Of a stretch of DNA of 64,000 nt, positions 1 through 64,000 are shown one piece after another. Each line of letters starts with the position of its first letter. Within the stretch, counting starts at the first letter, position 1. Where the stretch lies: contig JAUZNZ010000003.1 in assembly GCA_030706735.1 (NCBI GenBank), positions 124,001 to 188,000 of the forward strand. Direction: 5' to 3'. The position numbers and the translations under genes are program-made. This stretch comes from Bacteroidota bacterium (GTDB taxonomy: Bacteria > Bacteroidota > Bacteroidia > Chitinophagales > Chitinophagaceae). A model generated the notes under the pieces. It had not been told where the DNA came from. It searched no databases and worked only from the letters and a program-made list of their open reading frames with translations.

Positions 1-837
1 TTCATAAAGCTTCATTCCGTAGATCTGCTTGAACTTGGTCTTTAGCTTGGTCGTGCTCATCATGGCGGTCTTGGACAGTATCTCGATGGAGGGGAACTTG
101 TCGAGTTTGTTGTTGCTGAGGATCTGTTCGACATTCCTGAGGGCAAGGATATCCTTTTCTTTCTCCCTGGCCTTGACGGGGCCGGTTTCCTTACGTTGCG
201 GGGCCTTGACCAGAAAGGTGCTCAGGAATTTTTCGGCCAGCAGTAATATTCTGTTTTGCAGGATGAGATGGCTGACAGGGGAATCCCGGTCGGCCTGGAA
301 GATATCTTCCAGTAACTGCCGGTACTCGAACGTAATGGGTTCTTTATTGATATTTCGCAACCTGTTGTCCGCATACAGCATAAGGTCGAGCAGGATGTTC
401 TTTTTTACGCAACGGCTCACGAAAGCGGGGCTAAAGAAAATACCTACCCGTTTTAGCCTCGATTGCCCGGAATAGGTCATCTGAAGATCATAATTCGTCG
501 AGGAGAAGAAGATATTGCTGCGGTGGGTCGCCTTATCGGTGATCAAACCGTTATTCGATTCCCTGATCTCGAAGAATTCGCTGACGGAGGTCTGGTTAAA
601 GAATAAACTGAGGCCGTAGGTGGCTGATTTTTTCCTGGCCAGCACCAGTTCCTCGTTCAGGGCAAAGTCCATGACGATATAGGAAATATCGGGATTGATA
701 TTCGCCGCCAGGATATAGCCATCGCCCCTCTCAGGCGGGATCCGTATACGGCCGGCCATAACGGGCAGGCTTAAGGCTTTGCTGAAGCCCTTGAGCCAGC
801 TCCGGAAATCTTTCAAATGGTAAGTATATCGGATCAT
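1..837 (-). CDS. AraC-family transcriptional regulator, 3' end outside window
   Basis: I read 279 codons without a stop from an ATG at 837 down to the window edge. The first ~170 residues form a ligand or sensor domain I do not recognise. The last visible part (about residues 235-279) looks like the first helix-turn-helix of an AraC domain: LSKTAMMSTTKLKTKFKQIY followed by GMKLYE matches the usual 'aGMSptkLkr.FKqvyGmspy' pattern. The second helix-turn-helix and the stop are cut off. The gene lies downstream of mutS on the same strand, with 96 bp between them, and is probably separate from it. The target is unknown. The family call is firm, the function is not. Confidence 0.8.
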   Translation of the reverse strand, partial: MIRYTYHLKDFRSWLKGFSKALSLPVMAGRIRIPPERGDGYILAANINPDISYIVMDFALNEELVLARKKSATYGLSLFFNQTSVSEFFEIRESNNGLITDKATHRSNIFFSSTNYDLQMTYSGQSRLKRVGIFFSPAFVSRCVKKNILLDLMLYADNRLRNINKEPITFEYRQLLEDIFQADRDSPVSHLILQNRILLLAEKFLSTFLVKAPQRKETGPVKAREKEKDILALRNVEQILSNNKLDKFPSIEILSKTAMMSTTKLKTKFKQIYGMKLYE

Positions 838-933
838 AGGACTACCAATTAACAGGTTATGGCGAAGGTTTACACCGATAATCGGGTATAATATAATGAA
901 ATTTCATCGGATAACCAGCGAAGCGGCTGGGCA

Positions 934-3537
934 TTATTTTAATAACCCTTTGATCTCCTGTAGTTTGAGAAGAGCTTCGACCGGCGTAAGCCGGTTGATG
1001 TCCAGGTCCTCCAGCAGTCGCCTGATAGCCGAGAAGGTCTCGGTGTGCGCGTCGAAGATAGACAGTTGCATCTGCGGGACGGCCAGGCGCCGCACCTGTT
1101 CGCCCAGGTGCTCTCCAACCTGCTTTTCCTCCAATTGCTTCAGGATCTCCTCGGCCCTTTGTATGAGGGAAGGCGGCATGCCGGCCATCTTCGCGACATG
1201 AATGCCAAAGCTATGCGTACTGCCTCCGGGAGCCAGTTTGCGGAGAAAGATGACTTTATTGCCCACTTCCTTATTGGTGACATGAAAGTTCTTGACCCGC
1301 GGAAGCTTGTTTTCCAGCTCATTCAGCTCATGGTAATGGGTCGCGAACAGCGTTTTTGGCGCATGCGGCGACCGGTGCAGGTATTCCGCGATGCTCCAGG
1401 CGATGGAGATGCCGTCATAGGTGGATGTCCCTCTCCCGATCTCGTCGAGCAGGACCAGGCTGGAGGAGCTGAGGGTATTGATGATGCTCGCCGTCTCGTT
1501 CATCTCCACCATGAAGGTGGATTCTCCTCCGCTGAGGTTGTCGGATGCGCCTACCCGGGTAAATATCTTGTCTGTCAGCGGGACGCGGGCTTCGCTGGCG
1601 GGTACCCAGCTGCCCATATGGGCCATTATGGTGATCAGGGCGGTCTGGCGGAGCACAGCGCTCTTTCCGCTCATATTCGGCCCGGTAAGGATGATGATCT
1701 GCTGCCCGCCGGGGTCCAATAGGATATCGTTGGCGATATAGGTTTCGCCGGGAGGCAGGTTCCTTTCGATCACCGGATGACGGCTCTCCTTCAGGTCGAG
1801 TTCGCCCCCCGGATGGAGCAGGGGTTTTTTATAATGATACTGAATGGCATTCCCCGCAAAGCAGATCAGACAATCCAATATCGCCAATACCTGCCCATTC
1901 GTCTGCATGGCCGCAATATGCTCCTGCATGTCGGCCAGCAGCTCTTCATACAACTGAAGTTCGATGGCCAGGATCTTTTCCTCCGCTCCGGTGATCTGCT
2001 CTTCGTATTCCTTCAGTTCGGGAGTAATATATCGTTCCGCGTTGGCGAGGGTTTGTTTGCGCATCCATTCCCCGGGAACTTTGCTTTTATGCGAATTGGT
2101 GACTTCCAGATAGTACCCGAAAATATTGTTGAAGCCGATCTTCAGGGAAGAGATGCCGGAACGTCCGGCCTCCTTCTGCTGGAGCCCGACAAGGTAATCC
2201 TTCCCGCCGGAAGCAATTTTCCTGAGCCTGTCCAACTCTTCGCTTACGCCTTCCCGTATGATATTGCCTTTTGCGGCCAGGGCAGGCGGCGCATCGGCGA
2301 TCGTACGCCCGATCTTCTCCATGAGCGGAACGCAGGCGTCAAGGCGCTGTCCGAGCCCGGATAAATAGGTATTCCCGGCCGTCGTTTCACAGCGCCTCCT
2401 GATCTCCCCGCAATGCTGCAATCCCCTGGCGACCTGCAACAACTCCCGGGGGCTGATCTTCCGGACAGGGATCTTGCTGACCAGACGCTCGATGTCGCCG
2501 CAGGCCCGGATATGCTGCATGAGATATTCGCGCAGATCCGGGTCCTTGATCAGGTGACCGACCAGCCCGAGCCGTTCATCGATCCGACCGGCATCCTTTA
2601 ACGGCATAAGCAGCCACCGGCGCATCAGACGGGCGCCCATGGGCGAGACGGTATGGTCCATGACCTCCAACAGGCTTCGTCCATGTTCCCGCCCGTCATT
2701 CAGCAATTCCAGGTTGCGGATCGTGAAAGGGTCCATCCACAGGTAGTCCTCCCGGTCGATGCGCTGGATGGACGTGATATGCTGGAGATTGGGGTGTTCT
2801 GTATCTTTTAAATAATGAAGCACCGCCCCGGCTGCAATGATCCCGTCATGCATGTCTGCGATCCCGAAGCCTTTCAGCGAATGCGTCTGAAAATGTTTGA
2901 GCAGATTGTCTGTGGCGAAGGCCTCGTCGAAGATCCAGCTTTCCAGGGTATAGGTATAGAACCTTGGCCCATAGGTTTCCTTGAAACGCTTCTGGAAGTT
3001 ACGCTGGAAAATGACTTCCGCGGGCTTAAGGGTCTGCAGTAACTTGTCGATGTATTCTGAATTGCCTTCCGCAAGGAAGAACTCCCCTGTCGAAATATCC
3101 AGAAAAGCGATGCCAAGCCGTTGATCCCCGGAAAAATGGATCCCGGCCAGGAAATTGTTGCTGTTGCCTTCCAGCAATTTGTCATGGGTGGCAACACCCG
3201 GCGTCACCAGTTCGGTTACGCCTCTTTTCACGATACCCTTGGCCGCCTTCGGGTCCTCCAATTGATCGCAGATGGCCACGCGATGTCCTGCCTTCACCAG
3301 TTTATGCAGATAGCTGTCCAGGGCATGATACGGGAAACCGGCCAGCTCCGCGGAGCCGGCTGCACCATTATTGCGCTTGGTCAGGGTTATGCCGAGAATC
3401 CTGGAGGTAAGGATGGCGTCCGCTCCGAAGGTCTCGTAGAAATCCCCCACCCGGAACAAAAGGATCGCGTCCGGGTATCGTTGCTTGATCGCCCTGTGCT
3501 GCTGCATCAGCGGAGTTTCGACGCTGCTTTTACCCAT
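934..3537 (-). CDS. mutS: DNA mismatch repair protein MutS
   Basis: MutS recognises mispaired bases and starts mismatch repair together with MutL. The product is 867 residues, near the usual length. F33-Y34-E35 in VGDFYETFG is the mismatch-reading Phe-X-Glu motif. The C-terminal ATPase shows Walker A GPNMSGKSAV, the signature NLSGGESTFMVEM, Walker B LLDEIGRGTSTYDG and the THYHEL switch. The reading frame is open a further 62 codons upstream, but that part overlaps the peptidase gene and its terminator and lacks MutS similarity, so I use the ATG at 3537 (MGKSSVETP). This start lies 6 nt after a TATTTTTG box (3544-3551) that also forms the T-tract of the upstream terminator. No partner mutL is nearby. 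Confidence 0.96.
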   Translation of the reverse strand: MGKSSVETPLMQQHRAIKQRYPDAILLFRVGDFYETFGADAILTSRILGITLTKRNNGAAGSAELAGFPYHALDSYLHKLVKAGHRVAICDQLEDPKAAKGIVKRGVTELVTPGVATHDKLLEGNSNNFLAGIHFSGDQRLGIAFLDISTGEFFLAEGNSEYIDKLLQTLKPAEVIFQRNFQKRFKETYGPRFYTYTLESWIFDEAFATDNLLKHFQTHSLKGFGIADMHDGIIAAGAVLHYLKDTEHPNLQHITSIQRIDREDYLWMDPFTIRNLELLNDGREHGRSLLEVMDHTVSPMGARLMRRWLLMPLKDAGRIDERLGLVGHLIKDPDLREYLMQHIRACGDIERLVSKIPVRKISPRELLQVARGLQHCGEIRRRCETTAGNTYLSGLGQRLDACVPLMEKIGRTIADAPPALAAKGNIIREGVSEELDRLRKIASGGKDYLVGLQQKEAGRSGISSLKIGFNNIFGYYLEVTNSHKSKVPGEWMRKQTLANAERYITPELKEYEEQITGAEEKILAIELQLYEELLADMQEHIAAMQTNGQVLAILDCLICFAGNAIQYHYKKPLLHPGGELDLKESRHPVIERNLPPGETYIANDILLDPGGQQIIILTGPNMSGKSAVLRQTALITIMAHMGSWVPASEARVPLTDKIFTRVGASDNLSGGESTFMVEMNETASIINTLSSSSLVLLDEIGRGTSTYDGISIAWSIAEYLHRSPHAPKTLFATHYHELNELENKLPRVKNFHVTNKEVGNKVIFLRKLAPGGSTHSFGIHVAKMAGMPPSLIQRAEEILKQLEEKQVGEHLGEQVRRLAVPQMQLSIFDAHTETFSAIRRLLEDLDINRLTPVEALLKLQEIKGLLK

Positions 3538-3543
3538 GGGGGA

Positions 3544-3587
3544 CAAAAATAAGGGAAGCATCAACAAGGGCTGCGTCGATGCTTCCC
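3544..3587 (-). terminator. Intrinsic terminator of the M28 peptidase gene, overlapping the mutS -7 box
   Basis: On the minus strand GGGAAGCATC (3578-3587) pairs perfectly with GATGCTTCCC (3553-3562) around a 15-nt loop, followed by TTATTTTTG. The T-tract contains TATTTTTG, a match to the Bacteroidota -7 promoter box TAnnTTTG, and the mutS ATG follows after 6 nt. The site can end peptidase transcription and also serve as the mutS promoter. Confidence 0.75.
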
Positions 3588-3643
3588 GATGGGGATAAGT
3601 TGTAGATACCCCGGCGCCTGCGCCAGTCACGTCCGCCGCAACC

Positions 3644-5224
3644 TCAAAACCCCCGCTGACCGGCTGGTCTCGGCTTAGGTAGTTCTTTTCTGGGTAGTTT
3701 TTCGGGTCGTTGCGCGGCGTCATACACGAAGGCCGCGACGATGGTAGCTGCCTGCTTCAGGTCGTCCGCGATCAGATGGTCATAACTGTCCATATTGGTG
3801 TGATGGGTGCGGGTGTTGTATTCGATCTCATCCTGGATGAACTGGAATCCCGGTAGGCCTACCGCGTCGAAAGACAGGTGATCGGTGCCGCCGGTGTTGC
3901 TGATCGTAATCGTCTTGGCTCCCAGGTCCTGGAAGGGCTCCAGCCAACGGGCGAAAATAGCCCGGCAGGCCTCGTTCCCCTGGAGATAAATGCCCCTGAT
4001 CTTTCCCGTCCCGTTGTCGAGGTTGAAGTAGGAAGAAAATTTTTCATGGGCGGGCAGCAATTCCATCGTGCCGGGATCGGCAAAGGTCTTCTTGACATAA
4101 GCGCGCGAACCCAGCAGTCCCTCCTCTTCCCCGCTCCAGAGGGCTATGCGGATCGTTCTCCGGGGCTGTACATTCAGGGCCCTGAGTATGCGGACGGCCT
4201 CCAGCATGACGGCTGAGCCTGCGCCGTTATCGGTGGCCCCCATGGCTCCTTGCCAGGAGTCGAGGTGGGCGCCGAGCATGACCACTTCATCTTTCAATTT
4301 TTTGTCGGTGCCCCTGATCTCGGCGATCACATTATACCCTTTGGTATCATCCGTATAGAATTTCGTCCTGACGTCTATGTCGAGGGTAACGGGCATGCCT
4401 GCCTTCAGCAGGCGCACGATGGTCATATAGTCTTCCATGGCGATCACCACATCCAGCAAATTTTCAGGCGACCCGGCCTGGTAGGCCCCGCCACCCTGTA
4501 CGAACAGCGTGCCGTCATGGCCCCGGAGGGACATGGTCAGAATGGCCACGGAGCCTTCCTGCCTGGCCATAGCCCTCAGCGCATTCAGCATACGCTGCCC
4601 ACCCCCCTGCCGTTGAAATTGTTCGCGACGGCGACGGGCGGCGGCCGTGTCCACAGGCCTCATGACCGCTTGGGCCATCGTATCCAGCTCCGCATCGGTG
4701 TACCGCGAAGCATCGGGACGGAAACTTTGGCGGTAGGCCTCGTCCTGGTCCACAATGAGGATCTTGCCGGCCAGCTTGCCCCGATAAGCATCGAGCGCCG
4801 CGGAATCCCTGGCGCTGATCAGGAGCACGGAAGCCGATTGCGGACCATTGGTTCCCGCGCACCAGGCTTTCGGATAGGCGATGATGGGTTTATAGTAAGG
4901 CGCACTCAGGGCCAGATAGGATCTTTGCAGCTCCCAGCCCTTGCCGAATTCACCCCAGGGATCCAGGACGGCATCACTCAGTCCCCATTGGGCGAGCTGC
5001 TGCCTGGCATAGTTCGCGGCCCGGTAAAAACCCGGCGACGCGGTCAGCCGGTTCCCACTGGCATCGGTCAGGTGAAAGGCGATCTCCATGACCCTGGAAT
5101 GCTGCAGGCCTTCTTCCCGTATCTTGCTCATGACGATGGCGTCAGGCTTCTCATCCTGCGCATGTAGTACGGTCAAGGGAAGGGAGAAAAGGAGGAAAAC
5201 GAAAATCGGGTAACGTGTGCTCAT
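3644..5224 (-). CDS. Secreted M28-family metallopeptidase with PA-like insert
   Basis: This is a zinc aminopeptidase or carboxypeptidase-like enzyme of family M28, 526 residues, with a signal peptide (MSTRYPIFVFLLFSLPLTVL, then HAQ). A protease-associated-like region lies around residues 130-280. The metal-binding core follows: GAHLDSWQGAMGATDNGAG supplies the His and Asp ligands, LWSGEEEGLLGS the catalytic and ligand Glu pair, and GGTDHLSFDAVGLPGFQF the last His. The ATG at 5224 is chosen because the signal peptide starts there; the 8 codons before it lie in the divergent promoter region. It is divergent from the RNA methyltransferase gene and ends at a clear terminator before mutS. The substrate is probably extracellular or periplasmic peptides; its specificity cannot be read. 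Confidence 0.9.
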   Translation of the reverse strand: MSTRYPIFVFLLFSLPLTVLHAQDEKPDAIVMSKIREEGLQHSRVMEIAFHLTDASGNRLTASPGFYRAANYARQQLAQWGLSDAVLDPWGEFGKGWELQRSYLALSAPYYKPIIAYPKAWCAGTNGPQSASVLLISARDSAALDAYRGKLAGKILIVDQDEAYRQSFRPDASRYTDAELDTMAQAVMRPVDTAAARRRREQFQRQGGGQRMLNALRAMARQEGSVAILTMSLRGHDGTLFVQGGGAYQAGSPENLLDVVIAMEDYMTIVRLLKAGMPVTLDIDVRTKFYTDDTKGYNVIAEIRGTDKKLKDEVVMLGAHLDSWQGAMGATDNGAGSAVMLEAVRILRALNVQPRRTIRIALWSGEEEGLLGSRAYVKKTFADPGTMELLPAHEKFSSYFNLDNGTGKIRGIYLQGNEACRAIFARWLEPFQDLGAKTITISNTGGTDHLSFDAVGLPGFQFIQDEIEYNTRTHHTNMDSYDHLIADDLKQAATIVAAFVYDAAQRPEKLPRKELPKPRPAGQRGF

Positions 5225-5249
5225 GTGTATTTTTTGGATAATATACATT

Positions 5250-5257
5250 TACCTTTG
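5250..5257 (+). promoter_or_regulatory. -7 box TACCTTTG of the SpoU methyltransferase operon
   Basis: TACCTTTG matches the Bacteroidota sigma-A -7 consensus TAnnTTTG and ends 3 nt before the ATG at 5261. The mRNA would be leaderless or nearly so. This decides the start codon against the in-frame GTG at 5225. Confidence 0.6.
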
Positions 5258-5260
5258 GAC

Positions 5261-5788
5261 ATGCGCAAATTGGGCATGGATGAGCTGAATCGCAAATCGG
5301 TGAACGAATTCAGGGAATCGGAGAAATGCCCCTTCGTAGTCGTGCTGGATAATATCAGGAGCATGCATAACGTGGGCAGCGTCTTCAGAACGGGGGACGC
5401 CTTTCTTATCCGGGCCATTTATCTGTGCGGTTATACACCCCGGCCGCCGCACCGGGATATCCATAAAACCGCGCTGGGAGCCACCGAAACGGTGTCCTGG
5501 GAATATTTTCCGACCGCCGGGTCGGCGATAGCTGCGCTGAAGGAAAATGGGTATACCGTGTTTGCCGTGGAACAGGTGGAAGGCAGTTTGCCCCTGCAAC
5601 GGCTCACGGCGCAACATTCCGGCCCCCTGGCTGTTGTTTTCGGGAATGAGGTGGAAGGGGTGAATGAAGAGGCTCTTGCGCTTTGTGATGGCAGTGTAGA
5701 GATCCCGCAGTGGGGTATGAAGCATTCTCTTAACGTTTCCGTGGCCGCCGGCATCGTTCTATGGGAACTAGTTCGCAAAAATCTATGA
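5261..5788 (+). CDS. SpoU/TrmH-family RNA 2'-O-methyltransferase
   Basis: A SPOUT methyltransferase that moves a methyl group from SAM to a ribose 2'-OH in tRNA or rRNA. At 175 residues it has only the catalytic domain, without the N-terminal substrate-binding domain of RlmB or TsnR. The three SpoU motifs are present: DNIRSMHNVGSVFRTGDAF near the N-terminus (with the key Asn and Arg), FGNEVEGV in the middle, and IPQWGMKHSLNVSVAAGI at the C-terminus, which forms the SAM-binding knot. The target nucleotide is unknown. The stop overlaps the ATG of the following UbiA gene (ATGA), so the two genes are co-transcribed. Confidence 0.9.
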   Translation: MRKLGMDELNRKSVNEFRESEKCPFVVVLDNIRSMHNVGSVFRTGDAFLIRAIYLCGYTPRPPHRDIHKTALGATETVSWEYFPTAGSAIAALKENGYTVFAVEQVEGSLPLQRLTAQHSGPLAVVFGNEVEGVNEEALALCDGSVEIPQWGMKHSLNVSVAAGIVLWELVRKNL

Positions 5789-6675
5789 GCACAATAAAAA
5801 ACTATTTAAGCCTGATCAGGTTCTCACACACCATTTTTGCAATGCCCTTTGCATTGATCGGGTTCTTTTTGGGTGCGCGCCCGCTGATCGCCGACGGAGC
5901 CGACGGCCGGGTCATGACAGGCCGGGACATCATCCTGAGGATGGTACTGGTGATCGGTTGCATGATCTTCGCCCGAAGTGCGGCCATGGCATTCAACCGA
6001 TGGCTCGATGTCCGGTTCGACGCCCTGAATCCGCGCACCGCGATCCGCGAGATCCCAGCCGGGATCATTTCGAAAAGCAATGCGTTGCGTTTTGTATTAT
6101 TCAGCTGCGCGGCCTTTATCCTCTGCACCTGGTTCATCAATCCGCTTTGTTTCGGACTTTCCTTCGTGGCGCTGGCGGTGGTATTGGGGTATAGCTATAC
6201 CAAACGATTTACTCCCTTGTGTCATCTTATCCTGGGACTGGGCCTCTCCCTGGCGCCCATCGGCGCTTACCTGGCCGTGACGGGCCATTTCGCTGTATTG
6301 CCCATCCTTTTCTCCCTTACCGTCGTCTTCTGGGTCAGTGGTTTCGATATCATTTATGCGTTGCAGGACGAGGATTTCGACCGGTCCCAGAGTCTCTATT
6401 CAATGCCTGCCTGGCTGGGGAAGGCCAGAGCCCTGCGGGTATCCGAGACCCTGCACGTCCTGAGCACGGTCTGCGTGATCGCGGCCGGCGTTTACGGCGG
6501 TTTCGGATGGTGGTACTGGGCCGGCGTCCTGGTCTTCGGCGGAATGCTGATCTATCAGCACCTGATCGTGCAACCGCATGACCTCAGCCGCGTCAACCTG
6601 GCCTTCATGACGGCAAACGGGATTGCCAGCGTGGTGTTTGCCGCATTCGTCATCGCCGACATCTTCCTGAAGTAA
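5785..6675 (+). CDS. UbiA-family prenyltransferase (MqnP/4-hydroxybenzoate polyprenyltransferase-like)
   Basis: An integral membrane aromatic prenyltransferase, 296 residues with about eight hydrophobic segments. The first Asp-rich motif is NRWLDVRFDALNPRTAIREI, which binds Mg-diphosphate, and the second is DIIYALQDEDFDRSQSLYS. This pair resembles the UbiA-like enzymes of futalosine-type menaquinone synthesis (MqnP) more than MenA, but the acceptor cannot be proved from the sequence. The ATG at 5785 gives a 4-bp overlap with the methyltransferase gene; an ATG 24 nt earlier would overlap further and adds nothing conserved. Role: attaching the polyprenyl tail in quinone synthesis. Confidence 0.85.
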   Translation: MSTIKNYLSLIRFSHTIFAMPFALIGFFLGARPLIADGADGRVMTGRDIILRMVLVIGCMIFARSAAMAFNRWLDVRFDALNPRTAIREIPAGIISKSNALRFVLFSCAAFILCTWFINPLCFGLSFVALAVVLGYSYTKRFTPLCHLILGLGLSLAPIGAYLAVTGHFAVLPILFSLTVVFWVSGFDIIYALQDEDFDRSQSLYSMPAWLGKARALRVSETLHVLSTVCVIAAGVYGGFGWWYWAGVLVFGGMLIYQHLIVQPHDLSRVNLAFMTANGIASVVFAAFVIADIFLK

Positions 6676-6687
6676 CCGCTCACTCTT

Positions 6688-7107
6688 ATGCCACGCATCC
6701 TCTGTATCGATTATGGTCTCAAACGCACCGGCCTGGCCGTTACGGATCCACTGCAGATCATCGCGACGGGATTGACCACCGTCGAGTCGCCCAAACTGAT
6801 CGCCTTTTTGAAAGATTACTTCAAAAAGGAAGAGGTGGAGCTCATCCTGATCGGCGAACCTACGAACTGGGACGACAGCGACACGCACGCCACACCCCTC
6901 GTGCGCGCTATGATCGTCCGGTTGAAAAAAGAATTCCCCGGCATCCCGTTGAAAACCGTCGATGAACGCAATACGTCTAAAATGGCCTCGCGTGCGATGA
7001 TCGATATGGGATTGAGCAGGAAGAAGCGCCGCAATAAGGGACTCGTCGACGAGATCGCGGCGACGATCATGCTGCAGGAATGGCTGACCCGAACCGTGCG
7101 CGAATAG
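6688..7107 (+). CDS. ruvX: Putative pre-16S rRNA nuclease / Holliday junction resolvase RuvX
   Basis: YqgF-family RNase H-fold nuclease of 139 residues, typical for the family. The N-terminal RILCIDYGLKRTGLAVTDPL carries the first catalytic Asp and the GxKrtGlAvtD pattern; LILIGEPTNWDDSD and VDERNTSKMASRAM supply the other acidic motifs, and KRRNKGLVDEIAATIML supplies the last Asp. Members act in 16S rRNA 5'-end maturation or in resolving recombination intermediates. It begins 12 nt after the UbiA stop, as part of the same transcription unit. Confidence 0.92.
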   Translation: MPRILCIDYGLKRTGLAVTDPLQIIATGLTTVESPKLIAFLKDYFKKEEVELILIGEPTNWDDSDTHATPLVRAMIVRLKKEFPGIPLKTVDERNTSKMASRAMIDMGLSRKKRRNKGLVDEIAATIMLQEWLTRTVRE

Positions 7108-7142
7108 CGCCGGCCTCCCGCGAATAATTCGTGATTTTCTTG

Positions 7143-7150
7143 TAATTTTG
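7143..7150 (+). promoter_or_regulatory. -7 box TAATTTTG of def
   Basis: TAATTTTG matches TAnnTTTG and lies 16 nt before the def ATG at 7167. It gives def its own promoter in the 59-bp gap after ruvX. Confidence 0.6.
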
Positions 7151-7166
7151 TGTCAATTAATGGATT

Positions 7167-7745
7167 ATGATTCTACCGATAGTGGCTTACGGCTCACCCG
7201 TCCTGAGGGTCGTGTGCAAAGATATCACGCCTGATTACCCCGACCTGGCCAGGTTTATCGACGATATGTGGGAGACCATGTATTCCAGCAGTGGCGTCGG
7301 CCTTGCAGCGCCGCAGGTCAACAAGGATATACGGCTGTTCGTCGTGGATTCCAGCCAGATCTTCGCCGGTCAGGACGAGGGGGATAAAGGAAGGTATCCT
7401 GATGAGCCGGGCATCAGGCAAGTCTTCATAAACGCACATATCACAGAGGTCGACGGCGAAGAATGGTCATATAATGAAGGCTGCCTCAGCATTCCCAAGA
7501 TCCGGGAAGATATCTACCGCAGTGAGGAGGTGACCCTGGATTATGTCGACGAACATTTCGAACCCCACACGACGACCTTCCACGGGCTGACCGCACGGGT
7601 GATCCTGCATGAATACGATCATATCGAGGGTAAACTCTTTATCGATTATCTGAAGCCCCTTAAACGCAAACTGCTAAAGAGTAAGTTGGACGATATCACC
7701 AGGGGCAGGATCAGCGTGGACTATAAGATGGCTTTCCCCCGGTAG
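7167..7745 (+). CDS. def: Peptide deformylase
   Basis: Removes the formyl group from the N-terminal methionine of new proteins. The 192-residue product has all three motifs: GVGLAAPQV, EGCLSIP (Cys metal ligand) and HEYDH (two His ligands and the catalytic Glu). An insertion between the first two motifs (around DEGDKGRYPDEPGIRQV) is common in Bacteroidota enzymes. The 3' end overlaps the 3' end of the convergent rluD gene by 35 bp. Confidence 0.96.
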   Translation: MILPIVAYGSPVLRVVCKDITPDYPDLARFIDDMWETMYSSSGVGLAAPQVNKDIRLFVVDSSQIFAGQDEGDKGRYPDEPGIRQVFINAHITEVDGEEWSYNEGCLSIPKIREDIYRSEEVTLDYVDEHFEPHTTTFHGLTARVILHEYDHIEGKLFIDYLKPLKRKLLKSKLDDITRGRISVDYKMAFPR

Positions 7746-8799
7746 GTTGAATATACCCCCTCCATTTCGCGATCACCTGCTGCATGTCGTTTGGCAATTC
7801 GCTCTCAAACAACATCTCCTTTCCTGAGGCAGGGTGGATGAATCCAAGCGTCTTCGCATGCAGGGCATGCCTGGGGCAAAGCGAGAAGCAATTTTCGACG
7901 AACTGGCGGTATTTGCTGAACACCGTTCCTTTCACGATCTTGTCTCCGCCATACGTCTCGTCATTGAACAGCGGATGACCGATATGTTGCATATGCACCC
8001 GTATCTGGTGCGTACGACCCGTCTCCAGCACGCACTGTACCAGGGTACTGTATCCGAAACGCTCCAATACGGTATAATGCGTGATCGCTTCTTTTCCATG
8101 ATCTCCTTCGGGGTATGCGTCGAATAGTTTTCTGAACCGGCGGTGCCGGCCTACATGGGCGATGATCGTCCCCTTCTCTTCCACCAGGTCGCCCCAGACC
8201 AGGGCCATGTATTGACGCCGCACCGTGTGGTCGAAAAATTGTTTGGCGAGGCTCCTGACGGCTTTCTCGGTCTTTGCCAGGACCATCAGTCCGCTGGTGT
8301 TCTTGTCGATTCGATGCACCAGCCCGAAACGCGGCAGAGTCTGTTCATTGAGCGAGCGATCCTGTTGCCGGAGGTACCAGGCGACGCCATTGATCAGCGT
8401 GCCCGAATAGTTGCCGCTGGCCGGATGAACGACAAGGCCCGGCGGTTTATTGATGATCAATAGCTCATCATCCTCATATTCGATCTGCAGGGGCATCTCT
8501 TCCGGCACGATCTCCTCTCCACGCGCCTCCTTGTCGGAATACAGGATGATCTCGTCCAGGGGCTTGATCTTGTAGTTGGGCGTGACCTGGCGGTTATTGA
8601 CCAGTACCAGCCCTGCTCCGAGCGCTTTTTGGATCTTGTTCCGCGATGCGCCTTCGATGCGTTGTACGAGGAACTTATCGATGCGCAATGGCTCCTGCCC
8701 CTTATCGACCCGGAGATTCAGGCGTTCGTATAGCTCGTCCGAACCGTCCGCCGGGGCGCTGTCTTCAAGGTCATGGTCCGGTTCGGGCATTTTGCTCAT
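7711..8799 (-). CDS. rluD: RluD-like 23S rRNA pseudouridine synthase
   Basis: Converts specific uridines in structured RNA to pseudouridine. The 362-residue product has an S4 RNA-binding domain (about residues 30-85, LRIDKFLVQRIEGASRNKIQ) followed by the RluA-type catalytic core: GLVHRIDKNTSGLMVLAKT holds the catalytic Asp, and ETGRTHQIRVHMQHIGHPLF is the second conserved block. The start at 8799 (MSKMPEPDHD) follows a TAAATTTG box on the minus strand at 8814-8821; the frame open further upstream runs antisense through lipB and is not real. RluD and RluC-type specificities cannot be separated safely here. The gene is convergent with def and divergent from lipB. Confidence 0.9.
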   Translation of the reverse strand: MSKMPEPDHDLEDSAPADGSDELYERLNLRVDKGQEPLRIDKFLVQRIEGASRNKIQKALGAGLVLVNNRQVTPNYKIKPLDEIILYSDKEARGEEIVPEEMPLQIEYEDDELLIINKPPGLVVHPASGNYSGTLINGVAWYLRQQDRSLNEQTLPRFGLVHRIDKNTSGLMVLAKTEKAVRSLAKQFFDHTVRRQYMALVWGDLVEEKGTIIAHVGRHRRFRKLFDAYPEGDHGKEAITHYTVLERFGYSTLVQCVLETGRTHQIRVHMQHIGHPLFNDETYGGDKIVKGTVFSKYRQFVENCFSLCPRHALHAKTLGFIHPASGKEMLFESELPNDMQQVIAKWRGYIQPTGGKPSYSPR

Positions 8800-8807
8800 G
8801 CGGGAGA

Positions 8808-8848
8808 TTTGTGCAAATTTACGACCGGGAGCGGTAACTTTGCACAAA
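8808..8848. promoter_or_regulatory. Symmetric divergent promoters of rluD and lipB
   Basis: A perfect 10-bp inverted repeat, TTTGTGCAAA (8808-8817) and TTTGCACAAA (8839-8848), encloses 21 bp. The lipB -7 box TAACTTTG (8835-8842) runs into the right arm, and the rluD -7 box TAAATTTG (minus strand, 8814-8821) overlaps the left arm. Each arm also supplies an upstream TTTG for the opposite promoter, 23 nt before its -7 box. The lipB ATG begins at 8848, inside the right arm. Confidence 0.6.
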
Positions 8849-9555
8849 TGGAAAAAGTGCTCTTCAGGGATCTCGGCAAAATGGAGTACGGCCTGGCCTG
8901 GGATTATCAGGAACGGCTGCTGGGAGAGAATGTGCGTATTAAATCGGAATGGCGGAAGAATGAGTCGGCTCCTGCCGCTGCAGCAACCACGCATTACCTG
9001 TTGTTTGTGGAGCATCCCCCCGTGTATACCCTCGGGAAAAGCGGCCATATAGAAAACATACTGATCGATGAGGCGCAACTGAAGGAACGGGGCATGCAGT
9101 TCTTCCGGACCAACCGGGGTGGCGACATAACCTTTCACGGGCCGGGTCAGATCGTAGGCTACCCTGTTTTGGATCTGGAGAAGTTCTACACCGACATCGG
9201 CAGGTACCTTCGCGAGTTGGAGGCCGTGATCATTCTGCTCCTGGCCGATTATGGCCTCCGGGGAGAACGATCTCCGGGTGAAACCGGGGTCTGGATTGAA
9301 CCGTCCGTAGCGGGCAGGGAGCGTAAGATCTGTGCGATCGGCGTGCGCTGCAGCCGCTGGATCACCATGCACGGATTTGCCCTCAACGTAAATACCGACC
9401 TGGCAAATTTTGGGCATATCGTCCCATGCGGCATCCAGGACAAACAAGTTACTTCCCTCGAGCGCGAATTGGGACATCCCATACCCCTGGAAGAAGTAAA
9501 AGAGAAACTGAAACGGCATTTTGGCAAAGTCTTCGGAGCGGAAATGATCGGGTAG
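8848..9555 (+). CDS. lipB: Octanoyl-[acyl carrier protein]:protein N-octanoyltransferase LipB
   Basis: Moves octanoate from acyl-ACP to the lipoyl domains of 2-oxoacid dehydrogenases and GcvH, the first step of lipoate synthesis. It is 235 residues. Conserved blocks are RGGDITFHGPGQIVGYPVLD, the substrate-site signature, KICAIGVRCSRWITMHGFAL with the catalytic Lys, and NFGHIVPCGI with the catalytic Cys. The ATG at 8848 comes 5 nt after a TAACTTTG -7 box; in-frame codons upstream belong to the promoter. Its 3' end faces the next gene with only 4 bp between. LipA is not in the window. Confidence 0.95.
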   Translation: MEKVLFRDLGKMEYGLAWDYQERLLGENVRIKSEWRKNESAPAAAATTHYLLFVEHPPVYTLGKSGHIENILIDEAQLKERGMQFFRTNRGGDITFHGPGQIVGYPVLDLEKFYTDIGRYLRELEAVIILLLADYGLRGERSPGETGVWIEPSVAGRERKICAIGVRCSRWITMHGFALNVNTDLANFGHIVPCGIQDKQVTSLERELGHPIPLEEVKEKLKRHFGKVFGAEMIG

Positions 9556-9559
9556 GGGG

Positions 9560-10492
9560 CTAGAAGTCCTTTGGAATAAAGAGCTTATTCTTCTCTTTCA
9601 GGCGGTCCTCCTCATACAGCTCAAAGCGGAACCATCCGGAGTGGAGGAAGTTTGTCTTGTCGAGGATCAGGCTGGGGTCCTTGATCGCGCTCAACTCAAA
9701 CATCAGTTTATTGGTATCATCGAAGAATTTAACGGAGTAATGCCTTTTATCCGCATCCGGAAGAGAGAGGTGGACGTTCCCGTATTTTCCTGTAAAAACA
9801 TAGGCCGAGATGCGGTACACCTCCTTGGGCACGAAAGATTTGACCAACAGCGTATCGCCGTCAATGAATACCAGCGTATCCTTCGTCTTATTCAGGATGG
9901 AATCACGGAAACCGCGCAATTGTTTGTTCGGGAGTTCTCCGATGACCGAATCCCCCCTTTTGACAAAAATGGTCTTCTCGATCTCGATGTTCGGCAGGGT
10001 CCGTATCCTCGAAGGGCCGTTGACGGCAGGCTTTTCCTTACTGCCCTCGCCCTGGAACCGTATCCGCTGCCGGTCTGCAACGGCTACATTCGCGTCTTCC
10101 TGCTCCGCGTCGACATCATGGACGTCCTTCTTCTTTTCAGCTACCGCCACCTCGCGTACATGAGGCCGCTGGGATTTGGAAAAGAGGTAACTGCCGCCAT
10201 CCAGCACGATGAACAGGCGATAAAAGGAATTGGGATCAGGAGCCTTGTTATCCACCACGCCATTCTCGGGCAGCTTCGGATCCGGTACGGTCAGCAGGGT
10301 GGTAAAGTTCTTCAGACTGTCGGAAGAGCGCTGAATGCTGATCTGGTTGATGGAAGTAAAGCTATTATGCCAGCTGACGAGGATCTTCCCGGCCCCTCTG
10401 GCCGTTACGGAGAATTTTGGGAGGGTATCCTGGGTCTTTGCGACTGAACAATAGAACAAAGAGATGAGCAAAATAACCGGCGTCCTGCGCAT
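9560..10492 (-). CDS. Exported hypothetical protein with fibronectin-type-III-like N-terminus
   Basis: I do not recognise a named family. The 310-residue product starts with a signal peptide (MRRTPVILLISLFYCSVAKT), followed by a ~90-residue segment with a fibronectin-III-like pattern (ILVSWHNSFTSINQISIQRS ... FYRLFIVLDGG). A charged, low-complexity stretch lies around residues 120-150, and the C-terminal ~130 residues look like alternating beta strands. The ATG at 10492 is chosen because the signal peptide starts there. It is probably periplasmic or surface-associated. It is convergent with lipB. Confidence 0.65.
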   Translation of the reverse strand: MRRTPVILLISLFYCSVAKTQDTLPKFSVTARGAGKILVSWHNSFTSINQISIQRSSDSLKNFTTLLTVPDPKLPENGVVDNKAPDPNSFYRLFIVLDGGSYLFSKSQRPHVREVAVAEKKKDVHDVDAEQEDANVAVADRQRIRFQGEGSKEKPAVNGPSRIRTLPNIEIEKTIFVKRGDSVIGELPNKQLRGFRDSILNKTKDTLVFIDGDTLLVKSFVPKEVYRISAYVFTGKYGNVHLSLPDADKRHYSVKFFDDTNKLMFELSAIKDPSLILDKTNFLHSGWFRFELYEEDRLKEKNKLFIPKDF

Positions 10493-10569
10493 AGTAGTGA
10501 TAACGAATGATTTGAAAAGATGTTTTGAGGGCAATCAAAATATTCGTTGGATACTCCCAAATTCCGGGC

Positions 10570-11469
10570 CTAAAAATTCAGGGCCCCGGGAGGCAATGAA
10601 CGATTCCCCTGCAATCCGCCGCTATGGATCACCAGTAATTGCGATCCGGCCGGGAAATACCCCTTGCGCGCCAGGTCGAGTGCGGCAAAGCATAGCTTGC
10701 CGGTATAAACGAAGTCGGTAGGTATGCCGGTATCCCGATAGAATTGTCGCATGAAGGAAAAAAGGTTCTCAGGTCTGCGGGCATAGCCGCCGAAGTGATA
10801 GCCGGCTTCGATCCGGCAGCACGCGGGCAGCGAAGTATCCGGGGCTTTCATCCCCTTCAGGACCGGCACCCCAATGAGGATCTGCCCCGGCAGTGAGGCC
10901 ATCGCCAGGCCCCGGAACATAGTGCCCGTTCCCATCGCGCAAAGAATGTGGGAATACCGCGTGCGATCGAACCACTGTCCGATGTCGGCGCTGCCCTTTA
11001 TGCCGGGCGCCCCGCCGCCACCTTCGGGAATGACATACCCGCCCGGCGCCTCCCCGGCGAGTTGCCGCAGGAAGGCGGGATCATCCTTTGCCGCATATTC
11101 CCGCCGGCTGATGAATTTTAGGTCCATGCCAAAAGATCTGGCGGCAACCAGCGTATCGGACCAGGTCCCGGGTTCTTCTCCCCGTATGAACCCGGTGGCC
11201 CGGAGACCAGACGACCTGGCCGCATAGGCGGTCGCCACGATATGGTTGGACCATGCACCCCCGAATGTTAAAATGTGGCGATAATTGCCTGCGCACGCTA
11301 TTTGCAGATGCTCCCTCAACTTGAACCATTTGTTGCCCGAAATGACCGGATGGATCTTGTCCAGTCGCAAGACGTCGACCCCGATACGCATTGCCCTTAA
11401 TTCGGGAAGATCCAGGCCTTCCGGTGCGATCGTCGTCGGATCGATAATTTTTAATTCGGCGGGGAACAT
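10570..11469 (-). CDS. PLP-dependent ACC deaminase / D-cysteine desulfhydrase family protein
   Basis: A fold-type II PLP enzyme of 299 residues. SGNKWFKLREHL near residue 45 holds the PLP-binding lysine, and TFGGAWSNHIVATAYAARSS is the cofactor and substrate loop of the ACC deaminase/D-cysteine desulfhydrase group. GTGTMFRGLA is the phosphate-binding loop. True ACC deaminases are usually longer (about 340 residues), so a D-cysteine desulfhydrase-like or related activity is more likely, but the sequence does not settle it. A TACGTTTG box lies on the minus strand at 11511-11518. The gene is divergent from the nucleotidyltransferase gene. Confidence 0.8.
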   Translation of the reverse strand: MFPAELKIIDPTTIAPEGLDLPELRAMRIGVDVLRLDKIHPVISGNKWFKLREHLQIACAGNYRHILTFGGAWSNHIVATAYAARSSGLRATGFIRGEEPGTWSDTLVAARSFGMDLKFISRREYAAKDDPAFLRQLAGEAPGGYVIPEGGGGAPGIKGSADIGQWFDRTRYSHILCAMGTGTMFRGLAMASLPGQILIGVPVLKGMKAPDTSLPACCRIEAGYHFGGYARRPENLFSFMRQFYRDTGIPTDFVYTGKLCFAALDLARKGYFPAGSQLLVIHSGGLQGNRSLPPGALNF

Positions 11470-11539
11470 GTACAGGAGACAGTTATTATTTTTAATTTAG
11501 CGCACCCGATCAAACGTATATACATTAAAAGTACAATAA

Positions 11540-12436
11540 ATGCAACCAACTCTCTTGATCCTGGCGGCCGGTATGGCGTCGCGGTATGGCAGTATGAAAC
11601 AGATCCAGGGCTTTGGGCCCAATGGCGAGACGATCATGGACTATTCGATCTACGACGCGATGCGTGCGGGCTTCGGTAAGGTCGTCTTTATCATTCGCAA
11701 GGATTTTGCAGACGATTTCAAGGCACTATTCGAACCAAAACTAAAAGGCAGGATCGCGACCGATTATGTTTACCAGGACCTGCATTCCTATGTGAATGGG
11801 TTCAGCGTTCCTGCAGATCGCAGCAAGCCCTGGGGGACCGCACATGCCGTTCTGTGCGCGAAGGAGGCCGTTCACGAGCCCTTCGCCGTGATCAACGCCG
11901 ACGACTTCTATGGCCGGGACGCTTTCGAGAAGGCATATGGCTTCCTTACCGGGCCCGTTAGCGACAAATTGTATTGCATTATAGGATATGAACTGATAAA
12001 AACCCTCTCGGAGAACGGTACGGTCAGCCGTGGCGTTTGTCAGGTCGATGCTGCCGGAAATCTGGTTTCGATCGCCGAACGTACAAAGATCTATCAGGAA
12101 AATGGGAAGATCACCTATGAGGAGGGGGACGCGAAGTTTGAAGTGCCCTCCGATTCCAAGGTCTCCATGAACTTCTGGTGCCTTTCGCCTGCCGTTTTCC
12201 CCTACACGGAAAAGATATTCTCCGAATTCCTGGCTGAACAGGGAAAGAATCCCAAAGCGGAATTTTTCATTCCCATCATTGGGGACAAGTTAATCAGGGA
12301 GGGGAGGGGTGACATCAAGGTCATTCCCACTGCAGCACAATGGTTCGGGGTTACCTACAAGGAAGATGCTCCGGACGTCCAGGCAAGCCTGAACGCACTG
12401 ATCGCGAAAGGAGAGTACCCCGCGAAACTATGGTGA
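11540..12436 (+). CDS. NDP-sugar pyrophosphorylase-like nucleotidyltransferase
   Basis: A 298-residue member of the NTP-transferase fold. The N-terminal LILAAGMASRYGSMKQIQGF is the nucleotide-binding loop, in the form L-A-A-G-x-x-S-R-x-G-x-x-K. NADDFYG is the metal-binding aspartate motif in the middle. There is no C-terminal left-handed beta-helix, unlike GlmU or GlgC. The exact sugar phosphate cannot be told, and no sugar-modifying genes are adjacent. Family confidence is high, substrate unknown. Confidence 0.8.
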   Translation: MQPTLLILAAGMASRYGSMKQIQGFGPNGETIMDYSIYDAMRAGFGKVVFIIRKDFADDFKALFEPKLKGRIATDYVYQDLHSYVNGFSVPADRSKPWGTAHAVLCAKEAVHEPFAVINADDFYGRDAFEKAYGFLTGPVSDKLYCIIGYELIKTLSENGTVSRGVCQVDAAGNLVSIAERTKIYQENGKITYEEGDAKFEVPSDSKVSMNFWCLSPAVFPYTEKIFSEFLAEQGKNPKAEFFIPIIGDKLIREGRGDIKVIPTAAQWFGVTYKEDAPDVQASLNALIAKGEYPAKLW

Positions 12437-12458
12437 TCCTGTCCACGGACGCCAGGAC

Positions 12459-13574
12459 CTAGCTCTTTACGATAAATATGCAATCCTGGATCCGCTTGAT
12501 CTGCTGCGTGCGCTTCATACTCTTGATCGCGGATGAAGAAGGCAGATGGATATGAGCCACCATGCTATCGCCCTTTAGGAGCGCACTGTCCGATTTCATT
12601 TCATCGACGACGCGGAATATGTTTTTGGAGCGAATGGCGAAAACGACTCCTTGCGCTTTCAATTCGCGGGTGCTCAAAATACCAATTACCTCGCCATTTT
12701 CATTTAGTACGGGTCCGCCGCTGTTACCAGGATTTGCGGCAACAGCGATCTGGCAAGCCAGCGTGTCACCCTGGAATCCGGTCTTGGCGCTCATATATCC
12801 TTCGCCATAAACGATCTCGTCGTCGCGGGGATATCCCAGCGTAAAAATGCCTTCGGCAAGATCGGCGCCGCCCCTGCTAATGCTATAGGGCAGTGTGGAC
12901 GAAGCCTTGAAGGAGGAGTCCTCGATCTTCAATATAGCCAGGTCGGCATGCGCATCCACGTGAATGAGCCGGGCCATGTATTCACCCTTGCTGTTCTGCA
13001 CGACTACCTGCGTTCCGTTCCTCACTACATGAGCGTTGGTGACCAGGTACCCCCTGGCATCGATCAGAAATCCGGTGCCTCCAGAGGTAAAACGATTGTC
13101 TTCCACCACAGGCGACATCACCGTGCGCTGACTATTGATGGTACGGGCTACATTGTTGATCTGCTGCTGCTGGTGCTGAAAATTCCGGTTCAACTCCTGC
13201 AATTGGGAATTATTCACCTTGGGCGACACATAGGAGATCAATCCGCTGATGCCAAGGGCCGTGATGCCTGCAATGGTGGCGGCGACAAATACCACCCGTT
13301 TATATTTCTTCCACAGGAATACCAGTTTCGCAGGTGCGACCTCTTTGATCTCTCCGCTGCGAACCAGCTCCATGTGCGTCTCGTGCAATTGGGATTTAAA
13401 TTGCTTCTGCTCTCCATATCCGCCCAGCTCGCTAAGGAACAGCGCATGCTCCACGACCATCTGATCCACGGCAGGATTCGTCTTCCTCAGTTGCTCGAAA
13501 TATACCCTCTCCTCAGGCAGCATCTCCCCCCTGATATAGCGCTCCACCGTCTCCAATATGCCGATCTCTTCCAT
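12459..13574 (-). CDS. Membrane-anchored HtrA-like serine protease with anti-sigma-like cytoplasmic N-terminus
   Basis: The 371-residue product begins with ~95 residues that look like the cytoplasmic part of an anti-sigma protein (ILETVERYIRGEMLPEERVY ...), then a single membrane segment (VVFVAATIAGITALGISGLI), a Gln/Asn-rich coiled stretch, and a trypsin-like domain. The catalytic triad reads His in LVTNAHVVRNG, Asp in AHADLAILKI and Ser in NPGNSGGPVL. No PDZ domain is visible. The gene starts 4 bp after the ECF sigma gene, so it very likely controls that factor. The topology (N-terminus inside, protease outside) suggests envelope stress sensing. The protease call is strong; the anti-sigma role is inferred from position and domain layout. 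Confidence 0.8.
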   Translation of the reverse strand: MEEIGILETVERYIRGEMLPEERVYFEQLRKTNPAVDQMVVEHALFLSELGGYGEQKQFKSQLHETHMELVRSGEIKEVAPAKLVFLWKKYKRVVFVAATIAGITALGISGLISYVSPKVNNSQLQELNRNFQHQQQQINNVARTINSQRTVMSPVVEDNRFTSGGTGFLIDARGYLVTNAHVVRNGTQVVVQNSKGEYMARLIHVDAHADLAILKIEDSSFKASSTLPYSISRGGADLAEGIFTLGYPRDDEIVYGEGYMSAKTGFQGDTLACQIAVAANPGNSGGPVLNENGEVIGILSTRELKAQGVVFAIRSKNIFRVVDEMKSDSALLKGDSMVAHIHLPSSSAIKSMKRTQQIKRIQDCIFIVKS

Positions 13575-13578
13575 ACCC

Positions 13579-14136
13579 CTATTTTTTATATTGATGAAAT
13601 AACTTCTTCAAACGCATCAGACACTTATACTTCTGGTTCTTGGCATTGTCCGCGTTCGTATAACCAAAACGGTCCGCAATTTCCATCATGCTCCTCTTTT
13701 GCAGATAGTACGCCTCCAGCAGGCTCCGGCAAGGCTCTCCCAGGTTGTGCAGGCACCGGTCCATTGTCTGGAAGTCCCGGTTCTTCTGTTCGTGCCATTC
13801 CATGTCCTCTTCGACCGGTACCGTCTCTTCCAGGTTGCTCAATTCGGGGGCCATCCGCTGCATCTGACCAAGCCGCTTCAACCACAACCGCCGGCAAACC
13901 GAGTAGAGATAGGTCTTGATCTGGCAATTCAACTCGAAGGTCCCTGACTTCACCTTCTCATAAAGAACGATCATCGCCTCCTGGAATATATCCCTCGCAT
14001 CGTCTGAACCTCCACTGTTGGCCGTGACCAGGGACTGTACCATGCTGAAATGCTGCTTGTAGATGGTCTCCACCGCCTTTCTGTCATTTATCGCCAATCC
14101 TTCCAGTAATTTTTGTTCGTTGGTCTCAGTCCTCAC
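13579..14136 (-). CDS. ECF-type RNA polymerase sigma factor
   Basis: A 185-residue sigma-70 family factor. Region 2 lies around residues 25-95 (DIFQEAMIVLYEKVKSGTFE ... IKTYLYSVCRRLWLKRL) and region 4 around residues 130-180 (LLEAYYLQKRSMMEIADRFG, a helix-turn-helix). The start is a GTG at 14136. The conserved cysteines of a ZAS-type partner are absent from the next gene, which is instead the membrane protease described above. A 205-bp region separates it from the divergent small lipoprotein gene. It probably directs an envelope response regulon; the target promoters are unknown. Confidence 0.88.
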   Translation of the reverse strand: MRTETNEQKLLEGLAINDRKAVETIYKQHFSMVQSLVTANSGGSDDARDIFQEAMIVLYEKVKSGTFELNCQIKTYLYSVCRRLWLKRLGQMQRMAPELSNLEETVPVEEDMEWHEQKNRDFQTMDRCLHNLGEPCRSLLEAYYLQKRSMMEIADRFGYTNADNAKNQKYKCLMRLKKLFHQYKK

Positions 14137-14296
14137 GTAAATGCATTATTTAATACCGAAATTAACTATTCGTAACCCAAAGTAAGGGCTAAAATTAGAT
14201 AAATACTTGGTTTCCCCTTACTCTCCCGCATTATATATATATCAAATAAGTATATGCATAAAATCCTGCAAAATCCAGGGTTACTTTTTCATGCTC

Positions 14297-14312
14297 TTCG
14301 TATTAATACGAA
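14297..14312. promoter_or_regulatory. Perfect 16-bp palindrome upstream of the small lipoprotein gene
   Basis: TTCGTATTAATACGAA is a perfect palindrome, 29 bp before the lipoprotein ATG and within the sigma factor/lipoprotein divergent region. It may be an operator. No gene or terminator explains it. Confidence 0.4.
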
Positions 14313-14341
14313 ACCATTCAATTAACACAAAAAATCGCAAC

Positions 14342-14539
14342 ATGAAAAAGCTTTTATTGGTCCTGGCAATCGGCGCTTTCGCAGCATGTAATAACTCGAG
14401 CACCGACTCAAAGGCTTCTGCTGACTCCGCTAAAATGTCCGCCGATTCTTCTAAGATGTCTGCTGATTCTTCTAAGATGGCTATGGATTCTTCCAAGAAG
14501 ATGATGGACACGGTTAAGAAGGACTCGACTAAGAAATAA
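14342..14539 (+). CDS. Small repetitive lipoprotein
   Basis: A 65-residue lipoprotein. MKKLLLVLAIGAFAACNNSS is a signal peptide with a lipobox ending at Cys16. The mature part is almost wholly Ser/Asp/Lys/Met, built on a heptad SADSSKM repeated about four times with small changes (21-bp repeat unit at the DNA level). Such proteins are common in Bacteroidota envelopes but have no known function. The in-frame open stretch upstream of 14342 lacks a signal peptide and is rejected. The gene is divergent from the ECF sigma operon and ends at a strong terminator. Confidence 0.75.
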   Translation: MKKLLLVLAIGAFAACNNSSTDSKASADSAKMSADSSKMSADSSKMAMDSSKKMMDTVKKDSTKK

Positions 14540-14547
14540 GTCTTTTA

Positions 14548-14567
14548 GGCAAGCAATCGTTAGAGGC
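14548..14567 (+). repeat. 20-nt element shared with 36353-36372, copy 1
   Basis: GGCAAGCAATCGTTAGAGGC occurs here just before the lipoprotein terminator and identically, on the minus strand, at 36353-36372. In both places the final AGGC or AGAGGC starts the terminator stem. The flanking bases differ on both sides, so identity is exactly 20 nt. Confidence 0.7.
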
Positions 14568-15774
14568 TATCCGTCTTCAGACGGGTGGCTTTTTTTGTGT
14601 CCGGCAAGAATCCTGTCAACAGGCCCAGCAACGGTAGAAAGCTGCATAGGTGGAACACATATCCGATGCTTGTCCGGTCCGCCAGCTGACCCAGAACGGC
14701 CGAACCCAGCCCCCCCATACCAAAGGCCAGCCCAAAAAAGAGGCCGGCGATCAATCCCACCTTGCCGGGCACCAGCTCCTGCGCGTAAACCAGGATCGCC
14801 GAAAAGGCGGATGCCAGGATCACCCCGATGAATACCGACAACACGCTTGTCCAAAACAGGTTGCCATAAGGCAGCAGCAAAGTAAATGGAGCAACGCCCA
14901 GGATAGAAAACCAGATTACGTATTTCCTTCCCACCCGGTCCCCGACCGGTCCGCCGATCAGCGTGCCGGCAGCGACCGCAAAGAGGAAAAGAAAGAGATG
15001 GAGCTGGGCATTTTGAACGGATAAATGGAATTTATCCATCAGGTAAAAGATATAATAGCTGCTCATGCTGGCCATATAGAAGTATTTCGAAAAGATCAGC
15101 ACCAGCAGGATGCCGAGCGAGACGGCCAGCTTCCTCCGGCCCGGCACGGGCGCCATGAGGGCTCCTCCCGTCCGCGATCGCCTCGGCCGGTTGAGATTCT
15201 TCTTATACCAGCCGCCGATCTTCGCCAATATGGCGATCGCCAGCAGGGCAGCCAGCGAGAACCAAAGGATGTGGGATCTTCCGAACGGAGCGACAATGAG
15301 GGCAGCCAGCAAGGGCCCCAGCGCACTTCCGGCATTCCCGCCGACCTGGAACAGGGATTGGGCCAGGCCCGTGCGCCCTCCGGAGGCCAGGTAAGCTACC
15401 CGCGACGATTCAGGATGGAAAATGGAAGAGCCGACGCCAACCAGCGCGACGGCGACCAGGACGAGCTGAAAGGTGGGCGCAAGCGACAATACGACCAGAC
15501 CCACCAGGGTAAAGCACATCCCCGTCGCCAGGGACCAGGGTTGCGGCCGCCGGTCCGTAAAGAGCCCGACAAAGGGCTGAAGCAGCGAGGCTGTTAATTG
15601 GAAGCAGAAGGTGATCAACCCCAACTGCGCGAAGTTCAAATGCAGCGAATGCTTCAGCAGGGGATAGGTCGACGGGATCAACGACTGGATCGTGTCATTC
15701 AATAAATGGGAAAAGCTGATCGCAAGCAGGATCGGAAAAACGGTCCGGGACTCGATTACCTGTTCTTTGTACAT
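14560..15774 (-). CDS. fsr: MFS efflux transporter, fosmidomycin-resistance (Fsr) type
   Basis: A 404-residue major facilitator with about 12 hydrophobic segments. The opening (LLAISFSHLLNDTIQSLIPS ... YPLLKHSLHLNFAQLGLITF) and the GVGSSIFHPESSRVAYLASG block are typical of the Fsr subfamily of drug exporters. A soluble basic loop sits between the two halves (KKNLNRPRRSRTGG). A TAATTTTG -7 box on the minus strand (15803-15810) lies 28 nt before the ATG. The substrate in this organism is unknown. The 3' end overlaps the terminator of the convergent lipoprotein gene. Confidence 0.85.
   Translation of the reverse strand: MYKEQVIESRTVFPILLAISFSHLLNDTIQSLIPSTYPLLKHSLHLNFAQLGLITFCFQLTASLLQPFVGLFTDRRPQPWSLATGMCFTLVGLVVLSLAPTFQLVLVAVALVGVGSSIFHPESSRVAYLASGGRTGLAQSLFQVGGNAGSALGPLLAALIVAPFGRSHILWFSLAALLAIAILAKIGGWYKKNLNRPRRSRTGGALMAPVPGRRKLAVSLGILLVLIFSKYFYMASMSSYYIFYLMDKFHLSVQNAQLHLFLFLFAVAAGTLIGGPVGDRVGRKYVIWFSILGVAPFTLLLPYGNLFWTSVLSVFIGVILASAFSAILVYAQELVPGKVGLIAGLFFGLAFGMGGLGSAVLGQLADRTSIGYVFHLCSFLPLLGLLTGFLPDTKKATRLKTDSL
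14564..14597 (+). terminator. Intrinsic terminator of the lipoprotein gene
   Basis: AGGCTATCCGTC pairs with GACGGGTGGCT (with G-T wobbles) around a TTCA tetraloop, followed by seven T. It overlaps the last codons of the convergent MFS gene, which ends at 14560. Confidence 0.85.
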
Positions 15775-15802
15775 TTTCTAGATTGGGTTTCCTGGCGATC
15801 GG

Positions 15803-15810
15803 CAAAATTA
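15803..15810 (-). promoter_or_regulatory. -7 box TAATTTTG of the MFS gene
   Basis: The minus strand reads TAATTTTG, matching TAnnTTTG, 28 nt before the start codon at 15774. Confidence 0.5.
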
Positions 15811-15872
15811 AGATTGCGGATTGACTTCGGTTCTACTAAAATGACTAAATTTAGCGCACTCGCCCTATCAGG

Positions 15873-18800
15873 ATGACAAGACCGATCATAATAATTATAT
15901 TCCTGCTGAAGGTATCCAGCACCGACTCCTGGGCCACTGACTGCCGCGATAGCATCCCTGCCACGCCCTTTGCGCGACTGCAACGAGAGTTTGCCTCACC
16001 CGGTAAAGACTATGGCTCTGCGCCTCTTTGGATATGGAACACGAAGGTGACGAACGGACAGATCGACTCGATGTTGCAGGATTATAAAGACAATGGTTTC
16101 GGCGGCGCCTTCGTCCATCCCCGCGCCGGACTGATCACAGCCTACTTGTCCGACGAATGGTTTGCCTTGTGGAAGCATGCGATGGAAAAAGCCCGGCAAT
16201 TGGGACTGAACCTCTGGATCTATGACGAGAATTCCTATCCGAGCGGCTTTGGGGGTGGGCACGTGCCGGCAACCATGCCCTCTTCGTATAACCAGGGCGA
16301 GATGCTTGAAATGCACAAGGCGGATCGTTTCCCAGCCGATGCCTCATCCTATTTCATCTTTTTAAAGGACTACGGCGAGCGCATACTGCCCGTGCGGGAT
16401 ACCGCAGCGGAAAAGGGTTTGCCTGGCGTGTACTACGTTTTTTCCAAAAGGAACTATAGTCGCTCGCCCTGGTACGGCGGCTTCAGCTACGTCGACCTGA
16501 TGGCAAAGGGCGTGACCGAACAGTTCTTAAAAACAACAATGACCGGTTACGAAAAGGTTGCGGGCAGCGAATTTGGCAAAACGGTCAAGGGCATCTTTTC
16601 CGACGAACCCAATATCGAAGTGCAATTCCCCCATTGCATCAGGTGGACACCCGACCTGTTTGACGCCTTTTACTCACGGTGGGGTTACCGTCTCGAGGAG
16701 CGCCTGCCCTCCCTCTTCGAAGAGATCGGAGACTGGAAGAAATGCCGGCACGACTATTATTCCGTTCTCTCCAAACTGTTTATCGAAGGCTGGTCAAAAC
16801 CCTATTCAGCCTATACCGCCGCGCATCACCTCGAATGGACAGGACACTATTGGGAGCACGAATGGCCGGACCCCAATCACGTGCCCGATAATATGGCAAT
16901 GTATGCCTGGCCGCAACGCCCAGGTATCGACATGCTTTTTAATCAATTCACGGAGAATGATGTCAATGCGCAGTTCGGAAATATTCGTTCAGTAAAAGAA
17001 CTCGCCAGCGTCGCCAACCAATTGGGAAAACAACGCACGCTTTGTGAAACCTATGGAGGCAGCGGGTATGAGCTTCGTTTCATTGATATGAAACGGCTCG
17101 GCGACTGGGAGTTCGCCCTTGGCATCAACACCCTGGATCAGCATCTTTCCTATATGAGTATGGTCGGGGCGCGAAAATATGATTGGCCCCAGACCTTCGG
17201 CTATCAGGAACCCTGGTGGCCTTACTACGGCATGCTCAACCGGTACTTTGCCAGGTTGTCCTGGGCCCTGACAAGGGGCGGGCAGCAAAATAAGATCCTG
17301 ATCCTCGAACCCACGACAACCATGTGGATGTATGCCGCCCACGGCGCCGAAAATAAAAATATGATGGAACTGGCCGGCCGTTTTCAATCCTTTATAACGA
17401 AATTGGAAAAATCACAGGTTGAGTACGATCTCGGTTGCGAGGAGATCATTCGGGATCATGGCCGTGTAGCGGGCAGGAAATTCGTGATCGGCAACAGGGC
17501 CTACGATCTCGTGATCATCCCGCCTGGGATGGAGAATATCGAAACCTCCACGCTGGCTCTCCTGCAACGCTACCGCCATGCCGGAGGCAGCCTGCTGACT
17601 TTCGAAAAGCTGCAACGGTTGGATGGGGCGCCGCATGAGGTTCAATGGAACGTAGGCTCCCGGCCCGAACCGCCGGTACTCACCGATCTTACACCCACCC
17701 GGATCGATACCCTCGCCGGTTTGGGTGGCTTGCGGATATCCATCGACCCGGGCAGCAAGGGCGATCTCTACCACCACCGCCGAATGCTGCCACAAGGGCA
17801 ATTTCTGTTCCTTTCCAACGCCGACACGAACTCGGTGGCAGGCGGGACATTCAGCCTGCCGGGTGAACAGATTTTGGAGATGGATCTGTTCAGCGGGCAG
17901 ATCAAAGCGCTCGGGGATTACGCGACGAATGGCCGGATCAGCAGCAGATTTGTCCTCCCGCCCGGAGGGAGTGCCCTGTATTTCATATCCACGAAAATCG
18001 TTGAGCGTCCGGCCGCGAAAAAAAGGGCCCCCGTCAATACAACAATAGACTTGATCCGTGGCGGCCCCATAACGGTCCACCGCCCGGCCTTCAATACCCT
18101 GCCGATCGAGTTCTGTGACCTGAGGATCGGGGATACAATGCTGACAGATAAGCACGTCTATGACGCTGCCGACACCGTATTCAAGCATTATGGCTTTTCG
18201 GACGGCGATCCCTGGAATACCTCGGTGCAATTTATGGATCGGACGGTCAGGCGCGATACCTTTTCCGCCAATACCGGCTTCGAAGCGATCTACCATTTTA
18301 CCATCGGACCCGGCGTGGATGTTTCGCAATGCAGGGCCGTCGTGGAACAACCTTCGCTTTGGCAGGTATCGGTCAATGGTCACCCGGTAAGCCCGGTTCC
18401 CGGACAATGGTGGCTGGACAAAGGTTTTGCGGTGTATGAGATCGGCGTCGCGCTGCGCGCGGGGGAGAATACCCTCTCCATACGGGCGCACCGTATGAGC
18501 ATCTATGCCGAGATCGAACCGGTGTACATCCTGGGCGACTTCGGACTGGCCTCTGCGGAGAAAGGCTGGCAGATCGTTGCTCCTGCAACGCTCCGTACCG
18601 GCAGTTGGAAGGAACAAGGTCTCCCCGCCTATGGCGGGGGCATTCAATATACCAGGGATTTCGATCTGGAAAAGACAAAGAACACGGCCTATCATTTGTG
18701 GCTTCACCATTGGTTGGGAACCGTGGCCATAGTAAAAGTAAACGATTCCCTGGCCGGCACGATCATGGCCGAACCCAATACCCTCGATATCACCCGTTAT

Positions 18801-19034
18801 CTCCGAAACGGAAAGAATCAGGTCGATGTGGAAGTGATCGGCAGTCTGAAGAATGTTCTTGGACCTCATTTCCGCTCGCCGAAGCCGGGGCTCGTATCGC
18901 CCTGGCATTTCCGGTATGTAAAAGCCAATCCGCCTGGCGACCGGTATGACGTATTGGACTATGGGCTCATGGATGATTTTGACATCAGAACGGATCGCCC
19001 TCTGGGCGCCCGCCTGCACCATACAAACTATTAA
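15873..19034 (+). CDS. Large exported glycoside hydrolase, GH106-like / GH2-like architecture
   Basis: A 1053-residue protein with a hydrophobic N-terminus. The catalytic barrel occupies about residues 45-560 and opens with LWIWNTKVTNGQIDSMLQDY, FVHPRAGLITAYLSDEWF and LGLNLWIYDENSYPSGFGGG, a pattern seen in uncharacterised Bacteroidota glycosidases related to GH106 alpha-L-rhamnosidases. A GATase-like segment follows (RYRHAGGSLLTFEKLQRL), and the C-terminus has jelly-roll sugar-binding modules (GGIQYTRDFDLEKTKNTAYH; NTLDITRYLRNGKNQVDVEV). Next to GH92 and GH115 genes this fits a plant-glycan role. I am sure it is a glycoside hydrolase-type protein, but the CAZy family and sugar are uncertain. 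Confidence 0.65.
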   Translation: MTRPIIIIIFLLKVSSTDSWATDCRDSIPATPFARLQREFASPGKDYGSAPLWIWNTKVTNGQIDSMLQDYKDNGFGGAFVHPRAGLITAYLSDEWFALWKHAMEKARQLGLNLWIYDENSYPSGFGGGHVPATMPSSYNQGEMLEMHKADRFPADASSYFIFLKDYGERILPVRDTAAEKGLPGVYYVFSKRNYSRSPWYGGFSYVDLMAKGVTEQFLKTTMTGYEKVAGSEFGKTVKGIFSDEPNIEVQFPHCIRWTPDLFDAFYSRWGYRLEERLPSLFEEIGDWKKCRHDYYSVLSKLFIEGWSKPYSAYTAAHHLEWTGHYWEHEWPDPNHVPDNMAMYAWPQRPGIDMLFNQFTENDVNAQFGNIRSVKELASVANQLGKQRTLCETYGGSGYELRFIDMKRLGDWEFALGINTLDQHLSYMSMVGARKYDWPQTFGYQEPWWPYYGMLNRYFARLSWALTRGGQQNKILILEPTTTMWMYAAHGAENKNMMELAGRFQSFITKLEKSQVEYDLGCEEIIRDHGRVAGRKFVIGNRAYDLVIIPPGMENIETSTLALLQRYRHAGGSLLTFEKLQRLDGAPHEVQWNVGSRPEPPVLTDLTPTRIDTLAGLGGLRISIDPGSKGDLYHHRRMLPQGQFLFLSNADTNSVAGGTFSLPGEQILEMDLFSGQIKALGDYATNGRISSRFVLPPGGSALYFISTKIVERPAAKKRAPVNTTIDLIRGGPITVHRPAFNTLPIEFCDLRIGDTMLTDKHVYDAADTVFKHYGFSDGDPWNTSVQFMDRTVRRDTFSANTGFEAIYHFTIGPGVDVSQCRAVVEQPSLWQVSVNGHPVSPVPGQWWLDKGFAVYEIGVALRAGENTLSIRAHRMSIYAEIEPVYILGDFGLASAEKGWQIVAPATLRTGSWKEQGLPAYGGGIQYTRDFDLEKTKNTAYHLWLHHWLGTVAIVKVNDSLAGTIMAEPNTLDITRYLRNGKNQVDVEVIGSLKNVLGPHFRSPKPGLVSPWHFRYVKANPPGDRYDVLDYGLMDDFDIRTDRPLGARLHHTNY

Positions 19035-19096
19035 GATCTGATCCAGCTTCGATTCGCTCATCTTGGCGATATTTGCGGTTTATTAAAGTCAGGATT

Positions 19097-20086
19097 ATGC
19101 GTGTAGCGATTAATGGAATGGGCCGTATCGGCCGTCTTTTATGCCGGCGTCTGATCGGCCTCGACGGGATCGAACTGGCGGCTGTCAACGATATCATGGA
19201 GCCGTCGAACCTCGCTTACCTCCTCCGGTATGATTCGATATATGGCACCTTGCCGGGAACCTGCTCCTGCCGGGATGGCCTGCTTGACCTGCAAGGCAAA
19301 AAGATCCCCGTATTCAGGGAGGCAGAGGCGGGACGCCTGCCCTGGAAGGATCTGGGCGTGGATATCGTATTGGAGTGCTCCGGCAAATACAGCAAGCGCG
19401 CATCGGCGGAAATCCACCTGGCTGCGGGAGCGCGAAAGGTATTGCTGTCCACGACCGGCTCGCCGGACATCCCGCTCCTGATATACGGATTCAATCAGCA
19501 CGCGCTGGAAAAGGCCGGCGATATCATTTCACCCGGCGGCTGCATGACGAACTGTGCGACGCATATTCTGTACCTGCTGAACTCGATCGGCATCGAATCC
19601 GCACACCTCAACATTCTCCATTCCTATACGTCGCGCCAGGAACTGGTTGACGCGCCGAATCCCCATTATCGCCGGGGACGGGCAGCCGCCGAATCCATCA
19701 TCCCCGTTGAGATCGATCTGGCGCTTTCCCTGGAACGTCTCCTCCCGGCCTTGCATAACCGGATCGCGGCCGTCTCCACCCGCGTACCCGTGGCCAATGG
19801 CGCCCTGGCCGACTTCACGGTCCAGCTGAAAACCAAATGCAGCGCGCCGGAGATCAATTCCCTGTTCAAAACCTCGGCCGGTCACGAATACAACGGTGTC
19901 CTTGGATATAATGAGGAGGAATTGGTTTCTCTTGATATCAAGGGAAATACTCATTCCTGCCTGATCGACGGCACCCTCACCTCCGTGGTCGGCAACCAGG
20001 TCAAGCTGATGGCCTGGTTCGACAATGAGTATGGCTATACCAGCCGCATGATCGACTGGCTCTTCTACTGGGAGAAATACCTTTAG
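19097..20086 (+). CDS. Divergent glyceraldehyde-3-phosphate / erythrose-4-phosphate dehydrogenase-like protein
   Basis: A 329-residue GAPDH-fold enzyme. MRVAINGMGRIGRLLCRRLI is the NAD-binding loop, and the active-site segment reads SPGGCMTNCATHIL rather than the usual SxSCTTNC, keeping the catalytic Cys. AAAESIIPVEIDLALSLERL and HSCLIDGTLTSVVGNQVKL resemble erythrose-4-phosphate dehydrogenase more than housekeeping GAPDH. DAPNPHYRRGRAAAES keeps the sugar-phosphate-binding Arg. The ATG at 19097 is chosen because the Rossmann strand starts there. It lies between two glycosidase genes in the same direction, so it may be a locus-specific paralogue; its true substrate is unknown. Confidence 0.75.
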   Translation: MRVAINGMGRIGRLLCRRLIGLDGIELAAVNDIMEPSNLAYLLRYDSIYGTLPGTCSCRDGLLDLQGKKIPVFREAEAGRLPWKDLGVDIVLECSGKYSKRASAEIHLAAGARKVLLSTTGSPDIPLLIYGFNQHALEKAGDIISPGGCMTNCATHILYLLNSIGIESAHLNILHSYTSRQELVDAPNPHYRRGRAAAESIIPVEIDLALSLERLLPALHNRIAAVSTRVPVANGALADFTVQLKTKCSAPEINSLFKTSAGHEYNGVLGYNEEELVSLDIKGNTHSCLIDGTLTSVVGNQVKLMAWFDNEYGYTSRMIDWLFYWEKYL

Positions 20087-20119
20087 TTTGCCCATTCATG
20101 ATTTCTTCTGGCTAATAGT

Positions 20120-20127
20120 TATATTTG
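20120..20127 (+). promoter_or_regulatory. -7 box TATATTTG of the GH92 gene
   Basis: TATATTTG matches TAnnTTTG and ends 4 nt before the ATG at 20132, implying a leaderless or near-leaderless transcript. Confidence 0.6.
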
Positions 20128-20131
20128 TCAT

Positions 20132-22426
20132 ATGCGCAAAATCGTTTTAGCTAAGACCTGCCCGATCCTGCTCATCGCATGGCTGGTCTCTCATCTGGCG
20201 ATGGGGCAAGGTGGAGCGCCGGGGAAGGAAGGCGTCGATCCGGATGTTTTTCCCGTCCTCTATGTCGACCCGCATATCGGTACTGGCGGTCACGGACATA
20301 CGTTTATGGGTGCAAGCGTTCCCTTCGGGGCAGTACAAGCCGGCCCGAATAATATCGTCAAAGGCTGGGACTGGTGTTCGGGTTATCATTATTCCGACAG
20401 TGTGCTGATCGGATTTTCACAGATGCATCTGAGCGGTACCGGCATCGGCGATCTGGGCGACGTCCTGATCATGCCCTATACCGGAAGGATCAGGACCAGC
20501 CCGGGGACACAGGACAACCCGACCAGCGGTTATGGTTCTCATTATGATCACCGGCATGAGGTGGCCAGACCCGGCTATTACTCCATTCATCTCAACGACT
20601 ATAATATCGAGGCGGAATTGACGGCTACGGAAAGGGTGGCCTTTCACAGGTATAGTTTTCCAAAGACGGATTCCGCGCATATCATTATCGACCTGCAGCA
20701 GGGCATCGGCTGGGACGCCCCGATGGAAACCTACATCCGCAAAAAAGATGACTCAACCCTGGAAGGCTACCGCTACTCCAAAGGCTGGGCAGTCGATCAA
20801 CGGGTCTGGTTTGCTATCCGAAGTTCCGTCCCGATAAGCCGGTGGGCGGTCTTCGATGGCGACGAATTCCGGCCAGGCAACGATTGCAAAGGCCGCCGCG
20901 TCAAAGGGGTGATCAGTTTCCCGACTTCCCCGGGACAGGTCATGCTGAAGGTCGGCATCTCCCCGGTGAGCAGCGAGTCGGCCCTGGCTAACATCACAGC
21001 CGAAGTGCCCGGCTGGCAATTCGCCAGGATCGCGGATGAAGCCTGGGGGAAATGGAATACGGAGCTCTCCCGGATCATCGTCCGGACCAGGGACAAAGCC
21101 GCACTCCGGGTCTTCTATACCGCCTTTTACCATACCATGATCGACCCGGCCCTCTTCAACGATCATGATAGCGCCTACCGTGGCACGGACAAAAAAGTCT
21201 ACGAAAAGCCCGGATTTGTCAACTATTCCGTATTCTCCCTCTGGGATATCTATCGTTCCTGCGCCCCGCTAAGCACGCTCGTGCATCCCGATCGCGTCAA
21301 CGATTTTGTTAATTCGATGCTGGCGATCTATCAGCAGCAAGGCAGGCTTCCTGTCTGGCCCTTGATGGGAAATGAAACGGATTGCATGGTCGGGTATCAT
21401 GCGGTCCCCCTCATCGTGGATGCCTATGCGAAAGGGTACCGGGGCTTCGACAAGGATCTCGCTTTTGCGGCGCTTAAGTCAACGTCCATGCGCGACGCGG
21501 GGGGCCTGGATTTTGTCAGGGAACGAGGCTATATCCCGGCCGATAAGGTGCATGAGTCCGTGTCTAAAGCGCTTGAATACGCAGTGGACGACTGGTGCAT
21601 CGCTGAAATGGCTACCGACCTCGGGAAGAAAGAGGACCGTGACTATTATCTCCAACGCGCAGGAGACTACAGGAACTATTTCGACTCCTCGATCAGATTT
21701 GTGCGGCCCAGGCTGAGCGACGGCAGTTGGAAAATCCCCTATGACCCTTTCCAGTCCAAACACGAGACCGGCGATTTCACGGAAGGCAATGGCTGGCAAT
21801 ATACCTGGCTGGTTCCCCAGGATGTGGAGGGCCTGATCGGTTTGATGGGGGGCGACGAGGCGTTTACAAACAAGCTGGACAGCCTGTTCATCGTCAATGG
21901 CAGCATGGGCGCAGAGGCTTCGCCGGATATTTCGGGTCTGATCGGCATGTACGCGCACGGCAATGAGCCCGGCCATCATATCATCTATATGTATGCGTTT
22001 GCCGGGCGTCAGTGGAGAACGGCTGAAATGGCGAGACAGGTCATGCGGGAGTTCTATACCGACCATCCGGACGGACTTGCAGGCAATGAAGATTGCGGCG
22101 CGATGTCATCCTGGTATATTTTTTCTTCCCTGGGTTTCTACCCGGAAAATCCTGCCAACGGCGTTTATGTGCTTGGCAGCCCTTTGTTCGATAAGGCCAC
22201 TATCCATCCAGCCCCGGGGATCAGCTTCACCGTTCAGGCTGTCAACAACAGCCCGCAGAATATCTATATTCAAAGCGCTGAACTAAATGGTCAGCCCTAT
22301 ACGAAAAGCTATATCCTGCACCGGGACATACTGGCAGGCGGGCTCTTGAAGCTCGTGATGGATAGCCATCCGAACCGGGAATTTGGTGCATCGCCGGCCG
22401 ACAGACCTCGCTCGACCATGCAATAG
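20132..22426 (+). CDS. GH92 family exo-alpha-mannosidase
   Basis: Calcium-dependent inverting exo-alpha-mannosidase of family GH92, 764 residues, with a signal peptide (MRKIVLAKTCPILLIAWLVS). The N-terminal beta-sandwich starts with VDPHIGTGGHGHTFMGASVP and GFSQMHLSGTGIGDLGDVLI. The catalytic (alpha/alpha)6 barrel has YSVFSLWDIYRSCAPLSTL, RLPVWPLMGNETDCMVGYHA and GNEDCGAMSSWYIFSSLGFY, the hallmark blocks of GH92. Most members remove mannose from N-glycans or mannans. It is exported and may act in the periplasm. It ends 16 bp from the convergent GH115 gene. Confidence 0.93.
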   Translation: MRKIVLAKTCPILLIAWLVSHLAMGQGGAPGKEGVDPDVFPVLYVDPHIGTGGHGHTFMGASVPFGAVQAGPNNIVKGWDWCSGYHYSDSVLIGFSQMHLSGTGIGDLGDVLIMPYTGRIRTSPGTQDNPTSGYGSHYDHRHEVARPGYYSIHLNDYNIEAELTATERVAFHRYSFPKTDSAHIIIDLQQGIGWDAPMETYIRKKDDSTLEGYRYSKGWAVDQRVWFAIRSSVPISRWAVFDGDEFRPGNDCKGRRVKGVISFPTSPGQVMLKVGISPVSSESALANITAEVPGWQFARIADEAWGKWNTELSRIIVRTRDKAALRVFYTAFYHTMIDPALFNDHDSAYRGTDKKVYEKPGFVNYSVFSLWDIYRSCAPLSTLVHPDRVNDFVNSMLAIYQQQGRLPVWPLMGNETDCMVGYHAVPLIVDAYAKGYRGFDKDLAFAALKSTSMRDAGGLDFVRERGYIPADKVHESVSKALEYAVDDWCIAEMATDLGKKEDRDYYLQRAGDYRNYFDSSIRFVRPRLSDGSWKIPYDPFQSKHETGDFTEGNGWQYTWLVPQDVEGLIGLMGGDEAFTNKLDSLFIVNGSMGAEASPDISGLIGMYAHGNEPGHHIIYMYAFAGRQWRTAEMARQVMREFYTDHPDGLAGNEDCGAMSSWYIFSSLGFYPENPANGVYVLGSPLFDKATIHPAPGISFTVQAVNNSPQNIYIQSAELNGQPYTKSYILHRDILAGGLLKLVMDSHPNREFGASPADRPRSTMQ

Positions 22427-22442
22427 AAAAGTAAGGGGATTT

Positions 22443-25421
22443 CTATTTGGGTCGTTGCGCATATCCCCGGAGTGATTCCGGTGGGCCCAGATAGCTCGGT
22501 CTTTCCCCACCCTCATCGACCACGAACTTTTGCAACACGACGGCCGGATCGACCATCCAATATTTGAGCGTGTGAACGCCTGCCTGCATGATATGATGCT
22601 CCGAGGTCTTGATGATGATATTGTCCGATACCCATTTATCCCAAACTCCTCTTTTCAGCGAGTTCTCGGAGAGGTTCAGGATCTGCGGTTCTTCGTCGTC
22701 CAGGGAAATGGCGCAAAGCAGTTTGCCGGTGCCTGCGATATCGAGGGTAGGAGAGAAATAAGCGTGTACTTTTACCTGGCCGGTATCGAAAGAATAAAAC
22801 CTATACTCCAGGTGGGGGCTGTTCCCGCCGGGTGTTTGCGTCGCCGCCGTGACGGGAGCTGCCTCCATCCCGGAACCTGTCCGGCCCAGGTCGGGAATAC
22901 GCAGCCAGGATATTTCCTTGTTTCCGACCGCATGGTTATAGTGTTCGGCCTCCATGGAGACGACCCCGTCGCCTTCAACGAACAGCGCGTTTGGATCACC
23001 GGCCACCCCAGCCGTCTCCGGCTGCCTTGCTCCCGGCCGTCCCGCTATGGCCGGACTCGCGATCCTGATCCTTACTTCAGGCTTATTCACGACGGCCATG
23101 ACCGTCCAGGTCTGGCCTCCGGGACCGGTGACCGTAATAGGCTCTTCATGCCTGCCCGCAGGCGCCCTTGCCCAATCCACGGTTACGAGCAGGCGTTGCT
23201 CATACATGGGTTGTTCGTACTTGCCGCGGAAATGCAGCCACGGAACGGCGGCTTTTACCTTGTAGGAGAACACCTCGTTTCTCCTGGCAAAAATATCTAT
23301 GTAGTGGGAGGGTTCTCCGTAAAGATCAAATACAGGCAGGACAGCCCTTGCACTATCGGCCGCCTTAGGCCACCATGCGGCGGAGCCTTCCACGGCGACG
23401 CCCCACGAGATCGTATCGCGGCCCGCCCCGTCAATAGGCGTTGCGTTGGCTTGCACGGAATCGAAGGTCTTTACCTCCGGCATCCGGTTCAGGCGCGGCT
23501 CCTGCCAGTAGGTGTAGCCGATATGCGTCTGATCCATCATGTGATCCCATTTGCCGCCGGCAATGACATGGTTGTAGGCAGACGACAGCGCGGAGTCCCG
23601 CGCATAAAGGGTCCGTGCCAGCCTGGCGATGGCGTTCGTCGAAACCCGGCCTTGAGCAAAAGCGAGCCGGTTCCTCGCGACGGTCACATACAAGCTGTTC
23701 AGATTGGCGCACGCCTCAATCGGGTATTGGACTAACTCGAACCAGGCGTCATGATACACGACAGGTAAGGCGCGTTTGATCTTGGCTGCCTCGAACGTCA
23801 GGCGGTTATAGTTCTCCTCGACGGTATCCGCCTCCCGGTAGTTCTGCAGGCTGTAGGTATCCGGAGACAGCAATTCGGGTTTGCGTCGCCCGTTAAATTT
23901 CGTGTAGTTGGTCAGCAGATCGGCGATATCAGCCGCATGCCCGGGGCCGAACTGCTCTGCCGCCCATTGGCGCGCATAGTCCGGCAGTTTTTTCGCGGGC
24001 CAGCGCGCGGGATCCCAGGCATAATCCAGGAAGAAGCTGATCGGATATTCCATCGGCTTGATATCCCCGACGTTGACGATCCAAATCCGGTCTACGCCAT
24101 GCTCCAGGGCCAGGTGCATCTGCTCCCAGGTCCTGGCGATCGGATTGGTGTTTAGCCATTTATAATTGCGCGGGCCGCCGACATAATCGAAATGATAATA
24201 AATGCCGTATCCTCCGCCACGGGGCTTTTCACCCGCCTTCGGCAACCGTCGTATATTGCCCCAATTGTCATCACACAGCAACAACGTTACATCGTCGGGC
24301 GCGCGCATCCCCTTGTCATAGTAGTCCTGGACTTCCTTATAGAGCGCCCAAAGCTGTGGCGTCGCCGAGGGAGGCTTGCCCGTAACCTGCGCAATGAGTT
24401 CGCGCTGGTCCCTGACGATCCTTTCGAGCAGCTCGACATTGCTGCCTTCCGTCATCGGTTTATCCCCGTCCCCGCGCATGCCTACGGTCACGATGCTCTC
24501 GTGATTGCCCATATGCTCGATCCCTCGCCGCCAAAATGCCTGGAGAGTATCCCTGTTGGTCTCGTAATTCCAGGGTCCCGATCCGTATCGCTTCCATTCC
24601 TGCTGCGCTCTCAACATGGGCTCATGATGAGAAGTGCCCATGACGATCCCGTATTGGTCTGCCAGCACGGGGTCCATCGGATCGTCGTCATTGAATGCAT
24701 TGCCCCACATGGCCGGCCACAGGTAGTTCCCTTTTAGTCGCAGGAGCAGCTCGAAGACCTTTTCATATACATGATGGTTCGCCCCTCCGAATTTTTCTTT
24801 TGCCCATCCGGAAAAGGCCGGTGCTTCGTCATTGATAAAGATGCCACGGTACTTCACCGCGGGAGGGCCATGCGACCAGACGCCATTCTTCACGTAGACC
24901 GCCGTCTTCGCCCTGACGGGCACATCGGCCCACCAATACCAGGGCGAAACGCCCATCTGCCGCGACAGCTCCAGGACCCCATAGGCCGTTCCGCGGCGGT
25001 CGCTGCCACAGATGACCATCGCCCTTCCGATACCCTTTGCCGGGTGGTCAAGCACCTGGATGCAATAGGCCTCCCATTTTCCGCGAATATCCATGACGGA
25101 TAGTCTTCGCTCGTCCGCCAGCCGCCGGACCAGCATGGAGCTGTCGAGACTCCCAATGATAATGAGGTTCATGGCCGAAGCCGGCATCGAATGCAGGATC
25201 TCGGGCTTCCGGCCCGTCACCCGTTCCACATCCTGCTGCAGGTATTCGGCCGCCTTGCGTTCCAGCCAATGGTCTTCGTCCCCAACCAGGATCGCCGTGG
25301 CTCCCGCCGCCGAAGCGACCGGAAAACCCTTGCCGGGATCAAGGCTGGTCACGAAATCCTGGGCATGCAGGGACGGTGCGAGAAGGTTCGCCAGAATAAA
25401 TGAACTAAGAATTCGATTCAT
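22443..25421 (-). CDS. GH115 xylan alpha-(4-O-methyl)glucuronidase
   Basis: Removes glucuronic or 4-O-methylglucuronic acid side chains from xylan. The 992-residue protein has a signal peptide (MNRILSSFILANLLAPSLHA), and the start at 25421 is chosen for it. The catalytic barrel includes VKYRGIFINDEAPAFSGWAK, LKGNYLWPAMWGNAFNDDDP and GIVMGTSHHEPMLRAQQEWK, all typical of GH115, with the C-terminal beta domains ending near residue 990. It follows the SDR gene after 10 bp in one operon. With the GH10 xylanase and UxuA nearby it would feed glucuronate from glucuronoxylan into catabolism. Confidence 0.93.
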   Translation of the reverse strand: MNRILSSFILANLLAPSLHAQDFVTSLDPGKGFPVASAAGATAILVGDEDHWLERKAAEYLQQDVERVTGRKPEILHSMPASAMNLIIIGSLDSSMLVRRLADERRLSVMDIRGKWEAYCIQVLDHPAKGIGRAMVICGSDRRGTAYGVLELSRQMGVSPWYWWADVPVRAKTAVYVKNGVWSHGPPAVKYRGIFINDEAPAFSGWAKEKFGGANHHVYEKVFELLLRLKGNYLWPAMWGNAFNDDDPMDPVLADQYGIVMGTSHHEPMLRAQQEWKRYGSGPWNYETNRDTLQAFWRRGIEHMGNHESIVTVGMRGDGDKPMTEGSNVELLERIVRDQRELIAQVTGKPPSATPQLWALYKEVQDYYDKGMRAPDDVTLLLCDDNWGNIRRLPKAGEKPRGGGYGIYYHFDYVGGPRNYKWLNTNPIARTWEQMHLALEHGVDRIWIVNVGDIKPMEYPISFFLDYAWDPARWPAKKLPDYARQWAAEQFGPGHAADIADLLTNYTKFNGRRKPELLSPDTYSLQNYREADTVEENYNRLTFEAAKIKRALPVVYHDAWFELVQYPIEACANLNSLYVTVARNRLAFAQGRVSTNAIARLARTLYARDSALSSAYNHVIAGGKWDHMMDQTHIGYTYWQEPRLNRMPEVKTFDSVQANATPIDGAGRDTISWGVAVEGSAAWWPKAADSARAVLPVFDLYGEPSHYIDIFARRNEVFSYKVKAAVPWLHFRGKYEQPMYEQRLLVTVDWARAPAGRHEEPITVTGPGGQTWTVMAVVNKPEVRIRIASPAIAGRPGARQPETAGVAGDPNALFVEGDGVVSMEAEHYNHAVGNKEISWLRIPDLGRTGSGMEAAPVTAATQTPGGNSPHLEYRFYSFDTGQVKVHAYFSPTLDIAGTGKLLCAISLDDEEPQILNLSENSLKRGVWDKWVSDNIIIKTSEHHIMQAGVHTLKYWMVDPAVVLQKFVVDEGGERPSYLGPPESLRGYAQRPK

Positions 25422-25431
25422 GGAAGAGAAT

Positions 25432-26184
25432 TTAAAATCCGATGGCATTTCCGCCGTCGACAGGGATGATGGTGCCGGTAATATAGCGCGCACCTTCGGA
25501 TGCCAGGAAGAGTGCCGCCTCGCCGATATCGCCCGGGTCCCCCAGTCGGCCCAACGGCGTCCGGGAAAGGACTTTTTGCTTGCGTTCGGCATCGCCGTTC
25601 AGCGCTTTCTCCGACATATCGGTCGCTATGAAGCCCGGAGCGATGCAGTTGACACGGATGCCCAGGGGAGACAGTTCCACGGCCATGGCCCTGGTCATGC
25701 CTTCGATGGCCGACTTCGACGCGGTATAGGCGATCACTTTGGGAATGCCGTATTGGGAGGCCATGGAGCTGATATTGATGATGCAGCCCCTGCCTTCGGC
25801 TACCATGCCTTTGGTGACTTCCCGGGACAACGCAAAAACGGCCATCACATTGGTGTGCAGGATCCGGCTGAATTCTCCATCCGTGGTATCGATGAGGTCT
25901 TTCTTCATATTGATTCCCGCATTATTGACCAGGATATCGATCCGCCCGAATTCATCCGTCAATCTTCTTACCAGGGCGGGTATCGAAGCAAGATCATTCA
26001 GGTCGAAGCAATAAGGATGGCAAAGTTCGCCGAGACGATTGCGGGCTGCATTCAGTTTCTCCTGGTCACGTCCGAGGATGAGGGTGCGGATGCCGCTGTG
26101 TACGAATTTTTCAGCGATGGCCAGTCCGATCCCCGATCCGCCTCCGGTGACGAGCGCCGTCCTGGCTTGATGTGCAGTGTTCAT
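25432..26184 (-). CDS. SDR-family oxidoreductase, probably for a sugar acid
   Basis: A classical short-chain dehydrogenase of 250 residues. The TGGGSGIG nucleotide loop is near residue 14, NNAG follows, the catalytic Ser is in INISSMASQYG, and YTASK supplies Tyr and Lys. PGFIATDM and VDGGNAIGF close the fold. It is the first gene of the GH115 operon, with 10 bp between them. By context it may act on mannonate/fructuronate or another uronate-derived keto acid, but this is inference; gluconate-5-dehydrogenase-like SDRs look similar. A GATCTTTG near-match to the -7 box lies upstream. A cut-off LacI-type gene once preceded it. Confidence 0.82.
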   Translation of the reverse strand: MNTAHQARTALVTGGGSGIGLAIAEKFVHSGIRTLILGRDQEKLNAARNRLGELCHPYCFDLNDLASIPALVRRLTDEFGRIDILVNNAGINMKKDLIDTTDGEFSRILHTNVMAVFALSREVTKGMVAEGRGCIINISSMASQYGIPKVIAYTASKSAIEGMTRAMAVELSPLGIRVNCIAPGFIATDMSEKALNGDAERKQKVLSRTPLGRLGDPGDIGEAALFLASEGARYITGTIIPVDGGNAIGF

Positions 26185-26263
26185 ATTAAATTATTCTTTT
26201 CTTTATTCTCCCAAAGATCGGATTAAAGCGTTGGTAATATACGTGGTTTCATTGATGATCCGG

Positions 26264-26320
26264 CTACTTGCCCGCAGACGATTCCCGGATGACGAGTTCT
26301 GAGCGAAGGAGAATAGTGTG
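26264..26320 (-). pseudogene. C-terminal remnant of a LacI-family regulator
   Basis: On the minus strand the last ~18 codons before a TAG at 26264-26266 read IHTILLRSELVIRESSAGK, which has the shape of the very C-terminus of LacI-family repressors (usual form '...ILLPTELIVRESS'). Everything upstream is replaced by a SusD tail on the opposite strand. The remnant sits directly before the SDR-GH115 operon, where a LacI regulator would be expected. The tract is short, so the call is moderate. Confidence 0.5.
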
Positions 26321-26976
26321 TATAAAAGCAGTGTCGGCGCCGGTGTTCTGCCCGGCAGGGCAGATTTTGTAGTGAATCCGAGCGGGATCAGCCGGATCGT
26401 ATTTCCGGGGCTTTGGAAGATCAGCAATTACCGCACGGATAACGGAACAGGACTGGGAAACCCGAATGGGGCAAGTACCCGGCTCTGGAATATCGCCAAA
26501 TTCTCCGGGCTGTTCTTTATCGCGGCCGAAGCCGCCATAGAAGGGGCTCCTACCGCGGCAGTAACCGGCACGTACGCCAATGACGGCACTGCCAGAGGCT
26601 TGATCAATGTCATCCGTGCCCGGGCCGGCAAATGGAAGTCTAACAATGCCGCCAACGCTGCCCAGGTGGCAGATAACAGCGCAGCCATGGTTGCTGCCAC
26701 CCCGGCGACGGTCGACATCAATTATCTGCTGGCGGAACGTTCCCGCGAATATTACGGGGAAGGATACCGCTGGTATGACCTGATCCGTACGCAGCAGTGG
26801 GCAAGCCTGTCCACCACGTACCAGATCTGCGGCAGCGCTTATGGCAATCATACTCCCGCCACGTTTACGCGGACCATTACGCCAAATCTCTGGCTACGCC
26901 CTATTCCGCAGGCCAATTAGACGCCATGCAGGTAAGTTCAGCGGTTAAGGCGGCATACCAGAATCCTGGATATTAG
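26318..26976 (+). pseudogene. Truncated and frameshifted SusD-like protein (C-terminal part)
   Basis: The reading frame shows the C-terminal ~200 residues of a SusD/RagB glycan-binding lipoprotein: STRLWNIAKFSGLFFIAAEA, a long helix ending DINYLLAERSREYYGEGYRW and YDLIRTQQW, then NLWLRPIPQ. The signal peptide and first ~300 residues are missing. The frame ends at 26920, but the next frame continues LDAMQVSSAVKAAYQNPGY and a stop at 26974-26976, the normal SusD ending. One base is therefore missing near 26911 (GCCAATTAG where GCCCAATTAGAC is expected). Two lesions make this a pseudogene. A SusC partner is absent. Confidence 0.88.
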
Positions 26977-26996
26977 AATGGGAACAAGCATATCGA

Positions 26997-27036
26997 AAAG
27001 AGCGGAATAAGAGTAATTGTTCCGCTCTTTCTTTTC
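26997..27036 (+). terminator. Intrinsic terminator after the susD remnant
   Basis: AAAGAGCGGAA (26997-27007) pairs perfectly with TTCCGCTCTTT (27020-27030) around a 12-nt loop, followed by CTTTTC. The T-rich tail runs straight into the GH10 -7 box at 27037. Confidence 0.85.
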
Positions 27037-27044
27037 TATTTTTG
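27037..27044 (+). promoter_or_regulatory. -7 box TATTTTTG of the GH10 gene
   Basis: TATTTTTG matches TAnnTTTG, lies 30 nt before the ATG at 27075 and continues the T-tract of the preceding terminator. Confidence 0.6.
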
Positions 27045-27074
27045 ACAGAGTTTACCATACAAATACTTTACTAT

Positions 27075-28733
27075 ATGAACAAGAATCTTATCCTGACGGG
27101 CGGTCTGATGTTCTTGGCCACTCTTGCTATCCTGCCTTCTTGTAAGAAGCAAGGAGCACCCTCAACGAATAATAATAACAACAACCCGCCCGGTCCGGAT
27201 ACGACGATGGCGCTGAAGACCGCTGCCACGGGCACGGGGGCATTGTTTGGGATCGAATCCGATTATCCCACGGTCGTTAACAGCCCGTTCTACCTGGGCA
27301 TTATATCCTCTCAGGCCAGTATCACCACGTTCGGATACGAAATGAAACATGGCGCCATCGTGCAGGCCGACGGAAGCTTCAACTATTCCAACACGGATGC
27401 CCAATACAATGCCGTGAATGGTGCGGGTCTTTCGGTGTTCGGACATACGCTGGTCTGGTATGCAAATAATAATGCGTCGTATCTGAATACGATCGTGGCC
27501 TCCGCCGGGAGCGGCGGGGGAGGAGGATCGCCGACCAACCTGATCACTAATGGGAGTTTTGAAAGCTGGAACGGCGGCCTCCCGACGGGCTGGTCCGTTT
27601 TTAACCAGGCGACCGGGACCTTCGTCCAAAGTATTACTGCTGCCGATGTGCAGGATGGCAGCTCTTCCCTGCAGGTCAATACGACCAGCGCAGTGCAGAA
27701 TTACTCGATGCAGATCGTAAGCAACAGCTTTCCGACTGTCAGCGGCCATACCTATACGGTCAGTTTTTATGTGAAGGACTCCCTTGCCGGCGGGGTATTC
27801 CAGGTTGAATATCCCTATGGGGTAAATTATTCCGGCAACCGGACCTGCCCCACCAGTTTCACCCAGGAAAGTTTTTCATTTACCGGTAACGGGTCCAACG
27901 CCACGATCGCGTTCGATATGGGAGGGGCCGTCGGGATCTATTTTATCGACAATGTAAGCGTCACGGATGCCTCTGCCGGCGCGGGCAGCGTAAATCCTGC
28001 CATTGCCGCTGTCCGGGTGGACTCCGTTATGCATCGCTGGGTATCGGATATTGCGGGTAGGTATGCGGGGAAGGTCAAGGGATGGGATGTAGTGAATGAA
28101 CCCATGGCCGACGGGAGCAGCGGCGTGCGGACCAGTGCCAATACGAGCATACCATCGCCCGTACCGGGAGACTGGTTCTTCTGGGCGGACTATCTCGGGA
28201 GAGATTATGCGGTCAACGCGTTTAAATATGCCAGAGCCGCGGATCCCCAGGCGCTTCTTTTTATCAATGATTATAACCTGGAATTCAATACCGCCAAGCT
28301 CGATTCGCTGATCAATTACGTAAAGGAGATACAAGCGCTTGGCGCGCCTGTCGATGGTATCGGCACGGAAATGCATATTTCGTATAATACGTCTCATGCC
28401 GGTATCGACGCAATGTTCCAGGCGTTGGCAGCGACGGGTCTAAAGGTCAAGATATCCGAGCTGGACGTCCGGGTCAACCCGACCGATCAGTCAGGCTTCA
28501 CGCCTGACGCGACGTCGTTGGCCGCCCAGGCGGATACTTACCATTATGTGATCGCATCCTATCTGGCGCATGTACCCATGGCGCAACGGTTTTCGATCAC
28601 GATCTGGGGGGTTGATGATCCGCAAAGCTGGCTCAATACGCCGAGCCATCCGGAATTCCCGTTGTTGTGGGATGCAAAATTTGCGAAAAAGCCCGCTTTT
28701 TCAGCCGTTGTGCAGGCATTGCAAGGCAAGTGA
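27075..28733 (+). CDS. GH10 endo-beta-1,4-xylanase lipoprotein with an inserted carbohydrate-binding module
   Basis: Cleaves the xylan backbone. The 552-residue product has a lipoprotein signal with lipobox Cys23 (LATLAILPSC) and an Asn-rich linker, so it is likely surface-anchored. The GH10 barrel starts at about residue 50 and runs to FGHTLVWYANNNASYL. It is then interrupted by a Gly/Ser linker and a ~150-residue CBM4/9/22-type jelly roll (NLITNGSFESWNGGLPTGWS ... GIYFIDNVSVTD), and resumes at VRVDSVMHRWVSDIAGRYAG. The acid/base Glu is in GWDVVNEPM and the nucleophile Glu in KISELDVRV. Split GH10 domains of this kind are known from xylan loci of gut Bacteroidota. Confidence 0.92.
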   Translation: MNKNLILTGGLMFLATLAILPSCKKQGAPSTNNNNNNPPGPDTTMALKTAATGTGALFGIESDYPTVVNSPFYLGIISSQASITTFGYEMKHGAIVQADGSFNYSNTDAQYNAVNGAGLSVFGHTLVWYANNNASYLNTIVASAGSGGGGGSPTNLITNGSFESWNGGLPTGWSVFNQATGTFVQSITAADVQDGSSSLQVNTTSAVQNYSMQIVSNSFPTVSGHTYTVSFYVKDSLAGGVFQVEYPYGVNYSGNRTCPTSFTQESFSFTGNGSNATIAFDMGGAVGIYFIDNVSVTDASAGAGSVNPAIAAVRVDSVMHRWVSDIAGRYAGKVKGWDVVNEPMADGSSGVRTSANTSIPSPVPGDWFFWADYLGRDYAVNAFKYARAADPQALLFINDYNLEFNTAKLDSLINYVKEIQALGAPVDGIGTEMHISYNTSHAGIDAMFQALAATGLKVKISELDVRVNPTDQSGFTPDATSLAAQADTYHYVIASYLAHVPMAQRFSITIWGVDDPQSWLNTPSHPEFPLLWDAKFAKKPAFSAVVQALQGK

Positions 28734-28764
28734 GGGAGAACCGGTGACATTCGTTTGCAGCCCG

Positions 28765-28772
28765 TATCTTTG
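28765..28772 (+). promoter_or_regulatory. -7 box TATCTTTG of uxuA
   Basis: TATCTTTG matches TAnnTTTG, 85 nt before the chosen uxuA start. The leader is longer than for most genes here; an in-frame ATG at 28836 is an alternative start. Confidence 0.5.
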
Positions 28773-28856
28773 ACGCCGCGCGCCCGGACGAAGGCTATCG
28801 TGAAGGAGGCGGCGAGGCGTCTAAATAAAAGCAAGATGGAAAGAGCATCTTTTTTA

Positions 28857-30014
28857 ATGGAGCAGACAATGCGGTGGTTTGGCCCCAACGACCCGGTAAG
28901 TCTTTGGGACATCCGTCAGGCCGGTTGCACGGGGGTGGTCACCGCCCTGCATCACATTCCCGTCGGTGAGGTATGGTCCATGGACGAGATCGAAAAGAGG
29001 AAGAGGGCGGTCGAGGCGGCGGGTATGACCTGGACCGTGATCGAATCCCTGCCCGTGCATGAGGATATCAAAAAAAGGTCAGGACATTTCGAACAATATA
29101 TACGGAACTACCAGGAGAGCCTGCGTAATGTGGCCCGGGGCGGACTGAAAGTCGTTACCTACAACTTTATGCCGATCCTCGACTGGATGCGCACGGATAT
29201 TTCCTACGAGATGCCGGACAAGAGCCGCGCCCTCCGATTCGAGCGGTCGGCCTTCATCGCCTTCGACCTATTCCTCTTGTCGAGGCCCGGCGCGGAAAAG
29301 GATTATACGCCGGAGGAGATCTCAGGGGCGCGCCAGCGGTTTGGGAACATGACAGCCGCGGAGAAGGAGATGCTTTATCGCAATGCGCTGCTCGGCCTGC
29401 CCGGCAGCGAGGAGCGCTTCACCGAAGAGCAGATCCTGGCCGCCCTGAAGACCTACGCGGGGATCGACGCCGCCAGGCTCAAAGAGAACCTTTTTTATTT
29501 CCTGCAGCAGGTCGTGCCGGTCGCGGAAGCCGAGGGGCTGAAGATGGCGATCCATCCCGATGACCCGCCTTATCCTATACTAGGCTTGCCGCGTATCGTC
29601 AGTACCGAACAGGATGTGGTCGAATTGCTGCATGCCGCCCCTTCGCCGGCTAACGGTCTCTGCTATTGCACGGGCTCATTCGGCGTAAGAGCCGATAACG
29701 ACCTGGCCGGCATGGTCCGCCGCCTGGGCGACCATATTCATTTCATCCACCTGCGAAGTACCCGCCGGGATGCCGAGGGAAATTTCTTCGAAGCCGACCA
29801 TCTGGCAGGGGATGTCGATATGTATGCCGTCATCAGGGAGCTGGTTATATTAATGAGAAGGCGCAAGCAATCTCTTCCCATGCGCCCGGATCATGGCCAT
29901 CAGATGCTGGATGACCTCTCCAAGAACACCTATCCGGGCTATAGCGCTATCGGCCGCCTCCGTGGTCTCGCCGAATTGCGCGGCCTCGAATGGGGCATCA
30001 GCCGGGGTCTGTAA
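28857..30014 (+). CDS. uxuA: Mannonate dehydratase UxuA
   Basis: Dehydrates D-mannonate to 2-keto-3-deoxygluconate in glucuronate breakdown. The 385-residue product follows the E. coli enzyme almost block by block: [97 protein letters not shown] and [13 protein letters not shown]. The metal-binding His, Cys and Asp residues lie in these blocks. The start at 28857 matches the family N-terminus. It is next to GH10 and near GH115, consistent with use of the glucuronate released from xylan. UxaC and KDG kinase are not in the window. Confidence 0.96.
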
Positions 30015-30194
30015 GCGCTAACTAAGTGTTATTTCCTCAATTTCTGGAATGGTTTTCCCGTCCTGGGAACGAGCCGGCATGATGCCGAAGTCATTAACTA
30101 TTGATTGTCAATTTGTTGCAATTCGGTACGCCGATTGATCTTTACTAGTCGTTCGCAACAAAAACGAAATTTAACCGTACCCAATCTCAGACTT

Positions 30195-30674
30195 ATGTTT
30201 ACGACAACTACCGATTCGAAGGAGATACAAACAGGCATAGTGAATGACAAGATCATGGAACTCCAGAGTGCATTGTTCTTTACTGAAAGCGCGAGTTTGC
30301 TGAAGCTGCCGACGCACGTCATTTCAAATGTCGCCGGTATCGACAATGATGGACAGATCTGGTTTGTCATCCCCAGGCCCGTTCAGCAGATCGAAGAGTT
30401 TGAAAAGGAGATCCCTGCTAAGTTGGATTTCTTCAAGAAGGGTGTCTCTTTCTACGTAAAGGTTAAAGGAAAGGCGATCCTGATGAATGATCATACCGAG
30501 ATCGAAGGGGACGCTGCGATTGCCGAACAGCTCCGCGAAAGGGTAAAGAATGACAAGTCGGTCATTGCCGTAAAGGTGAAGATCCAGGATACGGAGTATG
30601 TTGACAACACTCCGAAGGCCTCTCCGGGCTGGATGAGGGCTAGCCGGATGCAGTTGTCCAGCTGGTTTTTTTAA
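30195..30674 (+). CDS. Pyridoxamine 5'-phosphate oxidase-like (split-barrel) protein
   Basis: A 159-residue soluble protein. VSNVAGIDNDGQIWFVIPRP, then FYVKVKGKAILMNDHTEIEG and VIAVKVKIQDTEYVD, fits the flavin-binding split beta-barrel group (general stress protein 26-like), but without a clear cofactor signature. The ATG at 30195 is chosen because the frame upstream is rich in rare-looking Arg/Ser and lies in an intergenic region. It is a stand-alone gene; a hairpin with a short T-run follows it. The function is unknown. Confidence 0.5.
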   Translation: MFTTTTDSKEIQTGIVNDKIMELQSALFFTESASLLKLPTHVISNVAGIDNDGQIWFVIPRPVQQIEEFEKEIPAKLDFFKKGVSFYVKVKGKAILMNDHTEIEGDAAIAEQLRERVKNDKSVIAVKVKIQDTEYVDNTPKASPGWMRASRMQLSSWFF

Positions 30675-30705
30675 GCAAGTGTTTACTGCGCGTGTTACAT
30701 ATAGG

Positions 30706-30745
30706 AAACTGAGTCCCGGCCTAACCGTCGGGATTTTCAGTTTTA
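30706..30745 (+). terminator. Probable intrinsic terminator after the PNPOx-like gene
   Basis: AAACTGA pairs with TCAGTTT and, inside, TCCCG pairs with CGGGA, with small internal loops, followed by TTTTA. The T-run is short, so confidence is moderate. It lies just before the histidine kinase gene. Confidence 0.45.
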
Positions 30746-30762
30746 TGGAGTAATTTTATTAT

Positions 30763-33700
30763 ATGAGCATCCTTCGGTTCCTGCGCTTGGGTCTGGTCTG
30801 TTCGCTGCCTGTTCTGCCGGCGGCCGGCCTTGCTCAATCGCTTACCGGCAACCCGCCCGTTCACTTCGAACATTATACGATGGCGGAAGGTCTTTCCAGC
30901 ATGCAGGTCAGGAAGATCGTCCAGGACAGGTATGGATTTATCTGGATCGGCACAACGGACGGACTCAATCGATTCGACGGAAGACAGTTCACCGTATACC
31001 GGCATCTGACAGAAGACAGCAATTCACTCTCCAATAATATCATCAATTCCCTTTCCGTGGATTCCGCGGGCCGGGTTTGGATCGCTACGAACAACGGGCT
31101 ATGCTATTATGACCCGTCCGACGACCGGTTTCATTCTGTGGATATCAGCCGGAACAATGGCGAACCGTTCGACCGCTACCGTGTTCACCAGGTATTTTCC
31201 GGGACGAAGGGCCGGATCTGGTATTGCACGCGCACGGAACTGCACCTCCTGGAACCGGGCGGGAAGGTTCGGACCTTTGCCTTGCCTCCAGCCGTTCGTG
31301 CCGATGTCGTGGGCCTGTTCGTGGACCAACTTCATGAGGGCCGGATCTGGATTGGAACCAATAAAAGCCAGCTTCTGCTATTCGATAGCCGGGATAGCAG
31401 CTTCACGGCAATCCCAATCCCATTCCATACGCCGAATAGTGTCCGCAAGATCCCCGTGGCGGTCGGTCAGATCAGCCAGCTCAGTGAGGACAGCTTCCTG
31501 GTAGGCACCTGGTATGGAGGAATGCAGGAAGTGGTGGTTTCAGGCCATAATGCCCGGGTCACCGGATGTCCCGATGAAGAAGAGATCGGTGACCGGAAAT
31601 GGATCGTGCAGGGTATTTGCCCGTCCAGCACCCGGCAGCAGGTATGGGTGGCCACCTATGGAGATGGCCTGGCCTGGTTCGATCCCGTCCGGCGTCGATT
31701 TACAGGCCATGCACACCATGCTGACGCGGACCGGAAGAGTTTGTGCAGCGACCTGGTCAATGTGATCTTCATGGACAAGGCAGGAACGCTATGGGTGGGA
31801 ACGGACGAAGGACTGGATAAGTACGATACGCTGTCCAACCGATTTTCGGTACTGAATCTGCCCTCGCAGCCCGGTCAGTATTTTTCGGGCCAGCACGTGG
31901 TGGACCTGATCGCGGATGGGAACGACAGCGCTCACAGAACCTTGTGGATTGCCGTTCAGGGCCGGGGATTGCTTTCCTATCGGGTCGATCAGGGATGGAA
32001 GGGCGCCTATCCGCGGGTACGTGCCGCCGACCCATTCTCCATCTCCAGCTCGATCAATTGCCTCTTCCAGGACAACACGGGCCTGCTATGGATCGGTGCA
32101 AGGGATGGCGTTTTCACCTTCGGAGGAGGCCGATCGCTGAATCAGATCAAGGGAGATAGCGGTCAGTATCCACGGTCCGTCAGCGCGATCGTCGAAGATT
32201 ACGACAGGCGACTGGTCTGGGTCGCTACCTTCAATAGCGGACTTTATTGCTATGATTTGAATACAAAGCAATGGACGGCCTACCGGCACGATCCTGCCAA
32301 TCCCTCTTCTCTTCCGGATGATCATGTATTTTGCCTGCTGCAGGATAGCAGGAAAAGGATCTGGGTGGGGACACAAAACCAGGGGCTTTGCCTGCTCGAT
32401 CAGCATACAGGCCGGTGGAAAGCATTCCGGCAGGAGGAAAACAACAGAACTGCCCTTCCGGATAATAATGTGTATGCCTTGCTGGAAGACAGACCGGGCA
32501 GGCTTTGGATCGCCACGGAGAACGGACTGGCCGTCATGAACCTTGCGGACGAAAGGATCAGGACCTATACGACGGCTGATGGGCTATGCAATAACGATAT
32601 TTTCTCGATGGCCCGCAGTCCGGAAGGCCATTTATGGCTCGCTACGAATAATGGATTGAGCGATCTTGATCCGGTTTCGGGCACATTCCGGAATTATTAT
32701 AGCAGCGACGGGTTGCCCGCGAATTCTCTGAACGAGGCCTTCCGCTGTCTCCCCGATGGAACGCTCATGCTCGGCATGGCCGGCGGGATCGTTTACTTCA
32801 AAACATCTTCCCTGAAAATGAACAAACGCATTCCGCCTGTCATTATCACTGCCTTTAAGATATTCGATAAGGAGGTGCCGGTCAGGCGCAGCGGAGAAGC
32901 GATCGAAGCCCTTAACCTGACCTATGCGCAGAATATGATCACCTTCAATTTTGCGGCCCTGAATTTTACGCATGCGGTGAATAACAGCTATGCCTACCGG
33001 CTGGAGGGCTTCGACAAGGACTGGATATACGCCGGCCAGCGGACTTCCGCCACCTACACCAACCTCGACGGGGGTGGCTATACCTTCCGCGTCAAGGCGG
33101 CCAATAACGACGGGATCTGGAATGAGAAGGGAGCCAGTATGCAATTGTATATCAGACCGCCTTTCCGGAAAACGGCCTGGTTCTATATATTGCTGGCAGT
33201 GTCCATGGGGGCGGCATTTTACACCCTCTATCGAATCCGTCTGATGCAGGTCTTGCAGTTGCAGAGGATACGCACCGATATCGCGCGCGATCTGCACGAC
33301 GATATCGGCTCCACGCTTAGCAGCATTTCCATGATGAGCCGTATGGCCGCAGAGGATCGCTTAGCCTCAGGTGACAGACCGGCCGAAGTACTCGGAACGA
33401 TCGCACGGGCTTCTCAACAGGCTATGGAACTGATGGGTGAGATCATCTGGTCGATCAACCCCGCCAACGATAAGATGGAAAATATCCTTATCCGGATGAG
33501 GGAATATGCCGGCGAGACGCTGGAAGCGGCAGACATTCGTCTGGTTTTCGAAGCCGGGGGAGTGGAGGATCACCTTCAATGGCCGCTGAAAAAAAGACGG
33601 CACTTCCTGCTCATCTTCAAAGAGGCTGTTAACAATCTCGCCAAATATTCCCATGCTACACGCGCGCTTATCCGGATCACGGGCAGGGAACATGCCTTGC

Positions 33701-33870
33701 ACCTCCTTGTAGAGGACAACGGGGTCGGCCTTACTCCGAATCGAAGGGCCGGAGGCAATGGATTGAAGAATATGCGTGAACGGGCCGCGGCGCTCGGCGG
33801 AGAATTTTCAATCAGTGCGGGCCCGGAAGGTGGAACGGTAATAAGGGTCAGCATACCCTTTATCCCATAA
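30763..33870 (+). CDS. Two-component propeller sensor histidine kinase (HisKA_3 type)
   Basis: A 1035-residue membrane sensor. After a signal peptide come about 14 propeller repeats of the 'GxIWIGTxxGLxRFD' form (e.g. YGFIWIGTTDGLNRFDGRQF; GRLWIATENGLAVMNLADER), which build a large periplasmic double propeller, then a Y_Y_Y domain (ENGYRL-like NNSYAYRLEGFDKDWIYAGQ), one membrane helix (AWFYILLAVSMGAAFYTLYR) and a cytoplasmic HisKA_3 kinase with phospho-His in IARDLHDDIGSTLSSISMM and ATPase motifs EAVNNLAKYS and GNGLKNMRERA. In Bacteroidota these sense glycans or other envelope signals. The NarL-type regulator follows after 52 bp and is its likely partner. It has no fused AraC output domain. 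Confidence 0.93.
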   Translation: MSILRFLRLGLVCSLPVLPAAGLAQSLTGNPPVHFEHYTMAEGLSSMQVRKIVQDRYGFIWIGTTDGLNRFDGRQFTVYRHLTEDSNSLSNNIINSLSVDSAGRVWIATNNGLCYYDPSDDRFHSVDISRNNGEPFDRYRVHQVFSGTKGRIWYCTRTELHLLEPGGKVRTFALPPAVRADVVGLFVDQLHEGRIWIGTNKSQLLLFDSRDSSFTAIPIPFHTPNSVRKIPVAVGQISQLSEDSFLVGTWYGGMQEVVVSGHNARVTGCPDEEEIGDRKWIVQGICPSSTRQQVWVATYGDGLAWFDPVRRRFTGHAHHADADRKSLCSDLVNVIFMDKAGTLWVGTDEGLDKYDTLSNRFSVLNLPSQPGQYFSGQHVVDLIADGNDSAHRTLWIAVQGRGLLSYRVDQGWKGAYPRVRAADPFSISSSINCLFQDNTGLLWIGARDGVFTFGGGRSLNQIKGDSGQYPRSVSAIVEDYDRRLVWVATFNSGLYCYDLNTKQWTAYRHDPANPSSLPDDHVFCLLQDSRKRIWVGTQNQGLCLLDQHTGRWKAFRQEENNRTALPDNNVYALLEDRPGRLWIATENGLAVMNLADERIRTYTTADGLCNNDIFSMARSPEGHLWLATNNGLSDLDPVSGTFRNYYSSDGLPANSLNEAFRCLPDGTLMLGMAGGIVYFKTSSLKMNKRIPPVIITAFKIFDKEVPVRRSGEAIEALNLTYAQNMITFNFAALNFTHAVNNSYAYRLEGFDKDWIYAGQRTSATYTNLDGGGYTFRVKAANNDGIWNEKGASMQLYIRPPFRKTAWFYILLAVSMGAAFYTLYRIRLMQVLQLQRIRTDIARDLHDDIGSTLSSISMMSRMAAEDRLASGDRPAEVLGTIARASQQAMELMGEIIWSINPANDKMENILIRMREYAGETLEAADIRLVFEAGGVEDHLQWPLKKRRHFLLIFKEAVNNLAKYSHATRALIRITGREHALHLLVEDNGVGLTPNRRAGGNGLKNMRERAAALGGEFSISAGPEGGTVIRVSIPFIP

Positions 33871-33900
33871 TGATGGGATTGCAGGGCACATGTCAAGGGT

Positions 33901-33908
33901 TAATTTTG
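33901..33908 (+). promoter_or_regulatory. -7 box TAATTTTG of the NarL-type regulator
   Basis: TAATTTTG matches TAnnTTTG, 14 nt before the ATG at 33923, giving the regulator its own promoter in addition to read-through from the kinase gene. Confidence 0.55.
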
Positions 33909-33922
33909 TATGAAACCGACCG

Positions 33923-34558
33923 ATGCCAGTTAAAGTCGTCATATACGAAGATAATCTGTTCCTGAGGGACAGCCTGTCCGGTCTCATCCTGTCTTCACCC
34001 GACCTGGAGTGGAAAGGTGCATTCGAGGATTGCAATGCGGTCCTTCGGCAGATGGCCGAACTAAGACCGGACGTGGTCTTGATGGACATCGAGATGGAAG
34101 GCCTCAGCGGCCTGGATGCTGTCAGGCTCATCAAAGGGAAATATCCGGAGATAGAGGTGATGATGCTGACAGTCTTCGACGATAACGACCGGATATTTCA
34201 GGCCATTTGCAATGGCGCCTCGGGTTACCTGTTGAAAAAAATGCCGCATGAAAAGATTGTCGAAGCCATCATCGACCTGCACCATGGCGGCGCACCGATG
34301 GGATCAGGGATCGCCCGGAAGATACTCAACTGTTTTTCCGGACAGCCTGCTCCCGCTGAGGAGATCGGAAAGCTCAGCGCCCGGGAATTGGAAGTCTTGC
34401 AGATGCTGGCCAAGGGCAACAGCTATAAGATGATCGCTGCCGAATGCAATATTACTATCGAAACGGTCCGGACATATATCAAACGGATTTACGAGAAACT
34501 GCAGGTACATTCCGCGCGCGAGGCGATCGCCAAGGCTTTTCCCTATCGCAAGCTATGA
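33923..34558 (+). CDS. NarL/FixJ-family response regulator
   Basis: A 211-residue regulator with a receiver domain (residues 1-120; phosphoacceptor D55 in VVLMDIEMEG, signalling Lys in GYLLKKMPHE) and a LuxR-type helix-turn-helix at the C-terminus (LSARELEVLQMLAKGNSYKM; IETVRTYIKRIYEKLQVHSA). It matches the HisKA_3 kinase type encoded just upstream. The following DsrE-like and cytochrome genes on the same strand may be targets, but nothing in the sequence proves this. Confidence 0.93.
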   Translation: MPVKVVIYEDNLFLRDSLSGLILSSPDLEWKGAFEDCNAVLRQMAELRPDVVLMDIEMEGLSGLDAVRLIKGKYPEIEVMMLTVFDDNDRIFQAICNGASGYLLKKMPHEKIVEAIIDLHHGGAPMGSGIARKILNCFSGQPAPAEEIGKLSARELEVLQMLAKGNSYKMIAAECNITIETVRTYIKRIYEKLQVHSAREAIAKAFPYRKL

Positions 34559-34634
34559 TCGGTCGTCCCATCATCATGGGATTGACCGGAGCCTTTTTTG
34601 TTGTCAATTTTGAGGCCAATCAAAATGGACAAAT

Positions 34635-35336
34635 ATGGAAAACAACCCTCTCAGGCATGCCGCGCATGGACGCCGTGGCTTTTTAGGCCGCCTGGTCACC
34701 GGGGCCGCCGCGCTGGGTGTGGCAGGTCTGGCAAGTCCCCTGGCACTCTCCGCAAAGAACGTGATCAGCCATGCACCGGAAGACGGCGACGACTGGTTCA
34801 ACAAGATCAAGGGCAAGCACCGGATGATCTTCGATGCGACCGGCCCAAAAGACATTCTCCCCTTTGCATGGCCAAAAGTATTCCTGCTGACGAACGCCGG
34901 GACCGGAACGGCAGAGAAGGATTGCGGCGTGGTCGTCGTATTGCGCCATGATGCGATCCCCTTCGCATTCGAAGACCGGCTCTGGGAGAAATACAAATTC
35001 GGCGAGGTCTTCAAGGTGCAAGATCCCCTGACGAAGGCGCCTGCGGTACGGAATCCTTTCTGGCGGCCGAAGGCGGGAGATTTTAAGGTGCCCGGGATCG
35101 GCGCGGTGGCGATCGGCATCAATGAATTGCAGGCTAGCGGCGTGCTCTTTTGCGCATGCGATGTCGCGATGACTGTTTATAGTGCCGTACTGGCGGGAGG
35201 GGCAAACCTCGATCCCCAGGAGGTGAAGAAGGAATGGTTGGGCGGCGTGCTGCCGGGCATCAAGGTTGTTCCTTCAGGGGTTTGGGCCGTGGGACGGGCA
35301 CAGGAACATGGATGCGCGTATTGTTTTGCCGGATAA
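34635..35336 (+). CDS. Tat-exported DsrE-like protein
   Basis: A 233-residue protein with a twin-arginine signal (R13-R14 in RRGFLGRLVTGAAALGVAGL). The mature part follows the DsrE/DsrF-like fold: KDCGVVVVLRHDAIPFAFED, then ELQASGVLFCACDVAMTVYS with the conserved Cys, and the closing PGIKVVPSGVWAVGRAQEHG with CAYCF. DsrE-like proteins handle protein-bound sulfur. The TsdA-like cytochrome gene starts 10 bp after the stop, so the pair probably works together outside the cytoplasm on thiosulfate or related sulfur compounds. The family call rests on pattern only. Confidence 0.7.
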   Translation: MENNPLRHAAHGRRGFLGRLVTGAAALGVAGLASPLALSAKNVISHAPEDGDDWFNKIKGKHRMIFDATGPKDILPFAWPKVFLLTNAGTGTAEKDCGVVVVLRHDAIPFAFEDRLWEKYKFGEVFKVQDPLTKAPAVRNPFWRPKAGDFKVPGIGAVAIGINELQASGVLFCACDVAMTVYSAVLAGGANLDPQEVKKEWLGGVLPGIKVVPSGVWAVGRAQEHGCAYCFAG

Positions 35337-35346
35337 CGGATCCCCC

Positions 35347-36321
35347 ATGTCACGGATCGCCCTGACAGGCCTGCTCGTTTTCCTGGCTTCCTGGCTCATA
35401 GCCCATATCCCCTCTGTGCACCCGCTTCCGGAGAACCCCCTGGAAGAGCAATGGGTTCCGCCGGATACGCAGACGATCGGGTTTTCACCCGAAGCCTCCC
35501 TGATCCGTTATGGCCGCGACCTGATCGCACATACCTCCAGGTATTTTGGGCCGAAGGGACGACTCGGGCACGACGCCAATGGCATGAACTGCCAGAATTG
35601 TCATCTCGACGCGGGCGCCAGGCCATGGGGGAATAATTTTTCTGCCGTTTTCTCAACGTATCCTCGTTATCGGGAGCGGCGGGGATCGGTGGAGACCATC
35701 TGCGAGCGGGTCAATGATTGTTTTCAACGAAGCCTTAACGGCCGGCCCTTAGACACGGCAGGCCCGGAAATGCAGGCCATGATCGCCTACATGAAATGGC
35801 TCGGCAACAAGGTTCCGAAGGGCAGTAAACCGCCGGGCAGCGGCATCGGCGCCCTGGCATTTATGAGCAGAGCGGCCGACCCGGCCAGAGGCCGATCGGT
35901 TTATGCGCGGAGATGTGTCAGCTGCCATGGGCCGGAAGGGGAGGGGCGGGTTACCGATTCAGCCGGCACAACCGCTGCGACGGGAACGTATCTTTATCCA
36001 CCGCTTTGGGGCGCCCACAGTTATAACACGGCTGCCGGACTATATCGCCTCTCGCGGTTTGCCGGTTTCATAAGGGACAATATGCCTTTCGGATCGACAC
36101 ACCGGAGTCCCGGCCTGACCGAAGAAGAGGCCTGGGACGTCGCCGCATTCGTCAATTCCCAGCCGAGACCGGATACGCAATTCCCTATGGACTGGCCCGA
36201 CATCCGGCTCAAGCCCATTGATCATCCGTTCGGGCCCTACAGCGATCCATTTTCAGAGAACCTCCATAAATACGGTCCCTTCGATAGTATTCTAGCCGCC
36301 CGAGGGGCCCGTACAAAATGA
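35347..36321 (+). CDS. TsdA-like diheme c-type cytochrome (thiosulfate dehydrogenase family)
   Basis: A 324-residue periplasmic cytochrome with an N-terminal signal or anchor (IALTGLLVFLASWLIAH). Two heme sites are present: CQNCH in GMNCQNCHLDAGARPWG and CVSCH in YARRCVSCHGPEGEG. The segment TICERVNDCFQRSLNGRPLD carries a Cys at the position of the axial heme ligand of TsdA, and the C-terminal GFIRDNMPFGSTHRSPGLTE plus EEAWDVAAFVNSQPRP is also TsdA-like. TsdA couples two thiosulfates to tetrathionate or the reverse. The ATG at 35347 avoids overlap with the DsrE-like gene. The direction of the reaction here is unknown. Confidence 0.8.
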   Translation: MSRIALTGLLVFLASWLIAHIPSVHPLPENPLEEQWVPPDTQTIGFSPEASLIRYGRDLIAHTSRYFGPKGRLGHDANGMNCQNCHLDAGARPWGNNFSAVFSTYPRYRERRGSVETICERVNDCFQRSLNGRPLDTAGPEMQAMIAYMKWLGNKVPKGSKPPGSGIGALAFMSRAADPARGRSVYARRCVSCHGPEGEGRVTDSAGTTAATGTYLYPPLWGAHSYNTAAGLYRLSRFAGFIRDNMPFGSTHRSPGLTEEEAWDVAAFVNSQPRPDTQFPMDWPDIRLKPIDHPFGPYSDPFSENLHKYGPFDSILAARGARTK

Positions 36322-36330
36322 CAATAAAAA

Positions 36331-36356
36331 AGGCCCGCTGTAGAAACAGCCGGCCT
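36331..36356 (-). terminator. Intrinsic terminator hairpin of the candidate small RNA
   Basis: AGGCCGGCTGT and ACAGCGGGCCT pair with one mismatch around a TTCT loop on the minus strand and are followed by six T. On the plus strand no T-run follows, so it does not obviously serve the cytochrome gene that ends at 36321. Confidence 0.75.
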
Positions 36357-36372
36357 CTAACGATTGCTTGCC
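36353..36372 (-). repeat. 20-nt element shared with 14548-14567, copy 2
   Basis: The minus strand reads GGCAAGCAATCGTTAGAGGC, identical to 14548-14567. Both copies lie directly 5' of, and run into, an intrinsic terminator stem. Confidence 0.7.
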
Positions 36373-36622
36373 ATATGAAAAATTCTTATTTGCTGGGACA
36401 AATATAAACCGTAACCCGGATCACCCGACAACAACTTAACGTTAATTCTATTATCCCAAACCCCGGAAAATAAAGACTAAAGCCGCTCTGGCAGCCTGTT
36501 CCACGAAAATTTCACCATGAAGGCCAACGTCTTTTTGCCGCTCATCCAAATTGTACTTCTATTAACAAAAAATTAGCCATTTTTGATATACGAAATAACA
36601 CGTAGATCAAATTTTGGTGCTT

Positions 36623-39139
36623 ATGAGGAGATTACCTGCCTTCCTGCTTGCAGTGCTGACCACCTTCCTATCCGCAATTTCGCATGCGCAGCAGGGCGGC
36701 GCTGCTCCGGCGTCCGGGTCCGCAGAAGATAACAGATCCTGCTCTATAACCGGCCTGGTCAAATATCCCGACAAACATACAGCCGATGGCGCGACGATCT
36801 TCCTCCTCCGTTTGCCGGACTCAACGCTGGTCAAGGTGGCGCTTAGCGATAAGAACGGCGCCTACGAATTCGAAAAGCTCAGGAAGGGCAATTATGTGCT
36901 GAAGGTCGATGCGGTTGGATATCATCGTTTCGTCAGCCAGCCGGTCCAGCTCGCCGCGAACAATTCGGCCATACGGTTGCCGGAGATCCTTCTCGAGCAC
37001 TTCATGACTGAATTGACGGATGTGACGGTGACGGGCAAACGCCCGTTGATCGAGAATAAGATCGATAAGACCGTTGTGAACGTGGATGCGTCCCCAACCA
37101 ATAGCGGCCTTTCTGCGCTGGAGGTCCTGGAAAAATCGCCCGGCGTAACGGTGGATAATGACGGAAATGTCAGCCTCAAGGGCAAACAAGGGGTGCTGAT
37201 TCTGATCGACGGCAAGCCCACCTATCTGAACAGCAAGGATCTTGGTAACTATCTTCGGAACCTGTCCGCCAACCAGCTCGACCAGATCGAGATCATGACC
37301 CAGCCTTCGGCAAAATACGATGCGACCGGCAATTCGGGGATCATCAATATCACGACGAAGAAAAATAAGAACTACGGCTTGAATGGCTCGATCACTTCGA
37401 GCGCGATCCAGGCCATTTATTTTAAGAACACCAATAGTCTCAACATCAACTGGCGTCAAGGCAAACTGAATTTCTTCGGCAATTTTGGATATTCCTACTG
37501 GAATGGCTTCAGTGACATCTGGAATAATACAAGCACCCGGAAGGACGCCAATACCGCCTTTTCCCGGTACAACCAGCAATATACCTTCGGCCACTATGCG
37601 GATCGCGGCCAATCGTTCAAGACCGGCGTCGACTACTTCGTCGATAAGAACACATCGATCGGCTTTGTCGTAAAGGGCAGCGTCGACCGCCAGAAATTCA
37701 CGACAACGAACAGGACAGATATTTATGACAGCCTCCGGCAGTTCGTACAATATAACGACGCGAATTCCCAGAATTATACACCACAGACAAACCTGGGATT
37801 CAATCTCAATTTTCAAAAAAAGCTGGATGGCCAGGGCAAAGCGATCTCTATGGAAGCGGATTATGTCTACTATCATACCCCGGGGACGGGCTACTCCGAT
37901 AATTATTTGTTCAATGCCGACAAAACGGCCTCATCCGATCCGTTTTTGCTGAATGGCCAGCTTCCTTCGATAATAAATATCTATAGCTATAAGGGCGATC
38001 TCACGCTCCCGCTGAAAGACAAATCGGTATTCGAAGCAGGCATCAAGACCAGCTGGGTAAGAACGGATAACAATGCGATCTATACCCTATATAACAACGG
38101 AGATCAAAAATGGGAACCGGACAGTTCGCTGAGCAATCGCTTCATATATAAGGAAAATATTAATGCCGCATACGTGAACCTGCGGAAGACGCTGGGGAAA
38201 TGGTCGGTACAGGTGGGACTACGCGCCGAACAAACCGTTGCGGACGGCAAACAGGCAGTCGGCAACCAGACCTTTCATAAGAACTATATTCAGCCCTTCC
38301 CGACGGCCTATTTCAGTTACCAACCAAAAGAAGACCATACTTTCGGGCTCTCCTATGGGCGAAGGATCGAGCGCCCGGGTTACGACAACCTGAACCCATT
38401 CCTTTTTCAATTGGATCGCTATTCCTACCAGCAGGGAAATCCGGAGCTCCAGCCTCAGTTCAGCCACAATATCGAACTCAGTTATAATTACAAAAGTGCA
38501 CTTAACGTATCGCTCAATTACTCCGTCACCACGGATATCATTAACGATGTCCTGCTGACCAAGAAGGAACCGGGCGATTCCAATTATACGACATTTCAAA
38601 CCACGCAGAATATTGCCTTCAATCGCAATACCGGATTGGCGGTCAATTACTCTAAAAAACTTAAGTCCTGGTGGACCTTGAATCTCTTTGGCAACCTCAA
38701 TGATAATTATTACACCGGCGTCATCGATAGTGAAAGCGTCAAAGTGAACTACCTCGCCTTCTTTGGAAATTTCAGCAGTCAGTTCACCTTTAAAAAAGGA
38801 TGGAGCGCAGAGATCAACGGGTTTTTCAGTTCGAAGAACTATGTCAGCAGCGCCATTTTAGCGAACAGTCGGGGCATGTTCTCATTGGGAGGATCCAAGC
38901 AGGTACTGGAGGGCAAAGGTACCGTTAAGCTCAGCCTTCGCGATCCTCTTTACCTGATGAGCTTCACGGGCAACTCGGATCTCAATAAGTTCGTCGCGCA
39001 CACCCATTCCGTTTGGGACAATCGCCGGATCATTTTGACACTTACGTATCGTTTCGGCAGATCCGGGAACGGACAGATCCAACACAAGAGCAGCGCCGAA
39101 GACGAACAAAGCCGGGTAAAATCCGCCGGGCAGCAGTGA
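36623..39139 (+). CDS. Outer-membrane beta-barrel protein, TonB-receptor-like (OMP_b-brl_3 type)
   Basis: An 838-residue outer-membrane protein. A signal peptide (MRRLPAFLLAVLTTFLSAIS) is followed by a carboxypeptidase-regulatory-like beta-sandwich (residues ~30-120, SITGLVKYPDKHTADGATIF). A plug-like domain comes next (TVTGKRPLIENKIDKTVVNV; LKGKQGVLILIDGKPTYLNS; LDQIEIMTQPSAKYDATGNS), then a large beta-barrel with many aromatic-ended strands, e.g. FGLSYGRRIERPGYDNLNPF. No SusD partner follows, so this is the single-gene family of barrel proteins rather than a SusC. The transported substrate is unknown. The C-terminus carries a charged tail after the last strand (LTYRFGRSGN). Confidence 0.88.
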   Translation: MRRLPAFLLAVLTTFLSAISHAQQGGAAPASGSAEDNRSCSITGLVKYPDKHTADGATIFLLRLPDSTLVKVALSDKNGAYEFEKLRKGNYVLKVDAVGYHRFVSQPVQLAANNSAIRLPEILLEHFMTELTDVTVTGKRPLIENKIDKTVVNVDASPTNSGLSALEVLEKSPGVTVDNDGNVSLKGKQGVLILIDGKPTYLNSKDLGNYLRNLSANQLDQIEIMTQPSAKYDATGNSGIINITTKKNKNYGLNGSITSSAIQAIYFKNTNSLNINWRQGKLNFFGNFGYSYWNGFSDIWNNTSTRKDANTAFSRYNQQYTFGHYADRGQSFKTGVDYFVDKNTSIGFVVKGSVDRQKFTTTNRTDIYDSLRQFVQYNDANSQNYTPQTNLGFNLNFQKKLDGQGKAISMEADYVYYHTPGTGYSDNYLFNADKTASSDPFLLNGQLPSIINIYSYKGDLTLPLKDKSVFEAGIKTSWVRTDNNAIYTLYNNGDQKWEPDSSLSNRFIYKENINAAYVNLRKTLGKWSVQVGLRAEQTVADGKQAVGNQTFHKNYIQPFPTAYFSYQPKEDHTFGLSYGRRIERPGYDNLNPFLFQLDRYSYQQGNPELQPQFSHNIELSYNYKSALNVSLNYSVTTDIINDVLLTKKEPGDSNYTTFQTTQNIAFNRNTGLAVNYSKKLKSWWTLNLFGNLNDNYYTGVIDSESVKVNYLAFFGNFSSQFTFKKGWSAEINGFFSSKNYVSSAILANSRGMFSLGGSKQVLEGKGTVKLSLRDPLYLMSFTGNSDLNKFVAHTHSVWDNRRIILTLTYRFGRSGNGQIQHKSSAEDEQSRVKSAGQQ

Positions 39140-39203
39140 TGCCCTCCTGATTAAATTTTGATGAATTAACACGCGGTTGGTGACAACCGGGGCCTGCGGC
39201 TAC

Positions 39204-39211
39204 TATCTTTG
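39204..39211 (+). promoter_or_regulatory. -7 box TATCTTTG before a small hypothetical gene
   Basis: TATCTTTG matches TAnnTTTG, 21 nt before the ATG at 39233, and supports the small gene that follows as real. Confidence 0.5.
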
Positions 39212-39232
39212 AGGGTCTAAGCCTGTCCCCGG

Positions 39233-39511
39233 ATGGTTAAGCAGACATTTAGCATCAGCTTCGAATTTCTCCTGGAAAGGTCGATCCTGATCCACCTGAT
39301 GGCGGACGTGGAACTTTGCAATTCCGAACCATATTACCTCATCACTCATTTCCGAACGCAGGGCCCCCGGGGCGACACCATGCTTCCCACGCTGAAGATC
39401 AAGCGCAAAGAAGGCCGGTGGGTCCACCTGGACACCGAAAAAGAATCCCATTTGAGCGAGGCGGTCGGCGCCGGCATAGATCGATACGAGTCGGATCACC
39501 CCATATTCTGA
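39233..39511 (+). CDS. Small hypothetical protein
   Basis: A 92-residue protein I do not recognise. It starts MVKQTFSISFEFLLERSILI and has a basic middle (LPTLKIKRKEGRWVHLDTEK) and an acidic end. There is no signal peptide or membrane segment. It is supported by a -7 box upstream and by lying clear of other genes. Confidence 0.5.
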   Translation: MVKQTFSISFEFLLERSILIHLMADVELCNSEPYYLITHFRTQGPRGDTMLPTLKIKRKEGRWVHLDTEKESHLSEAVGAGIDRYESDHPIF

Positions 39512-39629
39512 CCCTCTCACTGCCTGCAGTCAATATTGCCGAAAACGAGAAGAATTATTCTGTCGAAGTGAATACGTGATTACCGGATAATAACGGGCGG
39601 CAAAAAATAAATGTCGCAAATAAATTTGC

Positions 39630-39671
39630 GCAACCGATCAGTTGCCTTTATATTTGCAACCATTCAGTTGC
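39630..39671. promoter_or_regulatory. arsR-type promoter with two tandem palindromic operators
   Basis: Two 16-bp sites of the form GCAACCnnTCAGTTGC lie at 39630-39645 and 39656-39671, spaced 26 bp start to start. Each is a GCAAC...GTTGC palindrome. The -7 box TATATTTG (39649-39656) lies between them and shares its last base with the second site, so a bound repressor would block both promoter and start point. The arsR ATG follows at 39690. Confidence 0.7.
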
Positions 39672-39689
39672 TAATATAATCTTACGTCG

Positions 39690-40010
39690 ATGCGCAGAGA
39701 TGTTTTTCAGGCCATTGCCGACCCAACGCGCCGGGCGATCCTGAGCCTGTTGGCCCTTCAGGCCATGACCCCCAACGCGGTGACCACGCATTTCCGGAGT
39801 AGCCGGCAGGCCATATCCAAACACATAAAGATCCTCGCCGAATGCAAGCTGGTAACCCGGAAGCAGACCGGTAGGGAGATATACTATCAATTCAACCCGC
39901 AAAAAATGAAAGAGGTCGATACCTGGATGCAACCATTTCGTGCATTGTGGGAAAACCGCTATTCTCAATTGGACAACGTATTGAAAAATCTAAAAAGCAA
40001 AGAATCATGA
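39690..40010 (+). CDS. ArsR-family winged-helix repressor
   Basis: A 106-residue ArsR/SdpR-like regulator. [20 protein letters not shown] is the usual opening, and [20 protein letters not shown] with [20 protein letters not shown] forms the helix-turn-helix and wing. It has no metal-binding ELCVCDL motif, so it is not a classical arsenic sensor. Its stop overlaps the ATG of the SRPBCC-VOC gene (ATGA), the common arrangement for ArsR/AHSA1 pairs. Two palindromes in the promoter suggest autorepression. Confidence 0.9.
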
Positions 40011-40972
40011 CTAAGAATGAAACGGTCTTTTCCAAGGACCTGCCAAACAACAAACTGACTGTTACCAGAGCGTTCGATGCTCCGCCGGACATTGTATGGA
40101 GGGCCTGGACGGAGAGCGAGATCCTGGACCAATGGTGGGCTCCTAAACCCTATCGGACGGAAACGAAGACCATGGATTTCAGAGAGGGTGGTTTTTGGCT
40201 TTATTGCATGGTGGGTCCTCAGGGCGATAGACATTGGTGCAGGATCGATTATGTCCGGATCGAACAGGGCAAAAGCATGACTACTATAGACTCTTTTTGC
40301 GATGAAACGGGTAACAGGAACGCGAATATGCCCGCCATGAACTGGAAAAAGGAGTTCAGCCAGACGCAGGACGGCACCCTGGTGAAGGTCGAGATCGTCT
40401 TCAATTCAACGGCCGATATGGAGACGATCATCAAGATGGGCTTCCAGGAGGGCTTTACCATGGGCCTGGGCAACCTGGATCATTACCTCAGCACGCAATT
40501 TCGGATGCGGAAAGAAATGAAAACGACCAACAAGGCCAGGGTGACGAGTTACCTGAATTTCCCCGGAAAAACAGAAGAGGCCTTTAACTTCTACAAGCAG
40601 GTGTTCAACGGTCAATTCACCGGCGTTGGGTTAAGGAGGTTCGGCGATGTGGAATTGCCGGCCGGTATTCCACCAATGAATGATGCCGACAAACGATTGA
40701 TCATTCATGCGGAATTGACCATCATGGGCGGCTACGTGCTCATGGCGACCGACGCACCCGAGAGTATGGGCTTTACGCTCCAAACCGGTAATAACATGCA
40801 TATAAACCTCGAGCCCGATTCCAGGGAAGAAACCAAAAGGTTATTCGATGCGCTTTCAGAAGGCGGTACGGTTACCATGCCGTTGGAGGATATGTTCTGG
40901 GGCGCATACTTCGGCTCATGCACGGACAAGTACGGCATCAATTGGATGTTGCATTATCAAACAGCGGGATAA
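40007..40972 (+). CDS. Fusion of an AHSA1/SRPBCC domain and a PhnB-like VOC domain
   Basis: A 321-residue protein made of two modules that are usually separate. Residues 1-155 are an AHSA1-type SRPBCC lipid/ligand-binding domain ([46 protein letters not shown]). After a short Lys-rich joint ([13 protein letters not shown]), residues ~170-321 are a PhnB-like glyoxalase/VOC domain ([36 protein letters not shown]). It is translationally coupled to the ArsR regulator. Probable role: binding or modifying a small hydrophobic compound. The joint is in frame with no stop, so the fusion appears real. Confidence 0.85.
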
Positions 40973-41111
40973 GGTCAAGCCGCCCCCGGACTATCCTGTA
41001 GTATAAGCCATCAACCTGTTGTAGTTGAAATCATTACATAGAAATTTTAGTGCCATTCCTCCTTCCGCTTTGCTACCTTGCGTGAAATGAATCCAACCTA
41101 AATTACGACCC

Positions 41112-41399
41112 ATGTCTAATTTCCTAACTGAAGTTGTCAAGAAAGCCTGCTCATTCGTGATCCGGATTGAAATGCCCACGCAAGCCGCAAAGGATATCCT
41201 TGAATTTATGGTACAGCGGAAAATAGGGCTCGACACCATGCAGATGCATGGTGCGGGGAATGGAGAAGCCATCCTGATCCTCTATTGCCAGGTGGAAAGA
41301 GATCGCGTAAGGCACATTCAAAATAGTCTCGAAAAGATCAATGGGATTCTGAGTGTCGAACTGTTGGAAGCCAAAACGGCCAATATGGTAAAACTCTAA
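41112..41399 (+). CDS. Small ACT/ferredoxin-fold-like protein
   Basis: A 95-residue soluble protein. The layout (SFVIRIEMPTQAAKDILEFM ... GEAILILYCQVERDRVRHIQ ... INGILSVELLEA) has the beta-alpha-beta-beta-alpha-beta order of ACT domains, such as small subunits of acetolactate synthase, but lacks a partner gene. The function is unknown. It is convergent with the H1-like gene, with only 5 bp between stops. Confidence 0.5.
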   Translation: MSNFLTEVVKKACSFVIRIEMPTQAAKDILEFMVQRKIGLDTMQMHGAGNGEAILILYCQVERDRVRHIQNSLEKINGILSVELLEAKTANMVKL

Positions 41400-41404
41400 C
41401 CGTC

Positions 41405-41782
41405 CTATCTTTTTTTCTTCCCCGGCGCGACGGATTTGCGAACCGCTTTTTTCGGCGACGCAGCTTTCTTTTTTGCGGCTGAGGCCTTCTTTTTCACCGG
41501 GACCCCTTTCTTCCTGACCGCGACCACTTTCTTCCTGACCGCGACCACTTTCTTTTTCACAGGAGCAGCCTTCTTCTTTGCCTTGCGGGCAGGGGCGGCC
41601 TTCTTATGGGTGATCTTCTTGATGGTTTTCTTGATCGCCGTGAACTTTTCGGAAGCGACTTCCATCATCTTATCTTTCCCTTCGACGATGTCTTCTCCCA
41701 GGACACTGAGCGCTTTACCGGCGAGACTCAAGAAGCCTTCCTGTTCGGGGGCAGACTTGCTTGGCGTATTTACCTTTTTCAT
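41405..41782 (-). CDS. Lysine/alanine-rich histone H1-like protein
   Basis: A 125-residue protein in two parts: residues 1-60 are a mixed helical head (MKKVNTPSKSAPEQEGFLSL; LGEDIVEGKDKMMEVASEKF), and residues 60-125 are an extremely basic tail of Lys/Ala/Val/Pro repeats (KKKVVAVRKKVVAVRKKGVP). The tail resembles eukaryotic linker histone tails and similar bacterial nucleoid proteins. It probably binds DNA or another polyanion. The coding sequence contains a perfect 21-bp duplication at 41511-41552. Confidence 0.7.
   Translation of the reverse strand: MKKVNTPSKSAPEQEGFLSLAGKALSVLGEDIVEGKDKMMEVASEKFTAIKKTIKKITHKKAAPARKAKKKAAPVKKKVVAVRKKVVAVRKKGVPVKKKASAAKKKAASPKKAVRKSVAPGKKKR
41511..41552 (-). 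repeat. Perfect 21-bp tandem duplication inside the H1-like gene
   Basis: Positions 41511-41531 and 41532-41552 are identical. Each copy codes for one KKVVAVR heptad of the basic tail. Tail length may vary between strains by slippage. Confidence 0.85.
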
Positions 41783-41881
41783 ATTTTTTTGTTTAGATGG
41801 TTAATGTGGCACTACATGCTTTGGAAAGGTAGGGAAGTCGCGGCCTTAAATTGCATATTATATCCAATTAATCTATTTTAC

Positions 41882-42856
41882 ATGGCAATGAAAGCGGCCG
41901 TTCGTTCAAAATATGGATTACCCGGAGATTTAAGCATAAAAGAGCTTGAGATCCCCACTCCCGGGGAGGGCGAATTGCTGATCAGGGTTCATGCCTGCAC
42001 CGTAAATAGAAGCGATGTGCATGTCCTTTCCGGCCGACCGGGAATAATGAGGCTTTTTACCGGATTGCTTAAACCGCGGTCGTCCATCACCGGGTCGGAC
42101 TTTGCTGGTGAAATTGTGGCAGCGGGCTCGGGCGTAAGATCCTTTAAAGCCGGTGATCGGATCATGGGCTTCGGAGGCGGTTTTGGTTGCGGATCCCATG
42201 CGCAATATTTCATCTTGCCTGAGGCAAGGGCAATTAAAGTAATGGTTTCCATGCCCGCCAACATAACGTATGAGGAGGCAGCTGCTTGTTTGGAAGGGGC
42301 CTATTATGCCGCTTCCGTCATCATACCGCTAAAACCCGCTCCCGGACAAAAAGCATTGGTCTTTGGGGCAACCGGAGCGATCGGGTCATCCTATGTTCAA
42401 TATCTGAAATACTATGGCGCCTCTATTACGGCAGTATGCGGGGGTGAGAATGAGGAGTTGGTCAGATCATTGGGTGCCGACAGGATCATTGACTATCGGA
42501 AGGTTGATTTCACGAAGGACAATGAGCGGTTCGATATGGTTTTCGATGCGATCGGCAAGAGCAGTTTTGCCAAATGCAGGAAGCTGTTGAAAAGGCGGGG
42601 TATCTACACTTCTTCAGGCGGGGCGATAAATATATTGTTGATCCTGATCACGCCGCTTTTCAGAGGCAGAAAGGTGGTATTTCCGCCCCCCGTCAGAATT
42701 GATGTGGCGCTTAATTTTATCAAAGGACTGATTGAGGCTGGACGCTTCCGGCCGGTCATTGACAGAAAATATCCGTTGGATCGGATCGCTGAAGCATATA
42801 AATACGTCGCAACCGGTCAGAAGATTGGTAATGTTATTATAACATTGGATGCATAG
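41882..42856 (+). CDS. Zinc-independent medium-chain alcohol dehydrogenase / quinone reductase-like protein
   Basis: A 324-residue MDR-superfamily NAD(P)H oxidoreductase. The GroES-like N-domain has LLIRVHACTVNRSDVHVLSG and GSDFAGEIVAAGSGVRSFKA. The Rossmann domain has ALVFGATGAIGSSYVQYLKY, with ADRIIDYRKVDF as the substrate/NADPH edge. Cys/His ligands for structural or catalytic zinc are missing, as in quinone reductases. Start chosen at 41882 (MAMKAAVRS), with 41888 as a close alternative; the long upstream in-frame stretch is antisense to the H1-like gene. The substrate is unknown. Confidence 0.82.
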   Translation: MAMKAAVRSKYGLPGDLSIKELEIPTPGEGELLIRVHACTVNRSDVHVLSGRPGIMRLFTGLLKPRSSITGSDFAGEIVAAGSGVRSFKAGDRIMGFGGGFGCGSHAQYFILPEARAIKVMVSMPANITYEEAAACLEGAYYAASVIIPLKPAPGQKALVFGATGAIGSSYVQYLKYYGASITAVCGGENEELVRSLGADRIIDYRKVDFTKDNERFDMVFDAIGKSSFAKCRKLLKRRGIYTSSGGAINILLILITPLFRGRKVVFPPPVRIDVALNFIKGLIEAGRFRPVIDRKYPLDRIAEAYKYVATGQKIGNVIITLDA

Positions 42857-42875
42857 CAATCAATATTTGAATAAA

Positions 42876-43314
42876 ATGAATTTAATAAATCGGTTTTCTG
42901 TGTCGCGCTGCCCTGCTTTATACGCCCTTTTTATTGGCGCATTGGCCTCCTGTACGCACCATCATCGACCCTTTACCGAACAGGACCATGGCCTCGTTAA
43001 AGACAGCGTGATCCGGTTGGCCGAGGCCATTGCACGGGACGTTTCTTCCAAAGGGCCGATCGCCTGGCTGGACTATTTTGACGATTCCCCCGGCTTTTTT
43101 ATGGCTAATGATGGCAATCTGGCCTTCCGCGATTATCAGGCAGCAAAGAAGTTCATCCAGGACACACTGGTAATCAGGGTCGGAGTTTCATGAGGTGTTA
43201 ACGGCCACCGACGGGCGGCGTCTGATGACAGACGGCTATTTTACCGGAACCGCCCGGTTGACCACTCGGGGCTGGAAGCTGATAAATCTTCATTGGTCGA
43301 CGAAGAAGCCCTGA
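42876..43314 (+). pseudogene. Broken NTF2/SnoaL-like lipoprotein gene
   Basis: The first frame gives a lipoprotein signal (YALFIGALASC) and the N-terminal half of an NTF2-like domain (VKDSVIRLAEAIARDVSSKG; WLDYFDDSPGFFMANDGNLA), then stops at 43193. The C-terminal half continues in the next frame from about 43188: FHEVLTATDGRRLMTDGYFT, then GWKLINLHWS and a stop at 43312-43314. About 20 codons of the middle of the domain seem to be missing at the junction. This looks like an internal deletion that shifted the frame, leaving a pseudogene. Confidence 0.7.
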
Positions 43315-43411
43315 TGACAACCTTCGAACCATTTGCATAAATGATTTGTTGTATATCAGGCGATTTATATGAAAAAAAACTGAAATATTAACCAAATTGC
43401 CCCATAAGTTC

Positions 43412-44257
43412 ATGCGTAGACCTTTATCGAGCAACCTGCTCCTGAGCCTATTTCTGGTCTCCCTGTTTTCTTGCCGCGCCCTTAACTTTTATGGCGACGC
43501 GGACAAGCCAATCTATAATGCCGATTACGAAAAAGTACCGAACGCGGAGCCGTCTGACTCGCTGAATGTGGTAACATTCAACATCAAAAAAGCCATTAAA
43601 ATAGAATTGGCGATTTCCGAAATGAAAGAGCTGGAAAAGAAAACGCCCGTCGACATTTATTTGTTACAGGAAATGAATGAACAAGGCGTAGACTCTATTG
43701 CAAAGGGCCTGGGCTTGAATTCCTTGTACATCCCCATTGCGTATGACAGGTCGGATAAGAAAGATATAGGCAACGCGATCCTGACGAAAGGTACCATAGT
43801 GCATCCCGAAAAATTGATCTTGCCTCATGCCAAATGGCAGAACCAGCAAAGGCGGAGCATTACGATTGGTGAAGTAGATATCCATCAGAAGAAAATTCTG
43901 GTGTTCAGCGTGCACACGGAGACCGTGGCAATGAGCCGGAAAATGCGGGCGGACCAGGTTGATTCCGTTATTCACTACGGTCAGCAGGAGTCAACACATT
44001 ATAAATATGTATTGATAGGAGGGGACTTCAATACCGCCTTTCCGAAATACGCCCGCTCGGTCGTGAGCAAGTTCAACAGCAGTGGATTTGATTGTCAGAC
44101 ATCGAAGGTGGGCAGCACCGCGAAGGCCATGATGGGATTGGTGTCGCCTGTAAACGATTATTTATTTTCAAAGGGATTTGCATTTATGAATGCCTACGCG
44201 ATACGCGATTCAAAATCAAGCGACCATTACCCCGTATTTGCCACATTGCGATTTTGA
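43412..44257 (+). CDS. Exported endonuclease/exonuclease/phosphatase (EEP) family lipoprotein
   Basis: A 281-residue EEP-fold hydrolase with a lipoprotein signal (LLLSLFLVSLFSC). Fold motifs are VVTFNIKKAIK, DIYLLQEMNE (metal Glu), VFSVHTETVAMS, IGGDFNTAF (catalytic Asp/Asn) and KSSDHYPVFATL (catalytic Asp/His). The group covers nucleases, phosphatases and sphingomyelinases; an exported lipoprotein form suggests a phosphodiesterase acting outside the cytoplasm. It starts 97 bp after the broken NTF2-like gene. Confidence 0.82.
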   Translation: MRRPLSSNLLLSLFLVSLFSCRALNFYGDADKPIYNADYEKVPNAEPSDSLNVVTFNIKKAIKIELAISEMKELEKKTPVDIYLLQEMNEQGVDSIAKGLGLNSLYIPIAYDRSDKKDIGNAILTKGTIVHPEKLILPHAKWQNQQRRSITIGEVDIHQKKILVFSVHTETVAMSRKMRADQVDSVIHYGQQESTHYKYVLIGGDFNTAFPKYARSVVSKFNSSGFDCQTSKVGSTAKAMMGLVSPVNDYLFSKGFAFMNAYAIRDSKSSDHYPVFATLRF

Positions 44258-44259
44258 AG

Positions 44260-44280
44260 ATCAAACCATAATGGTTTGAT
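44260..44280. promoter_or_regulatory. Perfect 21-bp palindrome in the AraC gene promoter
   Basis: ATCAAACCAT (44260-44269) and ATGGTTTGAT (44271-44280) form perfect 10-bp arms around a single A, just upstream of the -7 box at 44286. This is the position of an operator between -33 and -7. It could also end transcription of the EEP gene, but no good T-run follows. Confidence 0.55.
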
Positions 44281-44285
44281 TTCAT

Positions 44286-44293
44286 TAGTTTTG
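44286..44293 (+). promoter_or_regulatory. -7 box TAGTTTTG of the AraC gene
   Basis: TAGTTTTG matches TAnnTTTG and ends 4 nt before the ATG at 44298, implying a near-leaderless transcript. Confidence 0.6.
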
Positions 44294-44297
44294 TAGG

Positions 44298-45179
44298 ATG
44301 ACCGTCAAAGTAGCATCTGAAATTCCAGGATTAGATATTGAAGACCTGAAACTGCAAGGTTTTAAAGTCCACGAACTGCCTGCATCGGTAGAAATCCCGG
44401 TTTCCCGCGGCAGGCGTGATTTTTATAAAATGGGCCTGGTAACCGGCAAGATGACCGTTTATTATGCCGATAAGATTTTGGAAATAAATGATACCGTTCT
44501 CTTTTTCGTCAATCCCAGTGTTCCTCATTCTGTCGTTCGTCGTTCTAAAAAGAGAACCGGGTATGCCTGTCTTTTTACTGAACCTTTTATCACGGGCAGG
44601 GGACGAACCGGGATATTAAAACACTCCCCGTTATTCCAGAGTGGCGACGCACCCGTAATTCCACTCAACAGCGAGCAGGCCTCGTTTATGTCGGGCATTT
44701 TTCAAAAGATGTTGGCTGTATACCGCGGTGATTATCATTATAAGAGCGAACTGATCAGGAATTGCATAGAACTGATCATTCACGAAGCGCTAAGGATACA
44801 GCCATCGCAAAACGTGTCGCCTTTCAAAAATGCAGCCACCAGGATCACCCATTTATTTATGGATCTGCTGGAGAGGCAATTCCCCGTAGATCGTATGGGC
44901 GAACCCCTGGGGCTACGAACCGCGCAGGACTTTGCGGTCGGCCTTTCTGTTCATGTAAACTACCTTAACCGGTCCGTAAAGGCAGTTACCGGCAAGCCTA
45001 CATCCGTGCACATCGCAGAGCGCATAACCGCCGAAGCAAAAGCCCTTTTGCATCACACAGACTGGAGCGTGGCAGACATTGCCTATGCCCTCGGCTTCGA
45101 ATATCCCACCTACTTCAACAACTATTTCAAGCGTGTGACCGGTACTACCCCAAAAGCACTTAGAAAAGAAAAGGTTTGA
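44298..45179 (+). CDS. AraC-family transcriptional regulator
   Basis: A 293-residue regulator. The N-terminal ~150 residues are a cupin-like sensor (ASVEIPVSRGRRDFYKMGLV; ILEINDTVLFFVNPSVPHSV). The C-terminal AraC domain has two helix-turn-helices: DFAVGLSVHVNYLNRSVKAV and WSVADIAYALGFEYPTYFNN, ending YFKRVTGTTPKALRKE. The start is supported by the -7 box 4 nt upstream. It is followed by an NAD-dependent epimerase-like gene, its likely target; a sequence TTAGTTTGAT near 45193 resembles half of the palindrome in its own promoter. Confidence 0.9.
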   Translation: MTVKVASEIPGLDIEDLKLQGFKVHELPASVEIPVSRGRRDFYKMGLVTGKMTVYYADKILEINDTVLFFVNPSVPHSVVRRSKKRTGYACLFTEPFITGRGRTGILKHSPLFQSGDAPVIPLNSEQASFMSGIFQKMLAVYRGDYHYKSELIRNCIELIIHEALRIQPSQNVSPFKNAATRITHLFMDLLERQFPVDRMGEPLGLRTAQDFAVGLSVHVNYLNRSVKAVTGKPTSVHIAERITAEAKALLHHTDWSVADIAYALGFEYPTYFNNYFKRVTGTTPKALRKEKV

Positions 45180-45264
45180 AAATCATACTTATTAGTTTGA
45201 TTATCGTTAGCAGCTTGCACCGGCTTAATCGAGCTTTGCATCATACATATTAAATAATAACAGC

Positions 45265-46125
45265 TTGAAGATCTTAGTCACAGGAGCTACAGGAAAGATT
45301 GGTAGCAGATATGTTCCACGCATTTTAGCAAAGGGCTATGACGTTCGTATCCTTGTCCGTGATGCTGCGAAAGCATCGGCATTGGTTCAACTCGGCGCCG
45401 GGGTAGTTGTCGGGGATTTATATGGCAAGGATTCTTTGCCGCCTGCAGTAGAAGGCATAGATGTGGTGATACACCTGGCTGCATTGTTCCGGACCTTTAC
45501 TGATAATGAAGGTATCATAAAAACAAATCATGCAGGAACTGTAGCGCTCGCAAATGCATCCATTGCAGCAGGTGTAAAAAGATTTATTTTCGTGAGCACC
45601 GGCAATGTATATGGATCAGGGTACCGGCGCCCTTCGAAGGAAGATGATCTGGTTAATATTAATGACCCCAGACCATATTCATCCAGCAAGATTGCGGCGG
45701 AGCAAGAACTGATTTCACTTTATAAAAGCATAGGCTTTGATGTACGCATACTACGTTCAGGTTTTGTGTATGGGGATAGAGATCCTCATATAGAAGAGAT
45801 AATACCTTTTCTGAAGAAAATGAAACGTCACTCCGGGTCGAGAATGCACATGGTTCATCATCTGGATGTTGCCCAGGCTTTGAATTTACTGCTTCATACC
45901 GATGGCTTAAATGGAGAGATATTCAATGTCGCAGATGATTCGCCTATTAGTTTGTATGAACTTGCTGATCTTTTTGGTCTGGTAACTGATACATTTGATC
46001 CGGCCGAAGGAGCGCTGATTAATCCATTCGAAGGTATAATGGACATTTCAAAACTTAGGAAGAAGACTGGCTTCAGGCCACTTGTGCCAAGTTATTATCT
46101 GGCGCGTGAATTGGACATTTTATAA
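45265..46125 (+). CDS. NAD-dependent epimerase/dehydratase family protein
   Basis: An extended SDR of 286 residues. [20 protein letters not shown] is the GxxGxxG nucleotide loop, and [20 protein letters not shown] with [10 protein letters not shown] gives the catalytic Ser and a region where the usual YxxxK reads YSSSK. The start is a TTG at 45265; no ATG is close. The start codon of the family matches this position. Codon use here is more AT-rich than in the neighbours. The substrate is probably a nucleotide sugar or small ketone; not determinable. Confidence 0.82.
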
Positions 46126-46151
46126 TAAAATATCTACCTGGGGATTCTCAT

Positions 46152-46760
46152 TCAGAATAATCTTTCATTCGGTGGCTTGACGCCCACCAGGCGGATATAG
46201 ATCGTGGTTTGACCGCGGTGGTGGGTCTGGTGCTCGAATGCCTTGAGCAGCCACGCATAGCGGGTGTCCGTGATATTGCGCATACCGGTAGCCTCGCCAT
46301 ATTTGCTTGGATCCAGTCTCTTTATATACTGAAGGGCAATATCGTAGCTTTTACTTACATAGTAGACGACGGAATCTTTGTTCTGCGCGGTAGGACTGTT
46401 TTCGACGTAGCCGTTGGGCCAATCGATATTTTCGCCGTCATGCCACTTGAACTTTTGGCCGGGTACCCAATCTATCCTTTTACCCGTGGCAACCATGTTT
46501 AAAAAGACATTGTCCCAGGCGAGGTGCAGCATCTGCTCGGCGAAGCTGCGGATACTGTCGACCGCCCTGAAGGAATATTTGTCGGCGGGCATAGCGTTGA
46601 GATAGTCCAGTGTATAGGCTTTGGCCCGTTGCCAATCCTTTATGAATTGTGACTTGATCTGATCACCTGTGATAGGCTGGGCGGATGCACTATAGGTCAA
46701 ACTGGTGAAGGTGACGAGGGCGAAATAAGCGGGTAATTTCTTTATAAAAGGGTGACTCAT
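46152..46760 (-). CDS. DinB-like protein with signal peptide
   Basis: A 202-residue protein of the DinB/YfiT four-helix group. The signal peptide (FALVTFTSLTYSASAQ) places it outside the cytoplasm. Helices include SFAEQMLHLAWDN, with a metal-type His, and WLLKAFEHQTHHRGQTTIYI, with the paired His of the DinB metal site. The start at 46760 gives the best signal peptide; 46778 is an alternative. DinB proteins bind divalent metals and often act as thiol-dependent transferases. It is convergent with the epimerase gene. Confidence 0.8.
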   Translation of the reverse strand: MSHPFIKKLPAYFALVTFTSLTYSASAQPITGDQIKSQFIKDWQRAKAYTLDYLNAMPADKYSFRAVDSIRSFAEQMLHLAWDNVFLNMVATGKRIDWVPGQKFKWHDGENIDWPNGYVENSPTAQNKDSVVYYVSKSYDIALQYIKRLDPSKYGEATGMRNITDTRYAWLLKAFEHQTHHRGQTTIYIRLVGVKPPNERLF

Positions 46761-46882
46761 TGCAGGAATGTTTGACATGAATTTACCCTAATTTCCTATA
46801 GAGGCCAAAACCGAGCCACCGGTTCAGAGCGGCGCCACGGAGGCCTGGTAAAGGGCCTTGCAGATCGATAAGGGAAATAATA

Positions 46883-46900
46883 TAGACAGACTTGTCTGTA
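46883..46900. promoter_or_regulatory. TetR operator copy 1 (TAGACAGA-N3-GTCTGTA)
   Basis: TAGACAGA-CTT-GTCTGTA lies 15 bp before the tetR -7 box. The same sequence with a different 3-bp centre lies upstream of the hydrolase gene at 47489-47506. Confidence 0.7.
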
Positions 46901-46914
46901 TGAATATTTTTACT

Positions 46915-46922
46915 TATTTTTG
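46915..46922 (+). promoter_or_regulatory. -7 box TATTTTTG of the tetR gene
   Basis: TATTTTTG matches TAnnTTTG. Its last G is the first base of an in-frame GTG, which therefore cannot be the start; the ATG at 46940 is used. Confidence 0.6.
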
Positions 46923-46939
46923 TGTTCAATAAACGACAG

Positions 46940-47470
46940 ATGAGTCCCAGAGACAGAATAATGGAAACTGCATCCAGGCTGTTTTATACCCAGGGATATA
47001 ACAATACGGGTATCAACCAGCTGATTAAGGAGGCTAAGGTCGCTAAGGCAAGCTTTTACGAATATTTCCCATCAAAGGAGGATCTTTTGGTCGAATATTT
47101 AAAGGCAGCGGCAGAACAAACAAATAGGTTGTTAAAGACCGCTGTCGAAAAAGCGGCTACTCCCAGGGAAAAGGTGCTTGCGGTATTTGATCACCTGATG
47201 CAGCGATCCAGGCAGACACAATATAACGGCTGCAATTTTCTCAACATTCTTGCAGAGATCCCGCTGAACAATAAGGAAGTCAAGACCCTGGTCCGGTCCC
47301 AAAAAGATCATATCCGGAGCTTGTTCAGCCAAATACTTGGCCGGGGTAAAAAGGACCGGCTTGCGGATGAATTGTATCTGCTCTTCGATGCCGCCCTCTC
47401 CACGAGCAAAGTATACGAAGATAGTTGGCCAATCGAAGCATCAAAGCGATTGGCTGCACAACTGATGTAA
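46940..47470 (+). CDS. TetR-family transcriptional repressor
   Basis: A 176-residue regulator. The N-terminal helix-turn-helix reads RDRIMETASRLFYTQGYNNT with INQLIKEAKVAKASFYEYFP, closely matching the TetR signature. The C-terminal domain (from about residue 70) binds an unknown ligand. A matching 18-bp palindrome in its own promoter and in that of the hydrolase gene 54 bp downstream suggests it represses both. The T-run after its stop (TTTTTTTTT) lacks a hairpin. Confidence 0.92.
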   Translation: MSPRDRIMETASRLFYTQGYNNTGINQLIKEAKVAKASFYEYFPSKEDLLVEYLKAAAEQTNRLLKTAVEKAATPREKVLAVFDHLMQRSRQTQYNGCNFLNILAEIPLNNKEVKTLVRSQKDHIRSLFSQILGRGKKDRLADELYLLFDAALSTSKVYEDSWPIEASKRLAAQLM

Positions 47471-47488
47471 TTTTTTTTTAACCTGACA

Positions 47489-47506
47489 TAGACAGAACGG
47501 TCTGTA
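47489..47506. promoter_or_regulatory. TetR operator copy 2 (TAGACAGA-N3-GTCTGTA)
   Basis: TAGACAGA-ACG-GTCTGTA has the same arms as the site at 46883-46900 with a different 3-bp centre. It lies 17 bp before the hydrolase ATG at 47524. Confidence 0.7.
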
Positions 47507-47523
47507 CAATTAAATTAAGAGAT

Positions 47524-48453
47524 ATGAAAAAGACAACACTATCCCTGTTTTTCCTGATCGCTGTACTTTACTCAGCCGGCGTTGTAGCGCAAACGGACGT
47601 AAGACCCCCCACCCAATACCGGACGGTGAAGGTGGATGGATTGGATATCTTCTACCGGGAGGCAGGCGACAAGGACAAACCCTTGATCGTCCTATTGCAT
47701 GGATTTCCTTCCTCATCCCAGATGTATCGGGATCTGATGTCTGATTTGGCTAATGACTTTCACCTGATTGCGCCAGATTATCCCGGGTTCGGCAATAGTA
47801 GTGCTCCCTCAGTTCAGGATTTTGATTACACGTTCGATCATCTGGCCACCATCGTAGCGCATTTTATCGAGGCACTGGGGCTGACGAAATATAGCTTATA
47901 TATGCAGGATTATGGCGGACCGATCGGGTTCCGGATCGCTACGCAAAGGCCGCAGGCTATTCAGGCCCTGATCGTTCAAAATGCAAACGCGTATATGGAG
48001 GGGATTGGCGAAGCCATCGGGCCCTTGTTGAATTACTCGAAAAATCCGAACCCGCAAACGGAATCGGCGGCGAGGAGTATTTTGACGCTTGAATCCACCA
48101 AATGGCAATACCTCGACGGGGCGGAAGAACCTGCCAGGATCGATCCCGACAGTTATGCAATAGATCAATTCTACCTTGATAGGAAAGGAAACGACGCAAT
48201 TCAATTGTCCCTGTTTAGAGATTATAAGAACAATTTGACGTTGTATGATAAGTGGCATAGCTATCTTAGGAAGTACCAGCCTCCCGTCCTTATTATATCC
48301 GGCAAAAATGACAAGATATTTGTTTCGGCAGGCGCGGCACCCTTTAAGAAGGATGTGCCCACTGCCCGGATCCAATTGCTGAACGGCGGTCATTTTGTTC
48401 TTGCAGAGAAGCACAGAGAGGCTGCACAACTTATCAGGGATTTCCTCCGCTAA
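47524..48453 (+). CDS. Exported alpha/beta hydrolase, haloalkane-dehalogenase/epoxide-hydrolase type
   Basis: A 309-residue alpha/beta hydrolase with a signal peptide (MKKTTLSLFFLIAVLYSAGV, then VAQ). LLHGFPSSSQMYRDLM carries the HGxP oxyanion-hole motif, and YMQDYGGPIGFRIA has Asp at the nucleophile position, as in epoxide hydrolases and dehalogenases rather than Ser esterases. LIISGKNDKIF and NGGHFVLAEKH give the acid and the catalytic His. It is probably repressed by the TetR protein encoded upstream, so its substrate may also be the inducer. Export of this enzyme type is common in Bacteroidota. Confidence 0.88.
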   Translation: MKKTTLSLFFLIAVLYSAGVVAQTDVRPPTQYRTVKVDGLDIFYREAGDKDKPLIVLLHGFPSSSQMYRDLMSDLANDFHLIAPDYPGFGNSSAPSVQDFDYTFDHLATIVAHFIEALGLTKYSLYMQDYGGPIGFRIATQRPQAIQALIVQNANAYMEGIGEAIGPLLNYSKNPNPQTESAARSILTLESTKWQYLDGAEEPARIDPDSYAIDQFYLDRKGNDAIQLSLFRDYKNNLTLYDKWHSYLRKYQPPVLIISGKNDKIFVSAGAAPFKKDVPTARIQLLNGGHFVLAEKHREAAQLIRDFLR

Positions 48454-48497
48454 CAGGCATTTTAATTTCGCTATTTAACACTTGCACTTTCTTGTCA

Positions 48498-48505
48498 TAA
48501 CTTTG
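48498..48505 (+). promoter_or_regulatory. -7 box TAACTTTG of the AraC-GyrI gene
   Basis: TAACTTTG matches TAnnTTTG and ends 4 nt before the GTG start at 48510; the transcript would be leaderless or nearly so. Confidence 0.6.
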
Positions 48506-48509
48506 CCTT

Positions 48510-49340
48510 GTGGAAGTCATTGACAACATATTGCATTACATACAGAGCCATTTTGACCAGGATTTGCCCTTGGAAACGTTGGCGGAGCAGGCGCATTATT
48601 CTCCCTATCATTTTCACCGCCTGTTCAAGCAACAGGTCGGGGAAGCGCCCAAGCAGTATTTATTGCGACTGCGCCTCGAAAGAGCTCTCAAGGAACTGAT
48701 CTTTTATCCCCAAAAATCCGTTTATGCTATTGCCGTAGACAGTGGTTTCAACTCCCAATCAGCCTTTGCCAGGGCGTTTAAAAATAAGTACGGGATCCCT
48801 GCAGAACAATACCGGGAGCGAGCGGTGAAAACGATCCGGGAAAGAACGGATACCATTACGCCGGATGTACAGCAGTTTCCAATCTCTGTGAGTCGTCTGG
48901 AGCGTTTTTATATTGCCAGTGAGTTAACCTTCCTGACGCAAGAAGAGGAGATCATGCGAAAATTCAAGGAGCTGCATACATGGGCCTCTGTCCGGGAACT
49001 GACAGGCAAGGAACCCGAATTTTACGGGGTCTTCATCGATTCTCCGTTGTCGACTCCCTTGCCAAAATGCCGTTATCTGGCAGGGATCCGTATTCGCGAG
49101 TCGGTTTCCGGCAAAGGCTGCCAAACACTGGGCGGGTTCACCGTTGCGCAGATACCCGTAATGGGAAATTCTGAAGTATCGACAAGCTATGCCCTGTATG
49201 TGAAGCAACGCTGGATGAACGACAGCGGATATGAGATCATACAGGGCATTTCCGGGTTTGAACGCTTTGTACAGATGGACTATTCAAGATCGTATTCCCA
49301 ACAGCATCGTACGATTTATATAGGGATTCAGCCCAAATAG
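48510..49340 (+). CDS. AraC-type regulator with C-terminal GyrI-like effector domain
   Basis: A 276-residue regulator with the DNA-binding part first. The AraC domain (residues 1-105) has LPLETLAEQAHYSPYHFHRL and SVYAIAVDSGFNSQSAFARA, ending FKNKYGIPAEQYRER. The C-terminal ~155 residues are a GyrI-like small-molecule domain (FYIASELTFLTQEEEIMRKF ... GGFTVAQIPVMGNSEVSTSY). This order, like MarA/Rob/BmrR relatives, suits sensing drugs or hydrophobic compounds. The GTG start is supported by the adjacent -7 box. An SDR gene follows after 97 bp with its own promoter. Confidence 0.9.
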   Translation: MEVIDNILHYIQSHFDQDLPLETLAEQAHYSPYHFHRLFKQQVGEAPKQYLLRLRLERALKELIFYPQKSVYAIAVDSGFNSQSAFARAFKNKYGIPAEQYRERAVKTIRERTDTITPDVQQFPISVSRLERFYIASELTFLTQEEEIMRKFKELHTWASVRELTGKEPEFYGVFIDSPLSTPLPKCRYLAGIRIRESVSGKGCQTLGGFTVAQIPVMGNSEVSTSYALYVKQRWMNDSGYEIIQGISGFERFVQMDYSRSYSQQHRTIYIGIQPK

Positions 49341-49395
49341 CAAGAAATGCAAAATGATTCGCAAAATCTGGCAAATTACCCGCTGCCGGCATAGC

Positions 49396-49403
49396 TAGCT
49401 TTG
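49396..49403 (+). promoter_or_regulatory. -7 box TAGCTTTG of the atypical SDR gene
   Basis: TAGCTTTG matches TAnnTTTG, 34 nt before the ATG at 49438. Confidence 0.5.
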
Positions 49404-49437
49404 ACATGTTAATATCATTTCAAACGGAATTAAAAGC

Positions 49438-50148
49438 ATGTCAAAAATGAAGGTAGTTATTGCAGGCGGCACTTCGGGTATCGGACTGGCGACGGCAAAG
49501 ATCCTTGCCAATAGTGGAGCGGAAATAATTATAACGGGACGCAATCCCCAAAAATTGGAGCAGGCCATGGCTTCACTACCGAAAGGGGTGCGGGGACAAT
49601 GTGTAAATGCGGCCAACCTGGCGGAACAGAAAGCATTTCTGGCTGCCACAGGTCATATCGATCATCTGGTACTTTCGCTGGGTGGAAACAAAGGATTGGG
49701 CTTATTTAGGGATCTGGACTTGGTGCAGTTACGACAAGGATTTGAAGAAAAATTTTTCCTTCATCTGCAAATTCTGCAGGATGCACTACCTTATCTGTCG
49801 GAGCATGCCAGTGTCACCCTTATAACGGCAGTGAGCGGTCATGCACATTTTCCCGGCATCGCAGGCATCGGCGCCATTAACGGCGCGCTTGAGGTCACTG
49901 TCCCTATACTTGCCAAAGAATTGCAGCCGGTGCGGGTGAATGCCGTATCTCCCGGGGCAATTGATACGCCCTGGTGGAGTTTTGTGCCGGAAAGCACTCG
50001 TGGTGAAACCTTTCAACAATATGCGCAGATGACCCCCGTGCGCAGGATAGGGCAGCCTGAAGACATCGCCGGCATGGTTAAGGAAGTAATCTTCAACTCT
50101 TTTATTACCGGCCAGGTGATCACGGTGGATGGTGGGTTAGGATTATGA
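49438..50148 (+). CDS. Atypical SDR lacking the catalytic Tyr-Lys pair
   Basis: A 236-residue short-chain dehydrogenase fold. The cofactor loop IAGGTSGIGLATAKILANSG and ITGRNPQKL are normal, and PGAIDTPWW with ITGQVITVDGGLG close the fold. Where classical SDRs have YxxxK, this protein reads GIAGIGAINGALE, so Tyr is replaced by Ile and Lys by Asn. SLGGNKG replaces the usual NNAG. It may use another mechanism or bind ligands without reduction. It is near regulators for small molecules. Confidence 0.82.
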   Translation: MSKMKVVIAGGTSGIGLATAKILANSGAEIIITGRNPQKLEQAMASLPKGVRGQCVNAANLAEQKAFLAATGHIDHLVLSLGGNKGLGLFRDLDLVQLRQGFEEKFFLHLQILQDALPYLSEHASVTLITAVSGHAHFPGIAGIGAINGALEVTVPILAKELQPVRVNAVSPGAIDTPWWSFVPESTRGETFQQYAQMTPVRRIGQPEDIAGMVKEVIFNSFITGQVITVDGGLGL

Positions 50149-50179
50149 CCCTGAGCCATCAGGCCTGAGCCGGCTTGGA

Positions 50180-50587
50180 CTAATGTGTGTTGGAAAGCAC
50201 GCGTTGTTCCCCGGGCTGATGTACAATACGAAAAAGAGCGTATATAAGCATGATGAAAATTAGCGCTATGCTGGCTTTCACATAGTCCGCGACGCTGTTG
50301 ATTTGAAGGCCTGAAATGAACGCAAAAATGACATCGAAAGTGAAACCTGCAAAGACCCATTCTTTCAATCTGTTGAAATAGGGCAACCATAATGCGATGA
50401 CTCCGATGATCTTTGCAAAGCCTAGCGTGGTTATAAAATAAGGAGGATAACCCATGCTCAGTGTTTTGGGGTACGTTGCGGGGTTTTTCGTGACCTCGAG
50501 GAAGCCGCTGATTAAAAATAAGATCCCAATGATCCCAATGCCGAAATAATATAAATAATTGACTTTCTTGTTTGTCTTATTTTTCAT
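50180..50587 (-). CDS. DoxX-like membrane protein
   Basis: A 135-residue protein with four hydrophobic segments (YLYYFGIGIIGILFLISGFL; FITTLGFAKIIGVIALWLPY; WVFAGFTFDVIFAFISGLQI; ASIALIFIMLIYALFRIVHQ), the DoxX/DoxD-like fold. Bacteroidota carry many such small proteins near regulators; they have no settled function. It is in the same direction as the Crp-type gene, 63 bp downstream of it. Confidence 0.82.
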   Translation of the reverse strand: MKNKTNKKVNYLYYFGIGIIGILFLISGFLEVTKNPATYPKTLSMGYPPYFITTLGFAKIIGVIALWLPYFNRLKEWVFAGFTFDVIFAFISGLQINSVADYVKASIALIFIMLIYALFRIVHQPGEQRVLSNTH

Positions 50588-50650
50588 GACCTTTTTGCTG
50601 GCAAATTTCGCGAAAGGGATCGACTGATTTATTGATAAATGATAAAAACC

Positions 50651-51262
50651 TCATTGGGCCGCGTTTATTCTGCTTAGGGATTCCTGAGTTATTCCCAGGT
50701 AAGATGCCACCGTTTTATTTGGCAGCTGTCTGATGATGCGAGGGTTCTGTTGCAGGAGGTTTTTGTATCGTTCTGTTGCGTTCAGGGTAAGAAGGTTCTG
50801 CACCCGTTCCGTGTACATTATACATAGATTTTCCAAAACAGTGGCATAGCTATTTCTGAACCAGAGGCTCTTTTGACATAATTTTAAAAATGAGGCATGA
50901 TCAATCACCAAAAGTTCACTTTCGGTAAGCGATTCAATATTCTCCGTGGCGGGCGTTTGTTTTAAAAAACTGGGTATGGACCAACAGAAGGACTTTTCCA
51001 GAGCAATACAGCGCGTAAATTCTTCGCCTTTGTCAGTAGTATAGTAAGTGTGCAGGCATCCTTTGACAACAAAGTATAGGCATCTGCATACCTGACCTTT
51101 TGCAAGCAACTGTTCTTTTTTGGCTGTCTTCTTTATGACAAAATGCTCCTTTAGCCATTCTATTTCGGAGTTGTCCGGCAATCCTCCGACATCCAGACTT
51201 TGTATCATCTTTTCGATATGGACATTTTCGGTATTTGTGTCAAATGATTGTTGCATGTGCAT
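50651..51262 (-). CDS. Crp/Fnr-family transcriptional regulator
   Basis: A 203-residue regulator with a cyclic-nucleotide-binding-like barrel (KKEQLLAKGQVCRCLYFVVK with GCLHTYYTTDKGEEFTRCIA) and a C-terminal winged helix (RQLPNKTVASYLGITQESLS). The barrel lacks the clear cAMP-binding arginine motif, as in many Bacteroidota members. The ATG at 51262 is chosen because a TACATTTG -7 box ends 9 nt before it (minus strand); the reading frame upstream crosses that promoter. It probably controls the DoxX-like gene downstream. Confidence 0.85.
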   Translation of the reverse strand: MHMQQSFDTNTENVHIEKMIQSLDVGGLPDNSEIEWLKEHFVIKKTAKKEQLLAKGQVCRCLYFVVKGCLHTYYTTDKGEEFTRCIALEKSFCWSIPSFLKQTPATENIESLTESELLVIDHASFLKLCQKSLWFRNSYATVLENLCIMYTERVQNLLTLNATERYKNLLQQNPRIIRQLPNKTVASYLGITQESLSRINAAQ

Positions 51263-51519
51263 GGGTTGGTCCAAATGTAATGAGGCTGCTTCAACCAGAA
51301 TTACCGGACTTTGCAATTTATGTTTCTCCTAAAAGCTCAAGACGATCAGCCAAAGATGAACGTCACCTTGGACGCGGTTTATCTTCAATTAGTTGGTTCG
51401 GACTGGGTAAACGAGGCACCGAATCTTCCACTGAATTATTTGGTGACGAATGATGTCAAAAGTATCCAATTAGGCTGAGCCTAAGAGTGAAAGTTCTGCA
51501 TATTGGGAACTCATTTCCG
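51263..51519. other. Intergenic stretch without a recognised gene
   Basis: Apart from the Crp promoter, this ~250 bp shows no gene I can support. A short plus-strand frame (51235-51453) runs across the promoter and has no family features. Confidence 0.4.
51272..51279 (-). promoter_or_regulatory. -7 box TACATTTG of the Crp-type gene
   Basis: The minus strand reads TACATTTG, matching TAnnTTTG, 9 nt before the start codon at 51262. It decides the start. Confidence 0.55.
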
Positions 51520-51837
51520 TTATGCGTGTGCCGTTTGCCGGGTTTTTGGTAGCTTAAAATGCCGGATTGTAGAACGCTTGACTTTCCTTTCAGCATGCCA
51601 AAGTTCATAATTCATTTGTAAGTTGGTCCAAAACGTGGGGCTGTTACCAAAGGCGGCGGAAAGCTTGACTGCCATTTCCGGGCTGATCCCGGCCCTGCCA
51701 TTGACAACTGCAGACACATTGGCCCTGGTCATCCCAAGGCCCTTTGCGAGATCTGTAATGGTCAGGTTGCGCTCATACATGAACAACTCCCGCAAAACAG
51801 TCCCTGGATGTGCGGGGGGTAAGACTCTTTTCAACAT
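51520..51837 (-). CDS. higA: HigA-type antitoxin (XRE family)
   Basis: A 105-residue helix-turn-helix antitoxin. The opening PPAHPGTVLRELFMYERNLT is the HigA/VapI hallmark, and ITDLAKGLGMTRANVSAVVN with GRAGISPEMAVKLSAAFGNS is the XRE DNA-binding domain. It neutralises the HigB toxin encoded 15 bp upstream and probably represses the operon. The toxin-first gene order is typical of higBA. Confidence 0.92.
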   Translation of the reverse strand: MLKRVLPPAHPGTVLRELFMYERNLTITDLAKGLGMTRANVSAVVNGRAGISPEMAVKLSAAFGNSPTFWTNLQMNYELWHAERKVKRSTIRHFKLPKTRQTAHA

Positions 51838-51852
51838 GGTATTTCCTCCTAT

Positions 51853-52131
51853 TTAATGATAATCAACATAGTCGACATCGAATACCTCGCCTTTGCTATA
51901 TCGGAAGACAATTCGGTAATTTGGACTAACCTTAATTGACCAGAAGCCGACGTAGCTTCCTGTCAGCGGGTGAATTCCGCCTCCGAGGGCTTTAATGTCG
52001 TTTTCCGAAGCCAAAGCATCGAGGGCATCCAGGATCAATGCAATCTTCGCCAAATACTCCGCAGGAAGCTTGGAACCATTGCCTTTTTCAAAAAAGAGGC
52101 GCAATCCTTTATGAGTAATTGACCGTATCAT
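51853..52131 (-). CDS. higB: HigB/RelE-type toxin
   Basis: A 92-residue RelE-superfamily mRNA interferase. MIRSITHKGLRLFFEKGNGS, LPAEYLAKIALILDALDALA, GIHPLTGSYVGFWSIKVSPN and YRIVFRYSKGEVFDVDYVDY form the compact toxin fold, with basic residues for ribosome and mRNA contact. It precedes higA in one operon. Its base composition is more AT-rich than the window average, which fits horizontal transfer. Confidence 0.92.
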   Translation of the reverse strand: MIRSITHKGLRLFFEKGNGSKLPAEYLAKIALILDALDALASENDIKALGGGIHPLTGSYVGFWSIKVSPNYRIVFRYSKGEVFDVDYVDYH

Positions 52132-52239
52132 TTCAGAGGCAAGGTTTTTATTGTACTGCGTATCGATACGCTTGACATTGCAAAAATATGAAAATTGTCT
52201 AAAGTATGGAATTTTTTTGGCTGCGCCTACGCCTCATGA

Positions 52240-52605
52240 TCATGCAAGTTTTTTTCCGCACCAAGGGCAATATTTGATCATAATAAATGAGCTGCCTCCG
52301 TCATGTATCGGAATGCCAAAGGTGTTACCTTTTTTGTAATAAGTTATTACACAGTCGTAATTGACATTTTCGGATCTTTTCGATTTAATGTCTTCGATAA
52401 GGTGATAAGCCATGTCTAAACAGCAGTAATTTTTGTAATTGATTCCGGCTTTTTTGATTCGCTGCTTGAGGTCCCAGGTCTTGCACTCTTCATTATTGTG
52501 AAAGGCGTCCATGAATGCATCGTGTTCTGGGGTGCCCCATACTTCTCTTGGAAGTGGCAAAATGGAATATTTCTTATGCAATTTTTTGTAAGTCGTCAGA
52601 TTCAT
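52240..52605 (-). CDS. Hypothetical protein ending in a CPWCG zinc-knuckle-like motif
   Basis: A 121-residue protein I do not recognise. It is Lys-rich and Tyr-rich (MNLTTYKKLHKKYSILPLPR), has a helical middle with two Cys (INYKNYCCLDMAYHLIEDIK) and ends IKYCPWCGKKLA, half of a zinc ribbon. Such small proteins are sometimes immunity proteins or accessory genes near mobile segments. AT-rich codon use and closeness to higBA suggest a shared island. The start at 52605 is the first clean ATG. Confidence 0.55.
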   Translation of the reverse strand: MNLTTYKKLHKKYSILPLPREVWGTPEHDAFMDAFHNNEECKTWDLKQRIKKAGINYKNYCCLDMAYHLIEDIKSKRSENVNYDCVITYYKKGNTFGIPIHDGGSSFIMIKYCPWCGKKLA

Positions 52606-52799
52606 AGGCAAAAATCTTTAGCTCGGGAAACTATTGCGTTTGGCTTTGAGAAATACGAAAGAGCCCGGAAGATTCGTATTCTTTCGAGCCCTTTTGAATG
52701 TATTTGATGCGATTTATCAGCGGAGAGGGGGGATTACCTCCGCTCCACTGCGTTCCGCTCCGGTGATCGGAGGGGGTGCTCAGCACAAGAGCAACACTA

Positions 52800-52822
52800 C
52801 CGCACTGTGTGCGGATTTTTTG
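52800..52822 (+). terminator. Plus-strand terminator-like hairpin
   Basis: CCGCAC-TGT-GTGCGG followed by ATTTTTTG. The transcript it would end is not known; no plus-strand gene lies directly upstream. Confidence 0.55.
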
Positions 52823-52865
52823 TCCCCTTCCGCTATCGCGGGCAAGCTCGCGCCGCTCCCTGGAA

Positions 52866-52898
52866 CAAAAAGATTACCCTCGCCATTTGGCGAGGGTA
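52866..52898 (-). terminator. Intrinsic terminator of tRNA-Ser
   Basis: On the minus strand TACCCTCGCC pairs perfectly with GGCGAGGGTA around AAAT, followed by ATCTTTTTG, about 16 nt after the tRNA 3' end. Confidence 0.8.
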
Positions 52899-52913
52899 GG
52901 GTTGCTCTTGTGT

Positions 52914-53001
52914 TGGCGGAGAGGGGGGGATTCGAACCCCCGGAGGTGTTACCCTCAACAGTTTTCGAGACTGCCACAATCAACCGCTCTGCCACCTCTC
53001 C
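52914..53001 (-). tRNA. tRNA-Ser, anticodon CGA, CCA encoded
   Basis: The minus strand folds as a class II tRNA: acceptor arms GGAGAGG and CCTCTCC, discriminator G then CCA, anticodon loop around CTCGAAA (anticodon CGA, Ser), a long variable arm (GAGGGTAACACCTC) and T arm GGGGGTTCGAATCCCCC. It is close to E. coli tRNA-Ser(CGA). It marks the right border of the AT-rich higBA segment. Confidence 0.95.
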
Positions 53002-53123
53002 GGTTGTCCGCAATAAAGGCCCGCGACAAATACAAAGCCACGCTGCGGGGGCAGCAAATTTACATATTTCAGCGATGGGAAGTGCAAATTTCTGAAAATG
53101 GGGCTTCATCCCGCCAAATTCAA

Positions 53124-53131
53124 TAGTTTTG
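53124..53131 (+). promoter_or_regulatory. -7 box TAGTTTTG of the NtrC-type regulator gene
   Basis: TAGTTTTG matches TAnnTTTG, 18 nt before the ATG at 53150. An in-frame TTG at 53129 lies inside the box and is rejected as start. Confidence 0.6.
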
Positions 53132-53149
53132 ACATCCAATCTGAATGGT

Positions 53150-54505
53150 ATGCCCACCGGGATCGTCTTAATAGTCGATGATGAAGAAAAACTGCGGACG
53201 CTCCTCGCGAGGATCATCCGCCTGGAAGGATTTGTCGTTTTCGAGGCGGAAAACCTGAAGACCGCCGGACGCTTGCTGGAAAAGGAGGAGGTCGACGTGA
53301 TCCTTTGCGACGTTAAGCTCCCCGATGGTAATGGCGTCGATTTCGTCGCCGAATTGCGAACCCGCCATCCCGCTGTCGAGTCCATCCTCCTGACCGCCTA
53401 TGGGAATATTGCCGACGGCGTCAAAGCAATGAAGAACGGGGCATTCGACTACATCATCAAAGGAGATGATAACGATAAGATCATTCCGCTCCTGTCCCGC
53501 GCCTTCGAAAAGGTACAGCTGCAAAAGCGCATCACCCAGCTCGAGCGGCAGGTAGGTCAACGTTACACGTTTGCCAATATACTCGGGCAGACGCCCCAGA
53601 TCACCGAAGCCATCGCCCTGGCCAAAAAAGTGGCTCCCACCGACGCCAACGTGCTCCTCCTGGGAGAAACGGGTACAGGCAAGGAGGTCTTCGCTCAGGC
53701 CATTCACCATGGCAGCAAGAGGGCCGCCAAACCTTTTATGGCCCTGAATTGCAGCGCCTTCGGAAAAGAGCTCCTCGAGAGCGAACTGTTTGGCCACAAG
53801 GCCGGCGCTTTTACCGGCGCCAATAAGGATAAACGCGGGCTGATCGAGGAGGCCGATCTCGGCACCCTGTTCCTCGACGAGATCGGTGAAATGCACGTCG
53901 ATCTCCAGGCCAAATTGCTGCGCGTGCTGGAAGGCAATGAGTTCATCAAGGTCGGGGATACCCGGCCTACCAGGGTCAACGTGCGCGTCATCGCCGCCAC
54001 CAACCGGGATCTCCAGCAGGAGGTCGACCTGGGAAAGTTCAGGGAAGACCTCTTCTATCGCCTCAATGTCTTCACCATCTCGCTGCCACCATTGCGCAAC
54101 CGGAAGAAGGATATTCCCGTCATAGCGGCCTACTATCTGCCATTCTTTGCGGTAAAGAGTAATAAGCGCGTAGAAGGCATGACCCCCGGCTTCCTGGAGC
54201 AGCTCCAGTTGCATGAGTGGAAAGGGAATATCCGCGAACTGAAAAATATCATCGAACGCGCCGTCATACTGGCCGAAGGCCCGGAACTGACCGTCGAAAA
54301 TCTCCCCGCCGAATTCCAGGCCAGCAGCTTCCGCACGTCCGGCCCTCTATCCGCCTTCGACATGGCCAGCATGGAAAAACTCCATATCCAACGGGTGCTT
54401 AATCATACAAAGGGCAATAAGACCGAAGCCGCCCGCCTTCTCAACATCGGTCTCACGACGCTTTATCGTAAGATAGAAGAATACCGCCTCGTGCCTGAGA
54501 CATAA
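53150..54505 (+). CDS. Sigma-54-dependent NtrC-family response regulator of the kdp locus
   Basis: A 451-residue activator with three domains: receiver (residues 1-120, phosphoacceptor D54 in VILCDVKLPDG), AAA+ sigma-54 activator (Walker A GETGTGKEVFAQAI, the sigma-54 contact loop GAFTGA, and Walker B TLFLDEIGE), and a C-terminal Fis-type helix-turn-helix (GNKTEAARLLNIGLTTLYRK). It sits 259 bp upstream of the kdp genes in the same direction and no KdpE is present, so it is the likely kdp activator, phosphorylated by the histidine kinase at the other end of the cluster. Its partner and target are inferred from position and the sigma-54-like promoter at 54652. Confidence 0.93.
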   Translation: MPTGIVLIVDDEEKLRTLLARIIRLEGFVVFEAENLKTAGRLLEKEEVDVILCDVKLPDGNGVDFVAELRTRHPAVESILLTAYGNIADGVKAMKNGAFDYIIKGDDNDKIIPLLSRAFEKVQLQKRITQLERQVGQRYTFANILGQTPQITEAIALAKKVAPTDANVLLLGETGTGKEVFAQAIHHGSKRAAKPFMALNCSAFGKELLESELFGHKAGAFTGANKDKRGLIEEADLGTLFLDEIGEMHVDLQAKLLRVLEGNEFIKVGDTRPTRVNVRVIAATNRDLQQEVDLGKFREDLFYRLNVFTISLPPLRNRKKDIPVIAAYYLPFFAVKSNKRVEGMTPGFLEQLQLHEWKGNIRELKNIIERAVILAEGPELTVENLPAEFQASSFRTSGPLSAFDMASMEKLHIQRVLNHTKGNKTEAARLLNIGLTTLYRKIEEYRLVPET

Positions 54506-54514
54506 TGTCTCAGG
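54494..54514. repeat. Inverted repeat with the ntrC-type stop codon as its loop
   Basis: CCTGAGACA (54494-54502) and TGTCTCAGG (54506-54514) are perfect 9-bp arms around TAA, the stop codon of the regulator gene. No T-run follows, so it is either a terminator-like hairpin without a tail or an activator-binding site. Confidence 0.6.
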
Positions 54515-54563
54515 GCTTCCATTCCGACAGGGTGCCTTCCATTTTGAAAGGGTATTTTTCATC

Positions 54564-54595
54564 GCTTCGCGAAGCCCGCAGCCCGGATATATCCG
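54564..54595. promoter_or_regulatory. Two palindromes, possible upstream activator sites for kdp
   Basis: GCTTCGCGAAGC (54564-54575) and CGGATATATCCG (54584-54595) are perfect 12-bp palindromes spaced 20 bp centre to centre, about 60-90 bp before the sigma-54-like promoter. That is the usual place for NtrC-type enhancer sites. Their role is inferred. Confidence 0.35.
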
Positions 54596-54651
54596 TATAA
54601 ATCAAGGCCCACGGGGCATCCGGCCGGTCAGCCCGCCTTCGCATCCCCTTT

Positions 54652-54666
54652 AGGCACCTCTTTTGT
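54652..54666 (+). promoter_or_regulatory. Possible sigma-54 promoter of the kdp operon
   Basis: AGGCACCTCTTTTGT has GG (54653-54654) and GT (54665-54666) with the fixed 12-nt spacing of a sigma-54 -24/-12 promoter (consensus TGGCAC-N5-TTGC). The -12 GC is GT here. It lies downstream of the sigma-54 activator gene and about 100 bp before the first small membrane ORF. Confidence 0.4.
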
Positions 54667-54764
54667 CCACTTCACCGCATATCAGGAACCTGCATGACGC
54701 AGATCATTCAGCAAGGCCCTCCGGGTCATGTCAATGGTCTGACAGGCAGGGTAAATTCGTCAAG

Positions 54765-54884
54765 ATGAGTCGTGGGCACAATCCCATAAAATTAAAGGAC
54801 TTGCTGGTGATCGTCATCGCCTGGCTTTTTGCCTTGCTGCTCGCCTATGCCGTATTCCTGAAATACAAACTGCTTGCGCATTGA
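54765..54884 (+). CDS. Small membrane protein 1 of the kdp leader
   Basis: A 39-residue protein: a basic N-terminus (MSRGHNPIKLKD) then one membrane helix (LLVIVIAWLFALLLAYAVFL) and KYKLLAH. It has no named family. It is the first gene after the possible sigma-54 promoter and stands in line with a second small gene, kdpF and kdpA. The frame is open further upstream but loses any membrane character, so this ATG is used. Confidence 0.5.
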   Translation: MSRGHNPIKLKDLLVIVIAWLFALLLAYAVFLKYKLLAH

Positions 54885-54925
54885 CAGGCAGCTTGCAACA
54901 AGAAATAATCATAAAATCTACCTAT

Positions 54926-55009
54926 ATGCTGACAACACTCCTGGTGCTGGCCGGACTGGCCTGCTTCGCCCTTTTCTTTAAATCGATTGATTTCTTTGAA
55001 AAAATATAA
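54926..55009 (+). CDS. Small membrane protein 2 of the kdp leader
   Basis: A 27-residue hydrophobic protein (MLTTLLVLAGLACFALFFKS, then IDFFEKI), one membrane helix, ending 4 bp before kdpF. It resembles KdpF-like single-helix peptides in size and shape but lacks the KdpF ending. It may be an extra subunit or regulator of the pump. Confidence 0.45.
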   Translation: MLTTLLVLAGLACFALFFKSIDFFEKI

Positions 55010-55013
55010 AGCC

Positions 55014-55094
55014 ATGATGACCGCCCTCTTTATTCTTTCGATCCTCATTTTCGCATACTTATTATACGTATTGCTGAAACCGGAGAAATTCTAA
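55014..55094 (+). CDS. kdpF: K+-transporting ATPase small subunit KdpF
   Basis: A 26-residue single-helix peptide (MMTALFILSILIFAYLLYVL, then LKPEKF). The 'YxLxxPEKF' ending is the KdpF signature. KdpF stabilises the KdpABC complex in the inner membrane. It lies 17 bp before kdpA. Confidence 0.85.
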   Translation: MMTALFILSILIFAYLLYVLLKPEKF

Positions 55095-55111
55095 ACCTCA
55101 ATATCTTCAAC

Positions 55112-56827
55112 ATGAACACAGATCTCTTAGGGGTCATCGTCACGTTCGCGATAACGGTCTTACTGTCCTATCCCCTGGGCCGGTATATCGCCCGGGTCTT
55201 CAAAGGAGAAAAAACCTGGCTGGACTTCATGGCGCCCCTCGAAAGGCTCATTTTTCGCCTTTGCGGGATCGACCCGAAAAAAGGCATGAATTGGAAGGAG
55301 TTCCTCAAGGCCATGCTGACCATCAACCTGCTCTGGTTCGTCTATGGATTTTTCCTCCTGATGCACCAGGACAAACTGCCGCTCAACCCCGACGGCAATC
55401 CCGGCCAGACGCCGGACCTGGCATTCAATTCGATCGTCAGCTTTGTGACCAATACCAACCTGCAGGATTATTCCGGCGAGAGTGGAGCGACCTACCTGAC
55501 CCAACTCCTCGTATTTACCTTCCTTCAGTTTACCAGCGCGGCCACTGGCATCGCCTGCCTGATCGCCCTATTCAACGGACTGAGGGAAAAGACGACCAAT
55601 AACCTGGGCAATTTCTGGAGCATCTTCGTTAAGAGCATCACCCGGCTCCTCCTGCCCTTGTCCATCGTCGTGTCTGTCATTCTCGTCTTTAACGGGACGC
55701 CTTCCAGCTTCAAAGGCAAGGATACGATCATTACGATGCAAGGCGATACCGTGCAGGTCTCCAGGGGTCCCGCTGCGGCCATGATCGCCATCAAACAACT
55801 CGGTACCAACGGCGGCGGTTACTTTGGCGCGAATTCCGCCCATCCCTTCGAGAATCCCACCTACCTGACGAATATGGTCGAGCTCATTAGTATCGTATTG
55901 ATCTCGATGGCATTGGTATTCGCCCTGGGCTTCTATATCCGGAAAAAGAAATTCGCCTATATCATTTTCGGCGTCATGTCCCTTTTCTTCGTCCTGTTCT
56001 GCATCAACAATATTTACTTCGAGTCAAAAGGCAACCCGGCCATTGCCAGGCTGGGCATTGCCCAGCATACCGGTAGCATGGAGGGAAAGGAGGTTCGATT
56101 CGGTGCCGCGTCGACGGCATACTGGAGCGTGATCACGACCTCCACGTCGAACGGTTCCGTGAACGGCATGCACGATAGCCTCATGCCCCTTTCGGGAGGT
56201 ATTGTCATCCTGGATATGATGATCAATGCACTCTACGGCGGGGTGGGGGTCGGCTTGCTGAATTATTATATCTACATCATCATCGCTGTCTTCATCGCCG
56301 GACTGATGGTTGGTCGAACGCCGGAGTTCATGGGGCATAAGGTGGAGGCCCGGGAGGTGAAGATCGCCGCCCTCGTCACCCTGTTATGCGCCTTCCTCAT
56401 CAAGGGCGGCACGGCGCTCGCCTCCTATATTTTTGTGCACCACCCCAACGCCGATTGGGCGGTCAAGCCCTCCGGCTGGCTCAATAACCCGGGTTTTCAT
56501 GGGTTCTCGGAGATGCTCTATCAATACACGTCCTCCACGGCCAACAACGGCAGCGGGTTCGAAGGGCTGGCTGATAATAATGTGTTTTGGAATGTCACTG
56601 CCGGCGTCGTCATGATCCTGGCGAGGTTCATTCCCATTATCGGTCCGGTGGCCATCGGCGGACTTCTCGCGAATAAAAAGTTCATCCCGGAATCTGCCGG
56701 CACCCTGCAAACGGACTCGGTAACCTTCGGCGTAATGACGATCGCGGTGATCGTGATCATTACCGCCCTTTCTTACTTCCCGCCTCTGGCCCTCGGGCCG
56801 GTGGCCGAATATCTTAACATGCGTTAA
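55112..56827 (+). CDS. kdpA: Potassium-transporting ATPase subunit KdpA
   Basis: The K+-selective membrane subunit of the Kdp pump, 571 residues with about ten membrane segments. Filter and pore motifs include VTNTNLQDYSGE and GTNGGGYFGANSAHPFENPT (the TNGGG loop), plus NGSGFEGLADNN and IGPVAIGGLLANKK near the end. It is at full family length. It is co-transcribed with kdpF upstream and kdpB 9 bp downstream. Confidence 0.97.
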   Translation: MNTDLLGVIVTFAITVLLSYPLGRYIARVFKGEKTWLDFMAPLERLIFRLCGIDPKKGMNWKEFLKAMLTINLLWFVYGFFLLMHQDKLPLNPDGNPGQTPDLAFNSIVSFVTNTNLQDYSGESGATYLTQLLVFTFLQFTSAATGIACLIALFNGLREKTTNNLGNFWSIFVKSITRLLLPLSIVVSVILVFNGTPSSFKGKDTIITMQGDTVQVSRGPAAAMIAIKQLGTNGGGYFGANSAHPFENPTYLTNMVELISIVLISMALVFALGFYIRKKKFAYIIFGVMSLFFVLFCINNIYFESKGNPAIARLGIAQHTGSMEGKEVRFGAASTAYWSVITTSTSNGSVNGMHDSLMPLSGGIVILDMMINALYGGVGVGLLNYYIYIIIAVFIAGLMVGRTPEFMGHKVEAREVKIAALVTLLCAFLIKGGTALASYIFVHHPNADWAVKPSGWLNNPGFHGFSEMLYQYTSSTANNGSGFEGLADNNVFWNVTAGVVMILARFIPIIGPVAIGGLLANKKFIPESAGTLQTDSVTFGVMTIAVIVIITALSYFPPLALGPVAEYLNMR

Positions 56828-56836
56828 ACGAATTAT

Positions 56837-58894
56837 ATGCGACGTAAAAGACAATCATCCCTATTTCCGCGTGACCTGGTCGCCGAAGCCTTCAAACAAT
56901 CGTTTGTGAAGCTTAAACCCGGCGTCATGCTTAAGAACCCGGTCATGTTCACGGTATATATCGGAACCATCATCATGCTGGGTGTCTGCATCTGGATCGC
57001 TGCCGGCGAGCTCTCCCAGGGGCGCCTGGCGTATAACATCGCCATTTTCACCGTACTGCTGATCACCCTCTTGTTCGCGAATTTCGCGGAGGCCATCGCC
57101 GAAGCCAGGGGCAAGGCGCAGGCAGATAGTCTGCGCAAGACAAGGGAAGACACCCCGGCAAAAAAGGTCTTCCCCGTGGGAGAGATCTACGTGGACGAAG
57201 TGAAGATCGTCCCCTCCTCCCAGCTGAGAAAAGGCGATATGTTCCTCTGCGAGGCCGGGGACATCATCCCGATGGACGGAGAGATCATCGAAGGCCTGGC
57301 GACGATCGACGAGAGCGCCATCACCGGCGAGTCCGCACCCGTCATTCGTGAGGCGGGCGGCGATAAATCCTCTGTCACCGGGGGAACCAAGGTCTTAAGC
57401 GATAAGATCAAGGTGAAGGTGACCACCGATCCGGGAGAAAGCTTCCTCGACAAAATGATCGCACTCGTCGAAGGGGCCTCACGCCAAAAAACACCCAATG
57501 AGATCGCGCTGACCATCCTCCTGGCTAGTTTTACCATCATATTCCTGATCGTCTGCGTGACGCTCAAACCCTTTGCCGACTATGCCAACACGCCCATTAC
57601 CATTGCGGCCTTCGTCTCCCTGTACGTTTGCCTGATCCCGACTACGATCGGCGGCCTGCTGAGCGCGATCGGCATCGCCGGCATGGACAGGGCCCTTCGC
57701 GCAAACGTCATCACCAAGAGCGGAAAAGCAGTGGAAACCGCCGGCGACCTGGATACGCTGCTGCTGGACAAGACGGGCACCATCACCATCGGCAACCGCA
57801 AGGCCACGCATTTCTGGCCTGCCGCGGATATAGACAGTAATGTGTTCATGGAGGCTTGCGTGCTCGCCTCCCTGGCTGATGAAACACCGGAAGGAAAGTC
57901 TATCGTGGAATTGGCCGGCGAGAACGGCGTCAAGGCGGCAGCCCTCCAGTCCGGCAAGTCGATGAAGTTCATTCCCTTTACCGCCGAGACCCGGAGCAGC
58001 GGGATCGATATGCCCGACGGCCCGAGGATCCGCAAAGGAGCGGCCGACGCCATCAGGCATTTTGTTCAGCGATCCGGGAATACCATTCCGGCAGACACGG
58101 ATGCCAGGGTCCGTGAGATCGCCGGTAACGGCGGCACCCCCCTGGTGGTCAGCCGAAATGACATGGTCATGGGCGTGATCGAATTGCAGGATATCATCAA
58201 GCCCGGAATTCATGAACGCTTCGATCGTCTCCGCAAAATGGGCGTCAAAACCGTTATGGTGACCGGCGATAATCCCCTTACCGCAAAGTACATCGCGGGT
58301 AAGGCGGGCGTGGACGATTTCATCGCCGAGGCCAGACCCGAGGACAAGATGAATTATATCAGGAAGGAACAACAGGGCGGCAAACTGGTCGCCATGATGG
58401 GAGACGGCACGAACGATGCGCCCGCACTGGCCCAGGCTGACGTCGGCGTCGCCATGAACAGCGGTACACAGGCGGCCAAAGAGGCCGGCAACATGGTGGA
58501 CCTGGACAACGATCCCACCAAGCTGATCGAGATCGTGGAGATCGGCAAACAATTGCTGATGACGCGCGGCACACTCACCACTTTTTCCATTGCCAATGAC
58601 GTCGCGAAGTATTTCGCCATCGTTCCGGCGCTGTTCATCACGTCGATCCCGTCCCTGCAGACATTGAATATCATGAATCTGAAAAGCCCGCAGAGTGCGA
58701 TCCTTTCGGCCGTCATCTTCAATGCGATCATCATACCCATCCTGATCCCACTGGCCTTGCGCGGGGTGACTTACAAGCCAATCGGCGCAAGCGCCTTGCT
58801 CCGGAGGAACCTGATGATCTATGGACTGGGTGGCATCATCGTACCCTTCATTGGTATTAAGGCGATCGATCTCCTGCTCGCCCTATTTATGTAA
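56837..58894 (+). CDS. kdpB: Potassium-transporting P-type ATPase subunit KdpB
   Basis: The ATP-hydrolysing P-type subunit, 685 residues. Hallmarks in order: AITGESAPV (actuator TGES), [34 protein letters not shown] with the phosphorylated Asp, [10 protein letters not shown] in the nucleotide-binding domain, and [18 protein letters not shown]. The C-terminus has three membrane helices. It forms the pump with KdpA and KdpC and follows kdpA after 9 bp. Confidence 0.97.
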
Positions 58895-58914
58895 AAGCGA
58901 TTAAATTCAAGGTT

Positions 58915-59493
58915 ATGAAGAAATATATTTTGCCCTCGCTGAAAATGACCCTGCTGTTGATGCTGGTCTGTTCTCTGCTTTATCCGCTGCTGATCGCGGG
59001 GATTGGCAGGCTGGCCCCCGGAGGGGGAGACGGACAAACAGTAACCGTCAACGGAAGAGTGGTCGGCTACGCCCTGGTCGGGCAGAAGTTCGACCAGGAT
59101 AAATATTTCTGGAGCCGTCCCTCGGCGGCAGGATTCAACGCCGCCGGTAGTTCGGGCAGCAATAAAGGTCCTTCCAATCCGGACTACCTGAAGGATGTGC
59201 AAGCGCATATCGATACCTTCCTTGCTCATAATCCCGGAATTGGCAAGCAGGATATTCCGGCGGAATTGGTAACTTATTCGGGCAGCGGCCTCGACCCGGA
59301 CCTCTCACCCGAAGCCGCGAAGATCCAGGTGAAACGCGTGGCCCGGAAAAGAGGCCTGCCGGAGGATAGCTTGTACCGTCTCGTGGATGAGCAAACGAGC
59401 AAGCCCCTTCTCGGTTTTCTGGGGCCTTCGACGGTGAATGTACTCAAACTGAACGTCGCCCTGGATAAACTCAACACGGATAAAATGAAATAA
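58915..59493 (+). CDS. kdpC: Potassium-transporting ATPase subunit KdpC
   Basis: A 192-residue accessory subunit with one N-terminal membrane helix (LKMTLLLMLVCSLLYPLLIA) and a periplasmic part containing FDQDKYFWSRPSAAGFNAAG, SNKGPSNPDYL, PAELVTYSGSGLDPDLSPEA and LKLNVALDKL, all KdpC signatures. It supports K+ affinity and complex assembly. Confidence 0.96.
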   Translation: MKKYILPSLKMTLLLMLVCSLLYPLLIAGIGRLAPGGGDGQTVTVNGRVVGYALVGQKFDQDKYFWSRPSAAGFNAAGSSGSNKGPSNPDYLKDVQAHIDTFLAHNPGIGKQDIPAELVTYSGSGLDPDLSPEAAKIQVKRVARKRGLPEDSLYRLVDEQTSKPLLGFLGPSTVNVLKLNVALDKLNTDKMK

Positions 59494-59498
59494 ACCGC

Positions 59499-60644
59499 AT
59501 GAAAGAGTTCCCTGACGAGACGACCGGCAAAGATGAAAATGTGCAGCATTTTCTCGAACTGATCCGTAAATCCAGACGGGGAAAGTTCAAGGTCTATATC
59601 GGCATGAGCGCCGGTGTCGGAAAGACCTACCGGATGCTGCAGGAGGCGCGCACCTTGCTACGCAACGGCATCGACGTCAAAATAGGATATATCGAGACCC
59701 ATGGGAGGCAGGAGACGCACGATCTCCTGGAAGGCCTTCCGGTCATGCCAAGACGCAAATTGTTCTACAAAGGCAAGGAACTGGAGGAGATGGACGTGCA
59801 GGCCATCATCAACCTGCACCCGGAAGTGGTCGTCGTCGATGAACTGGCGCACACGAACATCGAAGGCAGCCAGAATGAAAAACGCTGGCAGGATGTGATG
59901 GATATCCTGAATGCCGGCATCAACGTGATCAGCGCGGTGAATATCCAACATATCGAAAGCCTGAACGAGCAGGTAAAGAGCATTACGGGCGTGGAAGTGG
60001 CCGAACGAATCCCCGACCGGGTGTTGAAGGAGGCCGACGAGGTCGTCAATATCGACCTGACGGCGGACGAACTGGTCACGAGGCTGCAGGAGGGCAAGAT
60101 TTATACCCGCGATAAGATCGCCATCGCGCTTAAGAACTTCTTCCAGCCGGATAAGATCCTTCAGCTGCGCGAACTGGCCCTCAAGGAGGTGGCCTCCCAG
60201 GTGGAACGGAAGATCGAGTCCGAATTGCCCAAGGGCGCCCACCTGAGGACGGAACGTTTCCTGGCCTGCATCAGCAGCAACCATGAGACGGCGAAAAAGG
60301 TCATCCGGAAAACAGCCAGGCTGGCGACCTGGTATCACTCGAAATGGTTCGTACTCTATGTTCAGACGCCCAGGGAGGATGGGGACAAGATCGGCCTGGC
60401 TGCCCAACGCCATCTCATCAATAACTTCAAGCTCGCCACCGAACTGGGCGCCGAAGTGATCAGGATAAAGGAGCGGCAGATCGCCAAAGGCATTATGGAA
60501 GTGGCCGATCAGCAGGCCATTACCACGATCTGCATCGGCAAGCCGCACCTTAATTTATACAACGTAATTTTGAGCACGGCGGTGTTCAACCAGCTCCTGA
60601 ATAAGCTGGCCGCCCTGGATATCGATATCGTAATACTTTCATGA
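59499..60644 (+). CDS. kdpD: Truncated KdpD: cytoplasmic sensor domains only
   Basis: A 381-residue protein equal to the N-terminal part of KdpD. Residues ~28-240 are the KdpD ATP-binding domain (Walker A MSAGVGKTYRM, VDELAHTN, AVNIQHIESLN, ADEVVNIDLTADELVTRLQE), and residues ~250-381 are a universal stress protein-like domain (FLACISSNHETAKKVIRKTA ... TTICIGKPHLNLYNVILSTA). The four membrane helices, GAF domain and kinase of E. coli KdpD are absent. It starts 5 bp after kdpC and ends 1 bp before the separate histidine kinase gene. It probably senses an internal signal (K+, ATP or c-di-AMP) and passes it to that kinase; this is inferred. Confidence 0.9.
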   Translation: MKEFPDETTGKDENVQHFLELIRKSRRGKFKVYIGMSAGVGKTYRMLQEARTLLRNGIDVKIGYIETHGRQETHDLLEGLPVMPRRKLFYKGKELEEMDVQAIINLHPEVVVVDELAHTNIEGSQNEKRWQDVMDILNAGINVISAVNIQHIESLNEQVKSITGVEVAERIPDRVLKEADEVVNIDLTADELVTRLQEGKIYTRDKIAIALKNFFQPDKILQLRELALKEVASQVERKIESELPKGAHLRTERFLACISSNHETAKKVIRKTARLATWYHSKWFVLYVQTPREDGDKIGLAAQRHLINNFKLATELGAEVIRIKERQIAKGIMEVADQQAITTICIGKPHLNLYNVILSTAVFNQLLNKLAALDIDIVILS

Positions 60645-60645
60645 C

Positions 60646-62346
60646 ATGAGCGTGCGGTTAAAAACAAAATTGTCCCTGGGACTGATCTTTCTTTTTGTCG
60701 TGATCCTGCTTTTTGGGATCCTGGGGCTCTTCTATATCAACCGCCTCAGCACCGAAGGGAGGCTTGTTCTCCAGAACAACCGCGAATCCCTGGTCTATGG
60801 CAATAATATGCTGCAGGCGCTCGAAGATGTGCATACCAACAAGGATGCGATCGAACAGTTCCGGGAAAACCTGAAAAGGCAACAGGGGAATATTACGGAG
60901 GTCGGGGAAAAAGAGGCGACGGATGATTTGACCCGGCTGTTCTCCGAATGGATCGCCGACCCTTCCGATTCCGCGGCATTTCCGCACATCCGGCGCGCCA
61001 TCTACAAGATATTGGAACTGAACGAAAATGCCATCCTGCGAAAGAGCGAGGGCGCCCAGCACACGGCGGAGAGCGCAAAGAATATATTGACGATCATTTT
61101 CACCGTCCTGACCCTGGTCGCATTTACCTTCATCTTTAACCTGCCCGGCATCATTTCCGATCCCATACGCAACCTGTCCGAAGGCATCCTCGAGATCGCG
61201 AGAAAGAATTATAAGAAAAGGATCTATCTCAAGCAGGACGACGAGTTCGGCGATCTCGCCAACGCATTTAATATCATGGCAGGCAAGCTCGATGAGTATG
61301 AAAGCAGCAACCTGGCCAAGATCAAATTCGAAAAAAGCCGCATCGAGACCATCATCAATCAGATGCGCGATGGGATCATCGGCCTGGATGAGAAAAGGAA
61401 TATCCTCTTCCTGAACGCGGTCGCGGAAAAATTGCTGGGCCTCCGCGAAGCGGATATTTCGGGCAGCTACGCCCCGGACATCGCCCTGAGAAACGATCTG
61501 GTACGCACCCTGCTGCAGGACGATTCGTCCAGGAAGGACCTCAAGATCTATGCGGACGGCAAGGAAAGCTATTTTAGCAAGGACGTGCTGAACGTGACAA
61601 ACAATGAGTCGGTGATCGGCCAGGTCATCGTGCTCCGGAATATCACACCCTTTCATGAATTGAATGAGGCGAAGACCAATTTCATTGCCACGGTCTCCCA
61701 TGAACTGAAAACCCCTCTCTCTTCCATCAAGATGAGCGCGAAGCTGCTGACGGACCTGCGGGTGGGCGGGCTGAACGACGAACAGAAGGAACTGATCCGC
61801 AGCATAACCGATGATGCCGACAGGCTCCTGAAGATCACCGGCGAACTCCTGAATATGTCTCAGTTGGAGACGGGGAATATTCAGTTGAAGATGCAAGCCG
61901 CCAGCCCCGGCGATATCGTCGAACAGTCGATCCGCGCAGTACTCTTCCAGGCCCAGCAAAGACAGATCCAGATCCGGACACACGTGGACGAAGGACTGCC
62001 GCCCATTCAGGCCGATGTGGAAAAGACATCCTGGGTACTGATCAATTTCCTGACTAATGCCATAAAATATTCGCCCGAAGGCGCCGAGGTCGAAGTGGAC
62101 GCATCCCGAAAGAACGGAAAGGTCGAGTTCACCGTGCGGGACCAGGGGAAGGGCATCGAGGAAAAATACCTGCCCCGCATTTTCGAGCGATACTTCAAAG
62201 TACCGGGCACCCATGACCGAAATGGCACCGGCCTGGGTTTGTCGATCTCCAAGGAATTCATCGAGGCCCAGGGCGGACAGATCTGGGTCGATAGCCGGAT
62301 CGGGGAGGGGAGCCGCTTCGGATTCTCTTTTGCCGCGGGTGGGTAA
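60646..62346 (+). CDS. HAMP-PAS sensor histidine kinase of the kdp locus
   Basis: A 566-residue membrane kinase. Two membrane helices (LGLIFLFVVILLFGILGLFY; IIFTVLTLVAFTFIFNLPGI) flank a ~115-residue periplasmic sensor, followed by HAMP (SDPIRNLSEGILEIARKNYK), PAS (INQMRDGIIGLDEKRNILFL), HisKA with phospho-His in TVSHELKTPLSSIKM, and HATPase_c (LINFLTNAIKYS; DQGKGIEEKYL; GTGLGLSISKEFIEAQGG). It is the last gene of the operon, next to truncated KdpD, and its likely partner is the NtrC-type regulator upstream of kdp. Its domain layout is unlike KdpD, so it replaces the kinase half by a different sensor. Confidence 0.92.
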   Translation: MSVRLKTKLSLGLIFLFVVILLFGILGLFYINRLSTEGRLVLQNNRESLVYGNNMLQALEDVHTNKDAIEQFRENLKRQQGNITEVGEKEATDDLTRLFSEWIADPSDSAAFPHIRRAIYKILELNENAILRKSEGAQHTAESAKNILTIIFTVLTLVAFTFIFNLPGIISDPIRNLSEGILEIARKNYKKRIYLKQDDEFGDLANAFNIMAGKLDEYESSNLAKIKFEKSRIETIINQMRDGIIGLDEKRNILFLNAVAEKLLGLREADISGSYAPDIALRNDLVRTLLQDDSSRKDLKIYADGKESYFSKDVLNVTNNESVIGQVIVLRNITPFHELNEAKTNFIATVSHELKTPLSSIKMSAKLLTDLRVGGLNDEQKELIRSITDDADRLLKITGELLNMSQLETGNIQLKMQAASPGDIVEQSIRAVLFQAQQRQIQIRTHVDEGLPPIQADVEKTSWVLINFLTNAIKYSPEGAEVEVDASRKNGKVEFTVRDQGKGIEEKYLPRIFERYFKVPGTHDRNGTGLGLSISKEFIEAQGGQIWVDSRIGEGSRFGFSFAAGG

Positions 62347-62740
62347 ACGCCGCTTCGTTCATTTTTTTTCTAATATTTAGCTAAGGGTTAGTAAGTAGAA
62401 ATTGATAATTTAATGGTTTGCAAAAGGTTTTTTGCATATGAATTCAAAAAGAAGTAAATTCATAGTCTAATAGGATAAGGTTTAATGGTTATGGTATTTG
62501 ATTAGAGCGTCCCCGCCTCCGGCGGGGATTTTTTTATTGACTTTTATTTACTTTTCAGGGTAAAAAGCCGTATATTTATATGCGAAACATTCTTTGTTTG
62601 TTACGTCCTGCTCACCAGGACCTTAGATGCGGATAGGCATCAACACCGAATATTTCTGGTCGAGGCCGGCTGATTAGTTGCCAGTAGATTGTTGTAAGTG
62701 TAACAATGGGTACTGCTCCTTATCATCAAATGAACGCCTG
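62347..62740. other. Intergenic region after the kdp operon
   Basis: AT-rich stretch (62350-62500) with no gene, then the strong terminator at 62511, then ~200 bp with a short hairpin (GTCCTG-CTCAC-CAGGAC near 62605) before the next gene. I see no protein gene or known RNA in it. Confidence 0.5.
62511..62536 (+). terminator. Intrinsic terminator of the kdp operon
   Basis: CCCCGCC pairs perfectly with GGCGGGG around a TCC loop, followed by ATTTTTTTATT. It lies 165 bp after the kinase stop. Confidence 0.85.
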
Positions 62741-64000
62741 ATGCAGAAGACAAACAATGGGCTGAACATCCTTACTGTCGAAGACAATCCCGCCGATCTT
62801 TTCTTCATTGAGCAACTGCTGCAAGGTTCCCGCCTGGAACTGGGCAAGCGTTGGTCTGCCGATCGCATCCGCATGGCCATAGACCTGCTCGAAAATGAAG
62901 AGGTTCATCTGGTGCTGCTGGATCTCAGCCTGCCGGATAGCTTCGGGATCAATACGTTCCTGCTCCTCAAACCCTTCGTCCAGCGGGTTCCCGTCATCAT
63001 ACTGACCGGCATGCCCGACATGAACCTCGCCCTGGAGGCCATAAAAGAAGGCGCGCAGGACTACCTGGTCAAAGGGGAATTCAATGAAAAGCTGCTCGCC
63101 AAATCCATCCAGTATAGTCTGGAGCGTAAACGTAATGTGGAAAGGCTCAGGGAAAGCAACGAACGGTTCAACACCGTCGTCAAGGCGACCAATGATGCCA
63201 TTTGGGACTGGGACCTCCGGACCAACGAGGTATTCCTCGTGGGGGACTCTTATAAACGCCTGTTCGGCTACGATATCGTTAACGCCATCACGCCGCAGGA
63301 TCTCTGGGAGAACTCCCTGCATCCTGACGATAAATGCCGGGTGATCGGGAAATTGCAAAGCACGATACAGGAAGGGGTCAAGACGCTCTGGGAAGATGAA
63401 TACCGTCTCCGGAAGAGCAACGGTGAATACGCCTATGTGCATGACCGGGGGTATATTATTTATTCGAATGAACAACAGCCGATCCGCGTGATCGGCGCTA
63501 TCCAGGACATTACTGCCAGAAAGCGTTCCGAACAGACCATCCTGGCGTCGGAAGAGAAATACAAGCAGATCTTTTACAATAGCCCTTATCCAACCTGGGT
63601 CTATGACCTTGTCACCCTCCAGATCATCGAGGTCAATGACGCCGCCCTCGCAAAATACGGGTTCAGCAAACAGGAGTTCCTGCGACTTACCATGAAGGAC
63701 CTTCAGCCGCCGGGGGATGGCGTCGAATTCCTCGAAACACTCAGGAACCCCGGCCTGATCCGCGTCATCGAAGGCAAATTATGGCACCATACCAATAAAA
63801 GGGGCGATGTCATGATCGTCCAGATCACTTCGCACCTGATCGACTATTTCGGCAGGACCTGTATGCAGGTGATCGTCAATGATGTGACCGAAAAGATCAG
63901 GCTCGAACGGGAACTTGCCCAGCAACAGAAACTGAAACAACAGCAGATCACCGAAGTCGTATTGGACGCGCAGGAACGGGAACGGTTCGAATTGGGACAG
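62741..64000 (+). CDS. Receiver-PAS-PAS sensor protein, 3' end outside window
   Basis: 420 codons are open from the ATG at 62741 to the window end. Residues 1-130 form a receiver domain (NILTVEDNPADLFFIEQLLQ; phosphoacceptor in VLLDLSLPDS; YLVKGEF at the signalling Lys). Two PAS domains follow (FNTVVKATNDAIWDWDLRTN ... YVHDRGYIIYSNEQQPIRVI; YKQIFYNSPYPTWVYDLVTL ...). The last visible part, QQQITEVVLDAQERERFELG, is the usual run-in to a HisKA_3 kinase, so the full gene is probably a hybrid histidine kinase. It is separated from the kdp operon by a terminator. Confidence 0.88.
   Translation, partial: MQKTNNGLNILTVEDNPADLFFIEQLLQGSRLELGKRWSADRIRMAIDLLENEEVHLVLLDLSLPDSFGINTFLLLKPFVQRVPVIILTGMPDMNLALEAIKEGAQDYLVKGEFNEKLLAKSIQYSLERKRNVERLRESNERFNTVVKATNDAIWDWDLRTNEVFLVGDSYKRLFGYDIVNAITPQDLWENSLHPDDKCRVIGKLQSTIQEGVKTLWEDEYRLRKSNGEYAYVHDRGYIIYSNEQQPIRVIGAIQDITARKRSEQTILASEEKYKQIFYNSPYPTWVYDLVTLQIIEVNDAALAKYGFSKQEFLRLTMKDLQPPGDGVEFLETLRNPGLIRVIEGKLWHHTNKRGDVMIVQITSHLIDYFGRTCMQVIVNDVTEKIRLERELAQQQKLKQQQITEVVLDAQERERFELGQ

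Follow-up and report, generated by a model that had tools for sequence, protein, structure and literature searches.

An element directly 5' of intrinsic terminators in the Chitinophagaceae as the probable seed of small RNAs directed at SusC transporter mRNAs

The 20-nucleotide (nt) element that occurs twice in the window, as we call the whole 64,000-nt stretch of DNA analyzed here, is probably the 3' seed of paralogous trans-acting small RNAs (sRNAs) in the Chitinophagaceae that lower particular SusC/RagA transporters; we place the probability of this reading at about 0.72. Sequence comparisons established that genomes carry several loci, in three settings, where a conserved stretch, (U)UUUUCAUAUGGCAAGCAAUCGUUAG, is linked to an intrinsic terminator, and that this stretch is complementary to the start-codon region of the mRNAs of a subset of SusC/RagA outer-membrane transporters. 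Since the element fits the start of nutrient-import messages, it probably turns them down, and we infer that it would do so by translational repression of SusC through blocked initiation.

A search of the window located the exact 20-mer at 14548-14567 on the forward strand and at 36353-36372 on the reverse strand. These are its only copies in the window even when three mismatches are allowed, and 100 dinucleotide shuffles of the window gave a mean of 0.00 matches at the same tolerance, which bears out the original prediction that such an identity exceeds chance. As had also been predicted, the hairpin stem of both copies begins within the element (AGAGGC...) and is followed by a T-run. The forward copy (RNA model E = 2.8e-10), which is without the CAUAU part described below, lies in the 3' untranslated region (3'UTR) of an open frame at 14342..14539 (+). 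This frame would encode a small lipoprotein-like protein of 65 residues that begins MKKLLLVLAIGAFAACNN, is rich in Lys, Asp and Ser, and has no Pfam match. The terminator at 14562..14596 (+) has a 14-pair stem, a 4-base loop and a T-run, and this copy lacks its own promoter box. Divergent from the lipoprotein gene, at 13579-14136 (-), is a gene for a sigma-70 region 2 protein.

The reverse-strand copy belongs to a predicted stand-alone sRNA of about 68 nt at 36326..36394 (-) (RNA model E = 5.4e-16), both ends of which are estimates from the promoter box and the T-run. Its putative promoter has the -7 box TATATTTG at 36399..36406 (-), a match to TAnnTTTG assigned from its sequence and from the enrichment of this box in the family. 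The extended element TTTTTCATATGGCAAGCAATCGTTAGAGGC, the proposed seed, spans 36353..36382 (-), and the terminator at 36326..36358 (-) carries the apex TGTTTCTACA found in many stand-alone members. In the 69-nt fold predicted for this RNA, most of the core AAGCAAUCGUU is free and the CAUAUGGC part is paired with the 5' leader. A TonB-dependent receptor gene lies divergent from the predicted sRNA gene at a distance of about 230 nt. The original prediction may thus be refined in one respect, in that the window copies appear to differ in class: the one at 14548 is of the 3'UTR kind, and the one at 36372 would be a stand-alone gene.

The whole genome, a 5.05 Mb assembly of 100 contigs, contains the literal 20-mer only at the two exact sites, with three more sites at two to three mismatches. 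By comparison, its first 15 bases, the core GGCAAGCAATCGTTA, have four exact copies (two in the window, one each on contigs C13 and C79), and a hairpin and T-run directly follow all four. Three of the four share TTTTTCATATGGCAAGCAATCGTTA, with a longer T-run in one, as well as the terminator apex. The conserved unit reaches 5' to (U)UUUUCAUAUGGCAAGCAAUCGUUAGAGG, with the copy at 14548 lacking the CAUAU part. We consequently rejected the literal 20-mer as the unit, the conservation being that of the core and its 5' extension. The contrary outcome foreseen in the original prediction, two copies only or copies without terminators, therefore holds only for the literal 20-mer, whose count did remain at two; for the core every exact copy stands before a terminator. 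At two mismatches this genome has seven near-matches, four of them with no terminator after them and the other three in or beside genes. Further matches of the RNA model here, with E of 0.012 or higher, were rejected by eye.

The core was matched with at most one mismatch in 24 of 24 genomes of the genus, and an exact scan with CATATGGCAAGCAATCGTTA, one genome per species, returned at least 120 stretches. The 80 titles among the matches listed were named Chitinophagaceae or loosely labelled Bacteroidetes bins, the loose labels including one Flavobacterium, one Sphingobacteriales and one Sphingobacteriia. The original prediction had proposed a check in relatives for a hairpin and T-run after each copy, and these were present after 183 of 185 distinct copies, among which those from the species scan had been chosen by the 20-mer regardless of what follows it. 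A covariance model of element plus terminator was built from 26 of 37 diverse copies, the two copies without a terminator having been excluded beforehand. It found the element in 8 of 11 listed Chitinophagaceae genomes including this one, with four matches here and two to six in each of the seven others, the weakest of these being uncertain; it found the element in none of five listed genomes from another family of the order. When 296 genomes of the phylum were searched, two weak matches in other families were judged false by eye, as was the candidate member L280. A comparison of 23 members identified by the model outside this genome showed 95-100% identity at each of the positions GCAAGCAATCG and variable flanks. 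In Niabella defluvii (L149) four sRNA units stand in tandem over about 1.3 kb (5816-7064, minus strand). No Rfam 15 family scored above its gathering threshold in the window or in 17 related loci, and permissive scans gave only tRNA and chance-level rows. Among the open-access papers listed for small RNAs of Chitinophagaceae or Bacteroidota and for susC, none appears to describe the element. The element appears to be the conserved tail of a previously undescribed small-RNA family of the Chitinophagaceae.

Two alternatives bear directly on this conservation, and both seem very improbable to us. The element could be a DNA operator, LacI-like and with GCAATCGTT, or a mobile repeat. Its copies are dispersed, and AACGATTGC words are found upstream of some susC genes as well; the upstream regions of three susC genes of this genome (L207, L209, L210) contain repeated words like GGGAACGATTGC(G/A)TA, which are perhaps a LacI-type operator sharing letters with the complement of the element. 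A constant orientation toward the terminator argues against an operator or repeat, as do flanks and hairpins that vary among copies with no shared insertion ends seen. The second alternative is a mini reading frame, ATG GCA AGC AAT CGT TAG (MASNR), and in three copies of this genome the ATG and a stop codon, TAG in two and TAA in one, are intact. However, both are kept in only 18 of the 27 members examined, four members have ATA in place of the ATG, and the ATG is also absent from the lipoprotein copy in the window. We rejected this frame because its ATG and stop are poorly kept among the 27 members.

For 170 members the upstream sequence extends over 500 nt and allowed the genomic setting to be classified: stand-alone in 136, after a lipoprotein-like gene in 21, after tRNA-Cys in 5 and after another open frame in 8. 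TAnnTTTG is given as the Bacteroidota -7 box, the sigma-ABfr consensus, in the sections of PMC7366714 used here. It occurs 30-170 nt upstream in 76/136 stand-alone members, 0/21 lipoprotein members, 2/5 tRNA members and 3/8 of the others. Within 300 nt upstream, the box is found on the sense strand in 81 of 161 members, versus 29 on the antisense strand and 26 with the box reversed; sense matches are most frequent 40-140 nt upstream of the element. We infer from this that stand-alone members may be transcribed as discrete small RNAs. In the tRNA-Cys class (L051, L055, L070, L076, L139) the element and terminator begin 19-37 nt after the tRNA gene, a spacing that suggests co-transcription or an RNA derived from the tRNA trailer.

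Some of the RNAs contain further copies or partners of the element. In 19 of 161 members the motif GTTAGAGG is present again 54-77 nt upstream, with none in the antisense and reversed controls, and two or three core-like words GCAAGCAATCGTTAGAG can be seen by eye toward the 5' part of L034, L040, L262, L263, L266 and L267. The LhrC family of Listeria likewise consists of multicopy sRNAs in which a short seed is repeated within one RNA; the resemblance is one of design only, the phylum and the seed being different. In a search 20-80 nt upstream, the word GCTTGC, which is able to pair with the GCAAGC of the element, was found at 30-60 nt in 17/161 members (for example L140, L117, L155, L175, L152 and L164), while reversed or permuted words occurred 0-2 times. 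It sits within an apparent hairpin with varying outer stems, and the outer stem seems by eye to have been rebuilt with different letters in L140, L155 and L175. GCTTGC is a possible internal mock target or pseudoknot, and members that bear it may represent a masked form of the seed.

The potentially pairing GCTTGC would also suit an element that acts in cis at the terminator, in termination, antitermination or 3'-end processing, with no trans targets. Such a role would accommodate the fixed place of the element directly 5' of terminators and the fact that the genes upstream (lipoprotein, tRNA-Cys) are unrelated. Nevertheless, copies are few per genome, most members are short units of which over half have a promoter box, and the complementarity to SusC described next would be unexplained. 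A purely cis-acting role is accordingly a possibility to which we give little weight.

The target idea arose because three of the seven near-matches in this genome are antisense to the starts of genes for secreted proteins, two of which are SusC. It therefore came from two genes of this genome and was then tested on all 28 usable SusC genes, out of 29 over the family cut-off (the gene on contig C78, with its 5' end missing, was dropped). In the main test the gapped duplex energy of the extended element UUUUUCAUAUGGCAAGCAAUCGUUAG over positions -35..+35 was compared with that of 100 dinucleotide-shuffled elements. The SusC starts of this genome gave 10/28 genes at p<=0.05 and 5/28 at p<=0.01. 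The corresponding numbers were 34/808 and 8/808 for ordinary genes and 14/187 and 4/187 for signal-peptide-like genes; the difference between SusC and the latter is significant by Fisher's test (1.7e-4). When the tested interval was moved, the SusC counts were 4/28 and 1/28 upstream and 0/28 and 0/28 downstream. SusC genes from the genomes of five relatives without the RNA gave 2/29 and 0/29 (29 of 30 were used, L415 being dropped). An earlier ungapped test of SusC 5' regions was weaker, with 5/28 at p<0.05 and 2/28 at p<0.01, against 3/28 and 1/28 on the reverse strand, 0/12 for other TonB proteins and 2/60 for random pieces of the window, one of these two being the antisense of the element itself. 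A global target test over 828 ordinary genes showed no enrichment.

The evidence on SusC comes mainly from one genus. In 33 genomes of this genus an exact pattern of the antisense core with a Lys/Arg flank had 14 matches; 9 lie 6-9 nt past an ATG, and 8 of these 9 are of SusC type by their N-termini (one by eye only). In 119 genomes of the class, none of the 13 matches in other families fell 6-9 nt after an ATG. A similar pattern in 147 genomes of the family gave 27 matches versus 3 for a reversed control. Among the 26 matches in the other genomes, 6 are located 3-12 nt past the ATG of a frame of more than 100 residues and only 1 of these 6 is of SusC type, so the picture outside the genus is mixed. 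SusC homologues found by protein query, whatever their DNA sequence, had complementary starts at p<0.05 in 20 of 26 parsed cases (the query gene included), and more distant homologues in 17 of 39; left out of these counts were 4 of 30 loci, which were unparsed, and 1 of 40 stretches (L407), which was aimed wrongly. In other genera, 0 of 3 parsed SusC-like starts were significant.

Codon usage at the SusC starts was examined in 65 SusC genes of the genus, ranked by protein similarity to a site-bearing SusC that is itself included; some of the start codons were set by rule of thumb and may be wrong. An Arg-Leu-Leu near the start is found in 31 of the 65, which use CGA in 27, TTG in 26 and CTT in 27 cases, compared with background frequencies of 10.8%, 9.8% and 22.6%, respectively. 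These genes share ancestry and the counts are therefore not independent. The SusC codons CGA-TTG-CTT appear to have been fixed to match the element.

The predicted pairing takes two registers, one over codons 3-7 (e.g. L216, +6..+20) and one across the AUG (L211, L368). In the latter register the predicted partner of UUUUUCAUAU is AUAUGAAAA(A), and that of the GCAAGCAAUCG part is the leader; this register would explain the conservation of CAUAU. The sequence TAACGATTGTTTGCC, which is the complement of the element with one G-U, is also seen before other genes (L049, L071, L078); in L071 and L078 a terminator-like hairpin follows it, a possible sponge or attenuator.

Of the three roles suggested in the original prediction, that of an sRNA-family 3' module is well supported by family-wide conservation directly 5' of terminators together with promoter boxes at sRNA distance, and that of a seed region by the complementarity to SusC translation starts under several controls. 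The third role, a protein-binding tag, may hold in addition. If the element were instead a tag for a protein, for example one of small RRM type, the RNAs would be sponges or stability modules and their fit to SusC would be secondary. The repetition of the sense motif within some RNAs agrees with a tag, as do the five RRM_1 matches in this genome, four of which have loci (L438-L441; contigs C61, C13, C41 and C90), and the binding of FopS by RbpB in Bacteroides as described in the sections of PMC11697453 used here. A tag leaves unexplained the codon-level constraint in SusC starts and the confinement of the enrichment to start codons and to RNA-bearing genomes, and we regard it as unlikely, though the least so of the competing explanations. 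The RRM_1 proteins are candidate RNA-binding partners.

In the mechanism that we propose for the trans-acting sRNAs, the RNA would be transcribed at a length of roughly 65-180 nt or be cut from a 3'UTR or tRNA trailer. Perhaps together with a small RRM protein, it would pair with SusC mRNAs, either across the AUG or over codons 3-7, and the pairing would block ribosome entry and so lower particular nutrient transporters. The SusC predicted to be regulated are those with AACGATTGCTTGC at the start. A broader version is tentative, and we would sooner doubt than accept it. It holds that one anti-start seed, Chitinophagaceae-wide, is carried on three unrelated kinds of transcript; because these are its own genes, the tail of an envelope lipoprotein mRNA and the tRNA-Cys trailer, envelope state and tRNA output would both feed transporter repression. 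The seed would in turn have fixed the SusC signal-peptide codons, and one subclass would carry its own mock target (GCUUGC) that masks the seed.

The closest known system is FopS, a family of paralogous sRNAs that acts with RbpB in Bacteroides thetaiotaomicron and has been deposited in Rfam (PMC11697453). Compared with FopS as presented in the sections of that paper drawn on here, the present family is similar in having several paralogs per genome (four in this one), in length (about 65-70 nt predicted for the window's stand-alone copy), and in a single-stranded seed followed by an intrinsic terminator, although here the core is predicted mostly unpaired and its neighboring part paired. One FopS is derived from a 3'UTR, as is the lipoprotein class here. 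The target class, the start region of susC mRNAs, is also the same, here by complementarity and in one genus only, and small RRM proteins are encoded in this genome as RbpB is the partner of FopS. In contrast to that account of FopS, the seed of the Chitinophagaceae family lies immediately next to the terminator, with further occurrences close to the 5' end in some members, there are tRNA-Cys-linked and conserved lipoprotein-linked classes, and the family occurs in Chitinophagaceae rather than Bacteroidaceae. A cmscan of the four members of this genome with flanks returned no FopS row at E<=10, on the assumption that FopS is present in the Rfam copy used. As no Rfam model matched, there is no sign of homology to FopS. 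GibS of B. thetaiotaomicron is likewise a trans-encoded Bacteroidota sRNA with a conserved single-stranded seed against translation initiation regions; as described in the sections of PMC7366714 used here, it differs in consisting of one gene, with two seeds located toward the 5' part, and in its targets. No sequence relation between GibS and the element family was detected. These comparisons are best read as pointing to a family of trans-acting sRNAs that resembles FopS in design, has no detected homology to it, and would repress SusC translation.

Control of SusC transporters by small RNAs in Bacteroidota has been described from gut Bacteroides with FopS, in the sections of PMC11697453 used here. 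If our reading is true, the Chitinophagaceae would have a second family, with no detected homology to the first but alike in design and in predicted target class, and this would suggest susC starts as a recurrent target of riboregulation in the phylum. The analysis yields a ready list of RNAs, seeds and targets. The family would also provide, if this holds, a case of signal-peptide codons that are held fixed at the RNA level.
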